Shown: piece by piece, positions 1-56,289 of the stretch
How the letters are laid out: every line of letters starts with the position of its first letter
Position numbering within the stretch: the stretch's first letter is position 1
Assembly (NCBI GenBank): GCA_002773355.1
Contig: PFBL01000004.1
Coordinates: 1 to 56,289 of the forward strand
Source: Candidatus Kaiserbacteria bacterium CG10_big_fil_rev_8_21_14_0_10_56_12
Lineage (GTDB): Bacteria; Patescibacteriota; Minisyncoccia; Phycocordibacterales; Phycocordibacteraceae
Reading direction: 5' to 3'
DNA length: 56,289 bases
Notes under the pieces: generated by a model
What the model was told of the DNA's origin: nothing
The model's input: the letters and a program-made list of their open reading frames with translations, nothing else
Databases searched by the model: none
Made by a program: the position numbers and the translations under genes

Positions 1-104
1 GGTATTATTAAAAGTGAGAGTGTCCTAATTCAGGGGTGAATTTGCCACAAAGAACATGGTCGTATTATATGTTTCTTCGCGTTTTTTGTCAATAGCACGT
101 CTCG

Positions 105-866
105 CTATCCGATGTGCTCTACAGTCGGTGTTGGGAGCGAAAGCCGCTCGAGCTGTGCGGCCGAGCGCGCGTTCTTGGATTTCAAGTTGCGCACAAAGCG
201 CTCGTGACGCTCAATCTTCCATCCGTGCGTATTCAGCACCAAGTCTCCCGGGTTTGGGCTCACGAGTTTGGCCACGGCTTTGCCAGGCCACAATATTTGC
301 TGTGCGGCGATAGTGCCCATCTCTTCCATGCCGGCATTGTCCGGATCGTGGAGCGAGTCTGCCGCGAGCACGAAGCCCGTATGCACGAGAGGAGCTATGA
401 GCCACAGCGTGCAGGTATTCCACGGTATTTGGAGCCCGCTCGCCTGCGTTACCACCACGCGCTCCTTCGGAGCCGCCGCAAACGCGTGCCCACCAAGGCG
501 CGCGCCGACGACGAGTGTCTTGGTGTCGACGTGGGTCCGGAGGAGCTTTATCAGCGACGATGTAACCGGATACTCGGTACTGACGAAAAGAAGCTCCTTG
601 AGTTCTAGTGCCGCGGCCTTCATGAGAAGGGCGTTTGGTGCCTGCACCACCTTCCCCCACGGCGTCACAGCAAACGCGACCACCTTTGGGTAGTGTTTCT
701 TCATGTAGGCCAAGCTGTCTGACTCGTCTATCTCTGTGTGGATGGCCACGAATACGTGCGATGCGGGTACAAGGGCGCACGCGGCATCGACCCATACGGC
801 AAGACGCTCGACATCGCCTTTCGTCAAGCCGTAAAAGCGTGTGGCGATACCCAGGTTCTTACTCAT
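105..866 (-). CDS. Hypothetical protein, possibly a GT-A-like glycosyltransferase
   Basis: Protein of 253 aa with no motif I can assign firmly. It is soluble, without a signal peptide or membrane segment. An N-terminal alternating hydrophobic pattern (GIATRFYGLT, then SHVFVAIHTEID) and a middle part with TPWGKVVQAPNALLMKAA followed by ELLFVSTEYPVTSS are reminiscent of nucleotide-sugar-binding GT-A folds, but a DxD motif is not obvious. It is the last visible gene of the long minus-strand glycan operon, starting 9 nt after the stop of the ATP-grasp gene with no ribosome binding site. Its position suggests a role in surface glycan synthesis; that is inference only. The first 104 bases after its stop contain no gene I can support. 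Confidence 0.6.
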   Translation of the reverse strand: MSKNLGIATRFYGLTKGDVERLAVWVDAACALVPASHVFVAIHTEIDESDSLAYMKKHYPKVVAFAVTPWGKVVQAPNALLMKAAALELKELLFVSTEYPVTSSLIKLLRTHVDTKTLVVGARLGGHAFAAAPKERVVVTQASGLQIPWNTCTLWLIAPLVHTGFVLAADSLHDPDNAGMEEMGTIAAQQILWPGKAVAKLVSPNPGDLVLNTHGWKIERHERFVRNLKSKNARSAAQLERLSLPTPTVEHIG

Positions 867-875
867 GCGCGAGAA

Positions 876-2084
876 TTAAGAAATGACGAAACGTATAGTG
901 TTGACTGCCTTCTCTGCGGCAGAGACGGCTTCGTCGAGGGTGTCGGTAAGTGCAATAACGTAGCCGATTCGGGACGGATGATTAATAGCCGGAGGCACGA
1001 TATCGCCCTTTTTCACCCAAATATCTATTTTCTTTATGTGCGGGAGCTTCAACGCCTCATCAACGCCCAGGATGTCGGTCACGGTGCCCGGCGGCGGGAA
1101 GAAGTACCGCTGTGACGTGGCCATGTGTTTCGTGGGCACAAATCGCTGAGGATCGACGTCGTTCCCGACGGCCATGTCGATAAGGATATCGACGATATCC
1201 ACCCCGGTAGACCACGGTACCTTGTCATAGCAGAAGTTCCCGCCAGAGAGCCGTGCCGCGATCTCGATAATATAGACCTTCCCATCAGTGCCCAGGATGA
1301 GGTCGCATTTTGCTGGCCCCCAGTCTATGCCGAGAGCACGGACCGCCTTCTCAAAATGTTCCTCGACCAGCCGCTTCTTATCGTCTGGCAGCACCGTTGG
1401 GATATCGCCACCATCCTCTACAAGATGCGTCGACTCATCGGTAACTCGGACGTAGTTTCTATCAGCAAATCCGGTGCAATAGAAGGTGTCCTTATACATA
1501 AGACCTTCGGTGCTTATCTGGAGACCGTCGATGTACTTCTCTGCAATACAGCGACCTGAAAACGCATGCTTCTGTGCGTACGCCAACGCTTCTTTAAGAT
1601 CACTGCGCTCCGTCAGACGGCTGATGCCTCGCGCCCCAGAGTTATCGATTGGCTTCAACACGACCGGGTAGCCGACGCGATCAATAAACGCGGTCAAATC
1701 CTCGAGCGATGAGACCTCGACGAAGGCGGGTACATTGACGCCACCCTTCTGCAACACCTCCTTCATCTCAAGCTTGTTGACACACACCTCAGCGACCGCA
1801 CGAGGGATGTGCGGTACGCGTAAGATCTCTGCCGCGGCAGAGACGCAGTGTGGGATGTCGCTCGCGATGGTCATTACGCCATCAATCTTCTTTTTGTATT
1901 CCTGCACGAACGAGGTGATGGCCTCCACGTCACGCGTGCTCACCGGGTAGAATTCGTCTGCGTGTGAGGCGCCATCTGCCTCTGGGTTCATGTCGAAGAC
2001 AACCGTGCGGATGCCCTTCTCCTTCGCTCTATCAATGGCATTCACTTGTTCTTTACCGGCACCGAGAATAAGAATGGTTTTCAT
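876..2084 (-). CDS. ATP-grasp domain ligase
   Basis: A 402-aa carbamoyl-phosphate-synthase-like ATP-grasp enzyme. It has an N-terminal Rossmann-like preATP-grasp part (ILILGAGKEQ at residues 4-13), ATP-binding lysine and glycine-rich loop VVLKPIDNSGARGIS at 141-155, AEKYIDG at 181-187, and the Mg-binding segment YIIEIAARLSGGN at 271-283. Such enzymes join a carboxylate to an amine or another nucleophile through an acyl phosphate; the substrate cannot be read from sequence. An upstream in-frame ATG (2177) lies inside the SDR gene; ATG 2084 was preferred because it begins the ILILGAG strand and sits 1 nt after the SDR stop (TAATATG). It probably attaches an amino acid or similar group to a sugar made by this cluster. 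Confidence 0.85.
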   Translation of the reverse strand: MKTILILGAGKEQVNAIDRAKEKGIRTVVFDMNPEADGASHADEFYPVSTRDVEAITSFVQEYKKKIDGVMTIASDIPHCVSAAAEILRVPHIPRAVAEVCVNKLEMKEVLQKGGVNVPAFVEVSSLEDLTAFIDRVGYPVVLKPIDNSGARGISRLTERSDLKEALAYAQKHAFSGRCIAEKYIDGLQISTEGLMYKDTFYCTGFADRNYVRVTDESTHLVEDGGDIPTVLPDDKKRLVEEHFEKAVRALGIDWGPAKCDLILGTDGKVYIIEIAARLSGGNFCYDKVPWSTGVDIVDILIDMAVGNDVDPQRFVPTKHMATSQRYFFPPPGTVTDILGVDEALKLPHIKKIDIWVKKGDIVPPAINHPSRIGYVIALTDTLDEAVSAAEKAVNTIRFVIS

Positions 2085-2085
2085 A

Positions 2086-2832
2086 TTATGAGAATAGCAG
2101 TCCGCCGTTAATATTAATAGTTTGTCCGGTAATCGACGCGGCATCATCTGATGCAAGAAAGGCGACGGTTCCCGCAACCTCCTCGGGCGTAGTGAGGCGG
2201 CCGATCGGGATGCTGGCTATTTTAGCTTTACCATGTTTTGAACGAACCTCCTTCTTGATCATGTCGGTCGCCACCAGTCCAGGAGCAACGGCGTTGCTCG
2301 TGATGCCAGACGCCGAGTAGAGCTTTGCCATTGAGTGCGTGAAGCTAATCAAGCCGGCCTTGGCCGCGGCGTAGTGTACTTGCCGCATGCCTCCCCACTG
2401 TCCACCGATCGACACAATGTTGATGATTCTGCCCCAACCCATTTTTTGCATCTCGTGGAGTACTTCCTGGGTCACGATGAATGCGCCGCGCAAGTTTGTT
2501 TCGAGCACACGGTCCCACTCCGCATCGGTAATGGCCGCAAAGGGTCGCTCGTCTGCGATCCCTGCGTTATTTACCACAATCGTTACGGGTATGCCGTAGT
2601 GCGCGCGCGCCATCTTAAGCGCTCGGCAGATTGACGCTCGACTATGAATATCAACGCGCACGGCAAGGGCCGTCGGGTGTGCCTTCGCGAGTTCTGTCAC
2701 CGACGCCTTATGCGCGTAATATCCGCAGGCGACCGCATAACCCTCCGCCAGCAATCGAAGCGCAATCGCATGACCAATGCCACCGCTAGCTCCGGTAACG
2801 AATGCGAGTTTCTGCGCGGTCTGCATACTCAT
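2086..2832 (-). CDS. SDR family oxidoreductase (FabG-like)
   Basis: A 248-aa classical short-chain dehydrogenase/reductase. The cofactor motif GASGGIG is at 14-20, NNAG at 88-91, and the catalytic Ser-Tyr-Lys set is S141, Y154 and K158 (YAAAK). The C-terminus (ITGQTININGGLLFS) matches the FabG type, which reduces 3-oxoacyl-ACP or other ketones with NAD(P)H. In this context it may reduce a keto-sugar instead. The gene starts 2 nt after the stop of the TPP-enzyme gene and is followed within 1 nt by the ATP-grasp gene, so the three are very likely co-translated. Confidence 0.9.
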   Translation of the reverse strand: MSMQTAQKLAFVTGASGGIGHAIALRLLAEGYAVACGYYAHKASVTELAKAHPTALAVRVDIHSRASICRALKMARAHYGIPVTIVVNNAGIADERPFAAITDAEWDRVLETNLRGAFIVTQEVLHEMQKMGWGRIINIVSIGGQWGGMRQVHYAAAKAGLISFTHSMAKLYSASGITSNAVAPGLVATDMIKKEVRSKHGKAKIASIPIGRLTTPEEVAGTVAFLASDDAASITGQTININGGLLFS

Positions 2833-2834
2833 TA

Positions 2835-4571
2835 TTAAAAAGAGGAGAGCGAGCTCATGTCGTCGAGCTCATGTCCACCGAGCAGCATGGGCAAGAGGTC
2901 CTCCTTTTGGTCTACCGTGCAGTGTATCAACACCGGCCCTTTGCGCCGGAGCGCGCGAGAGAGCGCGGCCTTGGCTCCCCGTTGTGACTTAATCTCAACA
3001 CTCCAAATCCCATATGCTTGTGCGATGTCTGCAAAATTGGGATTGTATTTGTCTCCGGTCGTCGGGTGCGACTTCCAATTCTGGCGCTGGAACTGCGCGA
3101 CGATATTAAGCGAGTGATTATCGAGCACGATGATATTAATATCGAGATTAAGATCTACCACCGTCGCTAGTTCTTGAATATTCATTTGCAGGCTCCCATC
3201 ACCGACAAAGCAAATGACCGTGGCATCCGGGCGCGCAATCTTCGCGCCTATGGCCGCAGGGAGATCAAACCCCATGGTGCCGTGACCAGAGGAGGTGAGC
3301 AACTGGCGCTGAGGTACATCGAACTGGAAATGTCTCGGCACCCACATTTGGTGTTGCCCCACGCCCGTGGTAACGATTACGGGTTTCATCGATCGTGTTG
3401 CCTCGTCGACCATGGCGATAACCTGCTGTGGCTTCAGTTTGGTTCCTCCGCCCACGGTCAGTGGGTACTGCGCTCTACACTCATCAATCTGTGCGCGCCA
3501 TGCATCGGTAGCCCCTTTCGTCACGCGAGTGCGTACCGCGAGCAGTTGACGAAGCGCCGCTCGCGCATCGGCGTGAATATACAGATGTGTCGGTACTCGA
3601 CTATGCACGAGCTCCTCTCGATCGATATCAATACGCACGATAGTGGCCCATGGCGCCATCTTTGTCGGTAGGCTGCCCGTCTGACGCACGTGGAGCGTGG
3701 TCCCAACGCAGATCACCAGGTCTGCGGCGTGGAGCGCCCGGTTCGCGTATTCGCTACCCACATATCCAATGAGCCCGAGAGAGAGCGGCTTTTCGCTCGG
3801 ATAGGCACCGATTCCCGGGAGACTCATGACAACCGGTATGCAGTGACGTTCTGCAAGCTTCCGCAGTTCGTCCTCTGCACCAGAGGCAATCACGCCGCCG
3901 CCGGCCAACAGAATAGGCCTTTCGGCGCGCTGAATGAGCTGTGCAAGCTGCTTGATTTTTCCTGCAGGTGGGCGCGCCGGTGCCACTGTGCGAGCCTGTA
4001 TTGGTAAAAAGTGTTTCGTGCTCACGACTGCCCGCTGTACGTCCATGGGAAGGTCAAGCACCACTGGACCTTTGCGGCCGTGCTGTGCATCAAAAAAAGC
4101 CTTCTCGAGCGCATCGGGTAGCACTCGTACGTCGGTGATGAGTCGCGCCGATTTACTGACAGGTGTAAAGATGTCCACCGTATCGCATTCCTGAAACCCT
4201 CTCTGTCGCACGGGTATCTTCCCCCGTAGCTCGCTCGTCCCCACCTGGCCAGTAAATAAGACCAGGGGCACATTATCAAAGTAGGCGTCGGCAATCGGCG
4301 TAACGGCGTTCGTGACCCCAGGCCCCGATGTCACCATCATCACTGCCGGTGTCCCGGTCAATCGAGCGTAGGCCAGAGCGGCGTAGCCAGCCCCTTGTTC
4401 ACTACGAGCGCAGATGATTTTAATGTCTGACTTTGTCTCGATCGCATGGAGGATGGGAGCGATCGTGCCGCCGGGATACATAAACACTTTCGTGATGCCG
4501 TGCCGTTTAAGCGCCGCAACGATGACGTGTGCGCCGCTTTCTTGTTTCTCTCTGCTCTTTTTTGATTTCAT
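2835..4571 (-). CDS. TPP-dependent enzyme, acetolactate synthase large-subunit-like
   Basis: A 578-aa thiamine-diphosphate enzyme of the acetolactate synthase/pyruvate oxidase family. It shows the activating glutamate in EQGAGYAALAYA (E58), the TSGPGVTN segment (81-88), the central FAD/nucleotide-type domain, and the metal and TPP motif starting GDGSLQMN at 457-464 and ending LDNHSLN near 483-489. The C-terminus PMLLGGHELDDM resembles the PMVPPG end of true acetolactate synthases. No small subunit, ilvC or ilvD is nearby; its neighbours are sugar-modifying enzymes. A role like YerE, which transfers a two-carbon unit from pyruvate to a keto-sugar to make a branched sugar, is therefore a reasonable alternative to branched-chain amino acid synthesis. 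Confidence 0.85.
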   Translation of the reverse strand: MKSKKSREKQESGAHVIVAALKRHGITKVFMYPGGTIAPILHAIETKSDIKIICARSEQGAGYAALAYARLTGTPAVMMVTSGPGVTNAVTPIADAYFDNVPLVLFTGQVGTSELRGKIPVRQRGFQECDTVDIFTPVSKSARLITDVRVLPDALEKAFFDAQHGRKGPVVLDLPMDVQRAVVSTKHFLPIQARTVAPARPPAGKIKQLAQLIQRAERPILLAGGGVIASGAEDELRKLAERHCIPVVMSLPGIGAYPSEKPLSLGLIGYVGSEYANRALHAADLVICVGTTLHVRQTGSLPTKMAPWATIVRIDIDREELVHSRVPTHLYIHADARAALRQLLAVRTRVTKGATDAWRAQIDECRAQYPLTVGGGTKLKPQQVIAMVDEATRSMKPVIVTTGVGQHQMWVPRHFQFDVPQRQLLTSSGHGTMGFDLPAAIGAKIARPDATVICFVGDGSLQMNIQELATVVDLNLDINIIVLDNHSLNIVAQFQRQNWKSHPTTGDKYNPNFADIAQAYGIWSVEIKSQRGAKAALSRALRRKGPVLIHCTVDQKEDLLPMLLGGHELDDMSSLSSF

Positions 4572-5544
4572 GTCGCCGATTTTTTCGAGCTATCCAAAAA
4601 ATGCCATTTCCAGGTAACGCGAATGCCATTATAACAAAATTTAGTGGCTTGTAAAGCATGTATCGCTTTACGAGAGTGAGGGCCCGGTAGCACCCCGTAA
4701 GCACGCGCTTCAGCCACTCGCTCTTGACCGACGCTATACGCTGGTTGTGTGCAGCCCGCACACCGAAGCAAATCGTCGGTGCCGCATAGAGTGATATCGT
4801 CCCGAGGAAGAGCACCTCAAATCACTGGGTATCGAGAAATCGTCGCAGGGTTTGCTCGTCAAAGTAGTTGAGGTGTTCTGGCGGGATGAGGTGGTACCAC
4901 TGCCTCCCGCGGAGTCTTGCGTATAGACCGCCACGATTCGGCACACTGCCGACATACAGGCCGTCATCGCGTAGATGCGCTCTCACCTGACTCACGTGTT
5001 CGCTCGGATGACGCACGTGCTCAAGCGTCATTATCTCTGTGATGACATCGAAATCGGCCCTCGACACGTCTTCGACGTGTGCCGTGCATGAGCTGAACAT
5101 CCAAATGGCGCTTCCCCAGCTCTTGAGCGTCCTTATCAAGATCTACGCCCACAGCGTTATAGCCATACTGTGTGGCCGCATAGCACATAAAACCGTGCCC
5201 AGAGCCGATATCAAGCAGGTGTGTGTGAGAGGATGTTCTAAACGGCTCAACAAGCGCAAGTAACGTCAAATTATCTTCGACCACACTTCTATTTGTTTCG
5301 ATGAAATCGTGTGTGTGTTGGTATGCTCATAGATATTGACCTTTGTTCTGCTTTGCCGTGCAGCAGAATAGAAGGCCGCAAGCTCCTCAGCAGAGGGTAA
5401 CGGCTGCACGGTCCCGAACCCACAGGTGACACACCTCACATAGTCGTACTGCTTGCCGTCTACACCACGCAGGCGGCGATAGACGATTCGAAACCGATTT
5501 GTTGAGCACACCGGGCACCGCGCACCGTTGGTCTCTGCTACCAT
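4507..5544 (-). pseudogene. Broken class I SAM-dependent methyltransferase
   Basis: Three reading-frame pieces together make one methyltransferase of about 340 aa. The first (ATG 5544) has a zinc-binding CPVC..CVTC module; the second carries the SAM-binding motif LLDIGSGHGF; the third has the post-motif region ITEIMTLEHVRHP and PNRGGLYARLRG. Lesions: a frameshift in a GT/CA dinucleotide run at 5309-5317, where the frame resumes as HDFIETNRSVVEDN; a second near 5080, where LMHGT passes to VEDVSRADFDV; and an in-frame TGA at 4822-4824 (DTQ-stop-FEVLFLG), where relatives usually have Gly. The frame then continues to an ending like GNGIFWIARKN. The intact relative at 27577-28449 has the same architecture. 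Its 3' end overlaps the TPP-enzyme gene start. Confidence 0.85.
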
Positions 5545-5551
5545 TCTCGAC

Positions 5552-6790
5552 TTAGGCACCGCACACCTTCAGCGCGAGTTGTGCTTGGCGTATCGCGTTC
5601 TCCCGCAAGCGCGGTAGTTGCTGCGCTATCGTCTCGATGATCTCCTCTCTCCGCGCGACGACCTCGTCAAAGTTTTCACTCAGCGATTCTGCGCTCCAAA
5701 ATTCTGGCTCGATGTCGTAGCGACCGAGACCAATCTCGTCAAACGCGGGTCGTACATGCCAACTCCCGCCCAACGGAAGTACGGGGACGTGATGTACTGC
5801 CGCAAAGACAGCCGAGTGGCGACGATTGGACACGTGTGCCCAAAGTTTTGGAAAAATGGCCAAGGTCGGGTTCAGTTCCATTCTATCTTCAAGACAGTGA
5901 AAGGCCGTCTTGTGCTTCATTCTCTTCTGCACATCCCGCGCCACTGGCCGATCATCTTCCATCTTGTGGTCGGTGTCATAGGTACAATTCGGTATCGAGA
6001 GAATGATCGCGTCGTGCTTCTCGACGATGTGATCGCAAAAGGCCGCGATTTCGCCAGCGATCTCATGCCACTCTTGCTCGCTCCACTGCCAGTAGTGATG
6101 ACGTATGTTAAACCCTACCACTCTCTTCCCTGCCGCGTCCTTAAAGAACTTCTTGGCTGCAGGCGAGAGATGTTCATATGAGACCGGATTGATAGCCCAC
6201 GCGGTGTCAGACACCACGACGCAATTATCAGTACGTATCGCAAGCTCATGCAGACGCGTCAAAGAGAACGCTTCGCGTAGGGTCGTCAGATTGGCGTTTT
6301 CGATGCAGTAGCGGGTAATCTCTTTTGCATAGGGCGTGACCAATTTCGACCCCATGTGGATTGAGTAGAGCATAACCGGGGTACCGACAAACTTCGCGTG
6401 CGTAATCAACACAGCCGCGTAGGACGCCAAGCCGCGCTGGAACGAGAGCGTAATCTCCTGGAATGGATCGCCTCCAATAATGAGGAGATCTGAGTCGCGA
6501 ATAATGGCATCGAGCGCATGCAGGTGCTCAACTGAATCGCCTTTATTGAGACCGTTGAACCATCGACCCTCTGATGCGGCCTTGGTGTCGTGCTCCAGCC
6601 CGACAACGACCTGGTCACACTGATACTCCTTCGCTAGCTTTTCATTTTTATGGCGGGCAACCCAGGTGATATGGCACGTTGGTTCGAGGGCTCGCAACTC
6701 ACGCACCAGCACCGAGAGCAATACTTCATCGCCAGCATTCTCGATACCATAGACGCTGGTCCCGACGATCGTAATTTTTTTTTGTTTCAT
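5552..6790 (-). CDS. Polysaccharide pyruvyl transferase family protein (paralogue 1)
   Basis: A 412-aa member of the polysaccharide pyruvyltransferase (CsaB-like, GT-B fold) family. It has the N-terminal signature SVYGIENAGDEVLL (about 12-25, family pattern GxxNxGDE), LLIIGGDPFQE near 105-115, and a C-terminal SNRRHSAVFAAVHHVPVLPLG segment where the family histidine lies. These enzymes place a pyruvate ketal from PEP on a sugar hydroxyl. It overlaps by 4 nt (ATGA) with the next paralogue upstream, and the two share signatures throughout, so they arose by tandem duplication. Pyruvylated sugars often anchor S-layer proteins or add charge to surface glycans; which sugar is modified here is unknown. 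Confidence 0.85.
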   Translation of the reverse strand: MKQKKITIVGTSVYGIENAGDEVLLSVLVRELRALEPTCHITWVARHKNEKLAKEYQCDQVVVGLEHDTKAASEGRWFNGLNKGDSVEHLHALDAIIRDSDLLIIGGDPFQEITLSFQRGLASYAAVLITHAKFVGTPVMLYSIHMGSKLVTPYAKEITRYCIENANLTTLREAFSLTRLHELAIRTDNCVVVSDTAWAINPVSYEHLSPAAKKFFKDAAGKRVVGFNIRHHYWQWSEQEWHEIAGEIAAFCDHIVEKHDAIILSIPNCTYDTDHKMEDDRPVARDVQKRMKHKTAFHCLEDRMELNPTLAIFPKLWAHVSNRRHSAVFAAVHHVPVLPLGGSWHVRPAFDEIGLGRYDIEPEFWSAESLSENFDEVVARREEIIETIAQQLPRLRENAIRQAQLALKVCGA

Positions 6791-8040
6791 GATTCGAGAA
6801 GCGCGCTAACAGCTTCTGTAGCATACCGGCATTTCTTGGCCTGAGCAAGCGCGGCCGATCGCGTACCCTCGACATCCCAGGCCATAAGAGTGTCGAGAAC
6901 GGTTCGTAAAGTGCGCTCACTGAACAACGTGTCGAGCGACGACACCTCGACGAACTGCTCTGACGAGAGCCCGAGACTATCGTATACCGCCCCCACATGC
7001 TTGCGCTCGCCAAACAGATAGAACGGGGTGGCGAGAAGCGCCGCGTATATACCGCTGTGCCTTCTATTAGAAATGACGTACCGTGCGTGCTCGATACAAT
7101 ACAGCAAATCCTCACTGGTGAGATAAAAGGACACGGGGACCAGCGCCTCCTTCTTCTTGCTCTGCTGGTATATCTCGTGTTGAAAATTAATGTCACTCTC
7201 CCAATGTGCATCGAGCTCATAGGCGCAGTGCGGCACTAGCACTATCGGACAGTGACAAGCAAGGGCGAGCCGGTCGAGGTAGTCGGCAAATTTCTTAGCA
7301 TAGGCAATCGTTGTGTCTGCATCCCAGAGCCAATAGTACGAACGAATGGTGACGACAATATATTTTTTTGCCTCGAGGCCATGGTCTGCGAATAGCTTTT
7401 GTAGTTGCGGGGACGGAGCGGGTTTTGTATACGATAAGAGTGCGAAACCACTGTCTGCAGACGTGACGATGCGGTCAGGCGGAGCCCCATAGGTATCACA
7501 CAGCTCTTGTTTGGTCGCGTCTTCGCGCGTCGTGACCAAGTCGGCATTATCGAGGCAAAACTGTGTGAGCGCCGTACCATACGCCGAGGTAGGTGGTCGA
7601 CCTAGATGGACGCCGTGTAGGATAATTTTCTTTTGCAGGTATTTTGCGAGGGTGATGAGATTCACCACATAGGGCATAATTCCTCGAAATGGCTGTTGGA
7701 TCATATCGCTGTTGCTGTCATCGAACGGATCGCCCCCTATCATAAGTGCGGTGGAACCCTCAATTTCTCTATAGAGTGTGCGGAGATGGTCTGTCGTGTC
7801 TCCTATGTTAAATCCATGAAAACGTTTATTCGCCGACTCTGCTTTGGTGGGAAAATCGAGATTTTGAATGCTCTGTACTCCGAACATCTTTTCCACCTCT
7901 GTACCCGGGTGACGGCAGACGAGAGTTACCTCGAGGTCGGGCACGGCACTTCTCATGCCGCCGAGAAAGGACTGGAGCATCGAGTCGTCGCTCGTATTGT
8001 TAAGACCGTACACGCTGGCACCTGCGATTGTTAATTTCAT
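6787..8040 (-). CDS. Polysaccharide pyruvyl transferase family protein (paralogue 2)
   Basis: A 417-aa paralogue of the preceding gene. The signature is altered to SVYGLNNTSDDSML (about 9-22): the Gly of GDE is Ser and the Glu is Asp. MIGGDPFDD near 102-110 and ISNRRHSGIYAALLATPFYLFG near 330-351 are kept. The relaxed N-terminal signature suggests a shifted acceptor or reduced activity compared with paralogue 1. It overlaps the NeuB-like gene by 4 nt (ATGA), tying pyruvyl transfer to the nonulosonate-type sugar made by the cluster. Confidence 0.85.
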   Translation of the reverse strand: MKLTIAGASVYGLNNTSDDSMLQSFLGGMRSAVPDLEVTLVCRHPGTEVEKMFGVQSIQNLDFPTKAESANKRFHGFNIGDTTDHLRTLYREIEGSTALMIGGDPFDDSNSDMIQQPFRGIMPYVVNLITLAKYLQKKIILHGVHLGRPPTSAYGTALTQFCLDNADLVTTREDATKQELCDTYGAPPDRIVTSADSGFALLSYTKPAPSPQLQKLFADHGLEAKKYIVVTIRSYYWLWDADTTIAYAKKFADYLDRLALACHCPIVLVPHCAYELDAHWESDINFQHEIYQQSKKKEALVPVSFYLTSEDLLYCIEHARYVISNRRHSGIYAALLATPFYLFGERKHVGAVYDSLGLSSEQFVEVSSLDTLFSERTLRTVLDTLMAWDVEGTRSAALAQAKKCRYATEAVSALLES

Positions 8041-9203
8041 ACGCAGGCATCTACCGTGGTGTTGAACACCTGGCCTCCGCGATACTGAAGTGGCGAATAC
8101 TCCTTCAGATCCTCTCCCGCTATCTGCCCCACCACATGCTCATACTCCACACCAGAGATGCCGATATCGGGCCGTAGGAGCGTGATCATGCTTTTCTCAA
8201 TGGAAGCCCCCTTCGAGACGCGGCGATTCAGATAGACGCCGCGGCGCGCCCATTGTCGCTCGTCCGCCTCTCTCTGCACAAAGGTGCCTTCCACTCCTGG
8301 ATGGGTCTTGCGCGTCCCGTGTGGAGCAGGACGTTTGACGCCATCACCCAGTGCCTTAGCAAAATCGTCGCCGAACGCTTCCTGCAGTTCTTTAAGCACC
8401 GCGTCCTTGTCGTCGCGCGCCTCGATAGCGCGGATACTCTGCACCATATCGCCAAAAGCGTCGACCGACATCGAAAAGACATCATCGAGACTACCGCGCG
8501 CCTTCTGCGACGTGACGTGCTTCTCGACGATGGAGGCGCAGAGCGCCACTGCCATACGAGGTACCAGATCTCCCGCTGAACCATTGTCCGAATACCCAAT
8601 CACCGTATGAAAACGTTCACCGAGCGTGTTCATCGCAGACACGTTAGCATCCTCGAATGACGTAGGATACACCGACACACACTGCAAAAGCGCAATCTCC
8701 TCAGCGCCGTGCGTGCGGAGAATGTGCATGGCGCGATCGATCTCATCCATGGTTGCCATCCCCGTGGACATAATGATCGGTTTGCCGAGGCCCGCCACAG
8801 ATTCAAGTAACTGCAGATTCGTGAGTTCGCCTGAAGCGATCTTGACTGCGGGCACGCCCACTTCATCGAGGAAGGTCGCGGCGTCACTATCAAAAGGCGT
8901 GCAGAGGAGATCAATCCCCTTCTCGTCACACAGAGTCTTCAGCTTGTGAAACCAGTCGCGCGGCGTTTCTGCGGTCTTGAAGTAGTCGTGAGTGCCCTTA
9001 AGGCCGGGCGTGAGCGGCAGGAGAAGTTTGTCGGCCTCAAAAAGTTGGAATTTGACGGCATCGGCACCGACGCGGGCAGCCTGCTCGACATATGCTCGCG
9101 CGGTCTCCCAATTATTTTCGTGTGTACTTGCCACCTCAAAAATGATGTAGGTCGGATGTCCCCGCCCCACCGTATGTTGCCCAATCTGTAACACCTGCTC
9201 CAT
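8037..9203 (-). CDS. NeuB/SpsE/PseI-like nonulosonic acid synthase with SAF domain
   Basis: A 388-aa PEP-dependent sugar-acid synthase. The TIM-barrel motifs are in order: KFQLF 51-55, CTPFDSDA 101-108, KIASGELTN 121-129, STGMAT 146-151, GYSDN 203-207 and EKHVT 227-231. The C-terminal about 80 residues form the antifreeze-like SAF domain typical of NeuB. The family condenses PEP with a six-carbon amino sugar to give a nine-carbon acid (sialic, legionaminic or pseudaminic type). The first motif, EVASTHENNW, replaces the more usual EIGxNHxGD, so it is divergent. With the PseB-, DegT- and SpsF-like genes it forms the core of the proposed pathway. A TAGCAT box ends 6 nt before the ATG. Confidence 0.85.
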   Translation of the reverse strand: MEQVLQIGQHTVGRGHPTYIIFEVASTHENNWETARAYVEQAARVGADAVKFQLFEADKLLLPLTPGLKGTHDYFKTAETPRDWFHKLKTLCDEKGIDLLCTPFDSDAATFLDEVGVPAVKIASGELTNLQLLESVAGLGKPIIMSTGMATMDEIDRAMHILRTHGAEEIALLQCVSVYPTSFEDANVSAMNTLGERFHTVIGYSDNGSAGDLVPRMAVALCASIVEKHVTSQKARGSLDDVFSMSVDAFGDMVQSIRAIEARDDKDAVLKELQEAFGDDFAKALGDGVKRPAPHGTRKTHPGVEGTFVQREADERQWARRGVYLNRRVSKGASIEKSMITLLRPDIGISGVEYEHVVGQIAGEDLKEYSPLQYRGGQVFNTTVDACV

Positions 9204-9209
9204 CTCTCT

Positions 9210-9215
9210 ATGCTA
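9210..9215 (-). promoter_or_regulatory. Putative -10 box, leaderless spacing, for the NeuB-like gene
   Basis: TAGCAT preceded by GTG on the minus strand, followed by 6 nt and then ATG at 9203. It lies in the 9-nt gap after the DUF218 gene. No -35 was recognised, so support is moderate. Confidence 0.4.
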
Positions 9216-9857
9216 CACGGTGCGCTCGTTTTTGTCCTTTTGTTCTGCGGCGCGATAGCTCCCCGCCGCAATCGCCGCGACACCACGCGCCTCAGCGGCA
9301 AGACGCTTTTGATATGCTTCTGTTTTTTTTAAGCGTTCGAATGTTTGTTCAAAGCTCGGGTCCTGGGCCATAAGGATCGATTCTGCGTCTTGATAACCGA
9401 CCGTGCACTGTGGCGGTCCATCAGTGTGCTCCACAAACGCGCGTATACGAGGTATCTGATACCGATTCGACACCAGGAGCATGTGCCGCCAGCTGCGATC
9501 GGCCGCCAGCCCCAGGGCCGCACTTACTTGCGTTGCCGTATTGACTGATGTTTCTTCCATGATAATTCTCTCCGCGGCAACACCAAGCGCGGTCAGTTCA
9601 GACGCTTGCGTGCGCGCCGCGCTGACCCCGTCTGGACCGTCCTTGCCACTCGTAACCAAGAACGCATCGGGGTATTCTATGGCGAGCACAGCCGCCGCCT
9701 GCACTCTGGCGTACCCGCCTAGCGTCCCAAAAGCGTCCCCCTCTTCATAGGTGGTCGAGCGATAGGTTACTGCACCCGTCTGCGGATCCTTCTCTGCCAC
9801 TGTCCCGCCCGACAAGACAACGATTGCGTCAGGCGCTAGTGTCGTATCTTGCTCCAT
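9213..9857 (-). CDS. YdcF/SanA-like DUF218 domain protein
   Basis: A 214-aa protein with the DUF218 pattern: DAIVVLSGG at 10-18, a run AARTQASELTALGV in the middle, and the acidic ETSVNTATQ segment near 102-110, which in this family lines the active pocket. DUF218 proteins include ElyC, SanA and YdcF, implicated in envelope and lipid-carrier metabolism but without a settled reaction. Unlike SanA and ElyC it lacks an N-terminal membrane segment. Its start overlaps the aldo/keto reductase gene by 22 nt. A second DUF218 gene occurs at 34750-35448. Confidence 0.8.
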   Translation of the reverse strand: MEQDTTLAPDAIVVLSGGTVAEKDPQTGAVTYRSTTYEEGDAFGTLGGYARVQAAAVLAIEYPDAFLVTSGKDGPDGVSAARTQASELTALGVAAERIIMEETSVNTATQVSAALGLAADRSWRHMLLVSNRYQIPRIRAFVEHTDGPPQCTVGYQDAESILMAQDPSFEQTFERLKKTEAYQKRLAAEARGVAAIAAGSYRAAEQKDKNERTV

Positions 9858-10759
9858 AGGCTTGGGTTAATGGCACCACGGTTAAGGTTGCCAAACGCTT
9901 CTTTCATTTCGGTCACCCAGGCTTCTTTGGGTGCCGCATCGATCGCTATGTTACGTACATTTTCTTCCAGTTGCTCTCTCGTGTCGACACCAAAGACAAT
10001 ATGGTCTGCCCGACAGGCGGCCCCCGAAAAGCATAGCGCCGCGGCAGCCTGCGTCAGCTCATGACGATGGCAAATGTCGATAAATTGGGTCAGCTCAGGT
10101 TTCAGGATGGACAGATGATCAGGCAGCTCGTTTGGTTGCATTAACAACAGGCCTTGCAAAAAGGGACTCCGAGCAAACACGGTGACCCCGTTAGCTTTTG
10201 CAAGATCAAAAAAGTCCGTCTTGTCGAGCCGCTGGTCGAAGACGTTGTACGGTACTTGCACATAATCAACGCCGAGTTCTGCCGCTTGTAGCGCCTCGGG
10301 TTCGTCATAGATCGAGACGCCGATGTGCTGTATGAGCCCCTCCTTTTTCGCATCTCGCAACGACTCGATCATATGACTCAGATAGATATAGTGCGGCGAG
10401 TGGAAAAGATACCCCTCAAGAGAGTCGACCCCAAGTCGTTGCAGAGACTTCTCCAGTTCGGCGTGGACAACCTCAGCGGCCTGGGTGCCATCAGGGTAGT
10501 CATTGAGGGCATGGGGTCTCATCTTGGAGATGAGGCGCACCTTCTTTTCGAGAGAACGTTCTTTGATCCACGCGCCGAGAACATCCTCTGCTGTACCGTA
10601 TGCCCAGGCCGTATCAAACGTATCGATGCCAGCCGCACGCGCATCGTCGAGGAGAGAAAAAGCCTCTTCCTGTGTCGGTTGGCCGCGCTTGTTAGAAAGG
10701 CCGTATGCCATGCCGAGCTGCACAGTGCCGAGCACAAGTCTATTGGTCGAGTGATTCAT
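9836..10759 (-). CDS. Aldo/keto reductase
   Basis: A 307-aa NAD(P)H-dependent aldo/keto reductase. The catalytic tetrad is visible: D49 and Y54 in FDTAWAYG, K79 in LISKM, and H120 in YLFHSPHY. The C-terminal cofactor region is present (HIVFGVDTREQLEENV). The family reduces aldehydes or ketones. Next to a cytidylyltransferase, a HemL-like aminotransferase and a NeuB-like synthase it most likely reduces a keto group on an activated sugar or on a precursor. It overlaps the SpsF-like gene by 20 nt and the DUF218 gene by 22 nt. Confidence 0.88.
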   Translation of the reverse strand: MNHSTNRLVLGTVQLGMAYGLSNKRGQPTQEEAFSLLDDARAAGIDTFDTAWAYGTAEDVLGAWIKERSLEKKVRLISKMRPHALNDYPDGTQAAEVVHAELEKSLQRLGVDSLEGYLFHSPHYIYLSHMIESLRDAKKEGLIQHIGVSIYDEPEALQAAELGVDYVQVPYNVFDQRLDKTDFFDLAKANGVTVFARSPFLQGLLLMQPNELPDHLSILKPELTQFIDICHRHELTQAAAALCFSGAACRADHIVFGVDTREQLEENVRNIAIDAAPKEAWVTEMKEAFGNLNRGAINPSLWSKIRH

Positions 10760-11540
10760 GGGATTGTCTTTTTAGTTCTTCGTCTCGCTTCAAAGATTTG
10801 GCGAGCCCCTCATAGCCCGTGCCACCTTTATTGATCTCGAGCAACTCGGGCTGTCGAGCGACCAGGCTGAGAATAGCATCCTTGCTGAAGCCTGGGTTCG
10901 TGTCATACAGCGCTTCGAACACTTTAGTAACGAAGTCAAAATCCGCTTGCGTGTCGACTGACCAGTGCATGTGCGCGTCATCTCGCGTACCCACGGTCCA
11001 CGGCAGGAGGTGGAACCGCTCCGGATGATTCTTTAAATATTGCGACATGTGTTCATGCTCCGAGTGGAGCGTCGCCTTCTGCCACGCCTCCTCAAGGGCC
11101 GCGAACGTGAAGATGTCCGTATCAAGTCCTTCGGGGTAATTGCTTGGCGTTCCCGAGAGCGCATACCGATCATGGGCATCAATAAAGTGACGCACCGCCT
11201 CGTCAATAACCGCGTGGTCGTGTAGCGGACAGTCTCCGGTGAGAAACACGGTCACCGTGTCGGCGGTGGCTCCCGCATCCTTTGCCGCCCTGTAACACCG
11301 ATCAAGCACGTCTGCCTCGCTCCCACGAAAGGATCCCACCCCGCATTGTGTAGCGAGCGCGACGACAGCGTCGTCTCCTTCGTTGGTGCTCGTTGCAACG
11401 ACGATCCGATCGAGGGTTTGCGCCCGCTTCACGCGTTCGAGCATCAGTGCTAACATGGGCTGCCCCAAAATCGGTTTTAACACCTTCCCCGGCAACCGCG
11501 TTGACCCTGTCCGCGCCTGAATAATCCCGATTGTTCTCAT
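10740..11540 (-). CDS. SpsF-like acylneuraminate cytidylyltransferase family protein
   Basis: A 266-aa nucleotidyltransferase with the signature IIQARTGSTRLPGKVL at 6-21, TGDCPLHD at 101-108 and NYPEGLDTDIF at 134-144. This matches the SpsF group, which activates nonulosonic or related acidic sugars with CTP. It is the expected partner of the NeuB-like gene 2.3 kb downstream. It begins a transcription unit: a terminator lies upstream (11611-11675), followed by a promoter-like stretch and an ATG with no Shine-Dalgarno sequence. Confidence 0.87.
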   Translation of the reverse strand: MRTIGIIQARTGSTRLPGKVLKPILGQPMLALMLERVKRAQTLDRIVVATSTNEGDDAVVALATQCGVGSFRGSEADVLDRCYRAAKDAGATADTVTVFLTGDCPLHDHAVIDEAVRHFIDAHDRYALSGTPSNYPEGLDTDIFTFAALEEAWQKATLHSEHEHMSQYLKNHPERFHLLPWTVGTRDDAHMHWSVDTQADFDFVTKVFEALYDTNPGFSKDAILSLVARQPELLEINKGGTGYEGLAKSLKRDEELKRQSHESLDQ

Positions 11541-11547
11541 GAACTAC

Positions 11548-11553
11548 ATCGTA
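11548..11553 (-). promoter_or_regulatory. Putative -10 box with leaderless spacing, SpsF-like gene
   Basis: TACGAT ends 7 nt before ATG 11540. An alternative pair further upstream is TTGTCA, 16 nt, TATGCT, which would give a leader of only a few bases. In either case there is no space for a ribosome binding site. Confidence 0.5.
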
Positions 11554-11610
11554 GCATAAGTTTGGGCTACTGATTGACAATACGCGGTCTGGATGTGTAG
11601 TAATGAGCGG

Positions 11611-11675
11611 AAAAACGAGCCCACTATCGACTAACTCTCCAGTGAACGAGAGTCCTTTCAAGGTTGTATGGGCTC
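11611..11675 (-). terminator. Structured intrinsic terminator after the HIT gene
   Basis: Read on the minus strand, an outer 7-bp stem GAGCCCA/TGGGCTC (11669-11675 with 11617-11623) encloses a 6-bp hairpin ACTCTC/GAGAGT and is followed by G and five T. It lies between the HIT gene and the promoter of the SpsF-like gene. The branched shape is unusual for a simple terminator. Confidence 0.55.
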
Positions 11676-11701
11676 ATCCGCACAGCCTCCCTATATGCGT
11701 C

Positions 11702-12082
11702 CTAAACAAGATTTTTCAATTCGTCCTTAATCTCTTTTGCTAAAGAAAAGTCAGAGATTCGGGTAGGCTCATGTGAGAGCGCATTAATCCCTTCTTCGTT
11801 ATATCGTGGAACGAGGTACCAGTGTACGTGACGAGCTTCATCCATATACAACAGATATACTTTCTCAACCTGCAAGGCTTTGAGAAGTGCTTCCCGTATG
11901 ACGTTGACAGTATCCATCAGGTGCTCGTAGTCATGTCGGCCAAGCAAATTCAAATCAACTATGGCTTCCTTCCACACAACAATTGTGTGTCCTCTCGCAA
12001 TAGGGAAGGAGGCTAAGCAGACATATAATTTATCTTCCTCGAAGAACACTGCCTCAGGAATTGGGTTCGCAAGTAAATCCAT
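11702..12082 (-). CDS. HIT (histidine triad) family protein
   Basis: A 126-aa HIT protein. The active-site motif is HVHWYLVPR at 85-93, so the family HxHxH pattern has Tyr at its third position while the central nucleophilic His (H87) is kept. HIT proteins hydrolyse or transfer nucleotidyl groups; some are dinucleotide phosphorylases or adenylyl sulfate hydrolases. The protein starts 1 nt after the HemL-like gene stop (TGACATG) and is followed by a terminator. A housekeeping or nucleotide-sugar clean-up role is possible. Confidence 0.85.
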   Translation of the reverse strand: MDLLANPIPEAVFFEEDKLYVCLASFPIARGHTIVVWKEAIVDLNLLGRHDYEHLMDTVNVIREALLKALQVEKVYLLYMDEARHVHWYLVPRYNEEGINALSHEPTRISDFSLAKEIKDELKNLV

Positions 12083-12083
12083 G

Positions 12084-13400
12084 TCAATTTAGGCGCTCGA
12101 AGCCCGTGTGCGCAACGGGGCCGCGTAACTTTTTATAGACTGTCCTGGTCTCCAGGGCATGGGCTAACACCGCGAACGATTGGTCGACCGATCGTACATA
12201 GTTCTTAATGTGCGTGTCCGTGTGCGCACACGAGGCGAAGAACATGTTCGTCGCTAGATACCCTCGATCCAGCATCTCTTGGACGAAGAGCGTCTTAAGT
12301 GCTTGGCTGACCTTGCCGTGTTGAAAGGTGAAGCTACTGATTGGCATAACGCCGCCGATAACGATCGCGAGGTTGTATTTCTTTGCGAGCGATGTCCACC
12401 CCTCACGCACCAGCCTCCCGGCCCGTTCGATGCGCTTTGGTGCGCCAACGCGCTTCATTTTCTTAATCGTGGCGAGCGCCGCTACAGGGCCGACACGTTC
12501 TGTCCAATACGTGCTCGAAATAAACGTGCGTTGCGCCGCTTGCATGACCTTGCGACGGCCGATGATGGCCGCCATCGGATACCCGTTACTGATCGCTTTG
12601 CTAAAGACGGCAATATCCGGATTGACGCCGTAGAGCAAGTGGGCGCCGCCATGCGTCAACTTCCACCCTACCGTTATCTCGTCAAAAATGAGTACCGCAC
12701 CCGTTGTGTCGGCGATCTTGCGAACCTTCTGTAAGAAGTGGTCCTCTGGCTCGACCCCATGTATAGGCTCCATGATAATGGCCGCTAGATTCTTCCCCTC
12801 CTTCTTCACAATAGCTTCAAGCTCTTCGATCTTGTTGTAATGAAAGGGGCGTACTGTGCCTCGCAGGCCGCGTGGCACCCCCGCTGGCTCTAGGCCGGCG
12901 AGCAGATGCTCCTTGAGGCCGTCCTTTCGTGCGAGGTTGGTGGCGAGATACCAATCGTGCCACCCGTGATACCCGCAGAACGCGATGGTGTCTCTCCCGG
13001 TCGAAGCGCGCGCAATGCGTTCGGCAATCGCCATTGCCTCGCCGCCGGTTCGTGCATACCGCACCATCGAGGCCCACGGATGTGTGGTGCAGAGTAGCTC
13101 AGCGAGCTCCACCTCCTCAGGGGCGTTCAGTGTTGACATGGATCCGCTATCAACGGCCTTCTTCACCGCCCGATTCACCTCTGGGTCGGCATATCCCAAG
13201 ATACAGCTCCCCACGCCCATGATGCCCATATCGATGTACTTCTTGCCATCAAGATCCCACACTTCGCAACCTTTTGCCTTGGTGTAATACGCTGGCCACT
13301 GATTCGGGAGGAACATCTCGGGACGCTTAGAGAGCAGTTGCGTACCGCCCGGGATCAACCGCTTTGCCTTGGTATAGAGTCGCTGGCCCTTGCCGCTCAT
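12084..13400 (-). CDS. Class III aminotransferase, glutamate-1-semialdehyde aminomutase-like
   Basis: A 438-aa fold-type I PLP enzyme. It has GYHGWHDW at 143-150, FDEITVGW at 239-246 (PLP-contacting Asp) and the Schiff-base lysine K268 in FSKAISNGYPMAAIIG. This resembles HemL, but no other tetrapyrrole gene is present; HemL-like aminotransferases are common in surface sugar clusters, where they aminate a keto- or aldehyde-sugar. The longer reading frame to 13466 runs through the terminator hairpin, so ATG 13400 is chosen; a TATAGT box ends 9 nt upstream of it. Confidence 0.88.
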   Translation of the reverse strand: MSGKGQRLYTKAKRLIPGGTQLLSKRPEMFLPNQWPAYYTKAKGCEVWDLDGKKYIDMGIMGVGSCILGYADPEVNRAVKKAVDSGSMSTLNAPEEVELAELLCTTHPWASMVRYARTGGEAMAIAERIARASTGRDTIAFCGYHGWHDWYLATNLARKDGLKEHLLAGLEPAGVPRGLRGTVRPFHYNKIEELEAIVKKEGKNLAAIIMEPIHGVEPEDHFLQKVRKIADTTGAVLIFDEITVGWKLTHGGAHLLYGVNPDIAVFSKAISNGYPMAAIIGRRKVMQAAQRTFISSTYWTERVGPVAALATIKKMKRVGAPKRIERAGRLVREGWTSLAKKYNLAIVIGGVMPISSFTFQHGKVSQALKTLFVQEMLDRGYLATNMFFASCAHTDTHIKNYVRSVDQSFAVLAHALETRTVYKKLRGPVAHTGFERLN

Positions 13401-13409
13401 AATGACCGT

Positions 13410-13415
13410 ACTATA
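13410..13415 (-). promoter_or_regulatory. -10 box with leaderless spacing, HemL-like aminotransferase
   Basis: TATAGT, then 9 nt, then ATG 13400. It sits directly after the T-run of the upstream terminator, so this is a genuine start of a transcription unit with essentially no 5' leader. Confidence 0.6.
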
Positions 13416-13428
13416 CTCGTTTTTTATG

Positions 13429-13459
13429 AAAAAAACAGGACGGTTTCCAGCCGTCCTGT
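13429..13459 (-). terminator. Intrinsic terminator of the DMT transporter gene
   Basis: Perfect 9-bp stem ACAGGACGG/CCGTCCTGT with a 7-nt loop, followed on the minus strand by seven T. It lies 25 nt after the transporter stop codon. Confidence 0.9.
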
Positions 13460-13484
13460 CTGTCATACCCTCTCCGCCCCAGAC

Positions 13485-14402
13485 TCACGTCTGGGTGAAT
13501 GCCACCAGGATGCCACCGATAATGGCGATGCCCAAGAAGCAAAGCTGCGCACGAGAGAAGTTACGATGCTCCTTGAAGAAGACGAAGCCCACAACCGCGG
13601 GGGCGACCAGATCCGCCACGAGTAACAGCGGGAAGATCACGAGCTGTGGGGCGAGCCAGTGCGCCCAGTATATGCTCGCGAGATTCGCGATGATCGCGAT
13701 ACTGAGCACCTCGATCCGCGGCATATCGCTGCGAGCCAGCTCCCAGTCGAATCGCAAGCCCTCGACCCTCCACTTGAGAATCCAGGCACCCAAGAGCGAA
13801 CCCGAGTACCAGGCACTCAAGTAGGTCCCAACGGGAACCTCCTCGACTGAGAGGTACTTCACGACAAAGTTGGCCACACCCCAGACGAGCGTGTAGGTCG
13901 CTACGGCACGGTAGAATTGCCGCGCCTGGATCGGATCAAGCTCCTCCGGCACAGTGCCGGTTGCACGCAGATCCTCGCGTGTCAGCAACAGCGCCGCACC
14001 GAAATATAGGATGATCCCCATGAGAAGCGTAGTCGTGACGATCTGCACCTCCCCAAGGAATACCGTCGTCAGGAGCATGGCGAGTGCGCCATTGCCGAAC
14101 ATGAAGAACGACGTGCGGCTAAGGCTCACTGCATGCGCCTTCCATTGCGCGTGACATGCCCAGGCGTTTGCAACGCCAAGCGCCACCACAGGCGCGGTCG
14201 TCGAATTAAAGACCAACTGGTCGAGAACCCACGCCGCACCAATGGCGAGCACGCTCGTGCACGTGAATTGCAAAACCAGCTTCTGCGGTAGCCGCGATCC
14301 GAGGCTCATTCTCTTGTGGAGATACGATGCGACGACATTGCCGAACAGCACCTTACTGAGAATGGGAACGAACCACGGTATACTGAGGAAGAACGCTCCC
14401 AT
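13485..14402 (-). CDS. DMT/EamA-like transporter
   Basis: A 305-aa integral membrane protein with about nine or ten hydrophobic segments; the C-terminal repeat ends LVAPAVVGFVFFKEHRNFSRAQ..GIAIIGGILVAF, typical of EamA/drug-metabolite transporters. The substrate is unknown; export of a sugar or metabolite, or a glycan-precursor flippase, is possible. It stands alone between its own promoter (14444-14472) and terminator (13429-13459). It is the only gene of the window with a perfect Shine-Dalgarno sequence (AAGGAGGTG, GGAGG 7 nt before ATG). That sets it apart from its neighbours and may indicate transfer from a Shine-Dalgarno-using bacterium. Confidence 0.85.
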   Translation of the reverse strand: MGAFFLSIPWFVPILSKVLFGNVVASYLHKRMSLGSRLPQKLVLQFTCTSVLAIGAAWVLDQLVFNSTTAPVVALGVANAWACHAQWKAHAVSLSRTSFFMFGNGALAMLLTTVFLGEVQIVTTTLLMGIILYFGAALLLTREDLRATGTVPEELDPIQARQFYRAVATYTLVWGVANFVVKYLSVEEVPVGTYLSAWYSGSLLGAWILKWRVEGLRFDWELARSDMPRIEVLSIAIIANLASIYWAHWLAPQLVIFPLLLVADLVAPAVVGFVFFKEHRNFSRAQLCFLGIAIIGGILVAFTQT

Positions 14403-14407
14403 GACAG

Positions 14408-14416
14408 CACCTCCTT
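14408..14416 (-). promoter_or_regulatory. Canonical Shine-Dalgarno sequence AAGGAGGTG
   Basis: The GGAGG core is followed by 7 nt and then ATG 14402. It is unusual here because no other gene start examined in the window has one, and because the 16S 3' end in this window lacks CCUCC. Confidence 0.85.
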
Positions 14417-14443
14417 GTGTTTGTTGAGACCAATCCGTGTAAA

Positions 14444-14472
14444 ATAGTACTATATTTAGTATAGTGCGTCAA
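14444..14472 (-). promoter_or_regulatory. Strong sigma70-type promoter with palindromic spacer
   Basis: TTGACG (14467-14472), a 17-nt spacer and TACTAT (14444-14449). The spacer and flanks hold a dyad, ACTATA-CTAAA-TATAGT, which could be a repressor operator. The predicted leader before the transporter ATG is about 35 nt, unlike the leaderless spacing elsewhere in the window. Confidence 0.7.
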
Positions 14473-14552
14473 ATGTGAACATCTTCTCGTCTTCCGAGAT
14501 CTATATACTGGCGGAGAGAGGATCTTTGCCCGTATCCTCGTTGAGGAGCGTA

Positions 14553-15701
14553 CTACACGAGATACGCTGACAGAATCTGCCTAAGAGTTTTGATCACGAA
14601 CTTCTGTTGCGTGAGGGTGATGGCCGGGAAAAGTGGGATTGAGATTTCTGCCGCAACGTAGGCTTCGGCACTTGGACAGTGGACTTTTTTGTAACCGTGG
14701 CTCCGATAATACGGGTGTGTATGGACGGGGACATGGTGGACCTGCACGCCGATTCCCGCCGCGCGGAGCTTCGCGAAGATTTCATCGCGCTTCGGAGCCA
14801 GGTGCGCGGCGAGGCGCAGTGGGTAGAGGTGCCACGCTGACTGCTCATACGCACGTTCCGCGGGAGGCAACACGAGGCCCGGTATTTTTTTGAGCAGTGT
14901 GTCATAACGCTTGGCTGCCGCACGACGCCTGCTAATGAAGTTCGTGAGGCGCTTCAGCTGGCTCTCGCCGAGTGCCGCAGACAACTCAGGCATGCGGTAA
15001 TTGTATCCGAGCGCTTGCATTTCTTGATACCAGGCACCCTTATCCTTATGGATAAATTTTGCACCGTCCTTGCTAATACCATGACTACGAAAGAGCCGGA
15101 GCGCATCTGCGTACGCCTTGCTATTCGTCACAATAGCGCCGCCTTCGCCAGTTGTAATTGACTTCACAGGGTGGAAGCTAAACATCGTCATGTCGGCGAG
15201 CGCACCAACCGGCTTGACTCGGTAGGTGGCACCGAGCGCCTGGGCCGCATCTTCGATGAGGACGAGTTTGTGCTTCTTGGCAAGCGCTTTAAACGCCCGC
15301 ATATCAGCGGGTCGGCCCGCATAGTCCACCGGGACGATGGCCTTCGTTCTCTTGGTAACGCGCCGACGAGCGTCCTCGACACTCATGTTGCCTGTCTGCG
15401 AGTCGGAGTCAGCAAAAACCGGGCGTGCGCCTAGATAGAGTGCGGCGTTTGCGGTGGCGGCGAAGGTAAGGGCGGGCACGATCACCTCGTCTCCCTTCCC
15501 AACGCCCGCGGCGAAGTATGCCGCGTGAAGGGCCGCCGTGCCCGAATTGAACGCCACGCCGTATTTCGCACCAGCCTTTTTGGCGAGAGCCGTCTCAAAT
15601 CGCTCGAGGGCAGGGCCCTGGGTGAGCCAACCTGAACGCAAGACTCGATGTACAGCCTCAATGTCAGAGTTGTCTATACTTTGTGTTGAATACGGGATCA
15701 T
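14553..15701 (-). CDS. DegT/DnrJ/EryC1/StrS aminotransferase (PseC-like)
   Basis: A 382-aa PLP-dependent sugar aminotransferase. It has FNSGTAALHAAY at 51-62, EDAAQALGA at 150-158 and the PLP lysine K180 in SFHPVKSITTGEGG. Full-length for the family. It would transfer an amino group to the 4-keto-6-deoxy product of the PseB-like dehydratase or to another keto-sugar. It overlaps the inositol-monophosphatase-like gene by 4 nt (ATGA). The 150-nt gap after it contains the transporter promoter. Confidence 0.9.
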   Translation of the reverse strand: MIPYSTQSIDNSDIEAVHRVLRSGWLTQGPALERFETALAKKAGAKYGVAFNSGTAALHAAYFAAGVGKGDEVIVPALTFAATANAALYLGARPVFADSDSQTGNMSVEDARRRVTKRTKAIVPVDYAGRPADMRAFKALAKKHKLVLIEDAAQALGATYRVKPVGALADMTMFSFHPVKSITTGEGGAIVTNSKAYADALRLFRSHGISKDGAKFIHKDKGAWYQEMQALGYNYRMPELSAALGESQLKRLTNFISRRRAAAKRYDTLLKKIPGLVLPPAERAYEQSAWHLYPLRLAAHLAPKRDEIFAKLRAAGIGVQVHHVPVHTHPYYRSHGYKKVHCPSAEAYVAAEISIPLFPAITLTQQKFVIKTLRQILSAYLV

Positions 15702-16537
15702 ATGGATACAGAGCTCGTTATTTTCAATTGTGACACCAGTTCAGCGTGCACGCTTGCGCTCCGTGCGGCCACCAGTGCCGTGCTGTACTGCCCACTAACC
15801 TGACGGAATAAATCAACAGCGGCACCAGTAAAGTCACTCGCTACGCCGCCCTCCTCCTCCACGAAGAGACACATCGCGGCAATATCCCATTGTTTGATAT
15901 CCGGCGTCAGGTAGGCACCGATAGCGCCTTTTGCGAGCAGGCACGTTTCATAACTGGCTGCTCCGCTTCTCCGTAGATCCGCGCTTGCCGCAAGGACGCG
16001 TCCGTAGAGGGCAAAAGCAGGCGCAATGACCTTCTCAGCCCGCGTGTGCGGGAACCCGACACCGACGAGTACCTGCCCGAGAGTGTCGCCTGCAGAGACG
16101 TCTTTGAGTTGCACCTCATTACGAAAGACGCCGCCACCGCGCAGTGCATAATACTCTTCGTCTGTTTCTGGGAGATAGACGACCGCAGCCCACACGTGTT
16201 CGTCGCGAAAAATGGCAATTGAGACGCCATAGGCATCAAGCCCCTTCACATAGTTTGCCGTGCCGTCGAGAGGGTCAATAATCCATACTTGCTCTGTCGA
16301 GGTCGGCTTCTCTACTCGAGATTCCTCGCTCAAGATTGTGGCGCCTGGATAGGCACGTTCGATACCGCTGATGATCAACTCCTCGCTCGCGAGATCTGCG
16401 CTGGTGCTCAAATCGCGGTAGGTGGTGTCTTTCGCCTCCTTCACAATGGCGTGCGTCTCCCGTGCGCGCCGCACCAACTGCCCGGCCTCCCGGACAAGAC
16501 GGCGAGCGAGGGCGAGTTCTGCCGGCTGATCTTTCAT
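15698..16537 (-). CDS. Inositol monophosphatase family phosphatase
   Basis: A 279-aa Mg-dependent phosphatase. Motifs: ILSEES near 68-73, IDPLDGTAN at 87-95, and the C-terminal QWDIAAMCLFVEEEGG. The family removes phosphate from inositol-1-phosphate, 3'-phosphoadenosine 5'-phosphate or sugar phosphates. In this cluster it may act on a phosphorylated sugar acid. The longer frame (to 16597) would enter the preceding gene; ATG 16537, 10 nt after that gene's stop, begins the conserved part. Confidence 0.88.
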   Translation of the reverse strand: MKDQPAELALARRLVREAGQLVRRARETHAIVKEAKDTTYRDLSTSADLASEELIISGIERAYPGATILSEESRVEKPTSTEQVWIIDPLDGTANYVKGLDAYGVSIAIFRDEHVWAAVVYLPETDEEYYALRGGGVFRNEVQLKDVSAGDTLGQVLVGVGFPHTRAEKVIAPAFALYGRVLAASADLRRSGAASYETCLLAKGAIGAYLTPDIKQWDIAAMCLFVEEEGGVASDFTGAAVDLFRQVSGQYSTALVAARSASVHAELVSQLKITSSVSI

Positions 16538-16547
16538 GACGTACAGA

Positions 16548-17610
16548 CTACCGCAATTCGGCAAGCGCGTCTCGGATGCTCTTAACGGCGTCTGCAATAC
16601 GCTCTTCGTAGCCCAAGCGCTTGCGTAACTTGGCCTTACTCAGCAGAATGCGCATCCGGTATAGGGCGAGACGCTGACGGCGATCAGGTATCGAGCCCGC
16701 GACATGCTCATACCCGTCAAGAAAAGTGCTCAATGCCCCCGTATCGATGTACGTAGCATAAAAAGCCACATCGAAGGCCGGGTCGCCGACTTTGGCCTGG
16801 GTGAGGTCAACGGCTCCAGCCATCTCACCATTGTCATCGACCACTATGTTCGCGGCATGATAGTCCCCGTGCAGCAGTTTTCCATCGGTGCACGAGAGTA
16901 TGTGCGCATGTGTGGCGAAAGCCTGGCGACATTCTGCCGCAGTGGGTTCATCGATAATATTTTGCTGGAGCAAATAGTGCAGTGTGTCATCCACGCCCTC
17001 CAGTATCGCCGCCTGCCAGCTATCGTATGTTCCCCGTAACCCATCCACGGTCCGCGTAACTGGACCAAATCCGGAAAGTGCTATCTTATGGATCTTTCCC
17101 AAGAAGGCCACGGCCCGTCGAGTCGTATCGCTATGCGTCGTGGGATGTGTGCGCTCGTGTTGCTCAAGATTGTGAGCACCCACCCGCGTCATCAACATGA
17201 CATCATAAGGAAAGTCCGGTGTACGCAAAGACACCCCGATCACCTCTGGTCCGGCGATACCGGCACTCACGCATGAGTGCATAGAGCCGCCTCTGTCGCG
17301 AAATAGTCGGCGATCTGGCCAGCACTGTTGACGCGCAAGATGCACTCTGTCTCAACACCATCACGTCGCACACCACACCGTACACAACATGATCCAACGC
17401 ATTTTTGCTGTCGGGAAGATACGCGGTGTGTACCACTTCGTCTCCGGAGATCTGTGTTACGGCCGTACGTGCGACAGCGTCTGCATCAAATGCTTCGTAT
17501 CTCTTTTTCAAGATTCTGAGCTCATCGTCTGAGAGCAGTGAGTCCGCTTTGGAGTCAAACGGTGCGTGGTGCGTTCTCTCTTCTGGGTTCATAGGGAGGC
17601 GTTCATCCAT
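16548..17610 (-). pseudogene. Frameshifted aminoglycoside/choline-kinase-like phosphotransferase
   Basis: An APH-family kinase split over three reading frames. It begins at ATG 17610, 3 nt after the previous stop, and runs to about VVYGV. A shift near 17370, in a GT-rich stretch, leads to the frame VRRDGVETECILRVNSAG and QIADYFATEAALCTHA. A second shift near 17275 leads to SAGIAGPEVIGV and the catalytic part. That last part keeps the Brenner motif LLHGDYHAANIVV and the metal-binding AVDLTQAKVGDPAFD. The core is well conserved, so decay is recent, or the indels are assembly errors or phase-variable. Its substrate would be a small alcohol or sugar. Confidence 0.8.
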
Positions 17611-17613
17611 AGA

Positions 17614-18603
17614 TTACCGGCTCGCATCAGTAGCAACCAGCTCGTCGAGAACCACAATCACGCGTTCGGTGGCTCCAGCAGGCCAGACCTCATGCACTGG
17701 CTTCGTTTGGTAAGGCCACTTCCCCTCAGCATACTGATGCAGAGCAGCGCGAAGCTCTTCTGGTGACTCGATCCTGGTAGTGACTCCAATGCGGTTACTC
17801 ACCAACTCGTCTGGTCCCTCCAACACTGGCTCATAACACAGCACCTTCTTGTCAGCCGCGGCGGCCTGGAGAAGGACTTGCGAGGCCACGCCTACCACTA
17901 ATCCGCTTACCGACAATGCTTCTTCAAGCGTTGGTTCGAGGGCGATCTGGACGCGATCGCCGAGGTAGCGCTCGTATTTATCTGCCGGCTCGCGCGGATG
18001 GAGCCGTATGCAGAGCCGGTGTGTCGATGGTAGCGCGGCAATGGTCGTCTCGAGTGCCTCATATTCGTCACTCGCCGCTGGGGGAAATCCTGGCACTAAA
18101 GCATCTTCGCGTATCGGCTGAGAAATAAAGAGAACGCGGTGAGCGTCCTCCTTCTCATGGGTAATACCATCGGCAAAATGGTCAAAGTGCGGGTTACCGG
18201 TCACCCTGAGGTGTTCCGGTGCGAATCCATCGGCAATCATTTCGTCTCTGGCCACCGTATCCATCACACACACTACGTCGGGGAGGTAGGCGAAGTCTTT
18301 GGTGCCAGGACTGGAAAAGCGTTGCCAATAATTTGACCAGAAGTCCAACACGGCAATCGTAGGCACCGTACCTCGTAGCTGTTCGGTGACACGTTTCTCC
18401 ACGCTCTCTCCACCGCTCGTCGCGAGGAGTACCACAGAGGGATCGTTACAGTTGCCGAGAGGCAGATTGCGCCGGAGAAACACGTCGCGCGCCGCACCTT
18501 CAACGGTGGCAACCACAGTGTGCCCGCGCCGTACAAGCGCTTCGGCGACCGGGGCCACCGCGTTTGCACCTCCTGGGTCCTGTGCCGCGACCAGTACGTT
18601 CAT
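17614..18603 (-). CDS. GT-B-fold glycosyltransferase/epimerase-like protein
   Basis: A 329-aa protein with two Rossmann-like halves. The N-terminus DPGGANAVAPVAEALVRRGH resembles the glycine-rich entry of UDP-GlcNAc 2-epimerases and GT-B transferases; the middle LRVTGNPHFD and RLHPRE motifs are shared with 2-epimerases, CDP-glycerol transferases and polysialyltransferase-like enzymes. The C-terminal half ends with a nucleotide-binding pattern (VASQVLLQAAA, then a proline-containing loop). It could be a transferase or the nucleotidase step (PseG-like) of the nonulosonate pathway; the sequence does not decide. It overlaps the DegT gene by 4 nt. Confidence 0.65.
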   Translation of the reverse strand: MNVLVAAQDPGGANAVAPVAEALVRRGHTVVATVEGAARDVFLRRNLPLGNCNDPSVVLLATSGGESVEKRVTEQLRGTVPTIAVLDFWSNYWQRFSSPGTKDFAYLPDVVCVMDTVARDEMIADGFAPEHLRVTGNPHFDHFADGITHEKEDAHRVLFISQPIREDALVPGFPPAASDEYEALETTIAALPSTHRLCIRLHPREPADKYERYLGDRVQIALEPTLEEALSVSGLVVGVASQVLLQAAAADKKVLCYEPVLEGPDELVSNRIGVTTRIESPEELRAALHQYAEGKWPYQTKPVHEVWPAGATERVIVVLDELVATDASR

Positions 18604-19862
18604 GTGGTTTTTTTTGACGCGTGTAGTACCTCGTGGACTGCATCAACGAACGCGTCTATGTGTGCATTGGTGTAGGGATATTGACAGACGTCGGTGCCGA
18701 TAAGCTCTGCATAGTGCATGCGTTCGGTAACCGGGCAGATCCCCTTTCGGTAATCCTGCGTCATCCCCTGGTAATCAAAGGGAAAATGAGTCTTATTGAA
18801 CGCCTGTCTTTTTTGAAACAGGGGCAGCAGATACAGCGGCTTCACATAGCCCGCACCAACCGGGAATCCCCGCACCTGCAATGCGGTAACGAACGCAGCT
18901 CGAGACATGCCGAGCTTTTTTTCGTCCACCTTAAGCACGTACGAGTAATACACGTGGGTATTTTCTTTTGGAATATGGGGGACCGTAAGGCCAGAAATGT
19001 TCGACAACTTCCGGGTGAGGCGATCAGCGAGTGCAACGCGCTTTTTGTTCAGAAAATCTATCTTGCCGAGCTGTACGAGTGCGATCGCTGCGGTGACTTC
19101 GGTCATCCGGTAATTGGTACCGAAGAGGCGTCCCGCGGTGTAGTGGGGTAGATCGCCGATCACCGATTCGCCGTGATTGCGACACAACTGCGCGCGGAGG
19201 GCGTACCGCGCATTGTTTGTCACCAGCACGCCTCCCTCGCCCGCCTGCATGGTCTTGTGGACGTTGAAGCTAAACACTCCAATGTCGCCGACCGTACCGG
19301 TGTAGCGCCCTCGCCAAGTGGCCAATGGCGACTGCGCATTATCTTCGATGACCGCGAGCTTGCGCGAGCGTGCCAACGCCAGAATCCCGCCCATATCACC
19401 AGTCTGACCGAAGAGGTTGACCATCAGTATCGCCTTGGTGCGCTTGGTGATCTTTTGGGCAACGGCTTTCGGATCAAGACAAAAGGTGTCTGCTTCAATA
19501 TCGGCGAAAATCGGTACGGCTCCATTCATCAGCACGGCCGTTGCCGACGCAGACATCGTATACGGCGGGACGATCACCTCATCGCCCGGCCCGATGCCAA
19601 GGGCAACAATCGCACCGTGCAGTGCGGTCGTCGCCGAGTTGTACGAGACAGCATGTTTGACCTTGCACTTCTGGGCAAAGGCCTTCTCAAACTTCTTCAC
19701 TACCGGACCGCCGAGAAAATCGGGACTGGCGTCCCCCACAAAACCAGAGAGTGGTCCGGTCGCGAGTACCTTGGCCACCGCCTCTTGCTCCCGCCGATCG
19801 ATGTTATAGACCCGCGGGAACGTTATCTTCCTCTTCGTTTTGTTATTTAATTTTTGCCGCAT
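18600..19862 (-). CDS. DegT/DnrJ/EryC1/StrS aminotransferase (second copy)
   Basis: A 420-aa PLP-dependent sugar aminotransferase with EDNAQSPLA at 173-181 and the lysine K203 in SFNVHKTMQAGEGG. Only about as similar to the copy at 14553 as family members generally are, so the two probably act on different keto-sugars. The His before the Lys and the Asn in EDNAQ place it in a subgroup distinct from PseC. It overlaps the oxidoreductase gene by 20 nt and its start has no Shine-Dalgarno sequence. Confidence 0.9.
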   Translation of the reverse strand: MRQKLNNKTKRKITFPRVYNIDRREQEAVAKVLATGPLSGFVGDASPDFLGGPVVKKFEKAFAQKCKVKHAVSYNSATTALHGAIVALGIGPGDEVIVPPYTMSASATAVLMNGAVPIFADIEADTFCLDPKAVAQKITKRTKAILMVNLFGQTGDMGGILALARSRKLAVIEDNAQSPLATWRGRYTGTVGDIGVFSFNVHKTMQAGEGGVLVTNNARYALRAQLCRNHGESVIGDLPHYTAGRLFGTNYRMTEVTAAIALVQLGKIDFLNKKRVALADRLTRKLSNISGLTVPHIPKENTHVYYSYVLKVDEKKLGMSRAAFVTALQVRGFPVGAGYVKPLYLLPLFQKRQAFNKTHFPFDYQGMTQDYRKGICPVTERMHYAELIGTDVCQYPYTNAHIDAFVDAVHEVLHASKKTT

Positions 19863-20814
19863 GGCGTATGTCGTCTAAAATTTGCATCACCGCCAACCCT
19901 TGCTCTGCGCCGCGCGCAGGTTCGCCTTTCGCCAAAACCCGCAACGCTTCCTCGAGAGCCTGGCCTTCACCCGCATGGCTTATACGCGCGTGGGCGCGAT
20001 CGAGCTGGCGCACTTCCTTGAAGCGCGACGCGCGCGCGCGCGTCTCTACGAGCGTCGCACCGTAGTCGGTGAACAGCCGCTCGCCCTTGGTGCCAAAGAT
20101 GGCAATATCGAATATCCCATATTCGTTTTGATCGAGGCTTTGCAGAACTATTTTCACACCTTTTTTGGTCTCGAGGGCGGCGTCGATGCAGGGGTCCCCT
20201 TTTGGATGCATCGCCTGTCTATTATGCTCTGCCCACAAGACCGAGAAAGTGTCGTCGAGCAAATACCCGAGAGTGTCCATCATGTGTCCGCCGTTATTAT
20301 AGAGTCCGTTCCCGTAGTAACAAACCACCTTCTGTATACGACCTAGAGCTCCCGTGTCGATCTCCTTACGAACCCGAGCAAAAAGCGGAGAAAAGCGCCG
20401 CGGGTAATTGAGCACAAAAGGTAGGTGGCTTTTTGAGACGGCCCGTGCGATCGCGCGCGCCTCTCTTGTCGATGGGGCCAAGGGTTTCTCGCAAATGAGC
20501 GCCTTGACGCCGCTGTCTATGCAGAGTCGTACTATCTCAAGACGTGCGTGCGGTGGGGTGGCGATGATGACAATGTCAGGCCGCTCTTGTATCAAACACT
20601 CGGCAACAGACTGGTAGGCGGTCACTCCTGGGAAAAGCTTCTGCGCTTTCCGAAGCGCAGACGGAGACGTATCCACAAAGGCGACAAGGTCCGTTGCCGC
20701 GTGCGCGCGCACGGCTCCAGCGTGACTCGCGGGCTTAGGGCGCCGTGGCTCCCCTTCGTAGAGCACCCCCACCTTGCCGCATCCTATGATCGCCACGCGA
20801 TAGGTGCGCCTCAT
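19843..20814 (-). CDS. Gfo/Idh/MocA family oxidoreductase
   Basis: A 323-aa NAD(P)-dependent sugar dehydrogenase. The Rossmann motif GCGKVG is at 11-16 and the diagnostic EKP is at 109-111 (LICEKPLAP); GGHMMDTLGYLL corresponds to the region with the conserved His. Members oxidise hydroxyls on sugar nucleotides (for example C3 in WlbA) before amination by a DegT enzyme, exactly the order suggested by the adjacent downstream gene. It shares one base with the stop of the dehydratase gene (TAATG). Confidence 0.9.
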   Translation of the reverse strand: MRRTYRVAIIGCGKVGVLYEGEPRRPKPASHAGAVRAHAATDLVAFVDTSPSALRKAQKLFPGVTAYQSVAECLIQERPDIVIIATPPHARLEIVRLCIDSGVKALICEKPLAPSTREARAIARAVSKSHLPFVLNYPRRFSPLFARVRKEIDTGALGRIQKVVCYYGNGLYNNGGHMMDTLGYLLDDTFSVLWAEHNRQAMHPKGDPCIDAALETKKGVKIVLQSLDQNEYGIFDIAIFGTKGERLFTDYGATLVETRARASRFKEVRQLDRAHARISHAGEGQALEEALRVLAKGEPARGAEQGLAVMQILDDIRHAAKIK

Positions 20815-21863
20815 TATATTTTAAAAAATTCGGCCGCTTCATCAGAAGAGAGCAGGAATTGAACATTGTCACTGCTATAGGTGAAATCTTCGGCCACGAG
20901 CGAGTGGTCCTTGAGCCACGTGGTCTTCCTCCCCACGGGTATGATGGAGAACATCCGCGGCAACTCATAGGTCTGCTTCGTCTCATACTTGGTCAGCAAA
21001 ATCTCGTGTAGCTTCTCCCCTGGGCGCATACCGATGACCTGGATCTTGCACGATGGTGCCAGCAATTTCACCACGTCAATCACCGGCATGTTCTTAATTT
21101 TGGGCACGAAGGTCTCCCCGCCCTGCATAAGCGAGAGTGCTTCAAAAACAAACTCCATCACATGATCCACGCGTATCCAGAACCGCGTCATGTGGTGATG
21201 CGTCACCGTAATCACCCCCGTCTCTTTTTGTCGCTCGATCAGTTCGACAAACGAGCCGCGGCTGCCAACCACGTTGCCGTAACGAACCACACTGCAGGCC
21301 GTCCCCGTCTTGCCAGCATATACGTTGGCCGCAATGAATAACTTCTCCGCGACCATTTTTGTGGCACCATAGAGATTGATGGGTTCCACCGCCTTGTCTG
21401 AAGAGATAAGCAGCACCTTCGACACCTTTTTATAGAGCGCGGCGTCAATCACATTCTTGCTTCCAATAATATTAGTCTGTATCGCCTCAAAGGGGTTGTA
21501 CTCGACCGATTCCACACGCTTGAGTGCCGCCGCATGTACCACAATGTCCACGCCGTCAAAGGCCAACTTGAGTCGTTCGGCATCGCGCACGTCGCCGATG
21601 AAAAACCGTAACCGCGGCTCCGTACGATAGTGAGCTGCAAGCTCGCTCTGTTTGAGCTCATCACGACTAAAGACGATGACCTTGCTCACCTCAGAAAAGG
21701 TGAGCAGCTGCTTGATAAACGCCCGACCAAAGGTTCCCGTCCCGCCGGTAACAAGCACCGTCTTCCCCTTTAAAAAGCTGGTGGGCGCGTTCCACTTCTC
21801 TTTTTTCGCTGGCTTTTTCTCCTGCTTTTTTGGCCGTGACTGTCGTTGTTTCGTGCTCGCCAT
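20814..21863 (-). CDS. UDP-GlcNAc 4,6-dehydratase family protein (PseB/FlaA1-like)
   Basis: A 349-aa extended SDR. After a lysine-rich 30-residue N-terminal extension comes TGGTGTFG at 39-46. The active-site set is SSDKA (154-158) with Y165 and K169 in NLYGATK, as in PseB, which converts UDP-GlcNAc to a 4-keto-6-deoxy sugar and inverts C5. This is the first step of pseudaminic acid synthesis and of several other 6-deoxy sugars. An in-frame ATG at 21950 lies inside the preceding gene; ATG 21863 is preferred because a good promoter lies just before it. It heads the sugar operon. Confidence 0.88.
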   Translation of the reverse strand: MASTKQRQSRPKKQEKKPAKKEKWNAPTSFLKGKTVLVTGGTGTFGRAFIKQLLTFSEVSKVIVFSRDELKQSELAAHYRTEPRLRFFIGDVRDAERLKLAFDGVDIVVHAAALKRVESVEYNPFEAIQTNIIGSKNVIDAALYKKVSKVLLISSDKAVEPINLYGATKMVAEKLFIAANVYAGKTGTACSVVRYGNVVGSRGSFVELIERQKETGVITVTHHHMTRFWIRVDHVMEFVFEALSLMQGGETFVPKIKNMPVIDVVKLLAPSCKIQVIGMRPGEKLHEILLTKYETKQTYELPRMFSIIPVGRKTTWLKDHSLVAEDFTYSSDNVQFLLSSDEAAEFFKI

Positions 21864-21872
21864 AATTGCTGC

Positions 21873-21901
21873 ACTGTACTGCATATTTAGACAAAACTCA
21901 A
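21873..21901 (-). promoter_or_regulatory. Promoter of the PseB-like operon, leaderless spacing
   Basis: TTGAGT (21896-21901), 17 nt, TACAGT (21873-21878), then 9 nt to ATG 21863. Transcription would begin about 2 nt before the start codon. This is one of the two clearest complete promoters in the window with this spacing. Confidence 0.7.
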
Positions 21902-21925
21902 GACTTTGGAGGGTTCGCTCGTCTT

Positions 21926-22921
21926 TCAATATTCTTTGACTCCAGCCCATACCTGCGTAGGCACACCCCCGAAGTGACGTTTGAAACGGGCAATATTGAC
22001 CTCCTTCTCGGAATCGCCATTTTGACCTCCCATATCGTAAAACTCGATGCCGCGATCCCTAAGTTCACTCATAATGCGCCATTGTAAAAATTGGCCAATA
22101 CCTCGACGAGAGCGCTCCTGTGGATCAGTTGCCGCCATGGCATAGTTCGCGCCCTTTTTATAGATGGTGATGAGCGCCCCCGAAAAGTATCGCTCTGCCG
22201 CGGCATCGCGAACAAAGGCGAGTAATCCGAGCCCCTGTTGAATTCTTTCGAGGACCTCATTCCATCGGGCGCTCGAGAGGACGCCACGACCGGCAGCTTT
22301 CTCATACAGCGCCATAAACGCGAGCCACGCCTCTTGTGAGATGGTCTGCCCATCAAAAAAATCCGCTACGTAGGTCTGTTTAGACGAGTACACGATATCT
22401 GCTCGATGCCCCTTGCTCATCTTTCTTAGTAGTTGGTCATCACGCTGCCTCAAGTCGATGACCGTGGTGAGTCGGCTGTCATCGCGATAGCCAAATCGTT
22501 CAAGTGGATTAGTTTTGTGTGCGGTATCGAGAACAAGATCGGTAAAGACGTTGATTGCCATTCGACTGCGCGCGACGTGATGCAGGCGTGCTCGGTTATC
22601 TATCTCTGCCATGCAGTCGATCGCGATTCGCTCGTGCGAATCGTCACTTAAATGTGGCGCGAGTGCCGGAGTCGGCACGGGCACCCCCGCGCTGAGCGCG
22701 AATTCATATTCATTGTCGCCACATGCGCGTGTCACTAAGGGCGCTACCGCTACAAGCGCGTAGCCATCATATACTGCAAAGGAGTGGTCCTGATTCTGCG
22801 TGTCGAGCGCGAGCGCAGAACGACGGCCGATAGTGCGGTGTCCTACCCACGCATCGAGAGAGGTGTCACAAAAGGCATCCCATTGCTGGTCTCCGATCTG
22901 TTCAGATGGAACGATGTGCAT
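21926..22921 (-). CDS. GNAT/FemAB-like acyltransferase
   Basis: A 331-aa protein of the double-GNAT type related to FemAB and BioF2-like acetyltransferases. The second half carries FSGALITIYKKGANYAM, RRGIGQFLQWRIMSELRDRGIEFYDMGG and RFKRHFGG, the usual pattern of this group. Roles include adding amino acids to lipid-linked peptidoglycan or N-acetylating amino sugars (as SpsD or PseH do). Given the aminotransferases next door, N-acylation of an amino sugar is the simplest reading. It overlaps the following PLP gene by 20 nt. Confidence 0.75.
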   Translation of the reverse strand: MHIVPSEQIGDQQWDAFCDTSLDAWVGHRTIGRRSALALDTQNQDHSFAVYDGYALVAVAPLVTRACGDNEYEFALSAGVPVPTPALAPHLSDDSHERIAIDCMAEIDNRARLHHVARSRMAINVFTDLVLDTAHKTNPLERFGYRDDSRLTTVIDLRQRDDQLLRKMSKGHRADIVYSSKQTYVADFFDGQTISQEAWLAFMALYEKAAGRGVLSSARWNEVLERIQQGLGLLAFVRDAAAERYFSGALITIYKKGANYAMAATDPQERSRRGIGQFLQWRIMSELRDRGIEFYDMGGQNGDSEKEVNIARFKRHFGGVPTQVWAGVKEY

Positions 22922-23894
22922 AGCGCGTAAGTATGTCTGTCATATCCGTAAGGGCACCTCCCTCTGTAGCGTGGGAGTAAGGAATAAGCAGCATGCGTGT
23001 GTATGATGGGTTGAACATATCACGAGACACATCCACGTGATAGATGTCACTCTCGATCCCCTTGTCGCGCAGATTCTGATTCATGTCTTCGAGCACCCTC
23101 GCTGCGGCAAGGAGCGGGAGCGCATACGGAAGGTTGGCGGCGAGCATCTCCGCCCATCCCGGCGGTACGAGCGGCTCGGCTACCTGCAATAAGGTCTCCA
23201 TGACAAAAGCACGCTTGCGGCGCGTCTCGGCCATCTCGAACAAGGTCGTAGGCAACCCTCCGAGCTCTGCGTCCGCAATCCGCGGATTGAGGAGTCGCGC
23301 AGTATATAAACGAGGCAACGTACCCTCTGTCGCTGTGGCGCGGAACAGCATAGATTCTTCCTGTATCGTTCTTGTGTCTTTTTTGGGTGCACTGTCGCGA
23401 CGTTCGCGCAGGCGTCGCGCCATATCTACGTCTGCCACCATAACGCCACCCACCATCGTCGTAGTCGAAAAGAATTTTGGCAAACTAACTATCGCGAAGG
23501 TCTTGGGTGCCGGCCTGCCAAGCGTGGCGAAAAAGGCGTGTGCACGATCCTCAATGACGAGCCCTTCGGGCGCCTTTGTCTGCACGAATCCATACTGGGG
23601 ATAGAACACCGTCGCGTCAGTCTCCGCACGTGGTGTACGCGCGACGTCGACCGGAAAGGCCTGGTACACAATCGCATCGAGGACACATTTGCTTATCATG
23701 CGCGGGAGGGCCACGCGATGGGTATATCGATTAAAGCCAAGCTCTTGTAACACGAGCAGGATCGCGGCCCGACCCGAGCTCGTGAGCACCACTGGCGCAT
23801 CAAACCACTCGGTAAGCAATGCTTCCATCTCTTCTACCGATATGGTAGAGACGCCGGCTGCGGGCAGAGGGGATTTGGGTACGCGATAGATCAT
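22902..23894 (-). CDS. Divergent DegT-like PLP-dependent protein
   Basis: A 330-aa protein with a worn but recognisable fold-type I layout: VVLTSSGRAAILLVLQELG near 35-53, VIEDRAHAFFA (in place of EDxAQ) and LPKFFSTTTMVGGVMV, where the Lys would hold PLP. It is shorter than active sugar aminotransferases and its C-terminal half is hard to align. It may have a new substrate or a non-catalytic role. It overlaps the methyltransferase gene by 4 nt and the acyltransferase gene by 20 nt, so the three are translated together. Confidence 0.65.
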   Translation of the reverse strand: MIYRVPKSPLPAAGVSTISVEEMEALLTEWFDAPVVLTSSGRAAILLVLQELGFNRYTHRVALPRMISKCVLDAIVYQAFPVDVARTPRAETDATVFYPQYGFVQTKAPEGLVIEDRAHAFFATLGRPAPKTFAIVSLPKFFSTTTMVGGVMVADVDMARRLRERRDSAPKKDTRTIQEESMLFRATATEGTLPRLYTARLLNPRIADAELGGLPTTLFEMAETRRKRAFVMETLLQVAEPLVPPGWAEMLAANLPYALPLLAAARVLEDMNQNLRDKGIESDIYHVDVSRDMFNPSYTRMLLIPYSHATEGGALTDMTDILTRYAHRSI

Positions 23895-24607
23895 GGCGCG
23901 TACAGGACGATGTCCTCGCGCGTATGACCATAGGGCAGTTCGACCGGCTGCGGGAGCACGTACGTGTCGTATCCAGCATCACGATAGCGAGAGACGAGAC
24001 GCATAATGCGCTCATCAGAGAAGGAACAAGTGGCGATGCCAGAGAATACTTCGAAGGGATCGCCGTGCGCCACTTCCCCCTTCATGCGCTCTTGCCATGC
24101 ACGTTCAAAAGCCTTACCTTCTTCGCCCGCTCTAAAGCGGGCCGCCTTATCGCTGTTCGGCAGATCACCTAGGAGGAGTCGCCCACGTGGGTTGAGGTAC
24201 TGAAGCGCCGCATCGATGAATTGTTCAACGGCGGCATAATCCGTCATGTAGTGCAGCACCGAATACGCGACAATGCGGTCGTAGGTGTCCGGGAGGGTAA
24301 GCTCGGGAAATCGCCCCGCAATGAGCGTCACCTCCCCTTTCTTGCAGTGCGCGCGAATGTGGGCTAGCACATCGGGGTGATCAACGCCCGTAGCTTGTGC
24401 GGCACGTTCCGCGAGGGGGCACAAAAGCGCACCAGGCCCGCATCCGATTTCAAGAAGTGAGTGCTCTGGCCGCAGTCCCAACTTCGCAGCAACGTCGTCC
24501 GCAACCAGGTTTTCAGCATCGGCCTGAATATTCCGTCTGCCGGCCTGAATCGTAGGAGAATAGTCAGAACGGGCGAGCATGCCGTACACATCAAAAGCAC
24601 TCTTCAT
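23891..24607 (-). CDS. Class I SAM-dependent methyltransferase
   Basis: A 238-aa enzyme with SAM motif I LLEIGCGPGALL near 51-62, the acidic VDHPD after strand 2, and a YSVLHYMTDY motif IV region. The N-terminus SAFDVYGMLARSDYS is typical of small-molecule or glycan methyltransferases found in polysaccharide loci. A TATAGT box 6 nt before the ATG suggests a separate leaderless transcript starting inside the end of the previous gene. Confidence 0.85.
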   Translation of the reverse strand: MKSAFDVYGMLARSDYSPTIQAGRRNIQADAENLVADDVAAKLGLRPEHSLLEIGCGPGALLCPLAERAAQATGVDHPDVLAHIRAHCKKGEVTLIAGRFPELTLPDTYDRIVAYSVLHYMTDYAAVEQFIDAALQYLNPRGRLLLGDLPNSDKAARFRAGEEGKAFERAWQERMKGEVAHGDPFEVFSGIATCSFSDERIMRLVSRYRDAGYDTYVLPQPVELPYGHTREDIVLYAP

Positions 24608-24613
24608 GCTCTG

Positions 24614-24619
24614 ACTATA
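24614..24619 (-). promoter_or_regulatory. -10 box with leaderless spacing, methyltransferase gene
   Basis: TGA-TATAGT (extended -10 like) followed by 6 nt and ATG 24607. The TGA is also the stop codon of the upstream gene. Confidence 0.55.
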
Positions 24620-26473
24620 TCAGAGCCCTTCGGGCGGCGTAAGATTTTCACGAAGCAAGCTACTCATGCGTTTCGCTGACTGCCCGTCAAAGTAGTACCC
24701 CGCCAAGAATTGCTGGCCGCGCGCGACAAGCTCCTTCTTGTATGCCGTGTCGGTCAGAACGCGCTTCACCAGAGGCCCGAGCTCCTGAGGGTCGTAGACG
24801 ATAGGCGCGGCGGGCGCATACATTTCTGCGTGATACTGATCGTTCGCGGCCCAAGGGTGGAGGAGGAGCGGTCTGTTGGCCAACAACGCTTCATAGATCA
24901 CGGTCGAGTTACCACATACCACAAGATGAGACGCACACACCAGCGAGAACAAGTCTTCACGCCCCATACAGACTGCCGACGGCAAGAGGCGTGCGAGCAT
25001 GTGGCGCGGTCCTTCTGGTATGGGTCCGGGGCGGAATTTACAGACAATTTGCAATTCTGGGACGCACGCGTGCACGTCTACCAGAGAGCGTAGGAATCGA
25101 GCGATGGCATAGGAGTCGACAGCGAAGCCTATACTTTCATACGGTACGGCCGCCACCAAAATGGGCCGGTCAAGAGCGAGTCCCGCCTCGCGGAACAGTA
25201 CCTCGCCCTTGGCCGTCGCCGCGCCGCGCTCACTGATACAGCGATCAAACCGCGGCGAACCAATCGCACGTAGGCGATCTGCCGCATAGCCATTTCGGCG
25301 ATACCATCGGTTCTCGTACTCACCGTATGATGCGAGATAGTCAGTCTCGAGTCGTGAGAGGACAGAGCGTGGATCAATGTGCGCGCCCGCATGCTGCAAC
25401 TCTATTGAAACAACACCGGTGCTCCGTGCGATGCGGGCTAGAAGAAAAAAATGTGGTTGTCGACCACCAATAGAGGCCCGCAGGAGCACCTTGTCTGGAC
25501 GCTCAGTCTTGAGCAAATAGGTAAAGCGCTCGATGTCGGCGACCACACGCTCGGCATAGCGCGTCACGACATAGGTAAGCTCCGGCTCGATGGTCGCCCA
25601 AGGAATATCTACTTTCCCCCACTCGTCCCATTGCGAAAGCGTCTCTCGAGCCGTCTTCCATCCTGCACGGAACGCCTCTACCGCGCCACGGCTCGCGCGC
25701 GCATAGTGTGCGGAACGGACATCCTGAGGGTGCAGAAAGCGCACCCGATGTCGCCAAAGTTCTCGCCACGGTATATGAAAGAACTCGGCACGATCCATGA
25801 GCACCAGTTCGGCATCTGGCATGTTTTGCATAAACGGCTTGATGTTGCGCCAATATTCGCTCGCATACAGCTTGAGCACGCGCCGTGGAGCAAGACTCAT
25901 GAGAGCGTTGTAGCCCTTGACCAAGAAGGACTGGAACGGAGACTGTGGGAAAAGATGCTCCTCGGGAGGGCGAGGGGCCTGCCCGATCGTACGGAGCAGA
26001 AGACCGTGCTCATCTGCCAATGCTCGTGCGCAGTCGACAGCCACCGTACTCTCAAACGGAGCGAGCACACCACCATAGGCCGAGACATTACCATCGTGCT
26101 CGGGGATGATGAGTTCTGCACAATCAGGATTGGCATCGAGTACCTGACTCAGCACATATCGCCAATACACCACTCGTGCAAAATAGGCGCTGACCATTGG
26201 TTCCATCGCCTCACCCAGACGAATGCCTCGATGAGAAAAGAAGGCGAGCTCGGGCCGCCGATACCAATCGCGCGCTGCGCGCTGCATCTCCGTCGCCAGT
26301 TCGGTCATACGGCCCCGGTCTCGCGTATAGGTTTCGAGCGATAGGTGCGGTACGCGACGTTCAGTCAATAACGCATCAAGCCACGCGTTCATACTGACTA
26401 CGCGCGCCCCAGGCACCGTGAGGTCTGCCTGGGACGTCTCATAGAGCAGTAGCAGGGGCGCGGTCTTGGTCAT
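24620..26473 (-). CDS. Capsule/teichoic-acid-type GT-B transferase
   Basis: A 617-aa soluble protein. The C-terminal half has GSPRFDRC, FRPGPIPEG and the CGNSTVIYEALLANRPLLLHP segment, the nucleotide-sugar site seen in CDP-glycerol glycerophosphotransferases and capsule synthesis GT-B enzymes. The N-terminal half is specific to this protein. ATG 26473 overlaps the stop of the upstream GT4 gene (ATGA), so the longer frame to 26500 is not favoured. It likely adds a sugar or phosphosugar to the glycan. Confidence 0.7.
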   Translation of the reverse strand: MTKTAPLLLLYETSQADLTVPGARVVSMNAWLDALLTERRVPHLSLETYTRDRGRMTELATEMQRAARDWYRRPELAFFSHRGIRLGEAMEPMVSAYFARVVYWRYVLSQVLDANPDCAELIIPEHDGNVSAYGGVLAPFESTVAVDCARALADEHGLLLRTIGQAPRPPEEHLFPQSPFQSFLVKGYNALMSLAPRRVLKLYASEYWRNIKPFMQNMPDAELVLMDRAEFFHIPWRELWRHRVRFLHPQDVRSAHYARASRGAVEAFRAGWKTARETLSQWDEWGKVDIPWATIEPELTYVVTRYAERVVADIERFTYLLKTERPDKVLLRASIGGRQPHFFLLARIARSTGVVSIELQHAGAHIDPRSVLSRLETDYLASYGEYENRWYRRNGYAADRLRAIGSPRFDRCISERGAATAKGEVLFREAGLALDRPILVAAVPYESIGFAVDSYAIARFLRSLVDVHACVPELQIVCKFRPGPIPEGPRHMLARLLPSAVCMGREDLFSLVCASHLVVCGNSTVIYEALLANRPLLLHPWAANDQYHAEMYAPAAPIVYDPQELGPLVKRVLTDTAYKKELVARGQQFLAGYYFDGQSAKRMSSLLRENLTPPEGL

Positions 26474-27573
26474 GGCAGTTTCGGATCCTGTTCCATACAC
26501 GCGAGCAAGCGGCGCGCGAAACGCTCCCAGGTAAACTGTGCCGCGCGCTGTGTACCTTTCTGAACCATTTCTCGCCTCGTTGTGGGGTCGTTTACGAGTC
26601 GCGCCATCGCCCGCGCGAGCGCCTCATGATCGGTAGGGTCAGTCAGGAGCGCGGCGTCGCCAGCCACCTCGGCAAGTGCGCCTTTGTTCGAGGTAATGAC
26701 GGGAGTCCCTACGTCCATAGCCTCTAGTATCGGCATGCCGAACCCTTCGATATGACTCGGGAAGACAAAGGCCGTCGCGTTTCTGTAGAGGAATGAGAGT
26801 TCGGCGTCGCTCACATATCCAATGAAAAGGACCTTCTCTTGGAGACCGAGTTCGTGCACCAGCGCTCGGAGTCTCTCATAGTATTGCCCGCCGGTCTTGC
26901 CGGCTAGAACAAGATGATGTGGTTCTGCGGTGCCCGCACAAAAGTGCCCAAAAGCTCGAATGATGCCCTCAATATTTTTACGATTTTTTATAACGCCCGC
27001 AAAAAAGAAGTACGGGTGAGCGACCTCATAGGATTCCGTCGCCGCGGTGAGTGGGATAAAGCCAATCGGAATGGCCACCACCTTCTCGGGCGGGATGCCA
27101 AAGCGTTCTGTCACCTCGTGCGCCGTCGCGTGAGATATTGCCACAACCGTCGTCGCCAAGCGGAATGACCGTCGGTGTACGTAATAGAGGAGCCACGCTC
27201 GCAGACGTGATTGTAGAGTCGTTGCCTCTTCGAGATACGCAAAGTCGAAAGCCATGACAATCGATTTTTTGGGCCGCCACCACAATGGTATGACTGACGT
27301 GAGAAAAAGATACCAGTCGAGCCCCTTATCGATGCGCCGAGCTCCCGAAAATAATACGGACCGGACCCGTAGCGGCCGTATCGTCCACGCTCCCGGGGGG
27401 AATGCGGGCGGCTGTGCAGGATCTTTTTTCAGATAGATTGTAAGCGCGGTGTGCGGCGCCGCACGTATGAGTGCACGCGCAATCTCGAATATCGAGCGCC
27501 CGAGCCCTCCCGGTTGACGCTCGCCGTAGGGATCAAGAATGAGGCCGATGGTCATAGCACGTACTCGCATCAT
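26470..27573 (-). CDS. GT4-family glycosyltransferase
   Basis: A 367-aa GT-B transferase. The N-terminus (ATG 27555 is an alternative start) has LILDPYGERQPGGLGRSIFE, and the C-terminal donor site is FPSHIEGFGMPILEAMDVG with TSNKGALAEVAGDAALL, the classical EGFGxxxxEAM motif of retaining GT4 enzymes. It starts 1 nt after the stop of the methyltransferase gene and overlaps the next gene by 4 nt. Confidence 0.87.
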   Translation of the reverse strand: MMRVRAMTIGLILDPYGERQPGGLGRSIFEIARALIRAAPHTALTIYLKKDPAQPPAFPPGAWTIRPLRVRSVLFSGARRIDKGLDWYLFLTSVIPLWWRPKKSIVMAFDFAYLEEATTLQSRLRAWLLYYVHRRSFRLATTVVAISHATAHEVTERFGIPPEKVVAIPIGFIPLTAATESYEVAHPYFFFAGVIKNRKNIEGIIRAFGHFCAGTAEPHHLVLAGKTGGQYYERLRALVHELGLQEKVLFIGYVSDAELSFLYRNATAFVFPSHIEGFGMPILEAMDVGTPVITSNKGALAEVAGDAALLTDPTDHEALARAMARLVNDPTTRREMVQKGTQRAAQFTWERFARRLLACMEQDPKLP

Positions 27574-27576
27574 ACG

Positions 27577-28449
27577 CTAGCGACGCTTGGCAAGAAAGAA
27601 CACGTTGTCTCGCACATCGAGCGGTAGCGCGATCCGACCAAGCCTCGTGCCTCGCAGTCGCTCTCCCAGACGTGCAAAGACAGGCATGCCGATCCAACGA
27701 GCAAGTATGGTTGCAATATATGGGAGGCTAAATCGTTTGGTGATATGACCCGTCCAGATGACCTCGAATCCGTCCTTGGACAAAAGATCGCGCAAGCTGG
27801 CTTCAGTCATCCACACTAAGTGTTCTGGTGGACAGAGCGCATGCCACCGTTTCCCCATGAGAGCGGCATAGCGACTACCACTATTGGGCGTACAGCCCAT
27901 AAGAATGCCGTCCTTTTTTAAGAGGCGCGCGGCGTGCCCCAAGAGTGCTGCGGGATCGGCAACGTGTTCTAACACATCAAATAAGGTGACGACGTCATGT
28001 GAGGCGGCGTCTGGAGAGAGCTGGTCAAGAGTGCCGGCCAGAACCCTGAGGCCCTTGGCTTTAGCTAAGGCCGCGGCCGCAGCAGAGATGTCTATACCCG
28101 AAACCGCGTAGCCCCGCTCTTTGGCGAGGCCAAGAAAATAGCCCGTCGCCGCTCCCACGTCAAACAAGGCTCCAGTGGCGCGCTGTTGTTGGATGCGATC
28201 CAAACACGTCTCGAAGGTGTCTCGCATGGCTTCTTTCTCTTGGTCGTAACACCCATAGCCCGCCGTATCCCCACCGCCAACAAAGTAGCTTGCGTCATAC
28301 AAATCCCGCGTCTGCTCCGGCGGATTCTCGACAAAGAGCGACGCGCATGTGCTGCACCGAGCAATACGAAAAGGCCCCTTCTCAAACTCGTGCCGCTCCG
28401 CACACGAGCAAACGGGACAGGTCAGTGACGATTGAGTCGTAGTCTCCAT
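27577..28449 (-). CDS. Zinc-ribbon class I SAM methyltransferase
   Basis: A 290-aa methyltransferase with an N-terminal zinc-binding module (CPVC...CSTC, about 11-35), SAM motif I FDVGAATGYFLGLA, and TLFDVLEHVADP as motif IV. The C-terminal CTPNSGSRYAALMGKRWHALCPPEHL is characteristic of the Methyltransf_23 group active on sugars. It is the intact counterpart of the decayed gene at 4507-5544, which has the same layout. It overlaps the upstream GT2 gene by 28 nt. Confidence 0.88.
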   Translation of the reverse strand: METTTQSSLTCPVCSCAERHEFEKGPFRIARCSTCASLFVENPPEQTRDLYDASYFVGGGDTAGYGCYDQEKEAMRDTFETCLDRIQQQRATGALFDVGAATGYFLGLAKERGYAVSGIDISAAAAALAKAKGLRVLAGTLDQLSPDAASHDVVTLFDVLEHVADPAALLGHAARLLKKDGILMGCTPNSGSRYAALMGKRWHALCPPEHLVWMTEASLRDLLSKDGFEVIWTGHITKRFSLPYIATILARWIGMPVFARLGERLRGTRLGRIALPLDVRDNVFFLAKRR

Positions 28450-29135
28450 GGTGTTTGTAGTCCCTCCCTGAGGATGTGCCCGGAGATTTTTGATTCTCCT
28501 TCTCGTCGTGTTCGGAACACAATCGGTACTTCGTAGAATGAAGCTTGCAGAGACCTAATCGCCCGAAATTTAAGTTCCATAAGAAAAGCATACCCCGAGG
28601 CGCCGGCGTGCATGAAATCGAGTCGGCGCAGCAGCTGCGCATCGAAGCACATAAACCCCGCCGTGAGGTCGTATACCGGCAACCCGGTCACGAAGCGGGC
28701 ATAGCGATTTCCCCATTTGGACAAGGCAAATCGCCACGGCTCCCAGTTTTCTATTTCACCGCCACGCACATATCGCGAGCCAATAACCAGATCGTGCTGC
28801 TTGCTCGCGTCGAGCAGTGCTGGGAGATAGAGCGCGGGGTGTGAACCGTCGGCGTCCATAGTCACTACACGGGCCGTTTCTGGGTCAGCAAGCACGTGCC
28901 GCATACCCGCACGATAGGCTGCGCCCAGGCCCTCCTTAGCCTGTCGCACAAGGACCTGCACGCGAGGATACGTTTCGCTGAGTTCACGCACTGCCGCAGC
29001 GGTTCCGTCTGGAGAACTGTCATCAATGACAAGCACCTGCACATCAGGTGCATGATGAAATATTTCAGGTATGAGCTGCGAGACGTTCTCTCGCTCGTTG
29101 TACGTTGGAACGAGAACAACCGTATGCCCGGACAT
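28422..29135 (-). CDS. Polyprenol-phosphate sugar synthase, GT2 (DPM1-like)
   Basis: A 237-aa GT-A enzyme with VPTYNERENV (8-17), IDDSSPDGTA and DADGSHP as nucleotide and metal sites. It has no C-terminal membrane segments, so it is the short DPM1-type form making polyprenyl-phosphate-mannose or -glucose. With the adjacent GtrA protein (flippase-like) and the GT-C enzyme it forms a complete module for lipid-linked sugar donation outside the membrane. ATG 29135 is chosen over GTG 29153 because a TACGCT box ends 8 nt before it. Confidence 0.87.
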   Translation of the reverse strand: MSGHTVVLVPTYNERENVSQLIPEIFHHAPDVQVLVIDDSSPDGTAAAVRELSETYPRVQVLVRQAKEGLGAAYRAGMRHVLADPETARVVTMDADGSHPALYLPALLDASKQHDLVIGSRYVRGGEIENWEPWRFALSKWGNRYARFVTGLPVYDLTAGFMCFDAQLLRRLDFMHAGASGYAFLMELKFRAIRSLQASFYEVPIVFRTRREGESKISGHILREGLQTPWRLRLNRH

Positions 29136-29143
29136 GTGGTATG

Positions 29144-29172
29144 AGCGTATCACGGGTGTACACGCGATACAA
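29144..29172 (-). promoter_or_regulatory. Promoter with leaderless spacing, GT2 gene
   Basis: TTGTAT (29167-29172), 17 nt, TACGCT (29144-29149), then 8 nt to ATG 29135. It lies in the short gap after the GtrA gene. Confidence 0.55.
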
Positions 29173-29177
29173 TTTCG

Positions 29178-29636
29178 TCACACGACCTCTGTTGCACTGC
29201 TGGTGGCAAAGGTGATCAAATAATTCGCCGCGAAGCTGAGCCCAGCCAAGAAAACAATGATCACGATCTGAACAAGAACGTACCAGCCATGAAAGAAATC
29301 CAGTTTGAGCCACTCAAGCATCCGTTTGCCAGCCCACAGTAATACGAGAGTGAGAACCAGATTCATGCACGCGATGCTGCTATACAATGCAAACTGTCGT
29401 CGCCACACCGCACGTTCATTGTCGCGGAATGTCCAGTATTTCTGGAGTGTGAAAGTGACAGCAAGCGCCACAACAAACCCGAGTGCGGCGCCCCACAAGT
29501 AATAGTTGGCAAGCCCGAGGAGGTCGACCCACACAATAAGGATAAGGGTCTGCAACACCCCTCCCGCCGCTCCTACGAGACCATACCGCACCAGGAGCGC
29601 GGAGCGTTCACGGACGAAAGCCACGATTCTTCTCAT
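29178..29636 (-). CDS. GtrA family membrane protein
   Basis: A 152-aa protein with four hydrophobic segments and the GtrA hallmarks RYGLVGAAGGVLQ near the N-terminus and FTLQKYWTFRD between segments 2 and 3. GtrA-like proteins are thought to flip polyprenyl-phosphate-linked sugars. It overlaps the GT-C gene by 4 nt and is followed by the GT2 synthase, matching the usual gtrA-gtrB pairing. Confidence 0.9.
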   Translation of the reverse strand: MRRIVAFVRERSALLVRYGLVGAAGGVLQTLILIVWVDLLGLANYYLWGAALGFVVALAVTFTLQKYWTFRDNERAVWRRQFALYSSIACMNLVLTLVLLWAGKRMLEWLKLDFFHGWYVLVQIVIIVFLAGLSFAANYLITFATSSATEVV

Positions 29637-31096
29637 GGCTGTTTTCTGCTCAGAACGACGTAGTTGCCGACTGACTCATCCCGCTCATAGGCCGCCAGTA
29701 CGTCATCTTTTTGTGCTACATAGGTGTCGAGTGAGGTGACAACGCGCCCTACACTTTTATCGCGCAGTAACCCAAGGTTGTCTGCACCAGCTTCAATCGA
29801 CGGCGTAATGCGCACATACTGATAGAAAGGGTGCCCCCACGCAAACGTAACGAGCTCAGGAGCCTGATAGATGAACAGAGATTCGTGTACTGGTTGTGCC
29901 GCAAAATACTTTTCGAGCAACGCTGTGCGTTGTGAGTCATAGTGAGTTGCCGTCCATGACCGAAAAAAAGTCGTATATCCATGAGACAACAGCATCAGCG
30001 CAATAATGGCGTAGACGGCGTATCGCGCCCGCAACGTGCGATCCGCTCGCATAAGATACCAGAGTGAGGATGGAAGATACAACACACTAAACACTTCTCC
30101 TAAAAAAAAGTAGCGATAAAACCCGACGGTGCGCAGGTACGCCGCGGCCACGAATAGCGAAAAGAACAGTAGCACCTCCTCGGTAACCAGCACCGATTCG
30201 CCACGCCGCTTCCGTACTCCGTAGCTCACGAGCCAGAGGAGTATAGTCGCTCCAAAATAGAACGGCTGCGCCTCAGTCACCAGTCTCTTCAGGTTTGCGA
30301 GAATCGCCGCGGCTGGCGAGGCATCGTGCGGATTTGCGTATACTTGAAACACCCTGAGTAACGAAACATCGCCAAATTGAAAATAGATCCATAGGAGGAG
30401 CGGTACGCAGAAGCCCATTACGCCATACCACCATACGCGCCAGAGATATAGCTCGTCGCGGCGTAACCAGAACGAAATGAGTAACGCCGGTACCAGTAGT
30501 ATGAATATGGGCTTGGTAGCTACCGCAAGTCCCGCGAAAAGACCGATGCCAACCGCACGCCTCTGTGTGAGTGGGCCATGGAGCGTTAGAAGCCACATCG
30601 TACACAGCAAGAAAAATAACCCCGGAATTTCTCCGAGTACGTTACGTCCGTTTCCATACAGAGGCGCAAACAAGATGAGCAGGAAGAAACTCGCCCACTG
30701 AACCGGACGATGAACCGCTTTCCGTATAAACAACCACAGTGCCGCAAAAAGTGCGCAGAGGTAGGCCAGCATCACCATTCGCGCCCCTTCAAGTGAGACG
30801 CCAAACACTGCAAACACCGCCGCAAGTGGCATCGTCACGGGTAACCCTGTCGTGATGTACCATGCGGGCTCAAATATGCCCGGCGCGATCGGTAACGCCG
30901 CCTTCCCTGTCGAGAGCAACCCTATCGCGGATTGAATAATAAGCCCCTCGTCCATCCACGTCTCTGGACTCGAGAAGAGTCGATAACTCGACAAAAACAG
31001 GATGCCTCCTACCGCTACGGCAACGAGCACACCAGCGAGCAGTGTTGCGCGGAACGAGCGCCGCGACGGAATACAGACATGAGGGATGTTAAACAT
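29633..31096 (-). CDS. GT-C-fold membrane glycosyltransferase (PMT/ArnT-like)
   Basis: A protein of about 487 aa with roughly 10-12 membrane segments. In the first periplasmic loop ETWMDEGLIIQS contains the acidic DE pair expected for PMT_2/ArnT-type enzymes that use polyprenyl-phosphate-sugars. The C-terminal part (from about 400) is soluble and external. ATG 31096 or ATG 31111 could be the start; both overlap the upstream GT4 gene (8 or 23 nt). It is the likely user of the sugar donor made by the two genes downstream. Confidence 0.75.
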   Translation of the reverse strand: MFNIPHVCIPSRRSFRATLLAGVLVAVAVGGILFLSSYRLFSSPETWMDEGLIIQSAIGLLSTGKAALPIAPGIFEPAWYITTGLPVTMPLAAVFAVFGVSLEGARMVMLAYLCALFAALWLFIRKAVHRPVQWASFFLLILFAPLYGNGRNVLGEIPGLFFLLCTMWLLTLHGPLTQRRAVGIGLFAGLAVATKPIFILLVPALLISFWLRRDELYLWRVWWYGVMGFCVPLLLWIYFQFGDVSLLRVFQVYANPHDASPAAAILANLKRLVTEAQPFYFGATILLWLVSYGVRKRRGESVLVTEEVLLFFSLFVAAAYLRTVGFYRYFFLGEVFSVLYLPSSLWYLMRADRTLRARYAVYAIIALMLLSHGYTTFFRSWTATHYDSQRTALLEKYFAAQPVHESLFIYQAPELVTFAWGHPFYQYVRITPSIEAGADNLGLLRDKSVGRVVTSLDTYVAQKDDVLAAYERDESVGNYVVLSRKQP

Positions 31097-32213
31097 GTAA
31101 TGACGGACCATTGATAAACTTCATAATACGCTCGGCCCGGGCAACCCACGTGTGTCTTTTGGCGAGAGTGTGTGCGGCGTTGGCCCGCGCATCGGCCTTA
31201 GTATCGGTCTGTGCCTGTTGAACCGCCTGGATAAACGAATCGAGATCGTCTGGGGTATACCAGTACACGGCCGTCTCCGTGAGAATACTTGCGAGTGCGG
31301 GGGTCCTTGAGGCTACCACCGGCCGAGCGGCCGCCAGGTATTCAAAAAGCTTAATTGGTGCCGTGTACCGATACGAATCCTCGTTCTGTGCCGTTCCAAG
31401 CACGAGCAACACGTCAGCGGCAGCCATCCAGAGTGGCATCTCATACGTCGGCCGACTCCCCACAAAGTGCAGACCCTCTCCGGAAACGCCTGTCGCCCGC
31501 TCATAGTCTTCGCGTGTCGCGCCAACGACCTGTAGGGGGAGGGCGAGACGTGGTGCCGCACCAGCGAGCAGTTCGAGCCCTTTCCAGGGGTACGCACGAC
31601 CAACATAGAGCGCGAATGGTGCATTGAGTGGTAACTTGAGCTCCTTTCGCGCCGCCTCCTTTGTGAGCGGTGGAACCTCCGGGTCGAACAGAACTCCATT
31701 CGGCTCAATCAGGATATCGCTTGGACGAAGACCGAAGGTCTGCGCCAACGCGTCTGCGATAAGGGGGTTTGTGGCGACGATATGCGCCCGCGAAAAGAAA
31801 TGCTGTCGCCACACTCCCGAACGCTTCGGGCTATGCATTTCTGCCACCACCATCCGCGGCAACCAAACCAATGGCACAAAAGAAAATTGATCCATATCGA
31901 CCGTATAGACGACGAACGCTTCGCGTCGAATCACCTTCGCGAGCAAATAGAGGTACGCCTCGATCATAAATTGTACTGCCGTGAGCCGATAGCCCAGTGG
32001 GCCGAGCCGTTGTAGATCGACCACCGGCAACCGCACCATTGGGATGTCGTGTGCAAGGTGATATGCCTCGCGCATCGACCCTTCTCCGCGACTTGAGGTG
32101 ACCAAGGTCACCCGCATTCCCCGTGCGGCAAGAGCGTTACATACCTGCGCGATATGGATGCCATACGCCTTCTCACTGGGTATACGCGCGTTGACCACGA
32201 CATAGAGATTCAT
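31089..32213 (-). CDS. GT4-family glycosyltransferase
   Basis: A 374-aa GT-B transferase. N-terminus VNARIPSEKAYGIHIAQVCNALAARG, donor-binding YVGRAYPWKGLELL, and PIKLFEYLAAARPVVAS corresponding to the EX7E region (FEYLAAARP). It overlaps both neighbours by a few bases, as is usual in this operon. The acceptor is unknown. Confidence 0.85.
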   Translation of the reverse strand: MNLYVVVNARIPSEKAYGIHIAQVCNALAARGMRVTLVTSSRGEGSMREAYHLAHDIPMVRLPVVDLQRLGPLGYRLTAVQFMIEAYLYLLAKVIRREAFVVYTVDMDQFSFVPLVWLPRMVVAEMHSPKRSGVWRQHFFSRAHIVATNPLIADALAQTFGLRPSDILIEPNGVLFDPEVPPLTKEAARKELKLPLNAPFALYVGRAYPWKGLELLAGAAPRLALPLQVVGATREDYERATGVSGEGLHFVGSRPTYEMPLWMAAADVLLVLGTAQNEDSYRYTAPIKLFEYLAAARPVVASRTPALASILTETAVYWYTPDDLDSFIQAVQQAQTDTKADARANAAHTLAKRHTWVARAERIMKFINGPSLHV

Positions 32214-33994
32214 GGCAATGGGAGACGATACAGATCGTACCGACCGTTCGTGTAGACGAGTGTGGCGCCAAGTGTCGCGGGACGATACGCCGTGTCCTGC
32301 ACGGTATCGGTGAGGAGGTACCGCACATGATACTTCGCCAGATATTCCTTAATGTGGGGTGCGATGGTGTACTCAAACTCGTGCGCGAGATTGACAAAGA
32401 ACGCCTCTCCCAAGAGTCCGCGCGGTGTCGAGATAGTCCCGCAGTCATGCGTACGGTCCCAGAAAAATACCAGCTTGCAGACTCGCACCGCACGAGCGAA
32501 CGAGCCGGCCTTGTGCGCGAGATCGGCGCGTCCAAGATAGATTTCCATGTTGTCCCTCCTTTCAAGCGAAGCGGCAGTCGGGCGATTGAAATATTGCGAA
32601 ACGAGATACCGCTCACGAACCTCTTGCTCGGACACGAGCTCAAGCGCACCCCAAAAAGAGTAGAGGGTAAAGTGCTTCGTGTAGACCGGAAGGAGTGTCG
32701 AACCTATGTCTCGTGGCTCAATCCAGACCACCACCGGTGCAGGCTCGTGTGTCTCGAGCCAGGTAAAAGGTCCGGCAAGCTGCTCTTCGGCCTGCCACGC
32801 CGCCGGGTCAATCGCGCTCGGCAGAAACGGTGCGAAGTACTCGTTGATGAAGTAACCATTCGCACCCACCACCACAAACATGAACACGAGCGCAATCCAT
32901 CGCACGCTGTGTGAGTACTGCGCGCGCGTGCGCCACAAGTTCGCACCAACCGCAACGGACATCAACAAGAACCACAACACGATAAGGATGCGAAGGTGTT
33001 CGCCTGTCTCAAGCAACTTCCCGGTGATGAGATTGCTTCCCTGCATAATCCACAGCCCCAGTCCACTAAAGATCGTGAAGAGCGTTAGGTATCGAAACAA
33101 TTCGTCTCCTTCATAAAGTGACGATTTCCACCAAAAAAACCCAAGTAGCACGAGCAACACGCCTATCCATCCGCCCGAGTAAATAACCTCGGCCATGGGC
33201 AGATGCGTATTGACGAGACCAAGGCGTCCCATGCTTTCCCAGTAGTAAGGAGAAGCGAACGAGAGCCAGAGCATGTAGAGCGGCACAGGTAACCCGATCA
33301 CGCCACCGATACACGACGCTCCGAGGGTAGCCCGCATGAGTGGCCACTGCCGTCGTGCAAGTGTATAGAGAAACAGGAGACCGAGGGTAATGACAACCGT
33401 CTGCCAGAGAAAAGCGTAGAGATAGAAGCTGGCTCCCGCAGTGATCCCAACGAGCCAGACCGTACGCCGGTTGGGCGAGCGGATCAGGCGAGCAAGACCG
33501 AGATAAAACAGCAGATAGAGTGGGTAGACGGGCTGGAGGTTAACAGGACGCCAAATATGCGCGTACGATTCAAGATATGCGAGTATGGTACCGCCGACCG
33601 CAATCCACGGCGGCGCCGCGAGCTCTCTAAGAAGCCCGTAGCCCGCAAGCGCGAACAATAGACTCCAGAGGATGAAGTTCAGTACCGTTGCCGCCTCGAA
33701 CGGAAGGCCGAGCCGCTGTGGAATAGCGTTCAACCACGCACCACCGAAGATGACGAGCGGTGGGCCATCGGCATGCTCCAGAAAATAGGGATTCCCGCCT
33801 GTGTGTCCGTGCACAAGGGTCTGGGCGCGCGCCTCATAGAGCGACTCGTCAGTAAAGACAGGAAAGATACCCTCCCACGCGTCTCCCAACATCACGCGGA
33901 TATCAATAAACGGGATGCTCGTTAAGACAAGCACCACACTCATAAGCACCAGCACCTCGCGGTTGGCAGAGATCCACTGGCGAAGTCTATTCAT
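32210..33994 (-). CDS. Large multi-pass membrane protein, GT-C-like
   Basis: A 594-aa protein with about 10-11 hydrophobic segments up to residue 380 and a C-terminal soluble domain. The first external loop has VFTDESLYEARAQTL, with an acidic pair (DE) followed by Tyr as in GT-C transferases. I recognise no closer family. A second module of GT2 (33987), GtrA (36491) and this protein parallels 28422-31096. It overlaps the GT2 gene by 8 nt and the GT4 gene by 4 nt. Confidence 0.7.
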   Translation of the reverse strand: MNRLRQWISANREVLVLMSVVLVLTSIPFIDIRVMLGDAWEGIFPVFTDESLYEARAQTLVHGHTGGNPYFLEHADGPPLVIFGGAWLNAIPQRLGLPFEAATVLNFILWSLLFALAGYGLLRELAAPPWIAVGGTILAYLESYAHIWRPVNLQPVYPLYLLFYLGLARLIRSPNRRTVWLVGITAGASFYLYAFLWQTVVITLGLLFLYTLARRQWPLMRATLGASCIGGVIGLPVPLYMLWLSFASPYYWESMGRLGLVNTHLPMAEVIYSGGWIGVLLVLLGFFWWKSSLYEGDELFRYLTLFTIFSGLGLWIMQGSNLITGKLLETGEHLRILIVLWFLLMSVAVGANLWRTRAQYSHSVRWIALVFMFVVVGANGYFINEYFAPFLPSAIDPAAWQAEEQLAGPFTWLETHEPAPVVVWIEPRDIGSTLLPVYTKHFTLYSFWGALELVSEQEVRERYLVSQYFNRPTAASLERRDNMEIYLGRADLAHKAGSFARAVRVCKLVFFWDRTHDCGTISTPRGLLGEAFFVNLAHEFEYTIAPHIKEYLAKYHVRYLLTDTVQDTAYRPATLGATLVYTNGRYDLYRLPLP

Positions 33995-34739
33995 GGGCCG
34001 AGTGAGTAGCCGTTGGGCGCATCCACGATCGGATGCGCTCTACCACAATGAACCGTATCATCCGCAAGCCGAGCAAGATCGCCTTGGACCGCTTGCCGGT
34101 AATCTTTGACGTCCCGACTCGTGCCCCATACTGCACTGGAATCTCAACCACACTGAGCTTGTGCTCGAGCGCCCGAAGCATAAACTCCGGAGAGAACCAG
34201 TTCCCATCTACAGTAAAAGCGTCCTTGATGTGCTCGTAGGCGCGGCGGTGAATCAGTTTGAAGGTACAGCCGACATCAGTGAGCGATGGGCCATTAAAGA
34301 GAAACTCAAGCAGTTTTGCCACGGACCAATTCCCCATACGTAGAGCAAAGTCCATATTCACACCCGGATCGCCGTCAGACCATACTGGATTACGGGCCGT
34401 CCGGGTGCCAAACACGACATCATAGTCCAGACTATAGACAAGGAGTCGATCAAGGTCACTCGCGCGGAACGTCCCGTCTGGCTCGCACGTCACAATGAGA
34501 TCGCCCGTCGCTTCGCTCATACCGCGCCTGAGCGCGGCTCCGTAGCCTTGCGTGGTCTCAAGCACATAGACTGCCGATGTATTTTTGATTTCAACATCAC
34601 TGCCGTCTTTTGAATTGTTGTCGACAGCGATAATCTCGTCGACAGCAGGGTGTGCGAGAAACTCTTCTATGGCATTTCGTATATTTTCCTTCTCGTTGTA
34701 TACGGGGAAGACAATGCTTATTTTTTTTCCTAAGTACAT
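33987..34739 (-). CDS. GT2-family glycosyltransferase
   Basis: A protein of about 250 aa with FPVYNEKENI near 11-20, VDNNSKDGS and CEPDGTF as nucleotide and metal sites. The C-terminus GTSKITGKRSKAILLGLRMI has the RxxxSK-type pattern of polyprenyl-phosphate glycosyltransferases. ATG 34739 is chosen, 10 nt after the DUF218 stop; the longer frame starts inside that gene. Confidence 0.85.
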   Translation of the reverse strand: MYLGKKISIVFPVYNEKENIRNAIEEFLAHPAVDEIIAVDNNSKDGSDVEIKNTSAVYVLETTQGYGAALRRGMSEATGDLIVTCEPDGTFRASDLDRLLVYSLDYDVVFGTRTARNPVWSDGDPGVNMDFALRMGNWSVAKLLEFLFNGPSLTDVGCTFKLIHRRAYEHIKDAFTVDGNWFSPEFMLRALEHKLSVVEIPVQYGARVGTSKITGKRSKAILLGLRMIRFIVVERIRSWMRPTATHSAHE

Positions 34740-34749
34740 AGTGAGTGGA

Positions 34750-35448
34750 TTAGTGCTTTGGTTTGATACGTGGTTCATACGTGCCCTCCCTCATGAGCTG
34801 CGTGCGGATACGGGCGGCGGCCTCGAGGACTTCGCGTGGTATGTCCTGTCGCTCGGTATCGCCCTTTTTCGCGTAGTCGAGCAACCGCTCCGCCTCTTGC
34901 ACCAACCGCTGTCTGGTTTCAGGATCTTCTGGCGCGAGCGGCTCATCTGCTGGACAGTTTATATAGTTGATGTCAGGGTGCTGCTGCTTGAACGTGGCAA
35001 AGGCGCGCCGCTGGTGTATTGGACGCGATACGAGGATCATCCGGTGTACTGTCACGCCGCGGTCGCGCAAAAAAGGTATCGCCTCCTGGGCCTCGGCGAG
35101 CGTGTTAGACGTGAGACCTTGGGTAATGATGTCCTGTTCTGGTACGCCTTCTGCTTCGAGCAGCTCTCGATACTTCTTGTTTTCGGGTACACCCCAGATT
35201 TTTTCTCCCCCGAACTTCCCGCCCGTGGAAATAAATCCTATCTTTTTTGCGTACCCCCGCTTGTACAGCTCGGCTGCCTTTTTCGCCGGCAGCTCACTTG
35301 CGCCACCGAGAATAAATATGACGTCGGACTGGGCGGGCTCTTCTCTCAGATTGAGATAGTCAAAGAATGTTTCTATCGCTTCCTTTAAAAGCCGCTCTTT
35401 TTCATTCGACGGATCATTGCTTGGGTCTCGCTGCAGATTTTTTTCCAT
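34750..35448 (-). CDS. YdcF/SanA-like DUF218 domain protein (second copy)
   Basis: A 232-aa soluble protein with DVIFILGGASE, the mid-region STGGKFGGEKIWGVPENKKY, QGLTSNTLAEAQEAI and LVSRPIHQRRAFATF. These follow the DUF218 order (strand, SGG loop, ExxSxNTxEN-like loop, then a His/Arg segment). It has no membrane segment. ATG 35448 lies 7 nt after the epimerase stop (TGA CATCACT ATG). The C-terminal 50 residues are charged and helical. Confidence 0.8.
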   Translation of the reverse strand: MEKNLQRDPSNDPSNEKERLLKEAIETFFDYLNLREEPAQSDVIFILGGASELPAKKAAELYKRGYAKKIGFISTGGKFGGEKIWGVPENKKYRELLEAEGVPEQDIITQGLTSNTLAEAQEAIPFLRDRGVTVHRMILVSRPIHQRRAFATFKQQHPDINYINCPADEPLAPEDPETRQRLVQEAERLLDYAKKGDTERQDIPREVLEAAARIRTQLMREGTYEPRIKPKH

Positions 35449-35455
35449 AGTGATG

Positions 35456-36472
35456 TCAAAAAAGTCTATCTTTCCAGGTGCGCGGAGTGAGATCACTAAC
35501 GATTTCAAGCTCTAAGTGGTACCGAAAGGGCTTGACGCCGCGATGTTTAATGTATTCGATCATACTTGTGAGCCCTTCTTTGAGGCCGATCTGCGGGCGG
35601 TACTCGAGGAGCTTTCGTGCTTTGTCCGCACTACACGTCGCATGTTTAACCTCTTGCGGGCGCCCGGGCATATACACGGGCGCGAGCTTGAAGTCGAGAA
35701 GCTCGGCAATCGTTTTGGCGAGCGTGTTCACGGTTATGAACTCATCATCAGGACCAATGTTGATAATATGTCCATGCACGTGTGGATCCGTTCCCATTTT
35801 CACTAGCGGCCCGACCACATCTTCAATAAAGGAGAAGCACCGTTTCTGCTCCCCGTCGCCATAGATAATCGGTTGTCGGCCCTGCAACATGAGATTGATC
35901 ATAATGCTCGCCACGTTCCGATATGGATCGTCATATTTCTGACGAGGGCCAATAATGTTGTGAGGGACTGCGATCACGTATTCAATGCCGTGCACGTGCG
36001 CCATATTGTCAACCGCAAGCTCAGCGGCATATTTGGCAATACCGTACGGGTCTTGCGGCACGCATCGCATGTTCTCGGTAAACGGGGTGGTCGGCTGGGC
36101 TCCGTATCGTGCCATCGAAGAGCATTGCACAAACCGCTTCACCTTGTTGGTAATCGCGGCGGTCAATGTCGACACGGTGGCCCCATAGACGTTCTCGGTC
36201 ACAAGGTGTGGAGAAAAAACGGAAAGTCCTTCGTAGGCGAAGGCCGCCGTGTGATACACCACGTCAACACCCCGCATAATCTGGCGCATCTCGGCAAGGT
36301 TGTTGCAGTCCACCGTATGGAATTCAACACCAACTGGCACATTATCCAGATAGCCGCCCACGAGATTGTCGCATCCGATCACCCGATGGCCGTCAGTGAG
36401 CAGACGATCCGCCAGATGACTCCCGAGAAACCCAGCGACGCCGGTGATGAAGTACGTACGCGTTCCCTTCAT
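35456..36472 (-). CDS. NAD-dependent epimerase/dehydratase (extended SDR)
   Basis: A 338-aa extended SDR. TGVAGFLGSHLADRL near 10-24 binds NAD, and the active site is YGIAKYAAEL (Tyr and Lys four apart) with SSMARYG for the Ser. It is similar to UDP-glucose 4-epimerase and other sugar nucleotide epimerases. It begins a unit: TATACT lies 9 nt before the ATG. Likely provides a precursor sugar for the transferases downstream. Confidence 0.88.
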   Translation of the reverse strand: MKGTRTYFITGVAGFLGSHLADRLLTDGHRVIGCDNLVGGYLDNVPVGVEFHTVDCNNLAEMRQIMRGVDVVYHTAAFAYEGLSVFSPHLVTENVYGATVSTLTAAITNKVKRFVQCSSMARYGAQPTTPFTENMRCVPQDPYGIAKYAAELAVDNMAHVHGIEYVIAVPHNIIGPRQKYDDPYRNVASIMINLMLQGRQPIIYGDGEQKRCFSFIEDVVGPLVKMGTDPHVHGHIINIGPDDEFITVNTLAKTIAELLDFKLAPVYMPGRPQEVKHATCSADKARKLLEYRPQIGLKEGLTSMIEYIKHRGVKPFRYHLELEIVSDLTPRTWKDRLF

Positions 36473-36481
36473 GATACGAGC

Positions 36482-36487
36482 AGTATA
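36482..36487 (-). promoter_or_regulatory. -10 box with leaderless spacing, epimerase gene
   Basis: TATACT followed by 9 nt and ATG 36472. It is inside the 18-nt gap after the GtrA gene; no clear -35. Confidence 0.6.
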
Positions 36488-36490
36488 GCC

Positions 36491-36892
36491 CTAGGATTCT
36501 GCTTTTACCACGTCCTCCGCCACAGACTTAAAGATGAGCTGGTGATAGATGAGGAAGCTGTTCAGTGCCACCACGCCCGCGCCAAGCGCTTGTGCGAAAA
36601 GCGGGTAGAGTTTCAACCACTCGACAAAGCCGTAGACGAGCCAGGTATTGAGTACCAAGTTCATAAGCATGACCGCCACATAGCCAGCAAACTGCCAGTG
36701 TGTGGCTCCCTGTGTACGATCACCAAAGGTCCAGTATTTTTGAAGAACGAACCCCACGCCCGTAGAGCCGGAGAGCCCAGCAATCGAGCTTATAAGATAG
36801 GGCACGCCGAGCACATAGCTCAGTTGAAAAATGCCGAGATTCACCGTGAGTCCGCAAGCCCCGCTGATACCAAAACGAATAAGCCGCTTCAT
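36491..36892 (-). CDS. GtrA family membrane protein (second copy)
   Basis: A 133-aa protein with four hydrophobic segments, RFGISGACGLTVNLGIF at the N-terminus and FVLQKYWTFGDRT between segments 2 and 3. Short for the family but complete. ATG 36892 is chosen because a TACTAT box ends 9 nt before it and the conserved RFxxxG segment starts there. It probably flips a polyprenyl-linked sugar made by the GT2 enzyme at 33987. Confidence 0.88.
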   Translation of the reverse strand: MKRLIRFGISGACGLTVNLGIFQLSYVLGVPYLISSIAGLSGSTGVGFVLQKYWTFGDRTQGATHWQFAGYVAVMLMNLVLNTWLVYGFVEWLKLYPLFAQALGAGVVALNSFLIYHQLIFKSVAEDVVKAES

Positions 36893-36901
36893 GGTTATTC
36901 C

Positions 36902-36907
36902 ATAGTA
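36902..36907 (-). promoter_or_regulatory. -10 box with leaderless spacing, GtrA gene
   Basis: TGC-TACTAT (extended -10 like) followed by 9 nt and ATG 36892. It stands back-to-back with the FkbM promoter in a 47-bp divergent region. Confidence 0.6.
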
Positions 36908-36925
36908 GCACCTGCGTAAGTGCGC

Positions 36926-36931
36926 TAGAAT
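36926..36931 (+). promoter_or_regulatory. -10 box with leaderless spacing, FkbM gene
   Basis: TAGAAT followed by 8 nt and ATG 36940 on the plus strand. Its -35 region would overlap the GtrA -10 box, so both promoters may compete for polymerase. Confidence 0.55.
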
Positions 36932-36939
36932 ACTCAGCA

Positions 36940-37773
36940 ATGCGCGTCGCCGTCTATTTGGGCTATCTCATGCAACTCCAGTCAATCCTTGGGTGGCCTC
37001 GTACTTGCCAGTTCGCACTCGCGCACCTGCGCAACAAACTCATACCTCCCCGAAAAGGTCGCTTGGCCTCTGTGCCCGTGGGTCCGTACCGGTTTTATTT
37101 CCCCTCGCTCGTATATTTTACTGGCCTCTTCGCAGAAATCTTTCTCAACGAGACCTACTATCTCGAACCAACAATGGCGACGATTCGCGTGATCGACTGC
37201 GGGGCAAACATCGGGATGTCGTTGTTGTATATCAAGATCCGAGCCCCGCACGCGCAGGTGCAGTGCTTCGAGCCGAACCCGGCCGCGCGCGCCGTTCTTG
37301 AACACAACGTACGCGAGAACGGATGGCAGAGCAGTGTAGAGATCTACCCATACGCTCTGGGCACCAGGGCGGGCACCGTTACGTTCTACGTCGAAGAGAC
37401 AGAGGCCACCAGTAGCGGCGGGAGCGTGGGTGCCTACCAGAAGAATAAGGGTCGCGCCCTCACCTCATACCCTGTCGAGGTTCAGCGCCTCTCTCCCTAT
37501 CTGACGTCGCCGATTGCGTACCTCAAAATCGACATCGAAGGTCCTGAGCTCGAGGTACTTGAAGAACTTGCCGCAGCACACACGCTCGAAAAAATCGCCT
37601 CGATACAGCTTGAGTATCACTACATTCCCGGACATTTTACTCGCTCGGTGTCGGAGCTTCTCCGCGTACTCGAAGAGGCGGGTTTCCGTACCTTTGTTAA
37701 ATCCTACGCGCCACCCCATCGCATCATTGGACACGACGGGTGGCTTACTTACATGGTCTTTGCCTGGCGATGA
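36940..37773 (+). CDS. FkbM family methyltransferase
   Basis: A 277-aa SAM-dependent O-methyltransferase with VIDCGANIGMSLLYIK as motif I, CFEPNPAARAVLEHNV for the ribose-binding acidic residue, and the FkbM signature LKIDIEGPELEVLEEL. FkbM enzymes methylate sugar hydroxyls. It is the only plus-strand gene in the glycan region. Its 3' end overlaps the 3' end of the exostosin-like gene by 25 bp in convergent arrangement, so either transcript could act on the other as antisense. Confidence 0.9.
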   Translation: MRVAVYLGYLMQLQSILGWPRTCQFALAHLRNKLIPPRKGRLASVPVGPYRFYFPSLVYFTGLFAEIFLNETYYLEPTMATIRVIDCGANIGMSLLYIKIRAPHAQVQCFEPNPAARAVLEHNVRENGWQSSVEIYPYALGTRAGTVTFYVEETEATSSGGSVGAYQKNKGRALTSYPVEVQRLSPYLTSPIAYLKIDIEGPELEVLEELAAAHTLEKIASIQLEYHYIPGHFTRSVSELLRVLEEAGFRTFVKSYAPPHRIIGHDGWLTYMVFAWR

Positions 37774-38855
37774 TCCCTCGCCACTTGCGTAGAGATATCA
37801 GTGATAATGTGCTTCGTCGCGGCATCTAGACGAAAGAACTGCTCATAGGCAACGCGAGCGCGCCGCTGCATTTCGACAAATCGTTCAGGCGTCAGTGCCG
37901 CGTGAAAATCGGCAACGATATCAGGGAGATGTGCGAGTACTCGGAAATCCACCACAAGCGCAAACGTTGAGTAGTCGAGCTCGTTTGCAAATGGCAGACG
38001 GCGTTCGGTGTCAAAGATAATCGGGATACGCCCGAGTGATGTAATCTCAAACAATCGCGAGGAGTCGTTCGCGTCTCCCCGAATATCGAGTGCATAGTCA
38101 CTACTCAGGATCGACTGCACAAATTCATCTCGGAGCGTTGCCATGTCTCCTTCGGCCGTCTTAGTGCTACCCGAGAAGCTGCGCCGGGCATGGAATTGTG
38201 TCTCGACGCGCAACGATTGCCTAAGGACCCCCAGTACCCTTTCCCTCCAGAGGACCCCCTTGGTACACGCGTGATAGCGCTCGTCGAACATGCTGTGGAG
38301 GCGCACCGGCAGTTCTTTGATCCCGGTCTTTAGTCGTTGGACACCCGAGAGCGTCGACCACCCCGCAAAACCTATCGTCGGTCGGCGGGACGTCTTTTCT
38401 CTCGCGCCGAACTGTCCGCCGCAGTAACGCACCAGCAAATCATCAGTGAAAAGCGGGACCTGGATACGCCGTTTCTCTGGGAGGAACCGGTAGCCCCCGT
38501 ATCTCAACACATACACGTGCTCCTCATCGACCGGTCGCTCGATGTCTCCGGTCCCGTCAACAAGGAGAGGGAGTTGAAGATCGCGCGCGGTCTCGACAAA
38601 CGTATCAAACAAAGCCGGTTCGTAACGATGGCACCAGACCTGTGGGTAAGGGCCGAGTACCATGTCTGCCTCCTCGATGTGGTCGGTAACCGTGTAGTAG
38701 TGGGTATCGAACGAGTACGTATCGAAGAGTTGCTTCGTGAACGGTGACGCCTCAGTAAACGGATTCCCCCACCACGGATTCAGAAGTGGGGTGTGAATGC
38801 CATCTCGCCGCCACGCTGGATCGACATAAAAAGTGAGGTGCGGTTGGGGTGTCAT
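37749..38855 (-). CDS. Exostosin-like glycosyltransferase
   Basis: A 368-aa soluble protein. The C-terminal part has SSDYALDIRGDANDSSRLFEI, TSLGRIPIIFDTERRLPF and LPDIVADFHAAL, the exostosin (GT47-type) donor pattern in which a Gly-Arg-x-Pro loop follows the R-L-x-E segment. Exostosin-like enzymes occur in bacterial surface glycan loci and transfer various sugars. It overlaps the next gene upstream by 4 nt (ATGA). Confidence 0.7.
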   Translation of the reverse strand: MTPQPHLTFYVDPAWRRDGIHTPLLNPWWGNPFTEASPFTKQLFDTYSFDTHYYTVTDHIEEADMVLGPYPQVWCHRYEPALFDTFVETARDLQLPLLVDGTGDIERPVDEEHVYVLRYGGYRFLPEKRRIQVPLFTDDLLVRYCGGQFGAREKTSRRPTIGFAGWSTLSGVQRLKTGIKELPVRLHSMFDERYHACTKGVLWRERVLGVLRQSLRVETQFHARRSFSGSTKTAEGDMATLRDEFVQSILSSDYALDIRGDANDSSRLFEITSLGRIPIIFDTERRLPFANELDYSTFALVVDFRVLAHLPDIVADFHAALTPERFVEMQRRARVAYEQFFRLDAATKHIITDISTQVARDHRQAKTM

Positions 38856-39892
38856 GATGCGGTTTGCATAAGCTCACGAAGCCTGCTCGCAAAATGTTTC
38901 GTAGTATATTTTGACACAACGGTTGCGCGCCCATGTGTCGCAAGCTTGTGCCGTAGCGCCACGTCCTCCCACAGGTCACTGAGTGCGCTTCGTAGAGCCT
39001 CCTCGTCTTCTGCGGGTACCACGATCAGGTCTTCGCCCCCCGTGAAGTCCTCGCGGATCCACGACCGCTCAGTGACGATCACCGCCTTCCCTGCCGCAAG
39101 AGCGTCGAGAATGACCGTCTGGCCCGAACAATCAGAACCGGCCGCGTTCGTCGCCGGTCGAGACGGGACAACCACCACACGAGCCCGCCGATAGAGATCT
39201 CGTATCTCCCGTATGTCCACGTCGGCTCGCACCGTACTTTGGGGTGGCACGCGTTTCCCGAGACTGTTGTTGGACCCCGCGACGATGACGAGCGGGTAGT
39301 TCGTGCCTGCGATCGCTTCGCACAAGGTCTCATAGTCTCGTCCTGCATCACGACCCACACTCAGCACAAATTCCTCCTCGCCACGGCTCGACTCCTCGTC
39401 CCCAGCAAAAAAGGCGGCATCTACGCCAAACGGCACCACACTGAGCCGCCGCTTTGGAAGGCCGGCCGCGTCCAAGGCTTCGCGCTGTGCTTCGCAGAGA
39501 CAGAGGATGCGTCCATAACTCCGCCAGAAGTGCATAAGAAGAAACGAGCGGATCGGATGCTTCACGTGCCGTCTCAGGAGGTTGGACAGGGTCATGTTAA
39601 GACACCACCACTGCGTTGGTTTGCCGAAGAGGCGGGCGCCACGAGAAACAAGAAAGCCGAGTAAGAAATTGTCCTGGGCGATAATGATGTCATACGCCCA
39701 CAGTCTCGACAGTAGCCATGGTCGTCGTAAGAGTTTCATCAGGGTATAGGTCTGCGCATCGAGTGCTACCGCACCGGGAATATAGTTCATACCATAGAGC
39801 GGCGTGTCGGCGGCATCTCTTTGAGCGACACGCTCGAGCAACGCCGCCCGCGAACTTGTGAAGAGAAAAGCCACGATGGGCGTGGGGGTCAT
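38852..39892 (-). CDS. GT4-family glycosyltransferase
   Basis: A 346-aa GT-B transferase. It has SVVPFGVDAAFF, FVLSVGRDAGRDYETL, and the donor segment GSDCSGQTVILDALAAGKAVIVT in which the first Glu of EX7E is replaced by Gly/Gln positions. The acidic ILDALAAGK keeps the second acidic residue as Asp. ATG 39892 overlaps the upstream stop (ATGA); the long frame beyond it is antisense-like filler. Confidence 0.8.
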   Translation of the reverse strand: MTPTPIVAFLFTSSRAALLERVAQRDAADTPLYGMNYIPGAVALDAQTYTLMKLLRRPWLLSRLWAYDIIIAQDNFLLGFLVSRGARLFGKPTQWWCLNMTLSNLLRRHVKHPIRSFLLMHFWRSYGRILCLCEAQREALDAAGLPKRRLSVVPFGVDAAFFAGDEESSRGEEEFVLSVGRDAGRDYETLCEAIAGTNYPLVIVAGSNNSLGKRVPPQSTVRADVDIREIRDLYRRARVVVVPSRPATNAAGSDCSGQTVILDALAAGKAVIVTERSWIREDFTGGEDLIVVPAEDEEALRSALSDLWEDVALRHKLATHGRATVVSKYTTKHFASRLRELMQTAS

Positions 39893-40857
39893 AGCGTCTC
39901 GAGCTTGGCTACCAGTTGCGGGACGAGACGCTCGAGAGAATGATGTTCCTGCACATACGCCGCACGAGCCGCGTCTCCCGTGCCGGTGAGCGAGCGCAGA
40001 CTCTCTGCAATAGCCTCGGGTGTCGGTGCCACCACCACGACAGGCAGATCTGAGAGGATGGTGCTTGTGGTGACCACCGGTAGCCCGCATGCGAGCGCTT
40101 CGAGCACCACTTTATCGAGGCTACCTGTCTCGCTTGTGTGCACCAGCGCCCGCGCTTGCTGGTACTCTCGTCTCAGTACCTCCTGCGTCTCGGACCCGCA
40201 GAAGGTAATCCTGTGAGCGACCTGCAACTCTTCTGCCAGACGGGCCAGTCGGTCGTGCTCGGTGCCGTCTCCGATAGTCTTGACGTCAAGCGCGTCGCAA
40301 GCCGCCGCTCGAATAACCAGATCGTGCCGCTTCACCGGAGAAAGGCGCCCGACCGACAATACGGTCCTTCCCCGCACTACCGCCGAATCAGGATGAAAGA
40401 AATGAGTGTCGATACCGTGTCCGGTCACGCATACTTTGTCGGATGGCAGACGAAAACTTTCTTTTGATGCGGTAAAAACTACCTGCGCGAATGCCGTAGC
40501 TATACGCAGTTTCCAATCAACCGTGCTGTGGGTATACCAGAGCGCGGTACGTTTGCGCAGAAACCGCCACAAAAAGCCCGCGGATATGAAGTATTCGGGA
40601 TTCATGTGCACCAGTACCGCCTCGTAGTCCTTTCTGTGTGTGATACTCGTGCGCAACAGGAAAAGGGTTCTCGCTATTTTCCCTTTCGCAGGAATCACGA
40701 TGATCCTCACATTCTCGGCGAAGCGGTCGGCGCCCTTGTTTAGACAGACGACCGTCACCGTGTCACATTGTTGCGCAAATCCGTGAATCCACGGTACAAA
40801 GAACCCGAGTATCGGATCGTGGCTGTTCACAGTTTGTGTGCAAATAAATAGGTTCAT
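39889..40857 (-). CDS. GT4-family glycosyltransferase
   Basis: A 322-aa GT-B transferase with VTGHGIDTHFFHPDS, VLSVGRLSPVKRHDLVI (the GRLxxxKG-type donor loop) and HTSETGSLDKVVLEALACGLPVV, where E(7)E spacing is present as ETGSLDKVVLEAL. It overlaps both neighbours by 4 nt. Part of a run of six GT-B genes. Confidence 0.87.
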   Translation of the reverse strand: MNLFICTQTVNSHDPILGFFVPWIHGFAQQCDTVTVVCLNKGADRFAENVRIIVIPAKGKIARTLFLLRTSITHRKDYEAVLVHMNPEYFISAGFLWRFLRKRTALWYTHSTVDWKLRIATAFAQVVFTASKESFRLPSDKVCVTGHGIDTHFFHPDSAVVRGRTVLSVGRLSPVKRHDLVIRAAACDALDVKTIGDGTEHDRLARLAEELQVAHRITFCGSETQEVLRREYQQARALVHTSETGSLDKVVLEALACGLPVVTTSTILSDLPVVVVAPTPEAIAESLRSLTGTGDAARAAYVQEHHSLERLVPQLVAKLETL

Positions 40858-41942
40858 GTGCGTTGTTCAAGCCAGGCAACCAGAGCGTGTGTAAATACGC
40901 GCGGCGTTAGACGCGTTGTCGTGAGTTCTCGCGCTCGAGCCGCCAGTGCGAGTCGTAATGCCGCATCATTCTTCAAAGAGAGAATGGCGTCCGCAAGCGC
41001 CGCCGCGTCTCCTGGCGGCACAATGTAGATCCCGTCCAAATGGTGCAATAATTTTCGTACGGCTGGTGAATCCTCGGTGATGGTTGGCTTACCACAGCTG
41101 AGACATTCGTACACTTTGTGTGGAATCACCCGTATGGCTTTTGGTGTGCGCCCAAAGATGCCGAGGCAGAGGTCGGCCTGCGCGACCCGCTCTGCCAACC
41201 CTCGCAAAGAGGTTCGGTTAAAGAACCGCACGTTGTGGAGGTGTAGCGCCTTCGCGTGTGCTTCTACCGCGGCCCGCGTCTGACCATCACCGGTTAGTTC
41301 AAACCGGACTGATGCGTCTTTCGCCTCCACCAGGTGCGCCGCATCGATAATATACTCCACACCTTGAAGCGGTATGTAGGTACCGTGGAATTCGACGATC
41401 CATTCGTCGCGTGCTGGTGTTTCTGGTTGCGGCACGAAGATATCCTGACGACAGCCCACGGGCACGACCACTGTCTTCTTTGGAGAAAGCCAAAAATGTT
41501 TTGCAAAATAGCCTTGATGCGCCTCCGTGTCGACAACCACCAGATCGGCGAGCCACATGGCCACAAAGTCGACGACCCACAACAGCCATGCCTTGGGATG
41601 ATGCCTCGACAAACGCGCGCGATCCGTTACTTCAGTGTCAAATTGCGACACTAGCAGATCAAGCACGATGGGTACCCGCGCGGAGCGCCCGAGGACCCAC
41701 GCGAGCGGCATGACATAAGAACCCATGAACACAACATATACCGCGTCTACCTCCTTTTTTATCGTGCGCCACTGTTGATATAAGTCTCTCCATTTGGTAA
41801 ACGCGCCCGCGCGAGCGCTCTGGCACGAGAGAACAGTGACTCCGTGTGCGGCAAGCCCCTCGCGCACCGTCCATGTCCTCCCGCCCTCCTCTGGTTCGGA
41901 GTAGCCGAAGAGGCACACCGTAAGATCCTTCGCTTGCGTCAT
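40854..41942 (-). CDS. GT4-family glycosyltransferase
   Basis: A 362-aa GT-B transferase. N-terminal FGYSEPEEGGRTWTVREGLAAHG, then VVPVGCRQDIFVP, WIVEFHGTYIPLQGVEYII and RVIPHKVYECLSCGKPTIT, where the donor-site Glu is in KVYECLSCGKP. ATG 41942 overlaps the upstream stop. The absent GRL motif is replaced by EFHGTY, typical of a GT4 subgroup in capsule loci. Confidence 0.82.
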   Translation of the reverse strand: MTQAKDLTVCLFGYSEPEEGGRTWTVREGLAAHGVTVLSCQSARAGAFTKWRDLYQQWRTIKKEVDAVYVVFMGSYVMPLAWVLGRSARVPIVLDLLVSQFDTEVTDRARLSRHHPKAWLLWVVDFVAMWLADLVVVDTEAHQGYFAKHFWLSPKKTVVVPVGCRQDIFVPQPETPARDEWIVEFHGTYIPLQGVEYIIDAAHLVEAKDASVRFELTGDGQTRAAVEAHAKALHLHNVRFFNRTSLRGLAERVAQADLCLGIFGRTPKAIRVIPHKVYECLSCGKPTITEDSPAVRKLLHHLDGIYIVPPGDAAALADAILSLKNDAALRLALAARARELTTTRLTPRVFTHALVAWLEQRT

Positions 41943-42853
41943 ACGAGCGTTTTGTGCCAGCGCGCCGTCCACTCCTCCTTGCTCAGAAAAGCGATGCGAA
42001 GCTCTCCCCGCGGCCGCTCTTCGAGCACCTGCGTCACAACTTGCGCGAGATGCGCATGATCAGCGATGAGTGCACCGGCCTCTCGGGCCACCCCAACATC
42101 AGGTGCCACCACCGGCACACCCGCGGCCAATGCTTCAATAATGCTCGCGCCCCAACTCTCATAGGGAGAGGTGGAGAGTACGACATCCGCGACTTTCAAA
42201 TACTCCTCTGGTGGCTTCCATCCAGGGAACTCAACCGGCACCCCCTCGGCGGCCTTGTGCAGTACGGCCTCAAGACGGCCAGCACCCAGCATAATGAGCT
42301 TCACCGCAGGATTGCTCTTCTGTACCTGTTTCAATACAGCGATAGCGCGGAGCGGATCCTTCTCCTTCTCGAAGCGGCCGATCCAGAGAATGGTTGGCTT
42401 TTCGTGTGGTACCCGTTCGAGGTGTATAAATCGCTCGAGATCGATATAGATAGGGAGTGTATGCGTCTTTTCGTGGTGCCGTGGGTACAATCGGCTCTGA
42501 GCGCGCTCGGAGACTGCGCGAATCGAATAGGCCGCCTCCAGCGGCACTGCCGCCAACCACCGACGCCACCAGGGCTCTGCCCTGAGGTCCACATGCACCT
42601 GCACATTGAGCCTCGCGCCCGCCAGGCGCGCCGCACATAGACCAACCCAACCACGCCAGAACGGGTCCTGCACCGTCACCACATCATACGCGTGCCGGTA
42701 CGCGGTCTTGACGATCTGCCAAAACGAGTGCACCTGCGGCCACACCATGACATCGAGCCGGTCAACATGGTCGTGTTGCATAGCGAGACGCTTCTCGGCC
42801 TCGCTCCCTGGGTCGAGTAATGTACGATCTCCGCTAATCATGAGGACGTTCAT
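41939..42853 (-). CDS. GT4-family glycosyltransferase
   Basis: A 304-aa GT-B transferase, short for the family because the N-terminal domain is reduced. Donor-side motifs are clear: ILWIGRFEKEKDPLRAI and STSPYESWGASIIEALAAGVPVVAP (EX7E as ESWGASIIEAL). It overlaps both neighbours by 4 nt. Confidence 0.87.
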   Translation of the reverse strand: MNVLMISGDRTLLDPGSEAEKRLAMQHDHVDRLDVMVWPQVHSFWQIVKTAYRHAYDVVTVQDPFWRGWVGLCAARLAGARLNVQVHVDLRAEPWWRRWLAAVPLEAAYSIRAVSERAQSRLYPRHHEKTHTLPIYIDLERFIHLERVPHEKPTILWIGRFEKEKDPLRAIAVLKQVQKSNPAVKLIMLGAGRLEAVLHKAAEGVPVEFPGWKPPEEYLKVADVVLSTSPYESWGASIIEALAAGVPVVAPDVGVAREAGALIADHAHLAQVVTQVLEERPRGELRIAFLSKEEWTARWHKTLV

Positions 42854-43902
42854 AGGGCAGTGAGGAGATCGATGGTAAGAGCGACCATCTTTTCCTCGGT
42901 AAAGGTTGTGTTTGACATTGTCGTTGGCGGCGGCGCGGCTATCAATGCCGCGGCGAGCGCCGCCGTGTCGCCGACCGGGACGAGTACTCCGTGAGTGTCA
43001 TGGGTTAGGACTTCTTCATTCCCTCCTGCTCTCGTCGCTACGGTCGGTACACCGAGCATCAGTGCCTCAACCAGCAAATGAGAGAGTCCTTCGTAAGAAG
43101 AGTTGAGCACAAATATATCTGCCGTCTGTATTGTCGCCAGCGTATCGTCGTGCGACAGCGCTCCCGTGAAGAGCACGCGTCTCCTCAACGGCCGTGCGTG
43201 CTGTTCGAGACGTGCCCGCTCAGGACCGTCGCCAACCACGACCAAGGTTAGGTCCCTTGTGGTTGCGACCGCGTCGATAATGCAGTCAATATTTTTCCAC
43301 GGTACGAGCCGGCCCGCAGTCACCACGCGCGGTCGGGCCAGTTCGTCTACCGCCTCAGGGACGTGCCCGATTTTTGTGGGGGCGACGGCGTTATAAATGA
43401 CCGAAACGTTGGCGGGAGCAACACCCCACGTACAGACAACCCTTCTCAGATATTCGCTCGGCGTTATAATGCGTGCCGCTCCCCGCGCGACATACGATTG
43501 CACGCGGCGCAGTATCACTACCGGGAACGCCACCTTGTGCGTGCGAATAAATTCATCGAGGCCTTCGGTCACGCCAAAACGCTGTTGCCCCTGTTCCCAT
43601 GCATAATCTCCGCCGACCTTCAGCACGAGCGGGATCCTCTGCCTTCGCGCCGCCCATAGCGCAGGCAGGCCGACCGACACAGGATCGAGTGCGAGTATCA
43701 GGTCTGCCTGGCGCGCCGCGCGCCGCACTCGACGGTAATAGGCGAAATGGCGTATATATTTCGGCAGGGCACACACCTCGCTATACGCGATCACGTGAAC
43801 GGCAATACCCCTCGAGGGGAGCGCTGTTGACAAGAGATGTGCGTAGGTAGCTGGCCCTCCAATCTGAGGAGGATACAGCGGCGTAGCAATAACGACCCTC
43901 AT
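42850..43902 (-). CDS. GT4-family glycosyltransferase
   Basis: A 350-aa GT-B transferase. The N-terminus ATPLYPPQIGGPATYAHLL is the classic GG-loop, followed by VIYNAV, TAGRLVPWKNIDCII and NSSYEGLSHLLVEALMLGVPTVATRAGGNEE (EX7E). ATG 43902 overlaps the upstream stop (ATGA). Close in type to GT4 mannosyl- or N-acetylhexosaminyl-transferases, but donor and acceptor cannot be read. Confidence 0.88.
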   Translation of the reverse strand: MRVVIATPLYPPQIGGPATYAHLLSTALPSRGIAVHVIAYSEVCALPKYIRHFAYYRRVRRAARQADLILALDPVSVGLPALWAARRQRIPLVLKVGGDYAWEQGQQRFGVTEGLDEFIRTHKVAFPVVILRRVQSYVARGAARIITPSEYLRRVVCTWGVAPANVSVIYNAVAPTKIGHVPEAVDELARPRVVTAGRLVPWKNIDCIIDAVATTRDLTLVVVGDGPERARLEQHARPLRRRVLFTGALSHDDTLATIQTADIFVLNSSYEGLSHLLVEALMLGVPTVATRAGGNEEVLTHDTHGVLVPVGDTAALAAALIAAPPPTTMSNTTFTEEKMVALTIDLLTAL

Positions 43903-45035
43903 GACGCCATTGTACCGAATAACGTCCGCATCTGCCCGGCGACCCGATTCCAATCATATTTCTCAACTACGAGACGTCGCGCGTTCTCACACGCCGTCTG
44001 GACCTGCCCGGGCCGCGTCATAACGAGCCGCACCGCCTCGGCAATCTGCTCAGGAGACTCGGGGTCAACCGCAAAGCCGGTTGCGGGCCGATCGGGATTT
44101 CGCTCGGCATCAAACAAAAAGTCTGCAATGCCTCCCGCTTGTGTTGCAATGACCGGCAGGCCCGCCGCCATCGCTTCGACAAAGGAGGCACCAAACCCTT
44201 CAGTGCGCGAAGGACGTATAAACGCATCGCACGCCCGAAGATACGACGGTATATCCTCATGCGCGATATGTCCGGCAAAATGGACTCGTTCGCGTACACC
44301 ACGTCTACGAGCGAGACTCTTCAGTGAAGCGTCATCGGGACCGTCGCCAAGTACGAGAAAGTGTACGTGTACGGGAAGGAGCGGGAGTGCACGAATAACG
44401 TCATCAACGGCGTTCTTGTGGACGAGTCTCGACGAAGTGACCAGCCAAAAGTCGCCCGTCTTTTTCCCCACATCTCGCGGCACCGCGTGCGCGACGCTCT
44501 CTACAGCGGCACCATTAGGAATGATCCTCACCTCCCCGTCATAACCCAAGCGTTGAGGCCACGAGGCTAGGTATACCGAGAGCGCAGAGACGGCTGTCGC
44601 ATGCGTGAATCCATACCGTACGAACGGAAGAAATGGGAGCACGTGCGGTCGTAAGAAAACGTGACGAAATGAGTCTCCATCTTGGAGGGTGAGCACGTAC
44701 GGGATACGCACTCCCCACAGACGCAGTGCCACCACGGGAAGCACCATGTAGCTCATCATGGCCCAGATACCCGTAAATGCTTCGCGTGTGTGCAGAATGC
44801 GAGCGCGACGCGCGGCATGCACGATAAAGGTCATCTTGCCGAGGTATCCGCTCCCGCGACCCACCCGATGCACTATAACGTTATCGACCTGCTCTTCGGC
44901 AGGGTCTGTCACCGACCGTCTCTGGGTGATGAGGTGGAACGTGAGGTCGGGCAAACGCCTCGTGATCTCTCTGATCGCAACCTCTGCCCCACCGACATAG
45001 GGGAAATAGGCCAGTGAGAAAATCAGTATGTTCAT
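43899..45035 (-). CDS. GT4-family glycosyltransferase
   Basis: A 378-aa GT-B transferase with FSLAYFPYVGGAEVAIREI, RIIPNGAAVESV, SRLVHKNAVDDVI and RPSRTEGFGASFVEAMAAGLPVIAT (EX7E as EGFGASFVEAM). First of the GT run, 3 nt after the stop of the HhH/PKD/LTD gene (TAG AAT ATG). TATAGAAT overlaps this point and might add a local leaderless start. Confidence 0.88.
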   Translation of the reverse strand: MNILIFSLAYFPYVGGAEVAIREITRRLPDLTFHLITQRRSVTDPAEEQVDNVIVHRVGRGSGYLGKMTFIVHAARRARILHTREAFTGIWAMMSYMVLPVVALRLWGVRIPYVLTLQDGDSFRHVFLRPHVLPFLPFVRYGFTHATAVSALSVYLASWPQRLGYDGEVRIIPNGAAVESVAHAVPRDVGKKTGDFWLVTSSRLVHKNAVDDVIRALPLLPVHVHFLVLGDGPDDASLKSLARRRGVRERVHFAGHIAHEDIPSYLRACDAFIRPSRTEGFGASFVEAMAAGLPVIATQAGGIADFLFDAERNPDRPATGFAVDPESPEQIAEAVRLVMTRPGQVQTACENARRLVVEKYDWNRVAGQMRTLFGTMAS

Positions 45036-45038
45036 ATT

Positions 45039-46205
45039 CTATAAGACCAGGAGCGCGCCACTCGCTACAACGACTGCCACCAGAAAGCCGAGTGTCCACA
45101 CGGACATGCCGGACCCCTGTCGCGACATCGTTTCGCTCGAGGTCGCGCGGCTAGACGTAGCCGCCCCGAGAGGGACGGTTGTGTTCGTCACTCTCGGGGC
45201 GCTGACTCCTTCAACTGCATGTGCAACTGCGCTCGGTGAGGTAGTAAGAGCAGGCTCGACCGTCTGCATAGTATGAGAACGCGCACGCTCTACCAAAGGT
45301 TGCACCTCGAGAGCACCGACTGTAGGCACCGCGAGTGTGTACCGGCTCGCCGTTGTGCCATCGGGGTACGTTAGTCGGACACTCGGTGACGCCGGCAAGC
45401 GCGTTATGGTCGCGGCAAAAACTACCGACGTATTCGGCAAGACCACCGTCCCCCGAGGGATACGAAACGATCCCTGCCCTGCAAACAAGGCCCACCCCGA
45501 GAGATCGAGCCGCTCTGCGGTATCGTTCGCTATCACGACACCCTCGTTCGTGATAGCAATAATCCGCGCCTTCACTTGGTCTACCGTGACTACCAGTTCT
45601 CCGCGCGCGTGCGTGGCCCCTGCCATCGCTTCTGCAGTGATGAGGTACGAACCCGTGTAGTGATAGGTCTTATCAATCGTTGCTCCCTCTGCCGAGGATC
45701 CGTCACCAAAGCTCCACTCGATCCGCGCGGGCGTGTACGCATCTCCCCGCAGGGTGGTTACGCGCGCATGCATGTCAAATGGGATGTGGAGTGAGGCGTG
45801 CGAGGGGCCCTCGATGGTGACGATCAGATCTGCGGGCGGCGCGGTCGACAACGAAGACCCGGTAGTGGCGGGCGGTGTGCCTGAGGACGTGCTGGTCGCG
45901 CCACCAGAGGGCGCCTCTGCGGTCGTCGCGCCGCCCGTCGCCGTTACACCAGAGACGGTAATAAGGTCTCGAATGTTAGCAAACGTGGATGGCCCAATAC
46001 CGCTCACGTTCATAATGTCCTCGGTCTGTGCGAACGGGCCGTTCGCCCACCGATACTCAACGATCGCTGTGGCCTTCGATGGCCCGATACCTGGCAAAGC
46101 ATCGAAATCGGTCGCCGATGCGGTATTGATATCGAGGAGTGACGCGTGCGCCACTATTGGGACGGCGACAAGCACTACGCGCGTCGTATAAAAAATCTTA
46201 TGCAT
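45039..46205 (-). CDS. Exported ComEA-type HhH protein with PKD and lamin-tail-like domains
   Basis: A 388-aa protein with, in order: a signal peptide (about 1-22), a double helix-hairpin-helix domain of the ComEA type (about 23-85, LLDINTASATDFDALPGIGP and VSGIGPSTFANI), a Thr/Ser/Gly-rich linker, a PKD-like domain (about 125-210, WSFGDGSSAEG), a lamin-tail-like domain (about 212-290, AERLDLSGWALF), another low-complexity linker and a C-terminal membrane segment (about 366-388). ComEA domains bind double-stranded DNA during uptake. The tail anchor implies cell-surface display. It overlaps the ATPase gene by 8 nt. Confidence 0.85.
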   Translation of the reverse strand: MHKIFYTTRVVLVAVPIVAHASLLDINTASATDFDALPGIGPSKATAIVEYRWANGPFAQTEDIMNVSGIGPSTFANIRDLITVSGVTATGGATTAEAPSGGATSTSSGTPPATTGSSLSTAPPADLIVTIEGPSHASLHIPFDMHARVTTLRGDAYTPARIEWSFGDGSSAEGATIDKTYHYTGSYLITAEAMAGATHARGELVVTVDQVKARIIAITNEGVVIANDTAERLDLSGWALFAGQGSFRIPRGTVVLPNTSVVFAATITRLPASPSVRLTYPDGTTASRYTLAVPTVGALEVQPLVERARSHTMQTVEPALTTSPSAVAHAVEGVSAPRVTNTTVPLGAATSSRATSSETMSRQGSGMSVWTLGFLVAVVVASGALLVL

Positions 46206-47964
46206 CGCCTTTCAGCACCTTTCGCAAAGTCTCCTCTGGGACCTCAAACGGTTGGTGTGTCTCGGTCGTTGACACAGCCTCTGGCCCCATCTGAGTCGTC
46301 TGCGCCGGCGAGTGGAGCGGCGCGTTCTTTGGTGACGCACCGCTCTTTGCTTGATCGGACGTGCGTTCACCAACGACGCCTGCAAGCGCCCCTTTCAAGG
46401 ATCGGTCCTTTTGCTCCTTTGCGCGTTGCTGTTCATGACTGACCTTCGCGGTCATCTCGCGCAACAAGGTCCTCAGATCCTGGGGGGTCTTAGCGCTTTG
46501 TGCGGGCTGTTTTGGTGCGGAGATAGGAGGTCGCTCAGTGTGCGTTGGTGCGCTCCTTCTCTCCACTGCCCTCTTTTCTTCGATGCGACGCGGCTCGACT
46601 GGCCGCGCCTTGGGCGCGACGGGCTTCGTGTAGGATCGCTTCATCCGAGCATCCTGCGGTGCTGGCGCAGCTTGCGATTCGTTGAGTTCGTCAATAATTT
46701 TCTGCTCGACACCGGCACGAGGTGCCGCAAATTGTGTGCGCGACGCCGCGATAACCTGCTCGCGGTACGAGACGGGCGGGGCCTCAATGGGGGGAATGGT
46801 CGTAGCAGAAAAGGGCGCTGACCCGACCCCGTCGATCATGAGCGATAGGTAGACTTGTCGTCGATCGAGCGCGACGATGTCCTCCTTGGTAAACTTTGGC
46901 ATGAAAATCGTCTCAAGCACCTCGGCGTCAAACGGCCCCACGCGAAACGCGACTGTCGTGCCGACGTTGCCAAAAACAGCGTCACGCACCTCCTCCTCCA
47001 TTTGCTCGACATACTGGTGCGCAATCGTAAGATTCAATTTGTATTTGCGCGATTCAGAGAGAATCTCGGCGAAGGTCTCGTTCGCAAAGTTCTGGAACTC
47101 GTCTACATAAAAATAGCAGTTAGGGAGCTGTGCGAGTTCACTCGCCGAATGCTCAGCGCGACTCATCGCCGCGAGGAAGATACGCGTCGTGAGCATCGAG
47201 CCGAGCAGTCGCATGTTAGTCTCGCCGACAAGGCCCTTAGACAAGTTGACCAGGAGAATCTTCTGATGGTCCATCATGTCGCGAATGTCGAAGGAGGACT
47301 TCGGCTGTCCGATGATGTTGCGGATCAGCGGGTTGCCCGTGAACTGCCCCACCTTGTTCTGGATAGCGGGGGTGGCCTCTTGCGTATACCGATCGCCATA
47401 GTTTGCAAACTCCTTGGTCCAAAAGTCTTTCACTACCGGGTCCTTCACGTTATCGACGACCCGAGTCCGATAGACTTTGTCGGTGTACATGCGGTTGACG
47501 CCGAGCAGTGTCGCGTCGGGATACTCGAGCAGTGCCAAGAGTGTGTTGGTGAGGATGTACTCCATGCGGGCGCTCCATGCGTCCTCCCAGATCTTCTTGA
47601 ACGTGGCCATGAGGCCGCTCACCACGAGGTGCCGCCGGTCATATCCCACGTCCTCCATAATGTTGAAGGCAATGGGGTTCTCGAGGTCAAACGGTGCAAA
47701 ATACACCACGTCGTTGATACGATCTTCGGGAATGTAGTCGAGCAATCGATCGACCGTGCCACCGTGAGGGTCGATAAAGGCGATACCTTCGCCATTACGT
47801 ATATCTTGAATCGCCATGTTCTCGAGCAAGGTTGACTTGCCCATGCCCGTCTTGCCGATCACGTACATGTGCCGATCACGATCCTTCGTCTTGATACCGA
47901 AGGGTACGTTCTGGCCGCGCGCGTCGGTGGCCGCAAAATACGTCACGCGCTCCGGGTTATACAT
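46198..47964 (-). CDS. VirB4/TraG-like conjugation-type ATPase with disordered tail
   Basis: A 588-aa protein with Walker A GKTGMGKST at 37-45, FIDPHGG at 63-69 and Walker B-like CYFYVDEFQNF near 290-300, the pattern of type IV secretion and DNA-coupling ATPases. No N-terminal membrane segments, so it is cytoplasmic. Residues from about 420 on are Pro/Ala/Lys/Glu-rich and disordered. Such stand-alone ATPases are widespread in Patescibacteria and are often assumed to drive DNA or pilus transport. With the neighbouring DNA-binding HhH protein it suggests a DNA-import or transfer machine. A TATACT box lies 7 nt before the start. Confidence 0.85.
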   Translation of the reverse strand: MYNPERVTYFAATDARGQNVPFGIKTKDRDRHMYVIGKTGMGKSTLLENMAIQDIRNGEGIAFIDPHGGTVDRLLDYIPEDRINDVVYFAPFDLENPIAFNIMEDVGYDRRHLVVSGLMATFKKIWEDAWSARMEYILTNTLLALLEYPDATLLGVNRMYTDKVYRTRVVDNVKDPVVKDFWTKEFANYGDRYTQEATPAIQNKVGQFTGNPLIRNIIGQPKSSFDIRDMMDHQKILLVNLSKGLVGETNMRLLGSMLTTRIFLAAMSRAEHSASELAQLPNCYFYVDEFQNFANETFAEILSESRKYKLNLTIAHQYVEQMEEEVRDAVFGNVGTTVAFRVGPFDAEVLETIFMPKFTKEDIVALDRRQVYLSLMIDGVGSAPFSATTIPPIEAPPVSYREQVIAASRTQFAAPRAGVEQKIIDELNESQAAPAPQDARMKRSYTKPVAPKARPVEPRRIEEKRAVERRSAPTHTERPPISAPKQPAQSAKTPQDLRTLLREMTAKVSHEQQRAKEQKDRSLKGALAGVVGERTSDQAKSGASPKNAPLHSPAQTTQMGPEAVSTTETHQPFEVPEETLRKVLKGDA

Positions 47965-47971
47965 CCCTTCA

Positions 47972-47977
47972 AGTATA
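47972..47977 (-). promoter_or_regulatory. -10 box with leaderless spacing, ATPase gene
   Basis: TATACT followed by 7 nt (TGAAGGG) and ATG 47964. A short hairpin TCCCGC-AGA-GCGGGA lies just upstream (47983-47997), possibly a weak terminator of the small membrane protein gene. Confidence 0.6.
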
Positions 47978-48009
47978 GCAAATCCCGCTCTGCGGGACGT
48001 GCGGTTTAT

Positions 48010-48237
48010 TTATATTGGTGAGACGCTTGACGGAGGCTCTGCAGAGACCGGCGGTTCTGTTACGGGAGCGTGCGCACGCGGCTCTCCATCGCGCGCGGTA
48101 CGCATCGCGAGCCCGATACCCATCACGCTCGCCCCGACGACGACGAGGAAGAGTGTCCGGAGTGCCGAGGGAACTCCGGAGAGGGGGGCAATCATAGTGA
48201 GGACCCCGAGGACAATAAGCGTGCTTGATCGTGACAT
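48010..48237 (-). CDS. Small membrane protein
   Basis: A 75-aa protein with two hydrophobic stretches (about 7-22, LIVLGVLTMIAPLSGV, and 27-45, LRTLFLVVVGASVMGIGLA), then a Pro/Ser-rich cytoplasmic or external tail. Function unknown. It has its own promoter element: TATACT ends 6 nt before its ATG and overlaps the stop of rsmI. Good codon pattern and a tidy position between rsmI and the ATPase gene support that it is real. Confidence 0.7.
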   Translation of the reverse strand: MSRSSTLIVLGVLTMIAPLSGVPSALRTLFLVVVGASVMGIGLAMRTARDGEPRAHAPVTEPPVSAEPPSSVSPI

Positions 48238-48243
48238 ACGTCA

Positions 48244-48249
48244 AGTATA
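48244..48249 (-). promoter_or_regulatory. -10 box with leaderless spacing, small membrane protein gene
   Basis: TGA-TATACT followed by 6 nt and ATG 48237. The TGA is the rsmI stop codon, as at the methyltransferase start (24607). Confidence 0.6.
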
Positions 48250-48948
48250 TCAGGGCACCAGGAGCACCACAAACTCGCCCCGCACGTGCTCGGGAGTGGC
48301 TTCAAAGTAGTCGCGGAGCTCGGCCGGCGCGCCTGAGACGACCTCCTCGTGGAGCTTGGTGAGCTCTCGCCCGACAATCGCTCGTGAGAGACCGCACTCT
48401 GCGGCTTCTTCAAGCAGTTTGAGGATGCGGTGCGGTGATTCATACAACACGACCGGTAGCTCGCTCTCGGCGATTCGTTTGAGCGCGGTCTGCCTCCCTT
48501 TCTTATGGGGCAAGAACCCGAGGAACGTGAAGCCTGTCGTCTCGAGACCCGCGATAGAGATGAGTGCGGTGAGCGCTGATGCGCCCGGGATCGCCTCGAT
48601 GTGTATCTCCCTCCCCGCTTCGCCGGCTGCGATGCAGGACCGGACAGCGGCGACGAGTCGCTGTCCGGGATCAGAGACACCCGGCGTACCCGCATCGCTC
48701 ACATACACCACGTGCTCGCCCGCGCAGAGGCGCCCGATAATCTCGTCGGCCTTCGTTGCCTCCGTGGCCGCATCGAGACGCTGTAGAGGCTTCTGTATCT
48801 CGTAGCGCGCAAGCAGTTTTGAAATGACTCGCGTATCCTCGGCGTAGATAACGTCGCACTCTTTAAGAGTACGCAGTGCACGCAGAGTAATATCCTCCAA
48901 ATTCCCTATTGGTGTTGCAACTATGGAGAGCGTCGCGGTGGGAGTCAT
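48250..48948 (-). CDS. rsmI: 16S rRNA (cytidine(1402)-2'-O)-methyltransferase
   Basis: A 232-aa tetrapyrrole-methylase-fold enzyme. The N-terminal VATPIGNLEDITLRALRTL, EDTRVISKLL, YVSDAGTPGVSDPG and GFLPHKKGR segments are diagnostic of RsmI, which 2'-O-methylates C1402 in the ribosomal P-site region. Slightly short compared with the E. coli protein because the C-terminal domain is missing. C1402 and its surroundings are intact in the 16S piece of this window. The ATG overlaps the murC stop (ATGA). Confidence 0.93.
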   Translation of the reverse strand: MTPTATLSIVATPIGNLEDITLRALRTLKECDVIYAEDTRVISKLLARYEIQKPLQRLDAATEATKADEIIGRLCAGEHVVYVSDAGTPGVSDPGQRLVAAVRSCIAAGEAGREIHIEAIPGASALTALISIAGLETTGFTFLGFLPHKKGRQTALKRIAESELPVVLYESPHRILKLLEEAAECGLSRAIVGRELTKLHEEVVSGAPAELRDYFEATPEHVRGEFVVLLVP

Positions 48949-50231
48949 GCTGGTATTTGTACGAGCTGATCGGCGACTTTGTAGATGTCGCCGGCGCCCA
49001 TGGTCATGATGGTGTCGCTCGGGCCAGCCGTGCTAAGAGCTTCTTCAATGGCTTCAAAAGAGTCGAGTGCCGTCGCGTGACCGCCCTGCGCATTAATGCG
49101 GTCGGCAAGAGTCTTGTTGGATACCGAGCCGTCATCTGTTTCTCGCGCGGCGTAGATGGGCGCGACGAAAACCTTGTCAGCGTTGCTAAAGGCGCCCGCA
49201 AAGTCGTCGAGCAGATCGCGCGTGCGGCTATAGAGGTGTGGGTGAAAAGCGACAAAGATCCTACCCTTCGGTGCGACCTCACGGAGCGCCGTAAGCGTCT
49301 CTCTGATTGCGGTCGGATGGTGCGCGTAGTCGTCATACACGCGCGCGCCATTTTTTGTCTGGCCCTTGTACTCAAACCGACGCCACGTCCCCTGGAACGT
49401 GCTGAGCGAGAGAGCAAGTTGCTCCTGAACTAATTCAGGAGCAACGATACGCGCGGCCGCTGCGGCCGCGCGGGCGTTCATTTGATTAAAAGCGCCGGGC
49501 ATTTGGAGACCATACAGGCCCTCGTGCGTGTAGTCGATGATACGACACGCCGCTGTTTTCAGTACCGATGCGATATGTGGATGATGAGGATCGGTCACGA
49601 TGGCACCGTCGGCAGGCACCTTCGCGATGGCCATGGCAAAGGTGGCCTGTAGCGCCTCGAGCGAGGCGAAGTAGTCGGTGTGGTCCCACTCAAGATTGGT
49701 GATCACCAGCACCGAGGGAGAGAGCTCGAGCAGATGGTCTTTGTATTCGCACGCCTCGACGACAAAAAGCTCCGAATCGCCATGCACATAGTTACTGGCA
49801 AAGTCTTTGACAATAGAGCCGATAACCGCTGTGGGCGATGCTCCAGCGTCTTTTAAAATCTTGGTGAGCATACTGGTCGTGGTCGACTTACCATGCGTAC
49901 CCGCGACCGCCACCGTCTTTGTGCCCGCCAGGACGCGCCCCAGCATGGCGAAGTAGGAACACTGTTCGATACCGAGCTCTTCTGCATGTGCGCGTTCCGG
50001 ATTATCTGCCGGTACCGAATCACTGTAGACAACGATCGTGGCGTCTTCGGGTACATTTTCCTTCTTCTGCCCGATAACGACTTTGATCCCTTTCTGCTCG
50101 AGGAGTGCCGTCAGGGGGCTCACCTCTCGATCAGAGCCCGTGACCTTGGCTCCCTGGTCGTACATAAGCTGCGCGAGAGCACTCATGCCGACGCCCCCGA
50201 TACCGACAAAATGCACCTTCTGAGCCTTCAT
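48945..50231 (-). CDS. murC: UDP-N-acetylmuramate--L-alanine ligase
   Basis: A 428-aa Mur ligase, somewhat shorter than typical MurC. N-terminal GIGGVGMSALAQLM (10-23) binds the UDP part, GTHGKSTTT (111-119) is the P-loop, ITNLEWDHTDYF holds the Mg-site residues, and DDYAHHPTAI lies at the start of the C-terminal domain. It adds L-Ala to UDP-MurNAc in the cytoplasm. It follows the aminotransferase gene by 12 nt; a TAGAGT box ends 6 nt before the ATG (50238-50243) and could add an internal leaderless start. Confidence 0.95.
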   Translation of the reverse strand: MKAQKVHFVGIGGVGMSALAQLMYDQGAKVTGSDREVSPLTALLEQKGIKVVIGQKKENVPEDATIVVYSDSVPADNPERAHAEELGIEQCSYFAMLGRVLAGTKTVAVAGTHGKSTTTSMLTKILKDAGASPTAVIGSIVKDFASNYVHGDSELFVVEACEYKDHLLELSPSVLVITNLEWDHTDYFASLEALQATFAMAIAKVPADGAIVTDPHHPHIASVLKTAACRIIDYTHEGLYGLQMPGAFNQMNARAAAAAARIVAPELVQEQLALSLSTFQGTWRRFEYKGQTKNGARVYDDYAHHPTAIRETLTALREVAPKGRIFVAFHPHLYSRTRDLLDDFAGAFSNADKVFVAPIYAARETDDGSVSNKTLADRINAQGGHATALDSFEAIEEALSTAGPSDTIMTMGAGDIYKVADQLVQIPA

Positions 50232-50243
50232 CTAGCCACTCTA

Positions 50244-51170
50244 TCACTTCTTCACTAGATACGTCAGAAATGCTTCGTACTGCGTACTCTCTCCGTGGAG
50301 TACGTGCCGATGTGCTTCGCGCAGGCGTTTGGTCACGGGGCCACTCGCGCCATCACCAATTTGTCGCGCATCTACCTCACTAATCGGAGCAACGAAGGCC
50401 GAGGTGCCCGACGCGAAAACCTCGTCTGCCACATAGAGCTCGGTGAGGTCGATTGTCCGCTCAACGACGGGTAGGCCGAAATCGGTGGCGAGCTCAAGGA
50501 CCGTACGCCTCGTGATGCCCTCGAGAATATCGCTCGATGCTCCTGGCGTGATGAGTGTGCCGTCCCGCACGATGAAAATATTGGCCGCAGAGAGTTCACA
50601 CACATGCCCGGCAACATCGAGAAAAATGCAGTCGTCGTAGCCGCTGTCGAGAGCATCTTGCTTCGCCAACACCGAGTTGACATAGGCGCCGTTGACCTTG
50701 GCACGTGAGGGTATCGCGTAGTCGGGGATCCGGCGCCAGACACTCGTCTTCACGCGCGCACCGCGCGTCGGCAATATCGGGGTCGCCTCGTAGACAAAGA
50801 TGCTGAGCGTCGTCTCGAGCCCGCGTGAGCGCGTGCCGGGGAGTTGTGCGCTCACGTGCACCGTCGCGCGTACAAACACGTCTTCGCGTATTCGATTCGC
50901 ACGTACCGTCGCGGCCACCGCTTTCTCAAAGGCGGTGAGGCCCCACCGCTTCTCGAACGTATCAATGCCGATAATCCTTGCCGAATTGCGAAGACGCGTG
51001 AGATGGTCGGTGAGGCGGAAAGCGGCGGGGCCTTTTTTCGTCATGCTGACCGGGAAGACCGTATAGACACTGAGTCCGTACAAGACGGCCGAGGTCGCGA
51101 CGCCGAGCGACGCCTGCTTGAGCGGTACGATCTTGTTGCCTAAAAAGGCCTTCGGATAGATCCTTGCCAT
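50244..51170 (-). CDS. Class IV aminotransferase (branched-chain aminotransferase-like)
   Basis: A 308-aa PLP enzyme of fold-type IV. The PLP lysine is in SRAKVNGAYVNSVLA near 156-170, followed by the ELSAANIFIV loop and GITRRTVLELA, as in IlvE. No other branched-chain amino acid gene is adjacent; it sits between murI and murC. A role with D-amino acids (D-Ala/D-Glu transamination, as class IV DAAT enzymes do) or supply of Glu for MurI is possible, but the sequence motifs are nearer to IlvE. ATG 51170 follows the murI stop by 4 nt. Confidence 0.85.
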   Translation of the reverse strand: MARIYPKAFLGNKIVPLKQASLGVATSAVLYGLSVYTVFPVSMTKKGPAAFRLTDHLTRLRNSARIIGIDTFEKRWGLTAFEKAVAATVRANRIREDVFVRATVHVSAQLPGTRSRGLETTLSIFVYEATPILPTRGARVKTSVWRRIPDYAIPSRAKVNGAYVNSVLAKQDALDSGYDDCIFLDVAGHVCELSAANIFIVRDGTLITPGASSDILEGITRRTVLELATDFGLPVVERTIDLTELYVADEVFASGTSAFVAPISEVDARQIGDGASGPVTKRLREAHRHVLHGESTQYEAFLTYLVKK

Positions 51171-51174
51171 GGCA

Positions 51175-51924
51175 TCACTCTATCACCTCTATACGAGGCG
51201 TGCCCACGTGTGACCATAGGTGTGCCACGCGGTCGCGAAAGAGCGCCGATTCGCGACTAATCAGGAAGCGCGTCGTGCCACCGCCCTCCTCGCTCTGCGC
51301 CAGGCGCTCCTCTACACGCTTGGCGACGGCCACAGCCGGATCGATGATCTCAATAGGTACGTATTTAAATATGTATTTAAATACGTACTCTACGAGCGGG
51401 TAGTGCGTGCACCCGAGAATAAGAGTGTCGTAGCGACTGAGGTCAACGGTGGCAAAGGCATCGCGGATAATGCGCTCGATCTCTGCGTCCGAGCTACCGA
51501 ATTCGATCGCGCCAGCAAGCTCCGGTATCGCAACGGTCGCAATCTCTTTGTCGATCTCGTGAAAGGCGCGCTGATAGATCTGAGAATCAATGGTCGCGGG
51601 TGTCGCCGTGAGCACAATCCGCGCCGGCGTGCCTCGGAATGATGCCGCGGTCGGCTCGGTCATCTCGGTGAGGTGCGGGAGCGGTGAGGAGAGAGCCAAC
51701 GCCGCCGAGACACTATTACACGCACTCACGATATGGTGCGCTCCCATGCTTTGCAGTAGCTCGACGGCGTCCTTAGTTAAGCGTACCAACTCGTTATGCG
51801 TCTTCGTGCCATAGGGCGCGTTCTTGATATCGCCGAAGTAGAGGATGTCGGCCTTGGGTAAGCGTACACGGACCTCCTTTAGCACGGTGAGCCCGCCCGA
51901 TCCCGAGTCAAAGACGCCGATCAT
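51175..51924 (-). CDS. murI: Glutamate racemase
   Basis: A 249-aa cofactor-independent racemase that makes D-Glu for peptidoglycan. It has FDSGSGGLTVLKE near 5-17, the first catalytic Cys in SACNSVSAA (about C69) and the second in LGCTHYPLVEY (about C171), with APYGTK in between. The stretch after the second Cys, EYVFKYIFKYV, is encoded by an AT-rich tandem/palindromic repeat (51357-51388) but does not disturb length much. It overlaps pgeF by 4 nt. Confidence 0.94.
   Translation of the reverse strand: MIGVFDSGSGGLTVLKEVRVRLPKADILYFGDIKNAPYGTKTHNELVRLTKDAVELLQSMGAHHIVSACNSVSAALALSSPLPHLTEMTEPTAASFRGTPARIVLTATPATIDSQIYQRAFHEIDKEIATVAIPELAGAIEFGSSDAEIERIIRDAFATVDLSRYDTLILGCTHYPLVEYVFKYIFKYVPIEIIDPAVAVAKRVEERLAQSEEGGGTTRFLISRESALFRDRVAHLWSHVGTPRIEVIE
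51357..51388. repeat. AT-rich near-palindrome with tandem 12-bp unit inside murI
   Basis: Two copies of a 12-bp unit (GTATTTAAATAY) flanked by GTAC on both sides form a 32-bp near-perfect palindrome, mismatched only at the centre. It is coding and translates to the repeated VFKYIFKYV in murI. Base composition is very different from the GC-rich surroundings. Confidence 0.75.
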
Positions 51925-52511
51925 ACGCTAGGGAACCGAACCGTCGTTATATATCGCTCAGTCGTTTTGTCCCGACGGTAGCTCGGGAAGGATAAGTTCT
52001 CGGTCGTACGTAGATCAAAGACCGTCTCTCGTGGCAAGAGCACGGCGATCGCCGCCTTGAAGTCGAAGATGATTCGCCCTCCGCTCTCGTCGAGAAAGGT
52101 GGTGCCACATTTCTCGACAATCTGCTCGTAGCAAAAATCCTTTTTGATCTCAAAAGAATTAAGAAAGGGCGCGACGTACACCTGGAGACTGTCTTGGCTA
52201 AAGCGATCACGCATCTTCTCAACGAGCCCGAGACACAGGCCGCGCCAGCCAATATGCGCGATGCCGATGCGTGTCTCGTCGCTCATGCACACTGGCGCAC
52301 AGTCGGCGGTCTTGATACCGAGCGTTTTGCTCCTGTCTTCGGTCGTGAGCGCATCACAGTTGCTGAGGTCCTCTGTGCCGGTGCGTATGTCAGTGATGGT
52401 GGCCTCGTGTGGGAGCTTGGGGATCACGATCGCATCGCTCGGCACCGTATCTGCGCTCAGGTAGAGCTCTACGTGCATCCCGGGGAAATCGAGGCTAGTC
52501 CCATGCTCCAT
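51921..52511 (-). CDS. pgeF: Peptidoglycan editing factor, laccase-domain (YfiH/PgeF-like)
   Basis: A 196-aa Cu-oxidase_4 (DUF152) protein. The zinc-type site residues are in KLPHEATI (His), IKTADCAPVC (Cys) and IAHIGWRGLCLGL (His); the C-terminal SFPSYRRDKTTERY is also diagnostic. In E. coli this protein removes L-Ser wrongly attached by MurC, so the setting among mur genes fits well. It is shorter than usual at the N-terminus (about 40 residues). Start is either ATG 52511 (17-nt overlap with murD) or ATG 52478 after the murD stop. Confidence 0.85.
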   Translation of the reverse strand: MEHGTSLDFPGMHVELYLSADTVPSDAIVIPKLPHEATITDIRTGTEDLSNCDALTTEDRSKTLGIKTADCAPVCMSDETRIGIAHIGWRGLCLGLVEKMRDRFSQDSLQVYVAPFLNSFEIKKDFCYEQIVEKCGTTFLDESGGRIIFDFKAAIAVLLPRETVFDLRTTENLSFPSYRRDKTTERYITTVRFPSV

Positions 52512-53820
52512 GGGCGTTGATGAGTGTGACGAACTGATCGCCGCGATCGTACTCGTTTGTGAACATGCCAAACGAGGCGAAGGCGGGCGAGAAGAGGATC
52601 GTGTCGCCCGATTCGGCAACTTCAAAGGCGACAGTGACTGCGTCCTGAATGGTATGATATATCATACCATTTGCTACTTCTGACTTGATTCGATCGGTCC
52701 CCGTCCCTGCTAGGAGCAAGACTTTCTTCAGCTCTGGCAACTTCACCAGAAGCTTATGCATATCGAGATCCTTGTCCGCCCCTCCCATGATCAACACTGT
52801 ACGTTCAGTACCGAGGGCATCAAGCGCGGCAAGCGTCGCTTCTGGCGTCGTTGCGGTAGTGTCGTTATAAACCTGCACACCGCTTTTCTCGGCAATGAGT
52901 TCAAGCCTGCCCGTCACACCCTTAAACGCCTCGAGCGCGCGGCGAGATACCGCGTCATCGATGCCGTACGCGCGAGCGGCCGCGAGCGCGAGCGCGGCAT
53001 TATATCGGTTGTGCACGCCGGGTATCTGGAGCTGCCAACTCTTCGGCAACTTGTGCTCATCGGCAATAACTATATTTGAAACGATAGTTTCGCCAAAAGC
53101 TTCGATAAGAGTGGGTGCGCATTGCGCGCCTATCGCCAGAGTGTCATCGGGGTCTTGGTATAAGAAGATGTTCGCCTTATCGAGAAGATACTGCCCAGGA
53201 TCCTTCTTATAGTAGTTCTGATGGTCAGAGTAGAAGGTGGTAAAAACGGCGATGTGTGGAGAGAGGTTAGCCTCGCCGAGGCCCTGACACTGCCAGGAGT
53301 CGAGCTCGAGGACAGCAACATGATCCGGCGTAGCCTCCTTCAGTAGTTCAAGATTCGAAACGCCCCGGATATTACCGCCGAGAAGAACCGCCTTACCAGC
53401 CTCTCTCAAGATATCCGCGATCATGTGCGTCACGGTCGACTTACCCCGTGTCCCGGTCACTCCAATAGTAGTAATCTCCGAGAGTTCCATCAGGAGATCA
53501 GCGCTCATGCGCACCGGTATGGCGTTCTTTTTCGCCTCGGCGATGTAGATCGAGTCGAGCGGCACCCCCGCCGCCTTGAGTATCAGGTCTCGGTCGCGAA
53601 AATCTTCGAGCCGATGCTCACCGAGGACGAAGGTAATGTTTGAAAAAGCTTTCAAATGCTCGACTGACTCCTTGAGCTCGGCCTCGCTCTTGAGGTCAGT
53701 CACGATGAGGTCAGCGCCACACTCGGCCAGGTAGCGCGCATCCCCCACGCCACGGCCAAGCAGGCCGAGGCCCGTCACCGTAATTTTCTTGCCTTTGAAG
53801 TAGCTCTGGGGGTCGGTCAT
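52495..53820 (-). CDS. murD: UDP-N-acetylmuramoyl-L-alanine--D-glutamate ligase
   Basis: A 441-aa Mur ligase. VTGLGLLGRGVG near the N-terminus, P-loop GTRGKSTVT, LELDSWQCQGL and FTTFYSDHQNYY for Mg and substrate, and YNDTTATTPEATLAAL followed by LIMGGADKDLD in the C-terminal domain all match MurD. It adds the D-Glu provided by murI. First gene of the operon; the long frame to 53922 has no support, and TACGAT ends 8 nt before ATG 53820. Confidence 0.95.
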   Translation of the reverse strand: MTDPQSYFKGKKITVTGLGLLGRGVGDARYLAECGADLIVTDLKSEAELKESVEHLKAFSNITFVLGEHRLEDFRDRDLILKAAGVPLDSIYIAEAKKNAIPVRMSADLLMELSEITTIGVTGTRGKSTVTHMIADILREAGKAVLLGGNIRGVSNLELLKEATPDHVAVLELDSWQCQGLGEANLSPHIAVFTTFYSDHQNYYKKDPGQYLLDKANIFLYQDPDDTLAIGAQCAPTLIEAFGETIVSNIVIADEHKLPKSWQLQIPGVHNRYNAALALAAARAYGIDDAVSRRALEAFKGVTGRLELIAEKSGVQVYNDTTATTPEATLAALDALGTERTVLIMGGADKDLDMHKLLVKLPELKKVLLLAGTGTDRIKSEVANGMIYHTIQDAVTVAFEVAESGDTILFSPAFASFGMFTNEYDRGDQFVTLINAHGAWD

Positions 53821-53828
53821 TACCCCGC

Positions 53829-53834
53829 ATCGTA
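53829..53834 (-). promoter_or_regulatory. -10 box with leaderless spacing, murD operon
   Basis: TACGAT followed by 8 nt and ATG 53820. No strong -35. It heads the murD-pgeF-murI-aminotransferase-murC-rsmI operon. The remaining 53835-53981 stretch shows no further gene I can support. Confidence 0.5.
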
Positions 53835-53981
53835 ACGCATTGAATCGTATCACGCACCTGCCCGATACGACACAGCAGAGCGTTGTGGATGGAGCCCTTC
53901 TCAGCTGTGGTACCCTACACATAGATCAGTTCAGTTATGGGCCGGGCACGAATGCCTAATTATCATTAGACCTGATACGTA

Positions 53982-54812
53982 TGTTTGAAAATTTTTGACC
54001 AGAACAAACAAGCAGGAAACTGCGACAGTGGAGGAGGACCTTGCTAAAAGCGGCATTGCTCGCGAGCACACAGCACTCGACAGATTCCGCGGGCGCGCAG
54101 GCCGCATTGCTGCTGCACTGGGAACCATATCGTTACTCGTCGTGGGGAGTGGTGTGACAATGTGCATGACCTGGAAGCCCCTATGCGGTATGTCACCGAG
54201 CACCCGAAGCTACCAGAAAGCATCACCAGCCTCCCTCATAAAAGCGTCTTGGAGTTGTTGCGCCACAAAGCCAAACAAACAGAAACCTATCAGACCAACT
54301 TGACCGCAAAAAGCGTGATCTTGCTCCAGCTACTTGCCGATACACCAGAACTACTCAGCACCGAAGGTTCTGTAGAGGCAGCTCTGCCCTACTCTCAAAA
54401 ACAAATCATGGACGCCTTAGAGGCGAAGAAGAAGCTACTCGATCTTGCACATGGCGACTCAGACAAGATTGACGAGGCACGTCACGCACAAGAAGTGGCT
54501 CTACAATATGATCCGATCGTTGATGCGTGCGAAGACGTGGTGCTGACTCATCCGGATATATTTTTCCCAAAAATTAACGACCTGTGCGTTGAGTTCATCG
54601 CCCTTACCGACCGAACGCCCGATGACGGGACAATCACGCCAGACTACAGAACGTACTTGCCTGGCTTTGGCGGCGACGCTAAGGAACTACGACTCCTTCA
54701 AAATCGTATTGCCATCGCAGAAAAAATAGCAGACTTGCATAGGGAAAACGGGGCTGCGTACGACAGAATGGAACAGGCCAAAAGAGACTCCACGACTAAG
54801 ACTAATCAGTAA
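53982..54812 (+). pseudogene. Membrane-anchored helical protein, apparently frameshifted
   Basis: Coding signal runs through two frames. From ATG 53982 the frame MFENF stops at a TGA; adding one T to the T5 run at 53992-53996 would join it to TRTNKQETATVEEDLAKSG and a basic stretch, then a membrane segment IAAALGTISLLVVGSG. Near 54150 the frame must shift again to reach the long part (54162-54812) HDLEAPMRYVTEH and about 200 helical, charged residues. Alternatively, the true gene is just GTG 54162 or ATG 54183 to 54812. No known family recognised. TAA stop at 54810, 12 nt before the next gene. Confidence 0.5.
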
Positions 54813-54824
54813 TTCGCTACAACT

Positions 54825-55103
54825 ATGTCTACAACAGAACAGCAGCAAAAACTTGCCGAGCTATTAAAGAATGCATCATTGAGCAACGAGGCCCGGATGA
54901 CTTTCGGCTCTCACCTCGCGCTCCTGACTGAAGAGAACCTCTCTCGAGTGCTCTCTGCTGTCGAAAGCGATCCTGAGGAGCTGTCGCGGCTCTATGATAA
55001 CTTCAAGAAAAAGCGCGCGGCTCTTGAGAGTGACGACGCAAGCGCTTGGGACAACGTAATCAAAGAGGAGGAAGAACGCCTCCAGTCTATCGAAGCATCT
55101 TAG
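54825..55103 (+). CDS. Small helical hypothetical protein
   Basis: A 92-aa protein rich in Glu, Lys, Leu and Ala, probably all-helical (EQQQKLAELLKNASLS, then LSRVLSAVESDPEELSRLY and a C-terminal charged helix). No membrane segment or known motif. Start ATG 54825 lies 12 nt after the previous stop with no Shine-Dalgarno sequence. It forms a two-gene unit with the preceding gene and ends 13 nt from the convergent PrcB-domain gene. Confidence 0.75.
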   Translation: MSTTEQQQKLAELLKNASLSNEARMTFGSHLALLTEENLSRVLSAVESDPEELSRLYDNFKKKRAALESDDASAWDNVIKEEEERLQSIEAS

Positions 55104-55116
55104 AGAGACGGCCGGA

Positions 55117-55623
55117 TTATTTGAGACAGTTGGTGGTGATTGGGACGTCTTTGTGTGTGAGTGTCAGGGTGGTCTTAGGCAGCTCGACGAGCTGATAGGG
55201 CGCCGTCTCGCCTTCGGCAACAACACAGCTTGGGCTGGGGCTCGTGAGTCGTATCGTGACCTTACGTGTCACGCCATCTTCAACCTGCAACACGTTGATT
55301 GCGTACTCGGCGGTGGGCTCTGTGCCCGCGAAGACCGCGATAACGTCATATCTCGTGAAGTCGATGACGGGGGGCGTGTCGGAGGTATCGATCATGCTCC
55401 ACACCTCTGCAAGCTCGGGCGCTGAGCGGATGATGTAGTTGGTGCGCCGCTCTACCGTCGAGCGCGCCCCGCGAACAATCTCGCGGAACGAGACCGCACC
55501 ACCGCCCGATTCTGACGTGCCGGGTGTCGCGACTCCTGGCGTACTAAAACCACTGCCCACGACAAGCGCGCCGAGTATCACCGCGACGATGCCGATACCA
55601 AGTGCGATAAATGCGTCCCGCAT
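55117..55623 (-). CDS. Membrane-anchored PrcB-domain protein
   Basis: A 168-aa protein with an N-terminal membrane segment (about 5-24, FIALGIGIVAVILGALVVG), a Gly/Ser/Thr/Pro-rich linker and a C-terminal PrcB-like domain (about 62-166): ELAEVWSMI, VIDFTRYDVIAVFAGTEP and PYQLVELPKTTLTLT. PrcB is the lipid-linked subunit of the dentilisin protease complex of Treponema; the domain is common in extracellular proteins of unknown role. TATAAT lies 8 nt before its ATG. Confidence 0.82.
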   Translation of the reverse strand: MRDAFIALGIGIVAVILGALVVGSGFSTPGVATPGTSESGGGAVSFREIVRGARSTVERRTNYIIRSAPELAEVWSMIDTSDTPPVIDFTRYDVIAVFAGTEPTAEYAINVLQVEDGVTRKVTIRLTSPSPSCVVAEGETAPYQLVELPKTTLTLTHKDVPITTNCLK

Positions 55624-55631
55624 GTCGCTAC

Positions 55632-55637
55632 ATTATA
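55632..55637 (-). promoter_or_regulatory. Consensus -10 box with leaderless spacing, PrcB-domain gene
   Basis: TATAAT followed by 8 nt and ATG 55623. This is the best-matching -10 box of the set and leaves no space for a ribosome binding site. Confidence 0.65.
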
Positions 55638-55666
55638 GCGCGGCGGCACACTCCCCTCGATACGCT

Positions 55667-55703
55667 CGTGCACAAGCAAGTCTGACCAACTGAGCTATCA
55701 AAC
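55667..55703 (-). other. tRNA-like fragment (possible degraded tRNA-Ala)
   Basis: Read on the minus strand, GATAGCTCAGTTGGTCAGAC closely repeats the D-arm of the neighbouring tRNA-Ile, and TTGTGCAC further on recalls an anticodon loop. The anticodon and T arms do not fold and there is no TTCGAAT loop. Its location after tRNA-Ile matches where tRNA-Ala sits in a standard rRNA operon spacer. Confidence 0.4.
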
Positions 55704-55721
55704 AATAGCTAAAAACCTCTG

Positions 55722-55794
55722 TGCACGCTCTAGGATTCGAACCTAGGACCGCTCGAGTATCAGTCGAGTGCTCTACCAACTGAGCTAAGCGTGC
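55722..55794 (-). tRNA. tRNA-Ile (anticodon GAU)
   Basis: A 73-nt cloverleaf: acceptor GCACGCT/AGCGTGC plus A73, D-stem GCTC/GAGC, anticodon stem CTCGA/TCGAG with loop CTGATAC (anticodon GAT), T-stem CTAGG/CCTAG with loop TTCGAAT. CCA is not encoded. Directly after the 16S gene, as in many rRNA operons, but a terminator hairpin (55847-55869) lies between. An extended -10 box TGC-TACTAT (55810-55815), 15 nt before the tRNA, could be its own promoter. Confidence 0.95.
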
Positions 55795-55846
55795 ATATCG
55801 AACCAACTGATAGTAGCAAAACCCGCCTCTCTTTTCCAGCAAACAC

Positions 55847-55869
55847 AAAAACACCCTCGCGGGTGTTTT
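55847..55869 (-). terminator. Intrinsic terminator between 16S rRNA and tRNA-Ile
   Basis: Stem AAACACCC/GGGTGTTT (8 bp) with a 4-nt loop; on the minus strand it ends in TTTTT. Its place implies that 16S transcription can stop before the tRNA. Confidence 0.7.
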
Positions 55870-55923
55870 ATGCTGAGTATGATAGATAGATGTATGCGCT
55901 GTTTTGTTCCGCCTATTCTGCTC

Positions 55924-55958
55924 TCGCGATGAAGGCTCACGTGTGGCCCTCATCGCGA
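55924..55958. other. 16S trailer hairpin
   Basis: 9-bp perfect stem TCGCGATGA/TCATCGCGA around a 17-nt loop with inner GGC/GCC pairs, about 115 nt after the inferred 16S end. It may be a processing or protective structure in the spacer. Confidence 0.6.
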
Positions 55959-56041
55959 CCATCGGGTTACGTTATCCGACTTCCGTGTGTTGTTTAGAGA
56001 CAAACACAATCTCTCCACTTTTCCGAAGAAGAGCGATCGAC

Positions 56042-56062
56042 TTGATATTCCTTTCGGGAATA
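56042..56062. other. Hairpin immediately downstream of 16S rRNA
   Basis: Perfect 8-bp stem GATATTCC/GGAATATC with a 5-nt loop, 10 nt after the position equivalent to E. coli 1542. A candidate for a maturation signal or for a structure bordering the unusual 3' end. Confidence 0.6.
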
Positions 56063-56072
56063 TCGGTTCCAA

Positions 56073-56289
56073 ATTGGATATGTTCCACGAACAGCTTCCG
56101 CTACCCGTGCCTTGTTACGACTTAGTCCTTGTCATTGAATTTGCCGTAGTCCTGCGCGAGGCAGACCTTCGGGCACCCCCAACTCCCCTGACTTGACGGG
56201 CGGTGAGTACAAGACTCGAGAACGTATTCACCCCGGTTTGGCTGACCCGGGATTACTAGCGATTCCGGCTTCATGAGGTCGGTTGCAGA
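56073..56289 (-). rRNA. 16S ribosomal RNA, 3' end (partial)
   Basis: The last about 217 nt of a small-subunit rRNA gene, running off the window. Universal parts are present: GTAATCCCGGGTCAG, CACCGCCCGTC and GTCGTAACAAGG (A1492/A1493, U1498, A1502/A1503 equivalents). Helix 44 is short. Helix 45 (56086-56109) is a perfect 10-bp stem, CACGGGTAGC/GCTGTTCGTG, with the dimethyl-A loop GGAA. After it the sequence is GAACATATCCAAT in place of GATCACCTCCTTA, so the anti-Shine-Dalgarno CCUCC is missing. The base equivalent to A1396 is U (56206). The mature 3' end is inferred from E. coli numbering. Confidence 0.95.

Follow-up and report, generated by a model that had tools for sequence, protein, structure and literature searches.

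Introduction

The DMT superfamily (EamA, PF00892) counts YddG-like exporters and nucleotide-sugar transporters among its members. Phage 'morons' are single genes inserted together with a promoter and a terminator of their own. A third relevant situation is that of bacteria whose 16S rRNA has lost the anti-Shine-Dalgarno (anti-SD) sequence, a loss already known from scattered lineages. A paper on 'SD-scarce' prokaryotes, which have no conserved CCUCC, places among them the CPR groups Wolfebacteria, Campbellbacteria, Peribacter and SR1; Kaiserbacteria are not named in its main text (PMC10783764). On the fate of SD-bearing genes, or of SD relics, in CPR bacteria devoid of an anti-SD, we found nothing in print, in a search lying mostly outside subscription journals.

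The locus described here can be set beside each of these cases. It belongs to a window of 56,289 nucleotides, the whole stretch of DNA analysed, from Candidatus Kaiserbacteria bacterium CG10_big_fil_rev_8_21_14_0_10_56_12 (the host). A gene for a putative transporter, P0001, stands there as an autonomous expression unit in a foreign place, as a moron does; it differs from morons in that no phage gene is found among the neighbours scanned, and in that it is placed in an operon of the very pathway to which its family is linked. P0001 resembles DMT proteins in its length of about 300 residues, in the helices that a low-confidence model draws along the chain, in an F-x-E motif and through the EamA match of a homologue; it departs from them in having no Pfam EamA match itself, and in the link of its family to CPR nonulosonate clusters. 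With the SD-scarce prokaryotes (PMC10783764) the host has in common a 16S rRNA without CCUCC and hardly any use of SDs, while it differs in being of a Kaiserbacteria-type genus, within a class that is a mosaic for this character.

The transporter gene and its insertion site

The features of the locus are collected in Table 1. The first-pass annotation had described a spaced promoter, a leader, an SD and a terminator around this gene; promoter, SD and terminator are indeed read directly in the sequence, and the extent of the leader would follow from the position of the -10. The start codon is ATG (14402-14400), separated by 7 nt from AAGGAGG and by 5 nt from the complete AAGGAGGTG. The promoter has 9 of the 12 consensus bases; sites of equal grade number 8 in the 6 kb scanned, where 3.1 are expected, so that this grade alone is weak proof. 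A terminator with a perfect stem is found in 14 of 302 genes, the transporter gene being one of them. Special folding was sought in the leader RNA, and none was found (z 0.71).

Table 1. Coordinates of the features of the transporter locus and of the 16S rRNA end in the window.
Feature	Position	Strand	Remark
Class III aminotransferase (GSAM-like)	12084..13400	-	downstream partner at the insertion site
Leaderless-type -10, TATAGT	13410..13415	-	ends 9 nt before the aminotransferase ATG (13400)
Intrinsic terminator	13433..13461	-	11-bp stem, then T-rich
DMT-type membrane transporter ORF, P0001	13485..14402	-	305 aa
Leader, about 35 nt	14403..14437	-	inferred from the position of the -10
SD, AAGGAGGTG	14408..14416	-	9-nt perfect complement of the canonical anti-SD
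-10-like TACTAT	14444..14449	-	17-nt spacer after TTGACG
Two overlapping perfect dyads, ACTATA-N5-TATAGT and ATAGTACTAT	14444..14465	.	largely -10-like hexamers
-35-like TTGACG	14467..14472	-	
PseC-type aminotransferase	14553..15701	-	upstream partner; TIGR03588 493.5 bits, cut-off 423.5
16S rRNA 3' end	56073..56289	-	UAUCC (56080-56076) in place of CCUCC

The gene is an insertion. In three related genomes (G431, G834 and G813) the PseC-type and GSAM-like genes directly adjoin, without room for a transporter; a check of presence and absence in related genomes had been proposed. In G022 the place is occupied by a methyltransferase-like ORF (named from its sequence) with an ATGA overlap, and G034 has the GSAM-like gene with no PseC match beside it. 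No transporter was found in any of the 57 other genomes of the genus. Together with the insertion this means that vertical inheritance with a conserved SD, the finding that would have spoken against acquisition, is not seen in the genus as sampled. The aminotransferase itself, searched with a query one codon too long (12084-13403), is present in just 6 of 92 same-genus genomes, host included, so that the whole cluster is variable. A HIT-domain gene (11702-12082, minus strand) lies between the aminotransferase and a cytidylyltransferase in the host and in G813, with no match at that place in G431, G834 and G022; by this gene, too, the operon differs among relatives.

A recent acquisition from an SD-using bacterium had been proposed. 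The absence of the insertion in relatives upholds one part of this proposal, as do the GGAG leaders of homologues in 4 of 5 hosts with an intact anti-SD, whereas neither recency nor a donor could be sustained. The codon score of the gene, at the 45th percentile, is that of a native gene, not an atypical one; its GC3 is at the 92nd percentile, higher than in any other of the 13 genes compared from the cluster; and its nearest homologue is 33% identical. A donor was sought in genome_contigs, viral_contigs and plasmids, which returned no relative of P0001.

The palindrome in the promoter had also been taken as a sign of regulated expression, a suggestion that found no support in the part of the genome sampled. 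The spaced dyad ACTATA-N5-TATAGT (14465-14449) has no second copy at up to one mismatch in a 344-kb sample of the host, and the search for an operator regulon through such copies led nowhere. The inner ATAGTACTAT (14453-14444) recurs once in that sample, at L115:16550. Perfect dyads occur in 31 of the 196 upstream regions of 60 nt from sampled genes, a count that leaves out the transporter dyad, which sits just beyond 60 nt. No regulator gene stands beside the transporter, the flanking genes scanned being enzymes.

How genes start in the host

A simple codon-score caller predicted 303 genes in 344,188 bases, or 54% of the genome, with a few stretches reading N. Its errors are visible at the locus itself: it began the aminotransferase at 13466, where the leaderless ATG at 13400 is the proper start, and it overlooked the HIT gene. 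Upstream of the starts a TANNNT hexamer shows a sharp peak at -12 to -14, with 44 cases at -12 against a background of about 3.5, the mark of leaderless mRNAs. Among the 303 genes, 104 are coupled to the gene upstream, 100 are leaderless-like and 99 are of other kinds. In the window, 39 of the 53 called genes overlap the upstream gene or start at most 20 nt from it, 7 have a -10-like hexamer near the start, and 7, including the transporter gene, have neither.

The first-pass annotation saw the transporter as the one SD-bearing gene in a region without SDs, and this is borne out, AGGAGG being found in [-18,-4] of this gene alone among the 303. The longest match to TAAGGAGGTGATC is that of the transporter (9 nt), followed by one of 8 nt at a coupled gene, and its duplex with a canonical tail, at -14.9 kcal/mol, ranks 1 of 303. 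When the same pipeline was applied to the SD-using G509, 79 leadered genes yielded 32 with GGAG near the start, and the control windows 4 and 4; since SDs are plainly found there, their near absence in the host is real. To be sure, the match should not be overrated. Under a Markov model, AAGGAGG has a probability of P = 0.15 of turning up at least once in the 18-nt windows of the 303 genes, so that this 7-mer alone is unremarkable genome-wide. The 9-mer occurs 9 times on both strands of the 344 kb, which implies about 0.04 at gene starts. The weight of the match comes from the fact that an inserted, leadered and terminated gene carries it. Over the whole genome, GGAGGN{3,9}ATG is found 159 times against 98 for the reversed pattern (an imperfect control of composition), which counts against uniqueness. 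In the part of the window from 1757 to 53340, AAGGAGG is present 21 times against 5 in shuffles, and 18 of these copies are on the minus strand, where nearly all the window genes are located; such motifs seem not to be avoided.

A ribosome without the anti-SD

The host assembly has a single 16S 3' end. After helix 45 it shows GGAACAUAUCC, the counterpart of GGAUCACCUCC in other bacteria, with CAUAUCC in place of the usual CACCUCC. When 58 genomes of the genus, that of the host among them, were searched at the DNA level, 38 had a match; among the 30 loci listed, 27 ends, own included, could be read past helix 45, and none of the 27 has CCUCC. The anti-SD is also absent in G431, G813 and G030. 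All 26 stretches of genome_contigs that match the exact 32-base pattern of the host 16S end are without CCTCC, the pattern, which ends in GGAAC, being biased toward such tails. In the class as a whole, 192 of 383 genomes match a 16S-end pattern; among the matches listed (148 genomes), 75 have CCTCC, one of them through the contaminant-like copy of G013, and 73 do not, intermediate tails being present, and this split is not one of frequencies, as it holds among the matches listed and the pattern accepts any last base but G. The tails of the class are graded, from CACCUCC through CAUCUCC and CAUUUCC to CAUAUCC.

The consequence is that the SD of the transporter is unable to pair normally: the motif is there at the correct spacing, the complementary CCUCC is not there in the 16S rRNA of the host. 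The suggestion that this ribosome tolerates or ignores SDs gains strength accordingly, normal pairing being unavailable to it. A variant SD matched to the altered tail can be dismissed, since GGATAT, GGATA and TGGAT show no enrichment at the gene starts of the host.

Some further observations on 16S genes deserve record. CAUAUCC (56076-56082, minus strand) is identical in the readable ends of the genus, while other families differ, and the tail may be constrained for another reason after the loss of CCUCC. The main 16S copy of G013 is without an anti-SD; a second fragment with a canonical CCTCC lies on a small contig, C6, and is probably a contaminant. The 16S gene of the host is broken up over contigs C9 and C17 (L002, L003 and L004); on C17 the match spans about 1 kb for some 360 model positions, which suggests an intron.

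A patchy transporter family

The assignment of P0001 to the DMT type is based on weak EamA matches in two of the eight homologues scanned (L102 with 29.8 bits, above the cut-off of 28.2, and L095 below it) and on the helix pattern. The predicted model has long helices along the whole chain, perhaps about ten, at low confidence (pLDDT 46.9, a poor value), and no sequence match was found among solved structures. The F-x-E motif is invariant near the C-terminal end of the family. Most aligned homologues begin about 7 residues further in than P0001, so that the family does not share the place of the SD-ATG pair found here.

The family is distributed in patches. A search of the order found it in 5 of 396 other genomes below E 1e-20, with one weak case in addition; the phylum gave 4 of 378 below 1e-10, with three weak ones, and a profile search of the class 15 of 382, one already in the phylum set. 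The strong homologues of order and phylum are 25-33% identical. A tree of 22 rows (with G771, without G891 and G1063) is poorly resolved and mixes host orders without strong support; P0001 forms its longest branch (1.8), in a poorly resolved position, and no donor clade appears.

Another set of 22 genes, which leaves out G771, G1063 and also weak partial matches, was used for neighbourhoods and signals. Of the 22 homologue regions, 12 have nonulosonate genes within about 1.5 kb; among background windows the figure is 17 of 199 (p = 7e-7), and some of these windows adjoin a DMT gene, which weakens the contrast. As a case in point, the transporter of G190 has a cytidylyltransferase on one side and a class III aminotransferase on the other, and both kinds of gene are also close by in the host window. 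We found no literature joining nonulosonic acid with EamA. A terminator-like hairpin with a T tail follows within 80 nt of the stop in 16 of 22 genes (0.3 expected from shuffles), and a promoter-like site precedes 14 of 22 (3.2 expected). In eight longer regions the transporter is opposite to both neighbours in four; in G617 it is in line with both.

GGAG is found in [-18,-4] of 13 of the 22 genes, own included, and hence of 12 of 21 homologues, at starts chosen by the analyst, as a rule the first ATG. It is present in 4 of 5 hosts that bear an anti-SD (G509, G617, G979 and G1078; not G907), in 4 of 9 of unassigned state and, own gene included, in 5 of 8 without an anti-SD, above the 13% background of leadered genes in such hosts (P = 0.0014).

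GGAG leaders in genomes without an anti-SD

The leadered genes of genomes without an anti-SD display an unexpected excess of GGAG, small and correctly placed. Five same-genus sample sets (six genomes) supply 324 leadered genes, 45 of which have it in [-18,-4]; two control windows upstream give 21 and 10. Of the 45, 17 start exactly at -10, where the peak is. AGGAG gives 21 against 4 and 3, and AGGAGG 8 against 1 and 0. In the rest of the order and class, six hosts without an anti-SD have GGAG in 15 of 117 leadered genes, the DMT gene of G190 among those sampled, against 1 and 3. G757, of unassigned anti-SD state, shows no clear excess (3 of 51 against 5 and 3). There is no excess in leaderless genes and a deficit in coupled ones. 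Part of the excess is error, one start being inside MurC and almost certainly miscalled. Codon scores are lower in the 29 leadered genes that carry AGGAG or GGAGG (30th against 48th percentile, p = 0.0025), as fits acquired genes. In the host, where such leaders are rare, GGAG-type ones precede the genes of an orotidine-phosphate decarboxylase (L119:13527-14261) and of a short SAICAR synthetase (L116:4707-5144), both possibly acquired.

Origin and fate of the SD of the transporter

The account to which we incline, with moderate confidence, is that a nonulosonate-linked DMT-type transporter entered a Kaiserbacterium without an anti-SD as a self-contained expression unit, and that its SD is probably a relic. 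The data establish the loss of the anti-SD, the insertion, the signals in the DNA, and the patchiness and gene neighbourhood of the family, and the steps that follow are drawn from these; the promoters and terminators around homologues and the GGAG leaders in most of the anti-SD-bearing hosts also speak for them. A member of a divergent DMT-type family, often found beside CPR genes for nonulosonic-acid (pseudaminic-type) biosynthesis, would have entered a translationally coupled nonulosonate operon with its own promoter, a leader with a full SD, its ORF and its terminator. The SD would go back to a donor or ancestor that used SDs, and is probably left over now without a partner. The host ribosome would start at the AUG of the leadered mRNA without SD pairing, the terminator would end the transcript, and the leaderless promoter behind it would restart the operon. 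P0001 itself may move a nonulosonate-related or envelope metabolite. The native codon usage, the longest branch, the want of a donor or close relative, the SD-ATG pair at a place of its own within the family, and a DMT assignment based on weak EamA matches and a poor model count against this account; furthermore, GGAG in 5 of 8 anti-SD-less hosts exceeds what decaying relics would predict, unless transfer is frequent.

That last figure also speaks for a rather unlikely alternative, in which GGAGG-type leaders still work in ribosomes without an anti-SD and are kept by selection, for instance through residual pairing with the remaining UCC/CAU or through bS1 or another protein acting on purine-rich leaders. 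The placed excess of GGAG and AGGAG in the genus and of GGAG in the rest of the order and class would be expected from it, and the tail of the host does pair with the transporter leader, with -5.8 kcal/mol, the tenth place among the 303 genes. However, the low codon scores of the AGGAG and GGAGG genes point to acquired or miscalled genes, as with MurC, k-mers fitting the altered tail are not enriched, and leaderless genes lack the excess, coupled ones even showing the reverse. We consider it unlikely that, more generally, a small class of leadered genes in CPR bacteria without an anti-SD, to which the transporter gene would belong, still uses GGAG(G) at the correct spacing by a recognition on the part of the altered ribosome that does not involve CCUCC; if this were true, SD function would have outlived the anti-SD. 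It is quite improbable that the gene is an ordinary native one in whose leader a run of purines resembles an SD by chance. The frequency of AAGGAGG in the window and the Markov estimate for gene starts leave room for such a run, but the 9-nt match is the best of all genes called, the gene that carries it is inserted and has a promoter, a leader and a terminator, and GGAG leaders recur in more than half of the homologues. Finally, an error of assembly or binning that joined a stretch of another genome into the contig is hardly credible: absence from all the other genomes of the genus tested would fit it, but the operon runs on without a break around the gene, the gene order to either side is conserved, and the GC and codon usage of the gene are native.

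Significance

The analysis links nonulosonic-acid clusters with a transporter family that has no name as yet. The family, with its GGAG leaders, is found both in hosts that have lost the anti-SD and in hosts that keep it, and this situation, together with the graded 16S tails of the class, offers a natural comparison by which to ask whether an SD without its partner is inert, tolerated or used.
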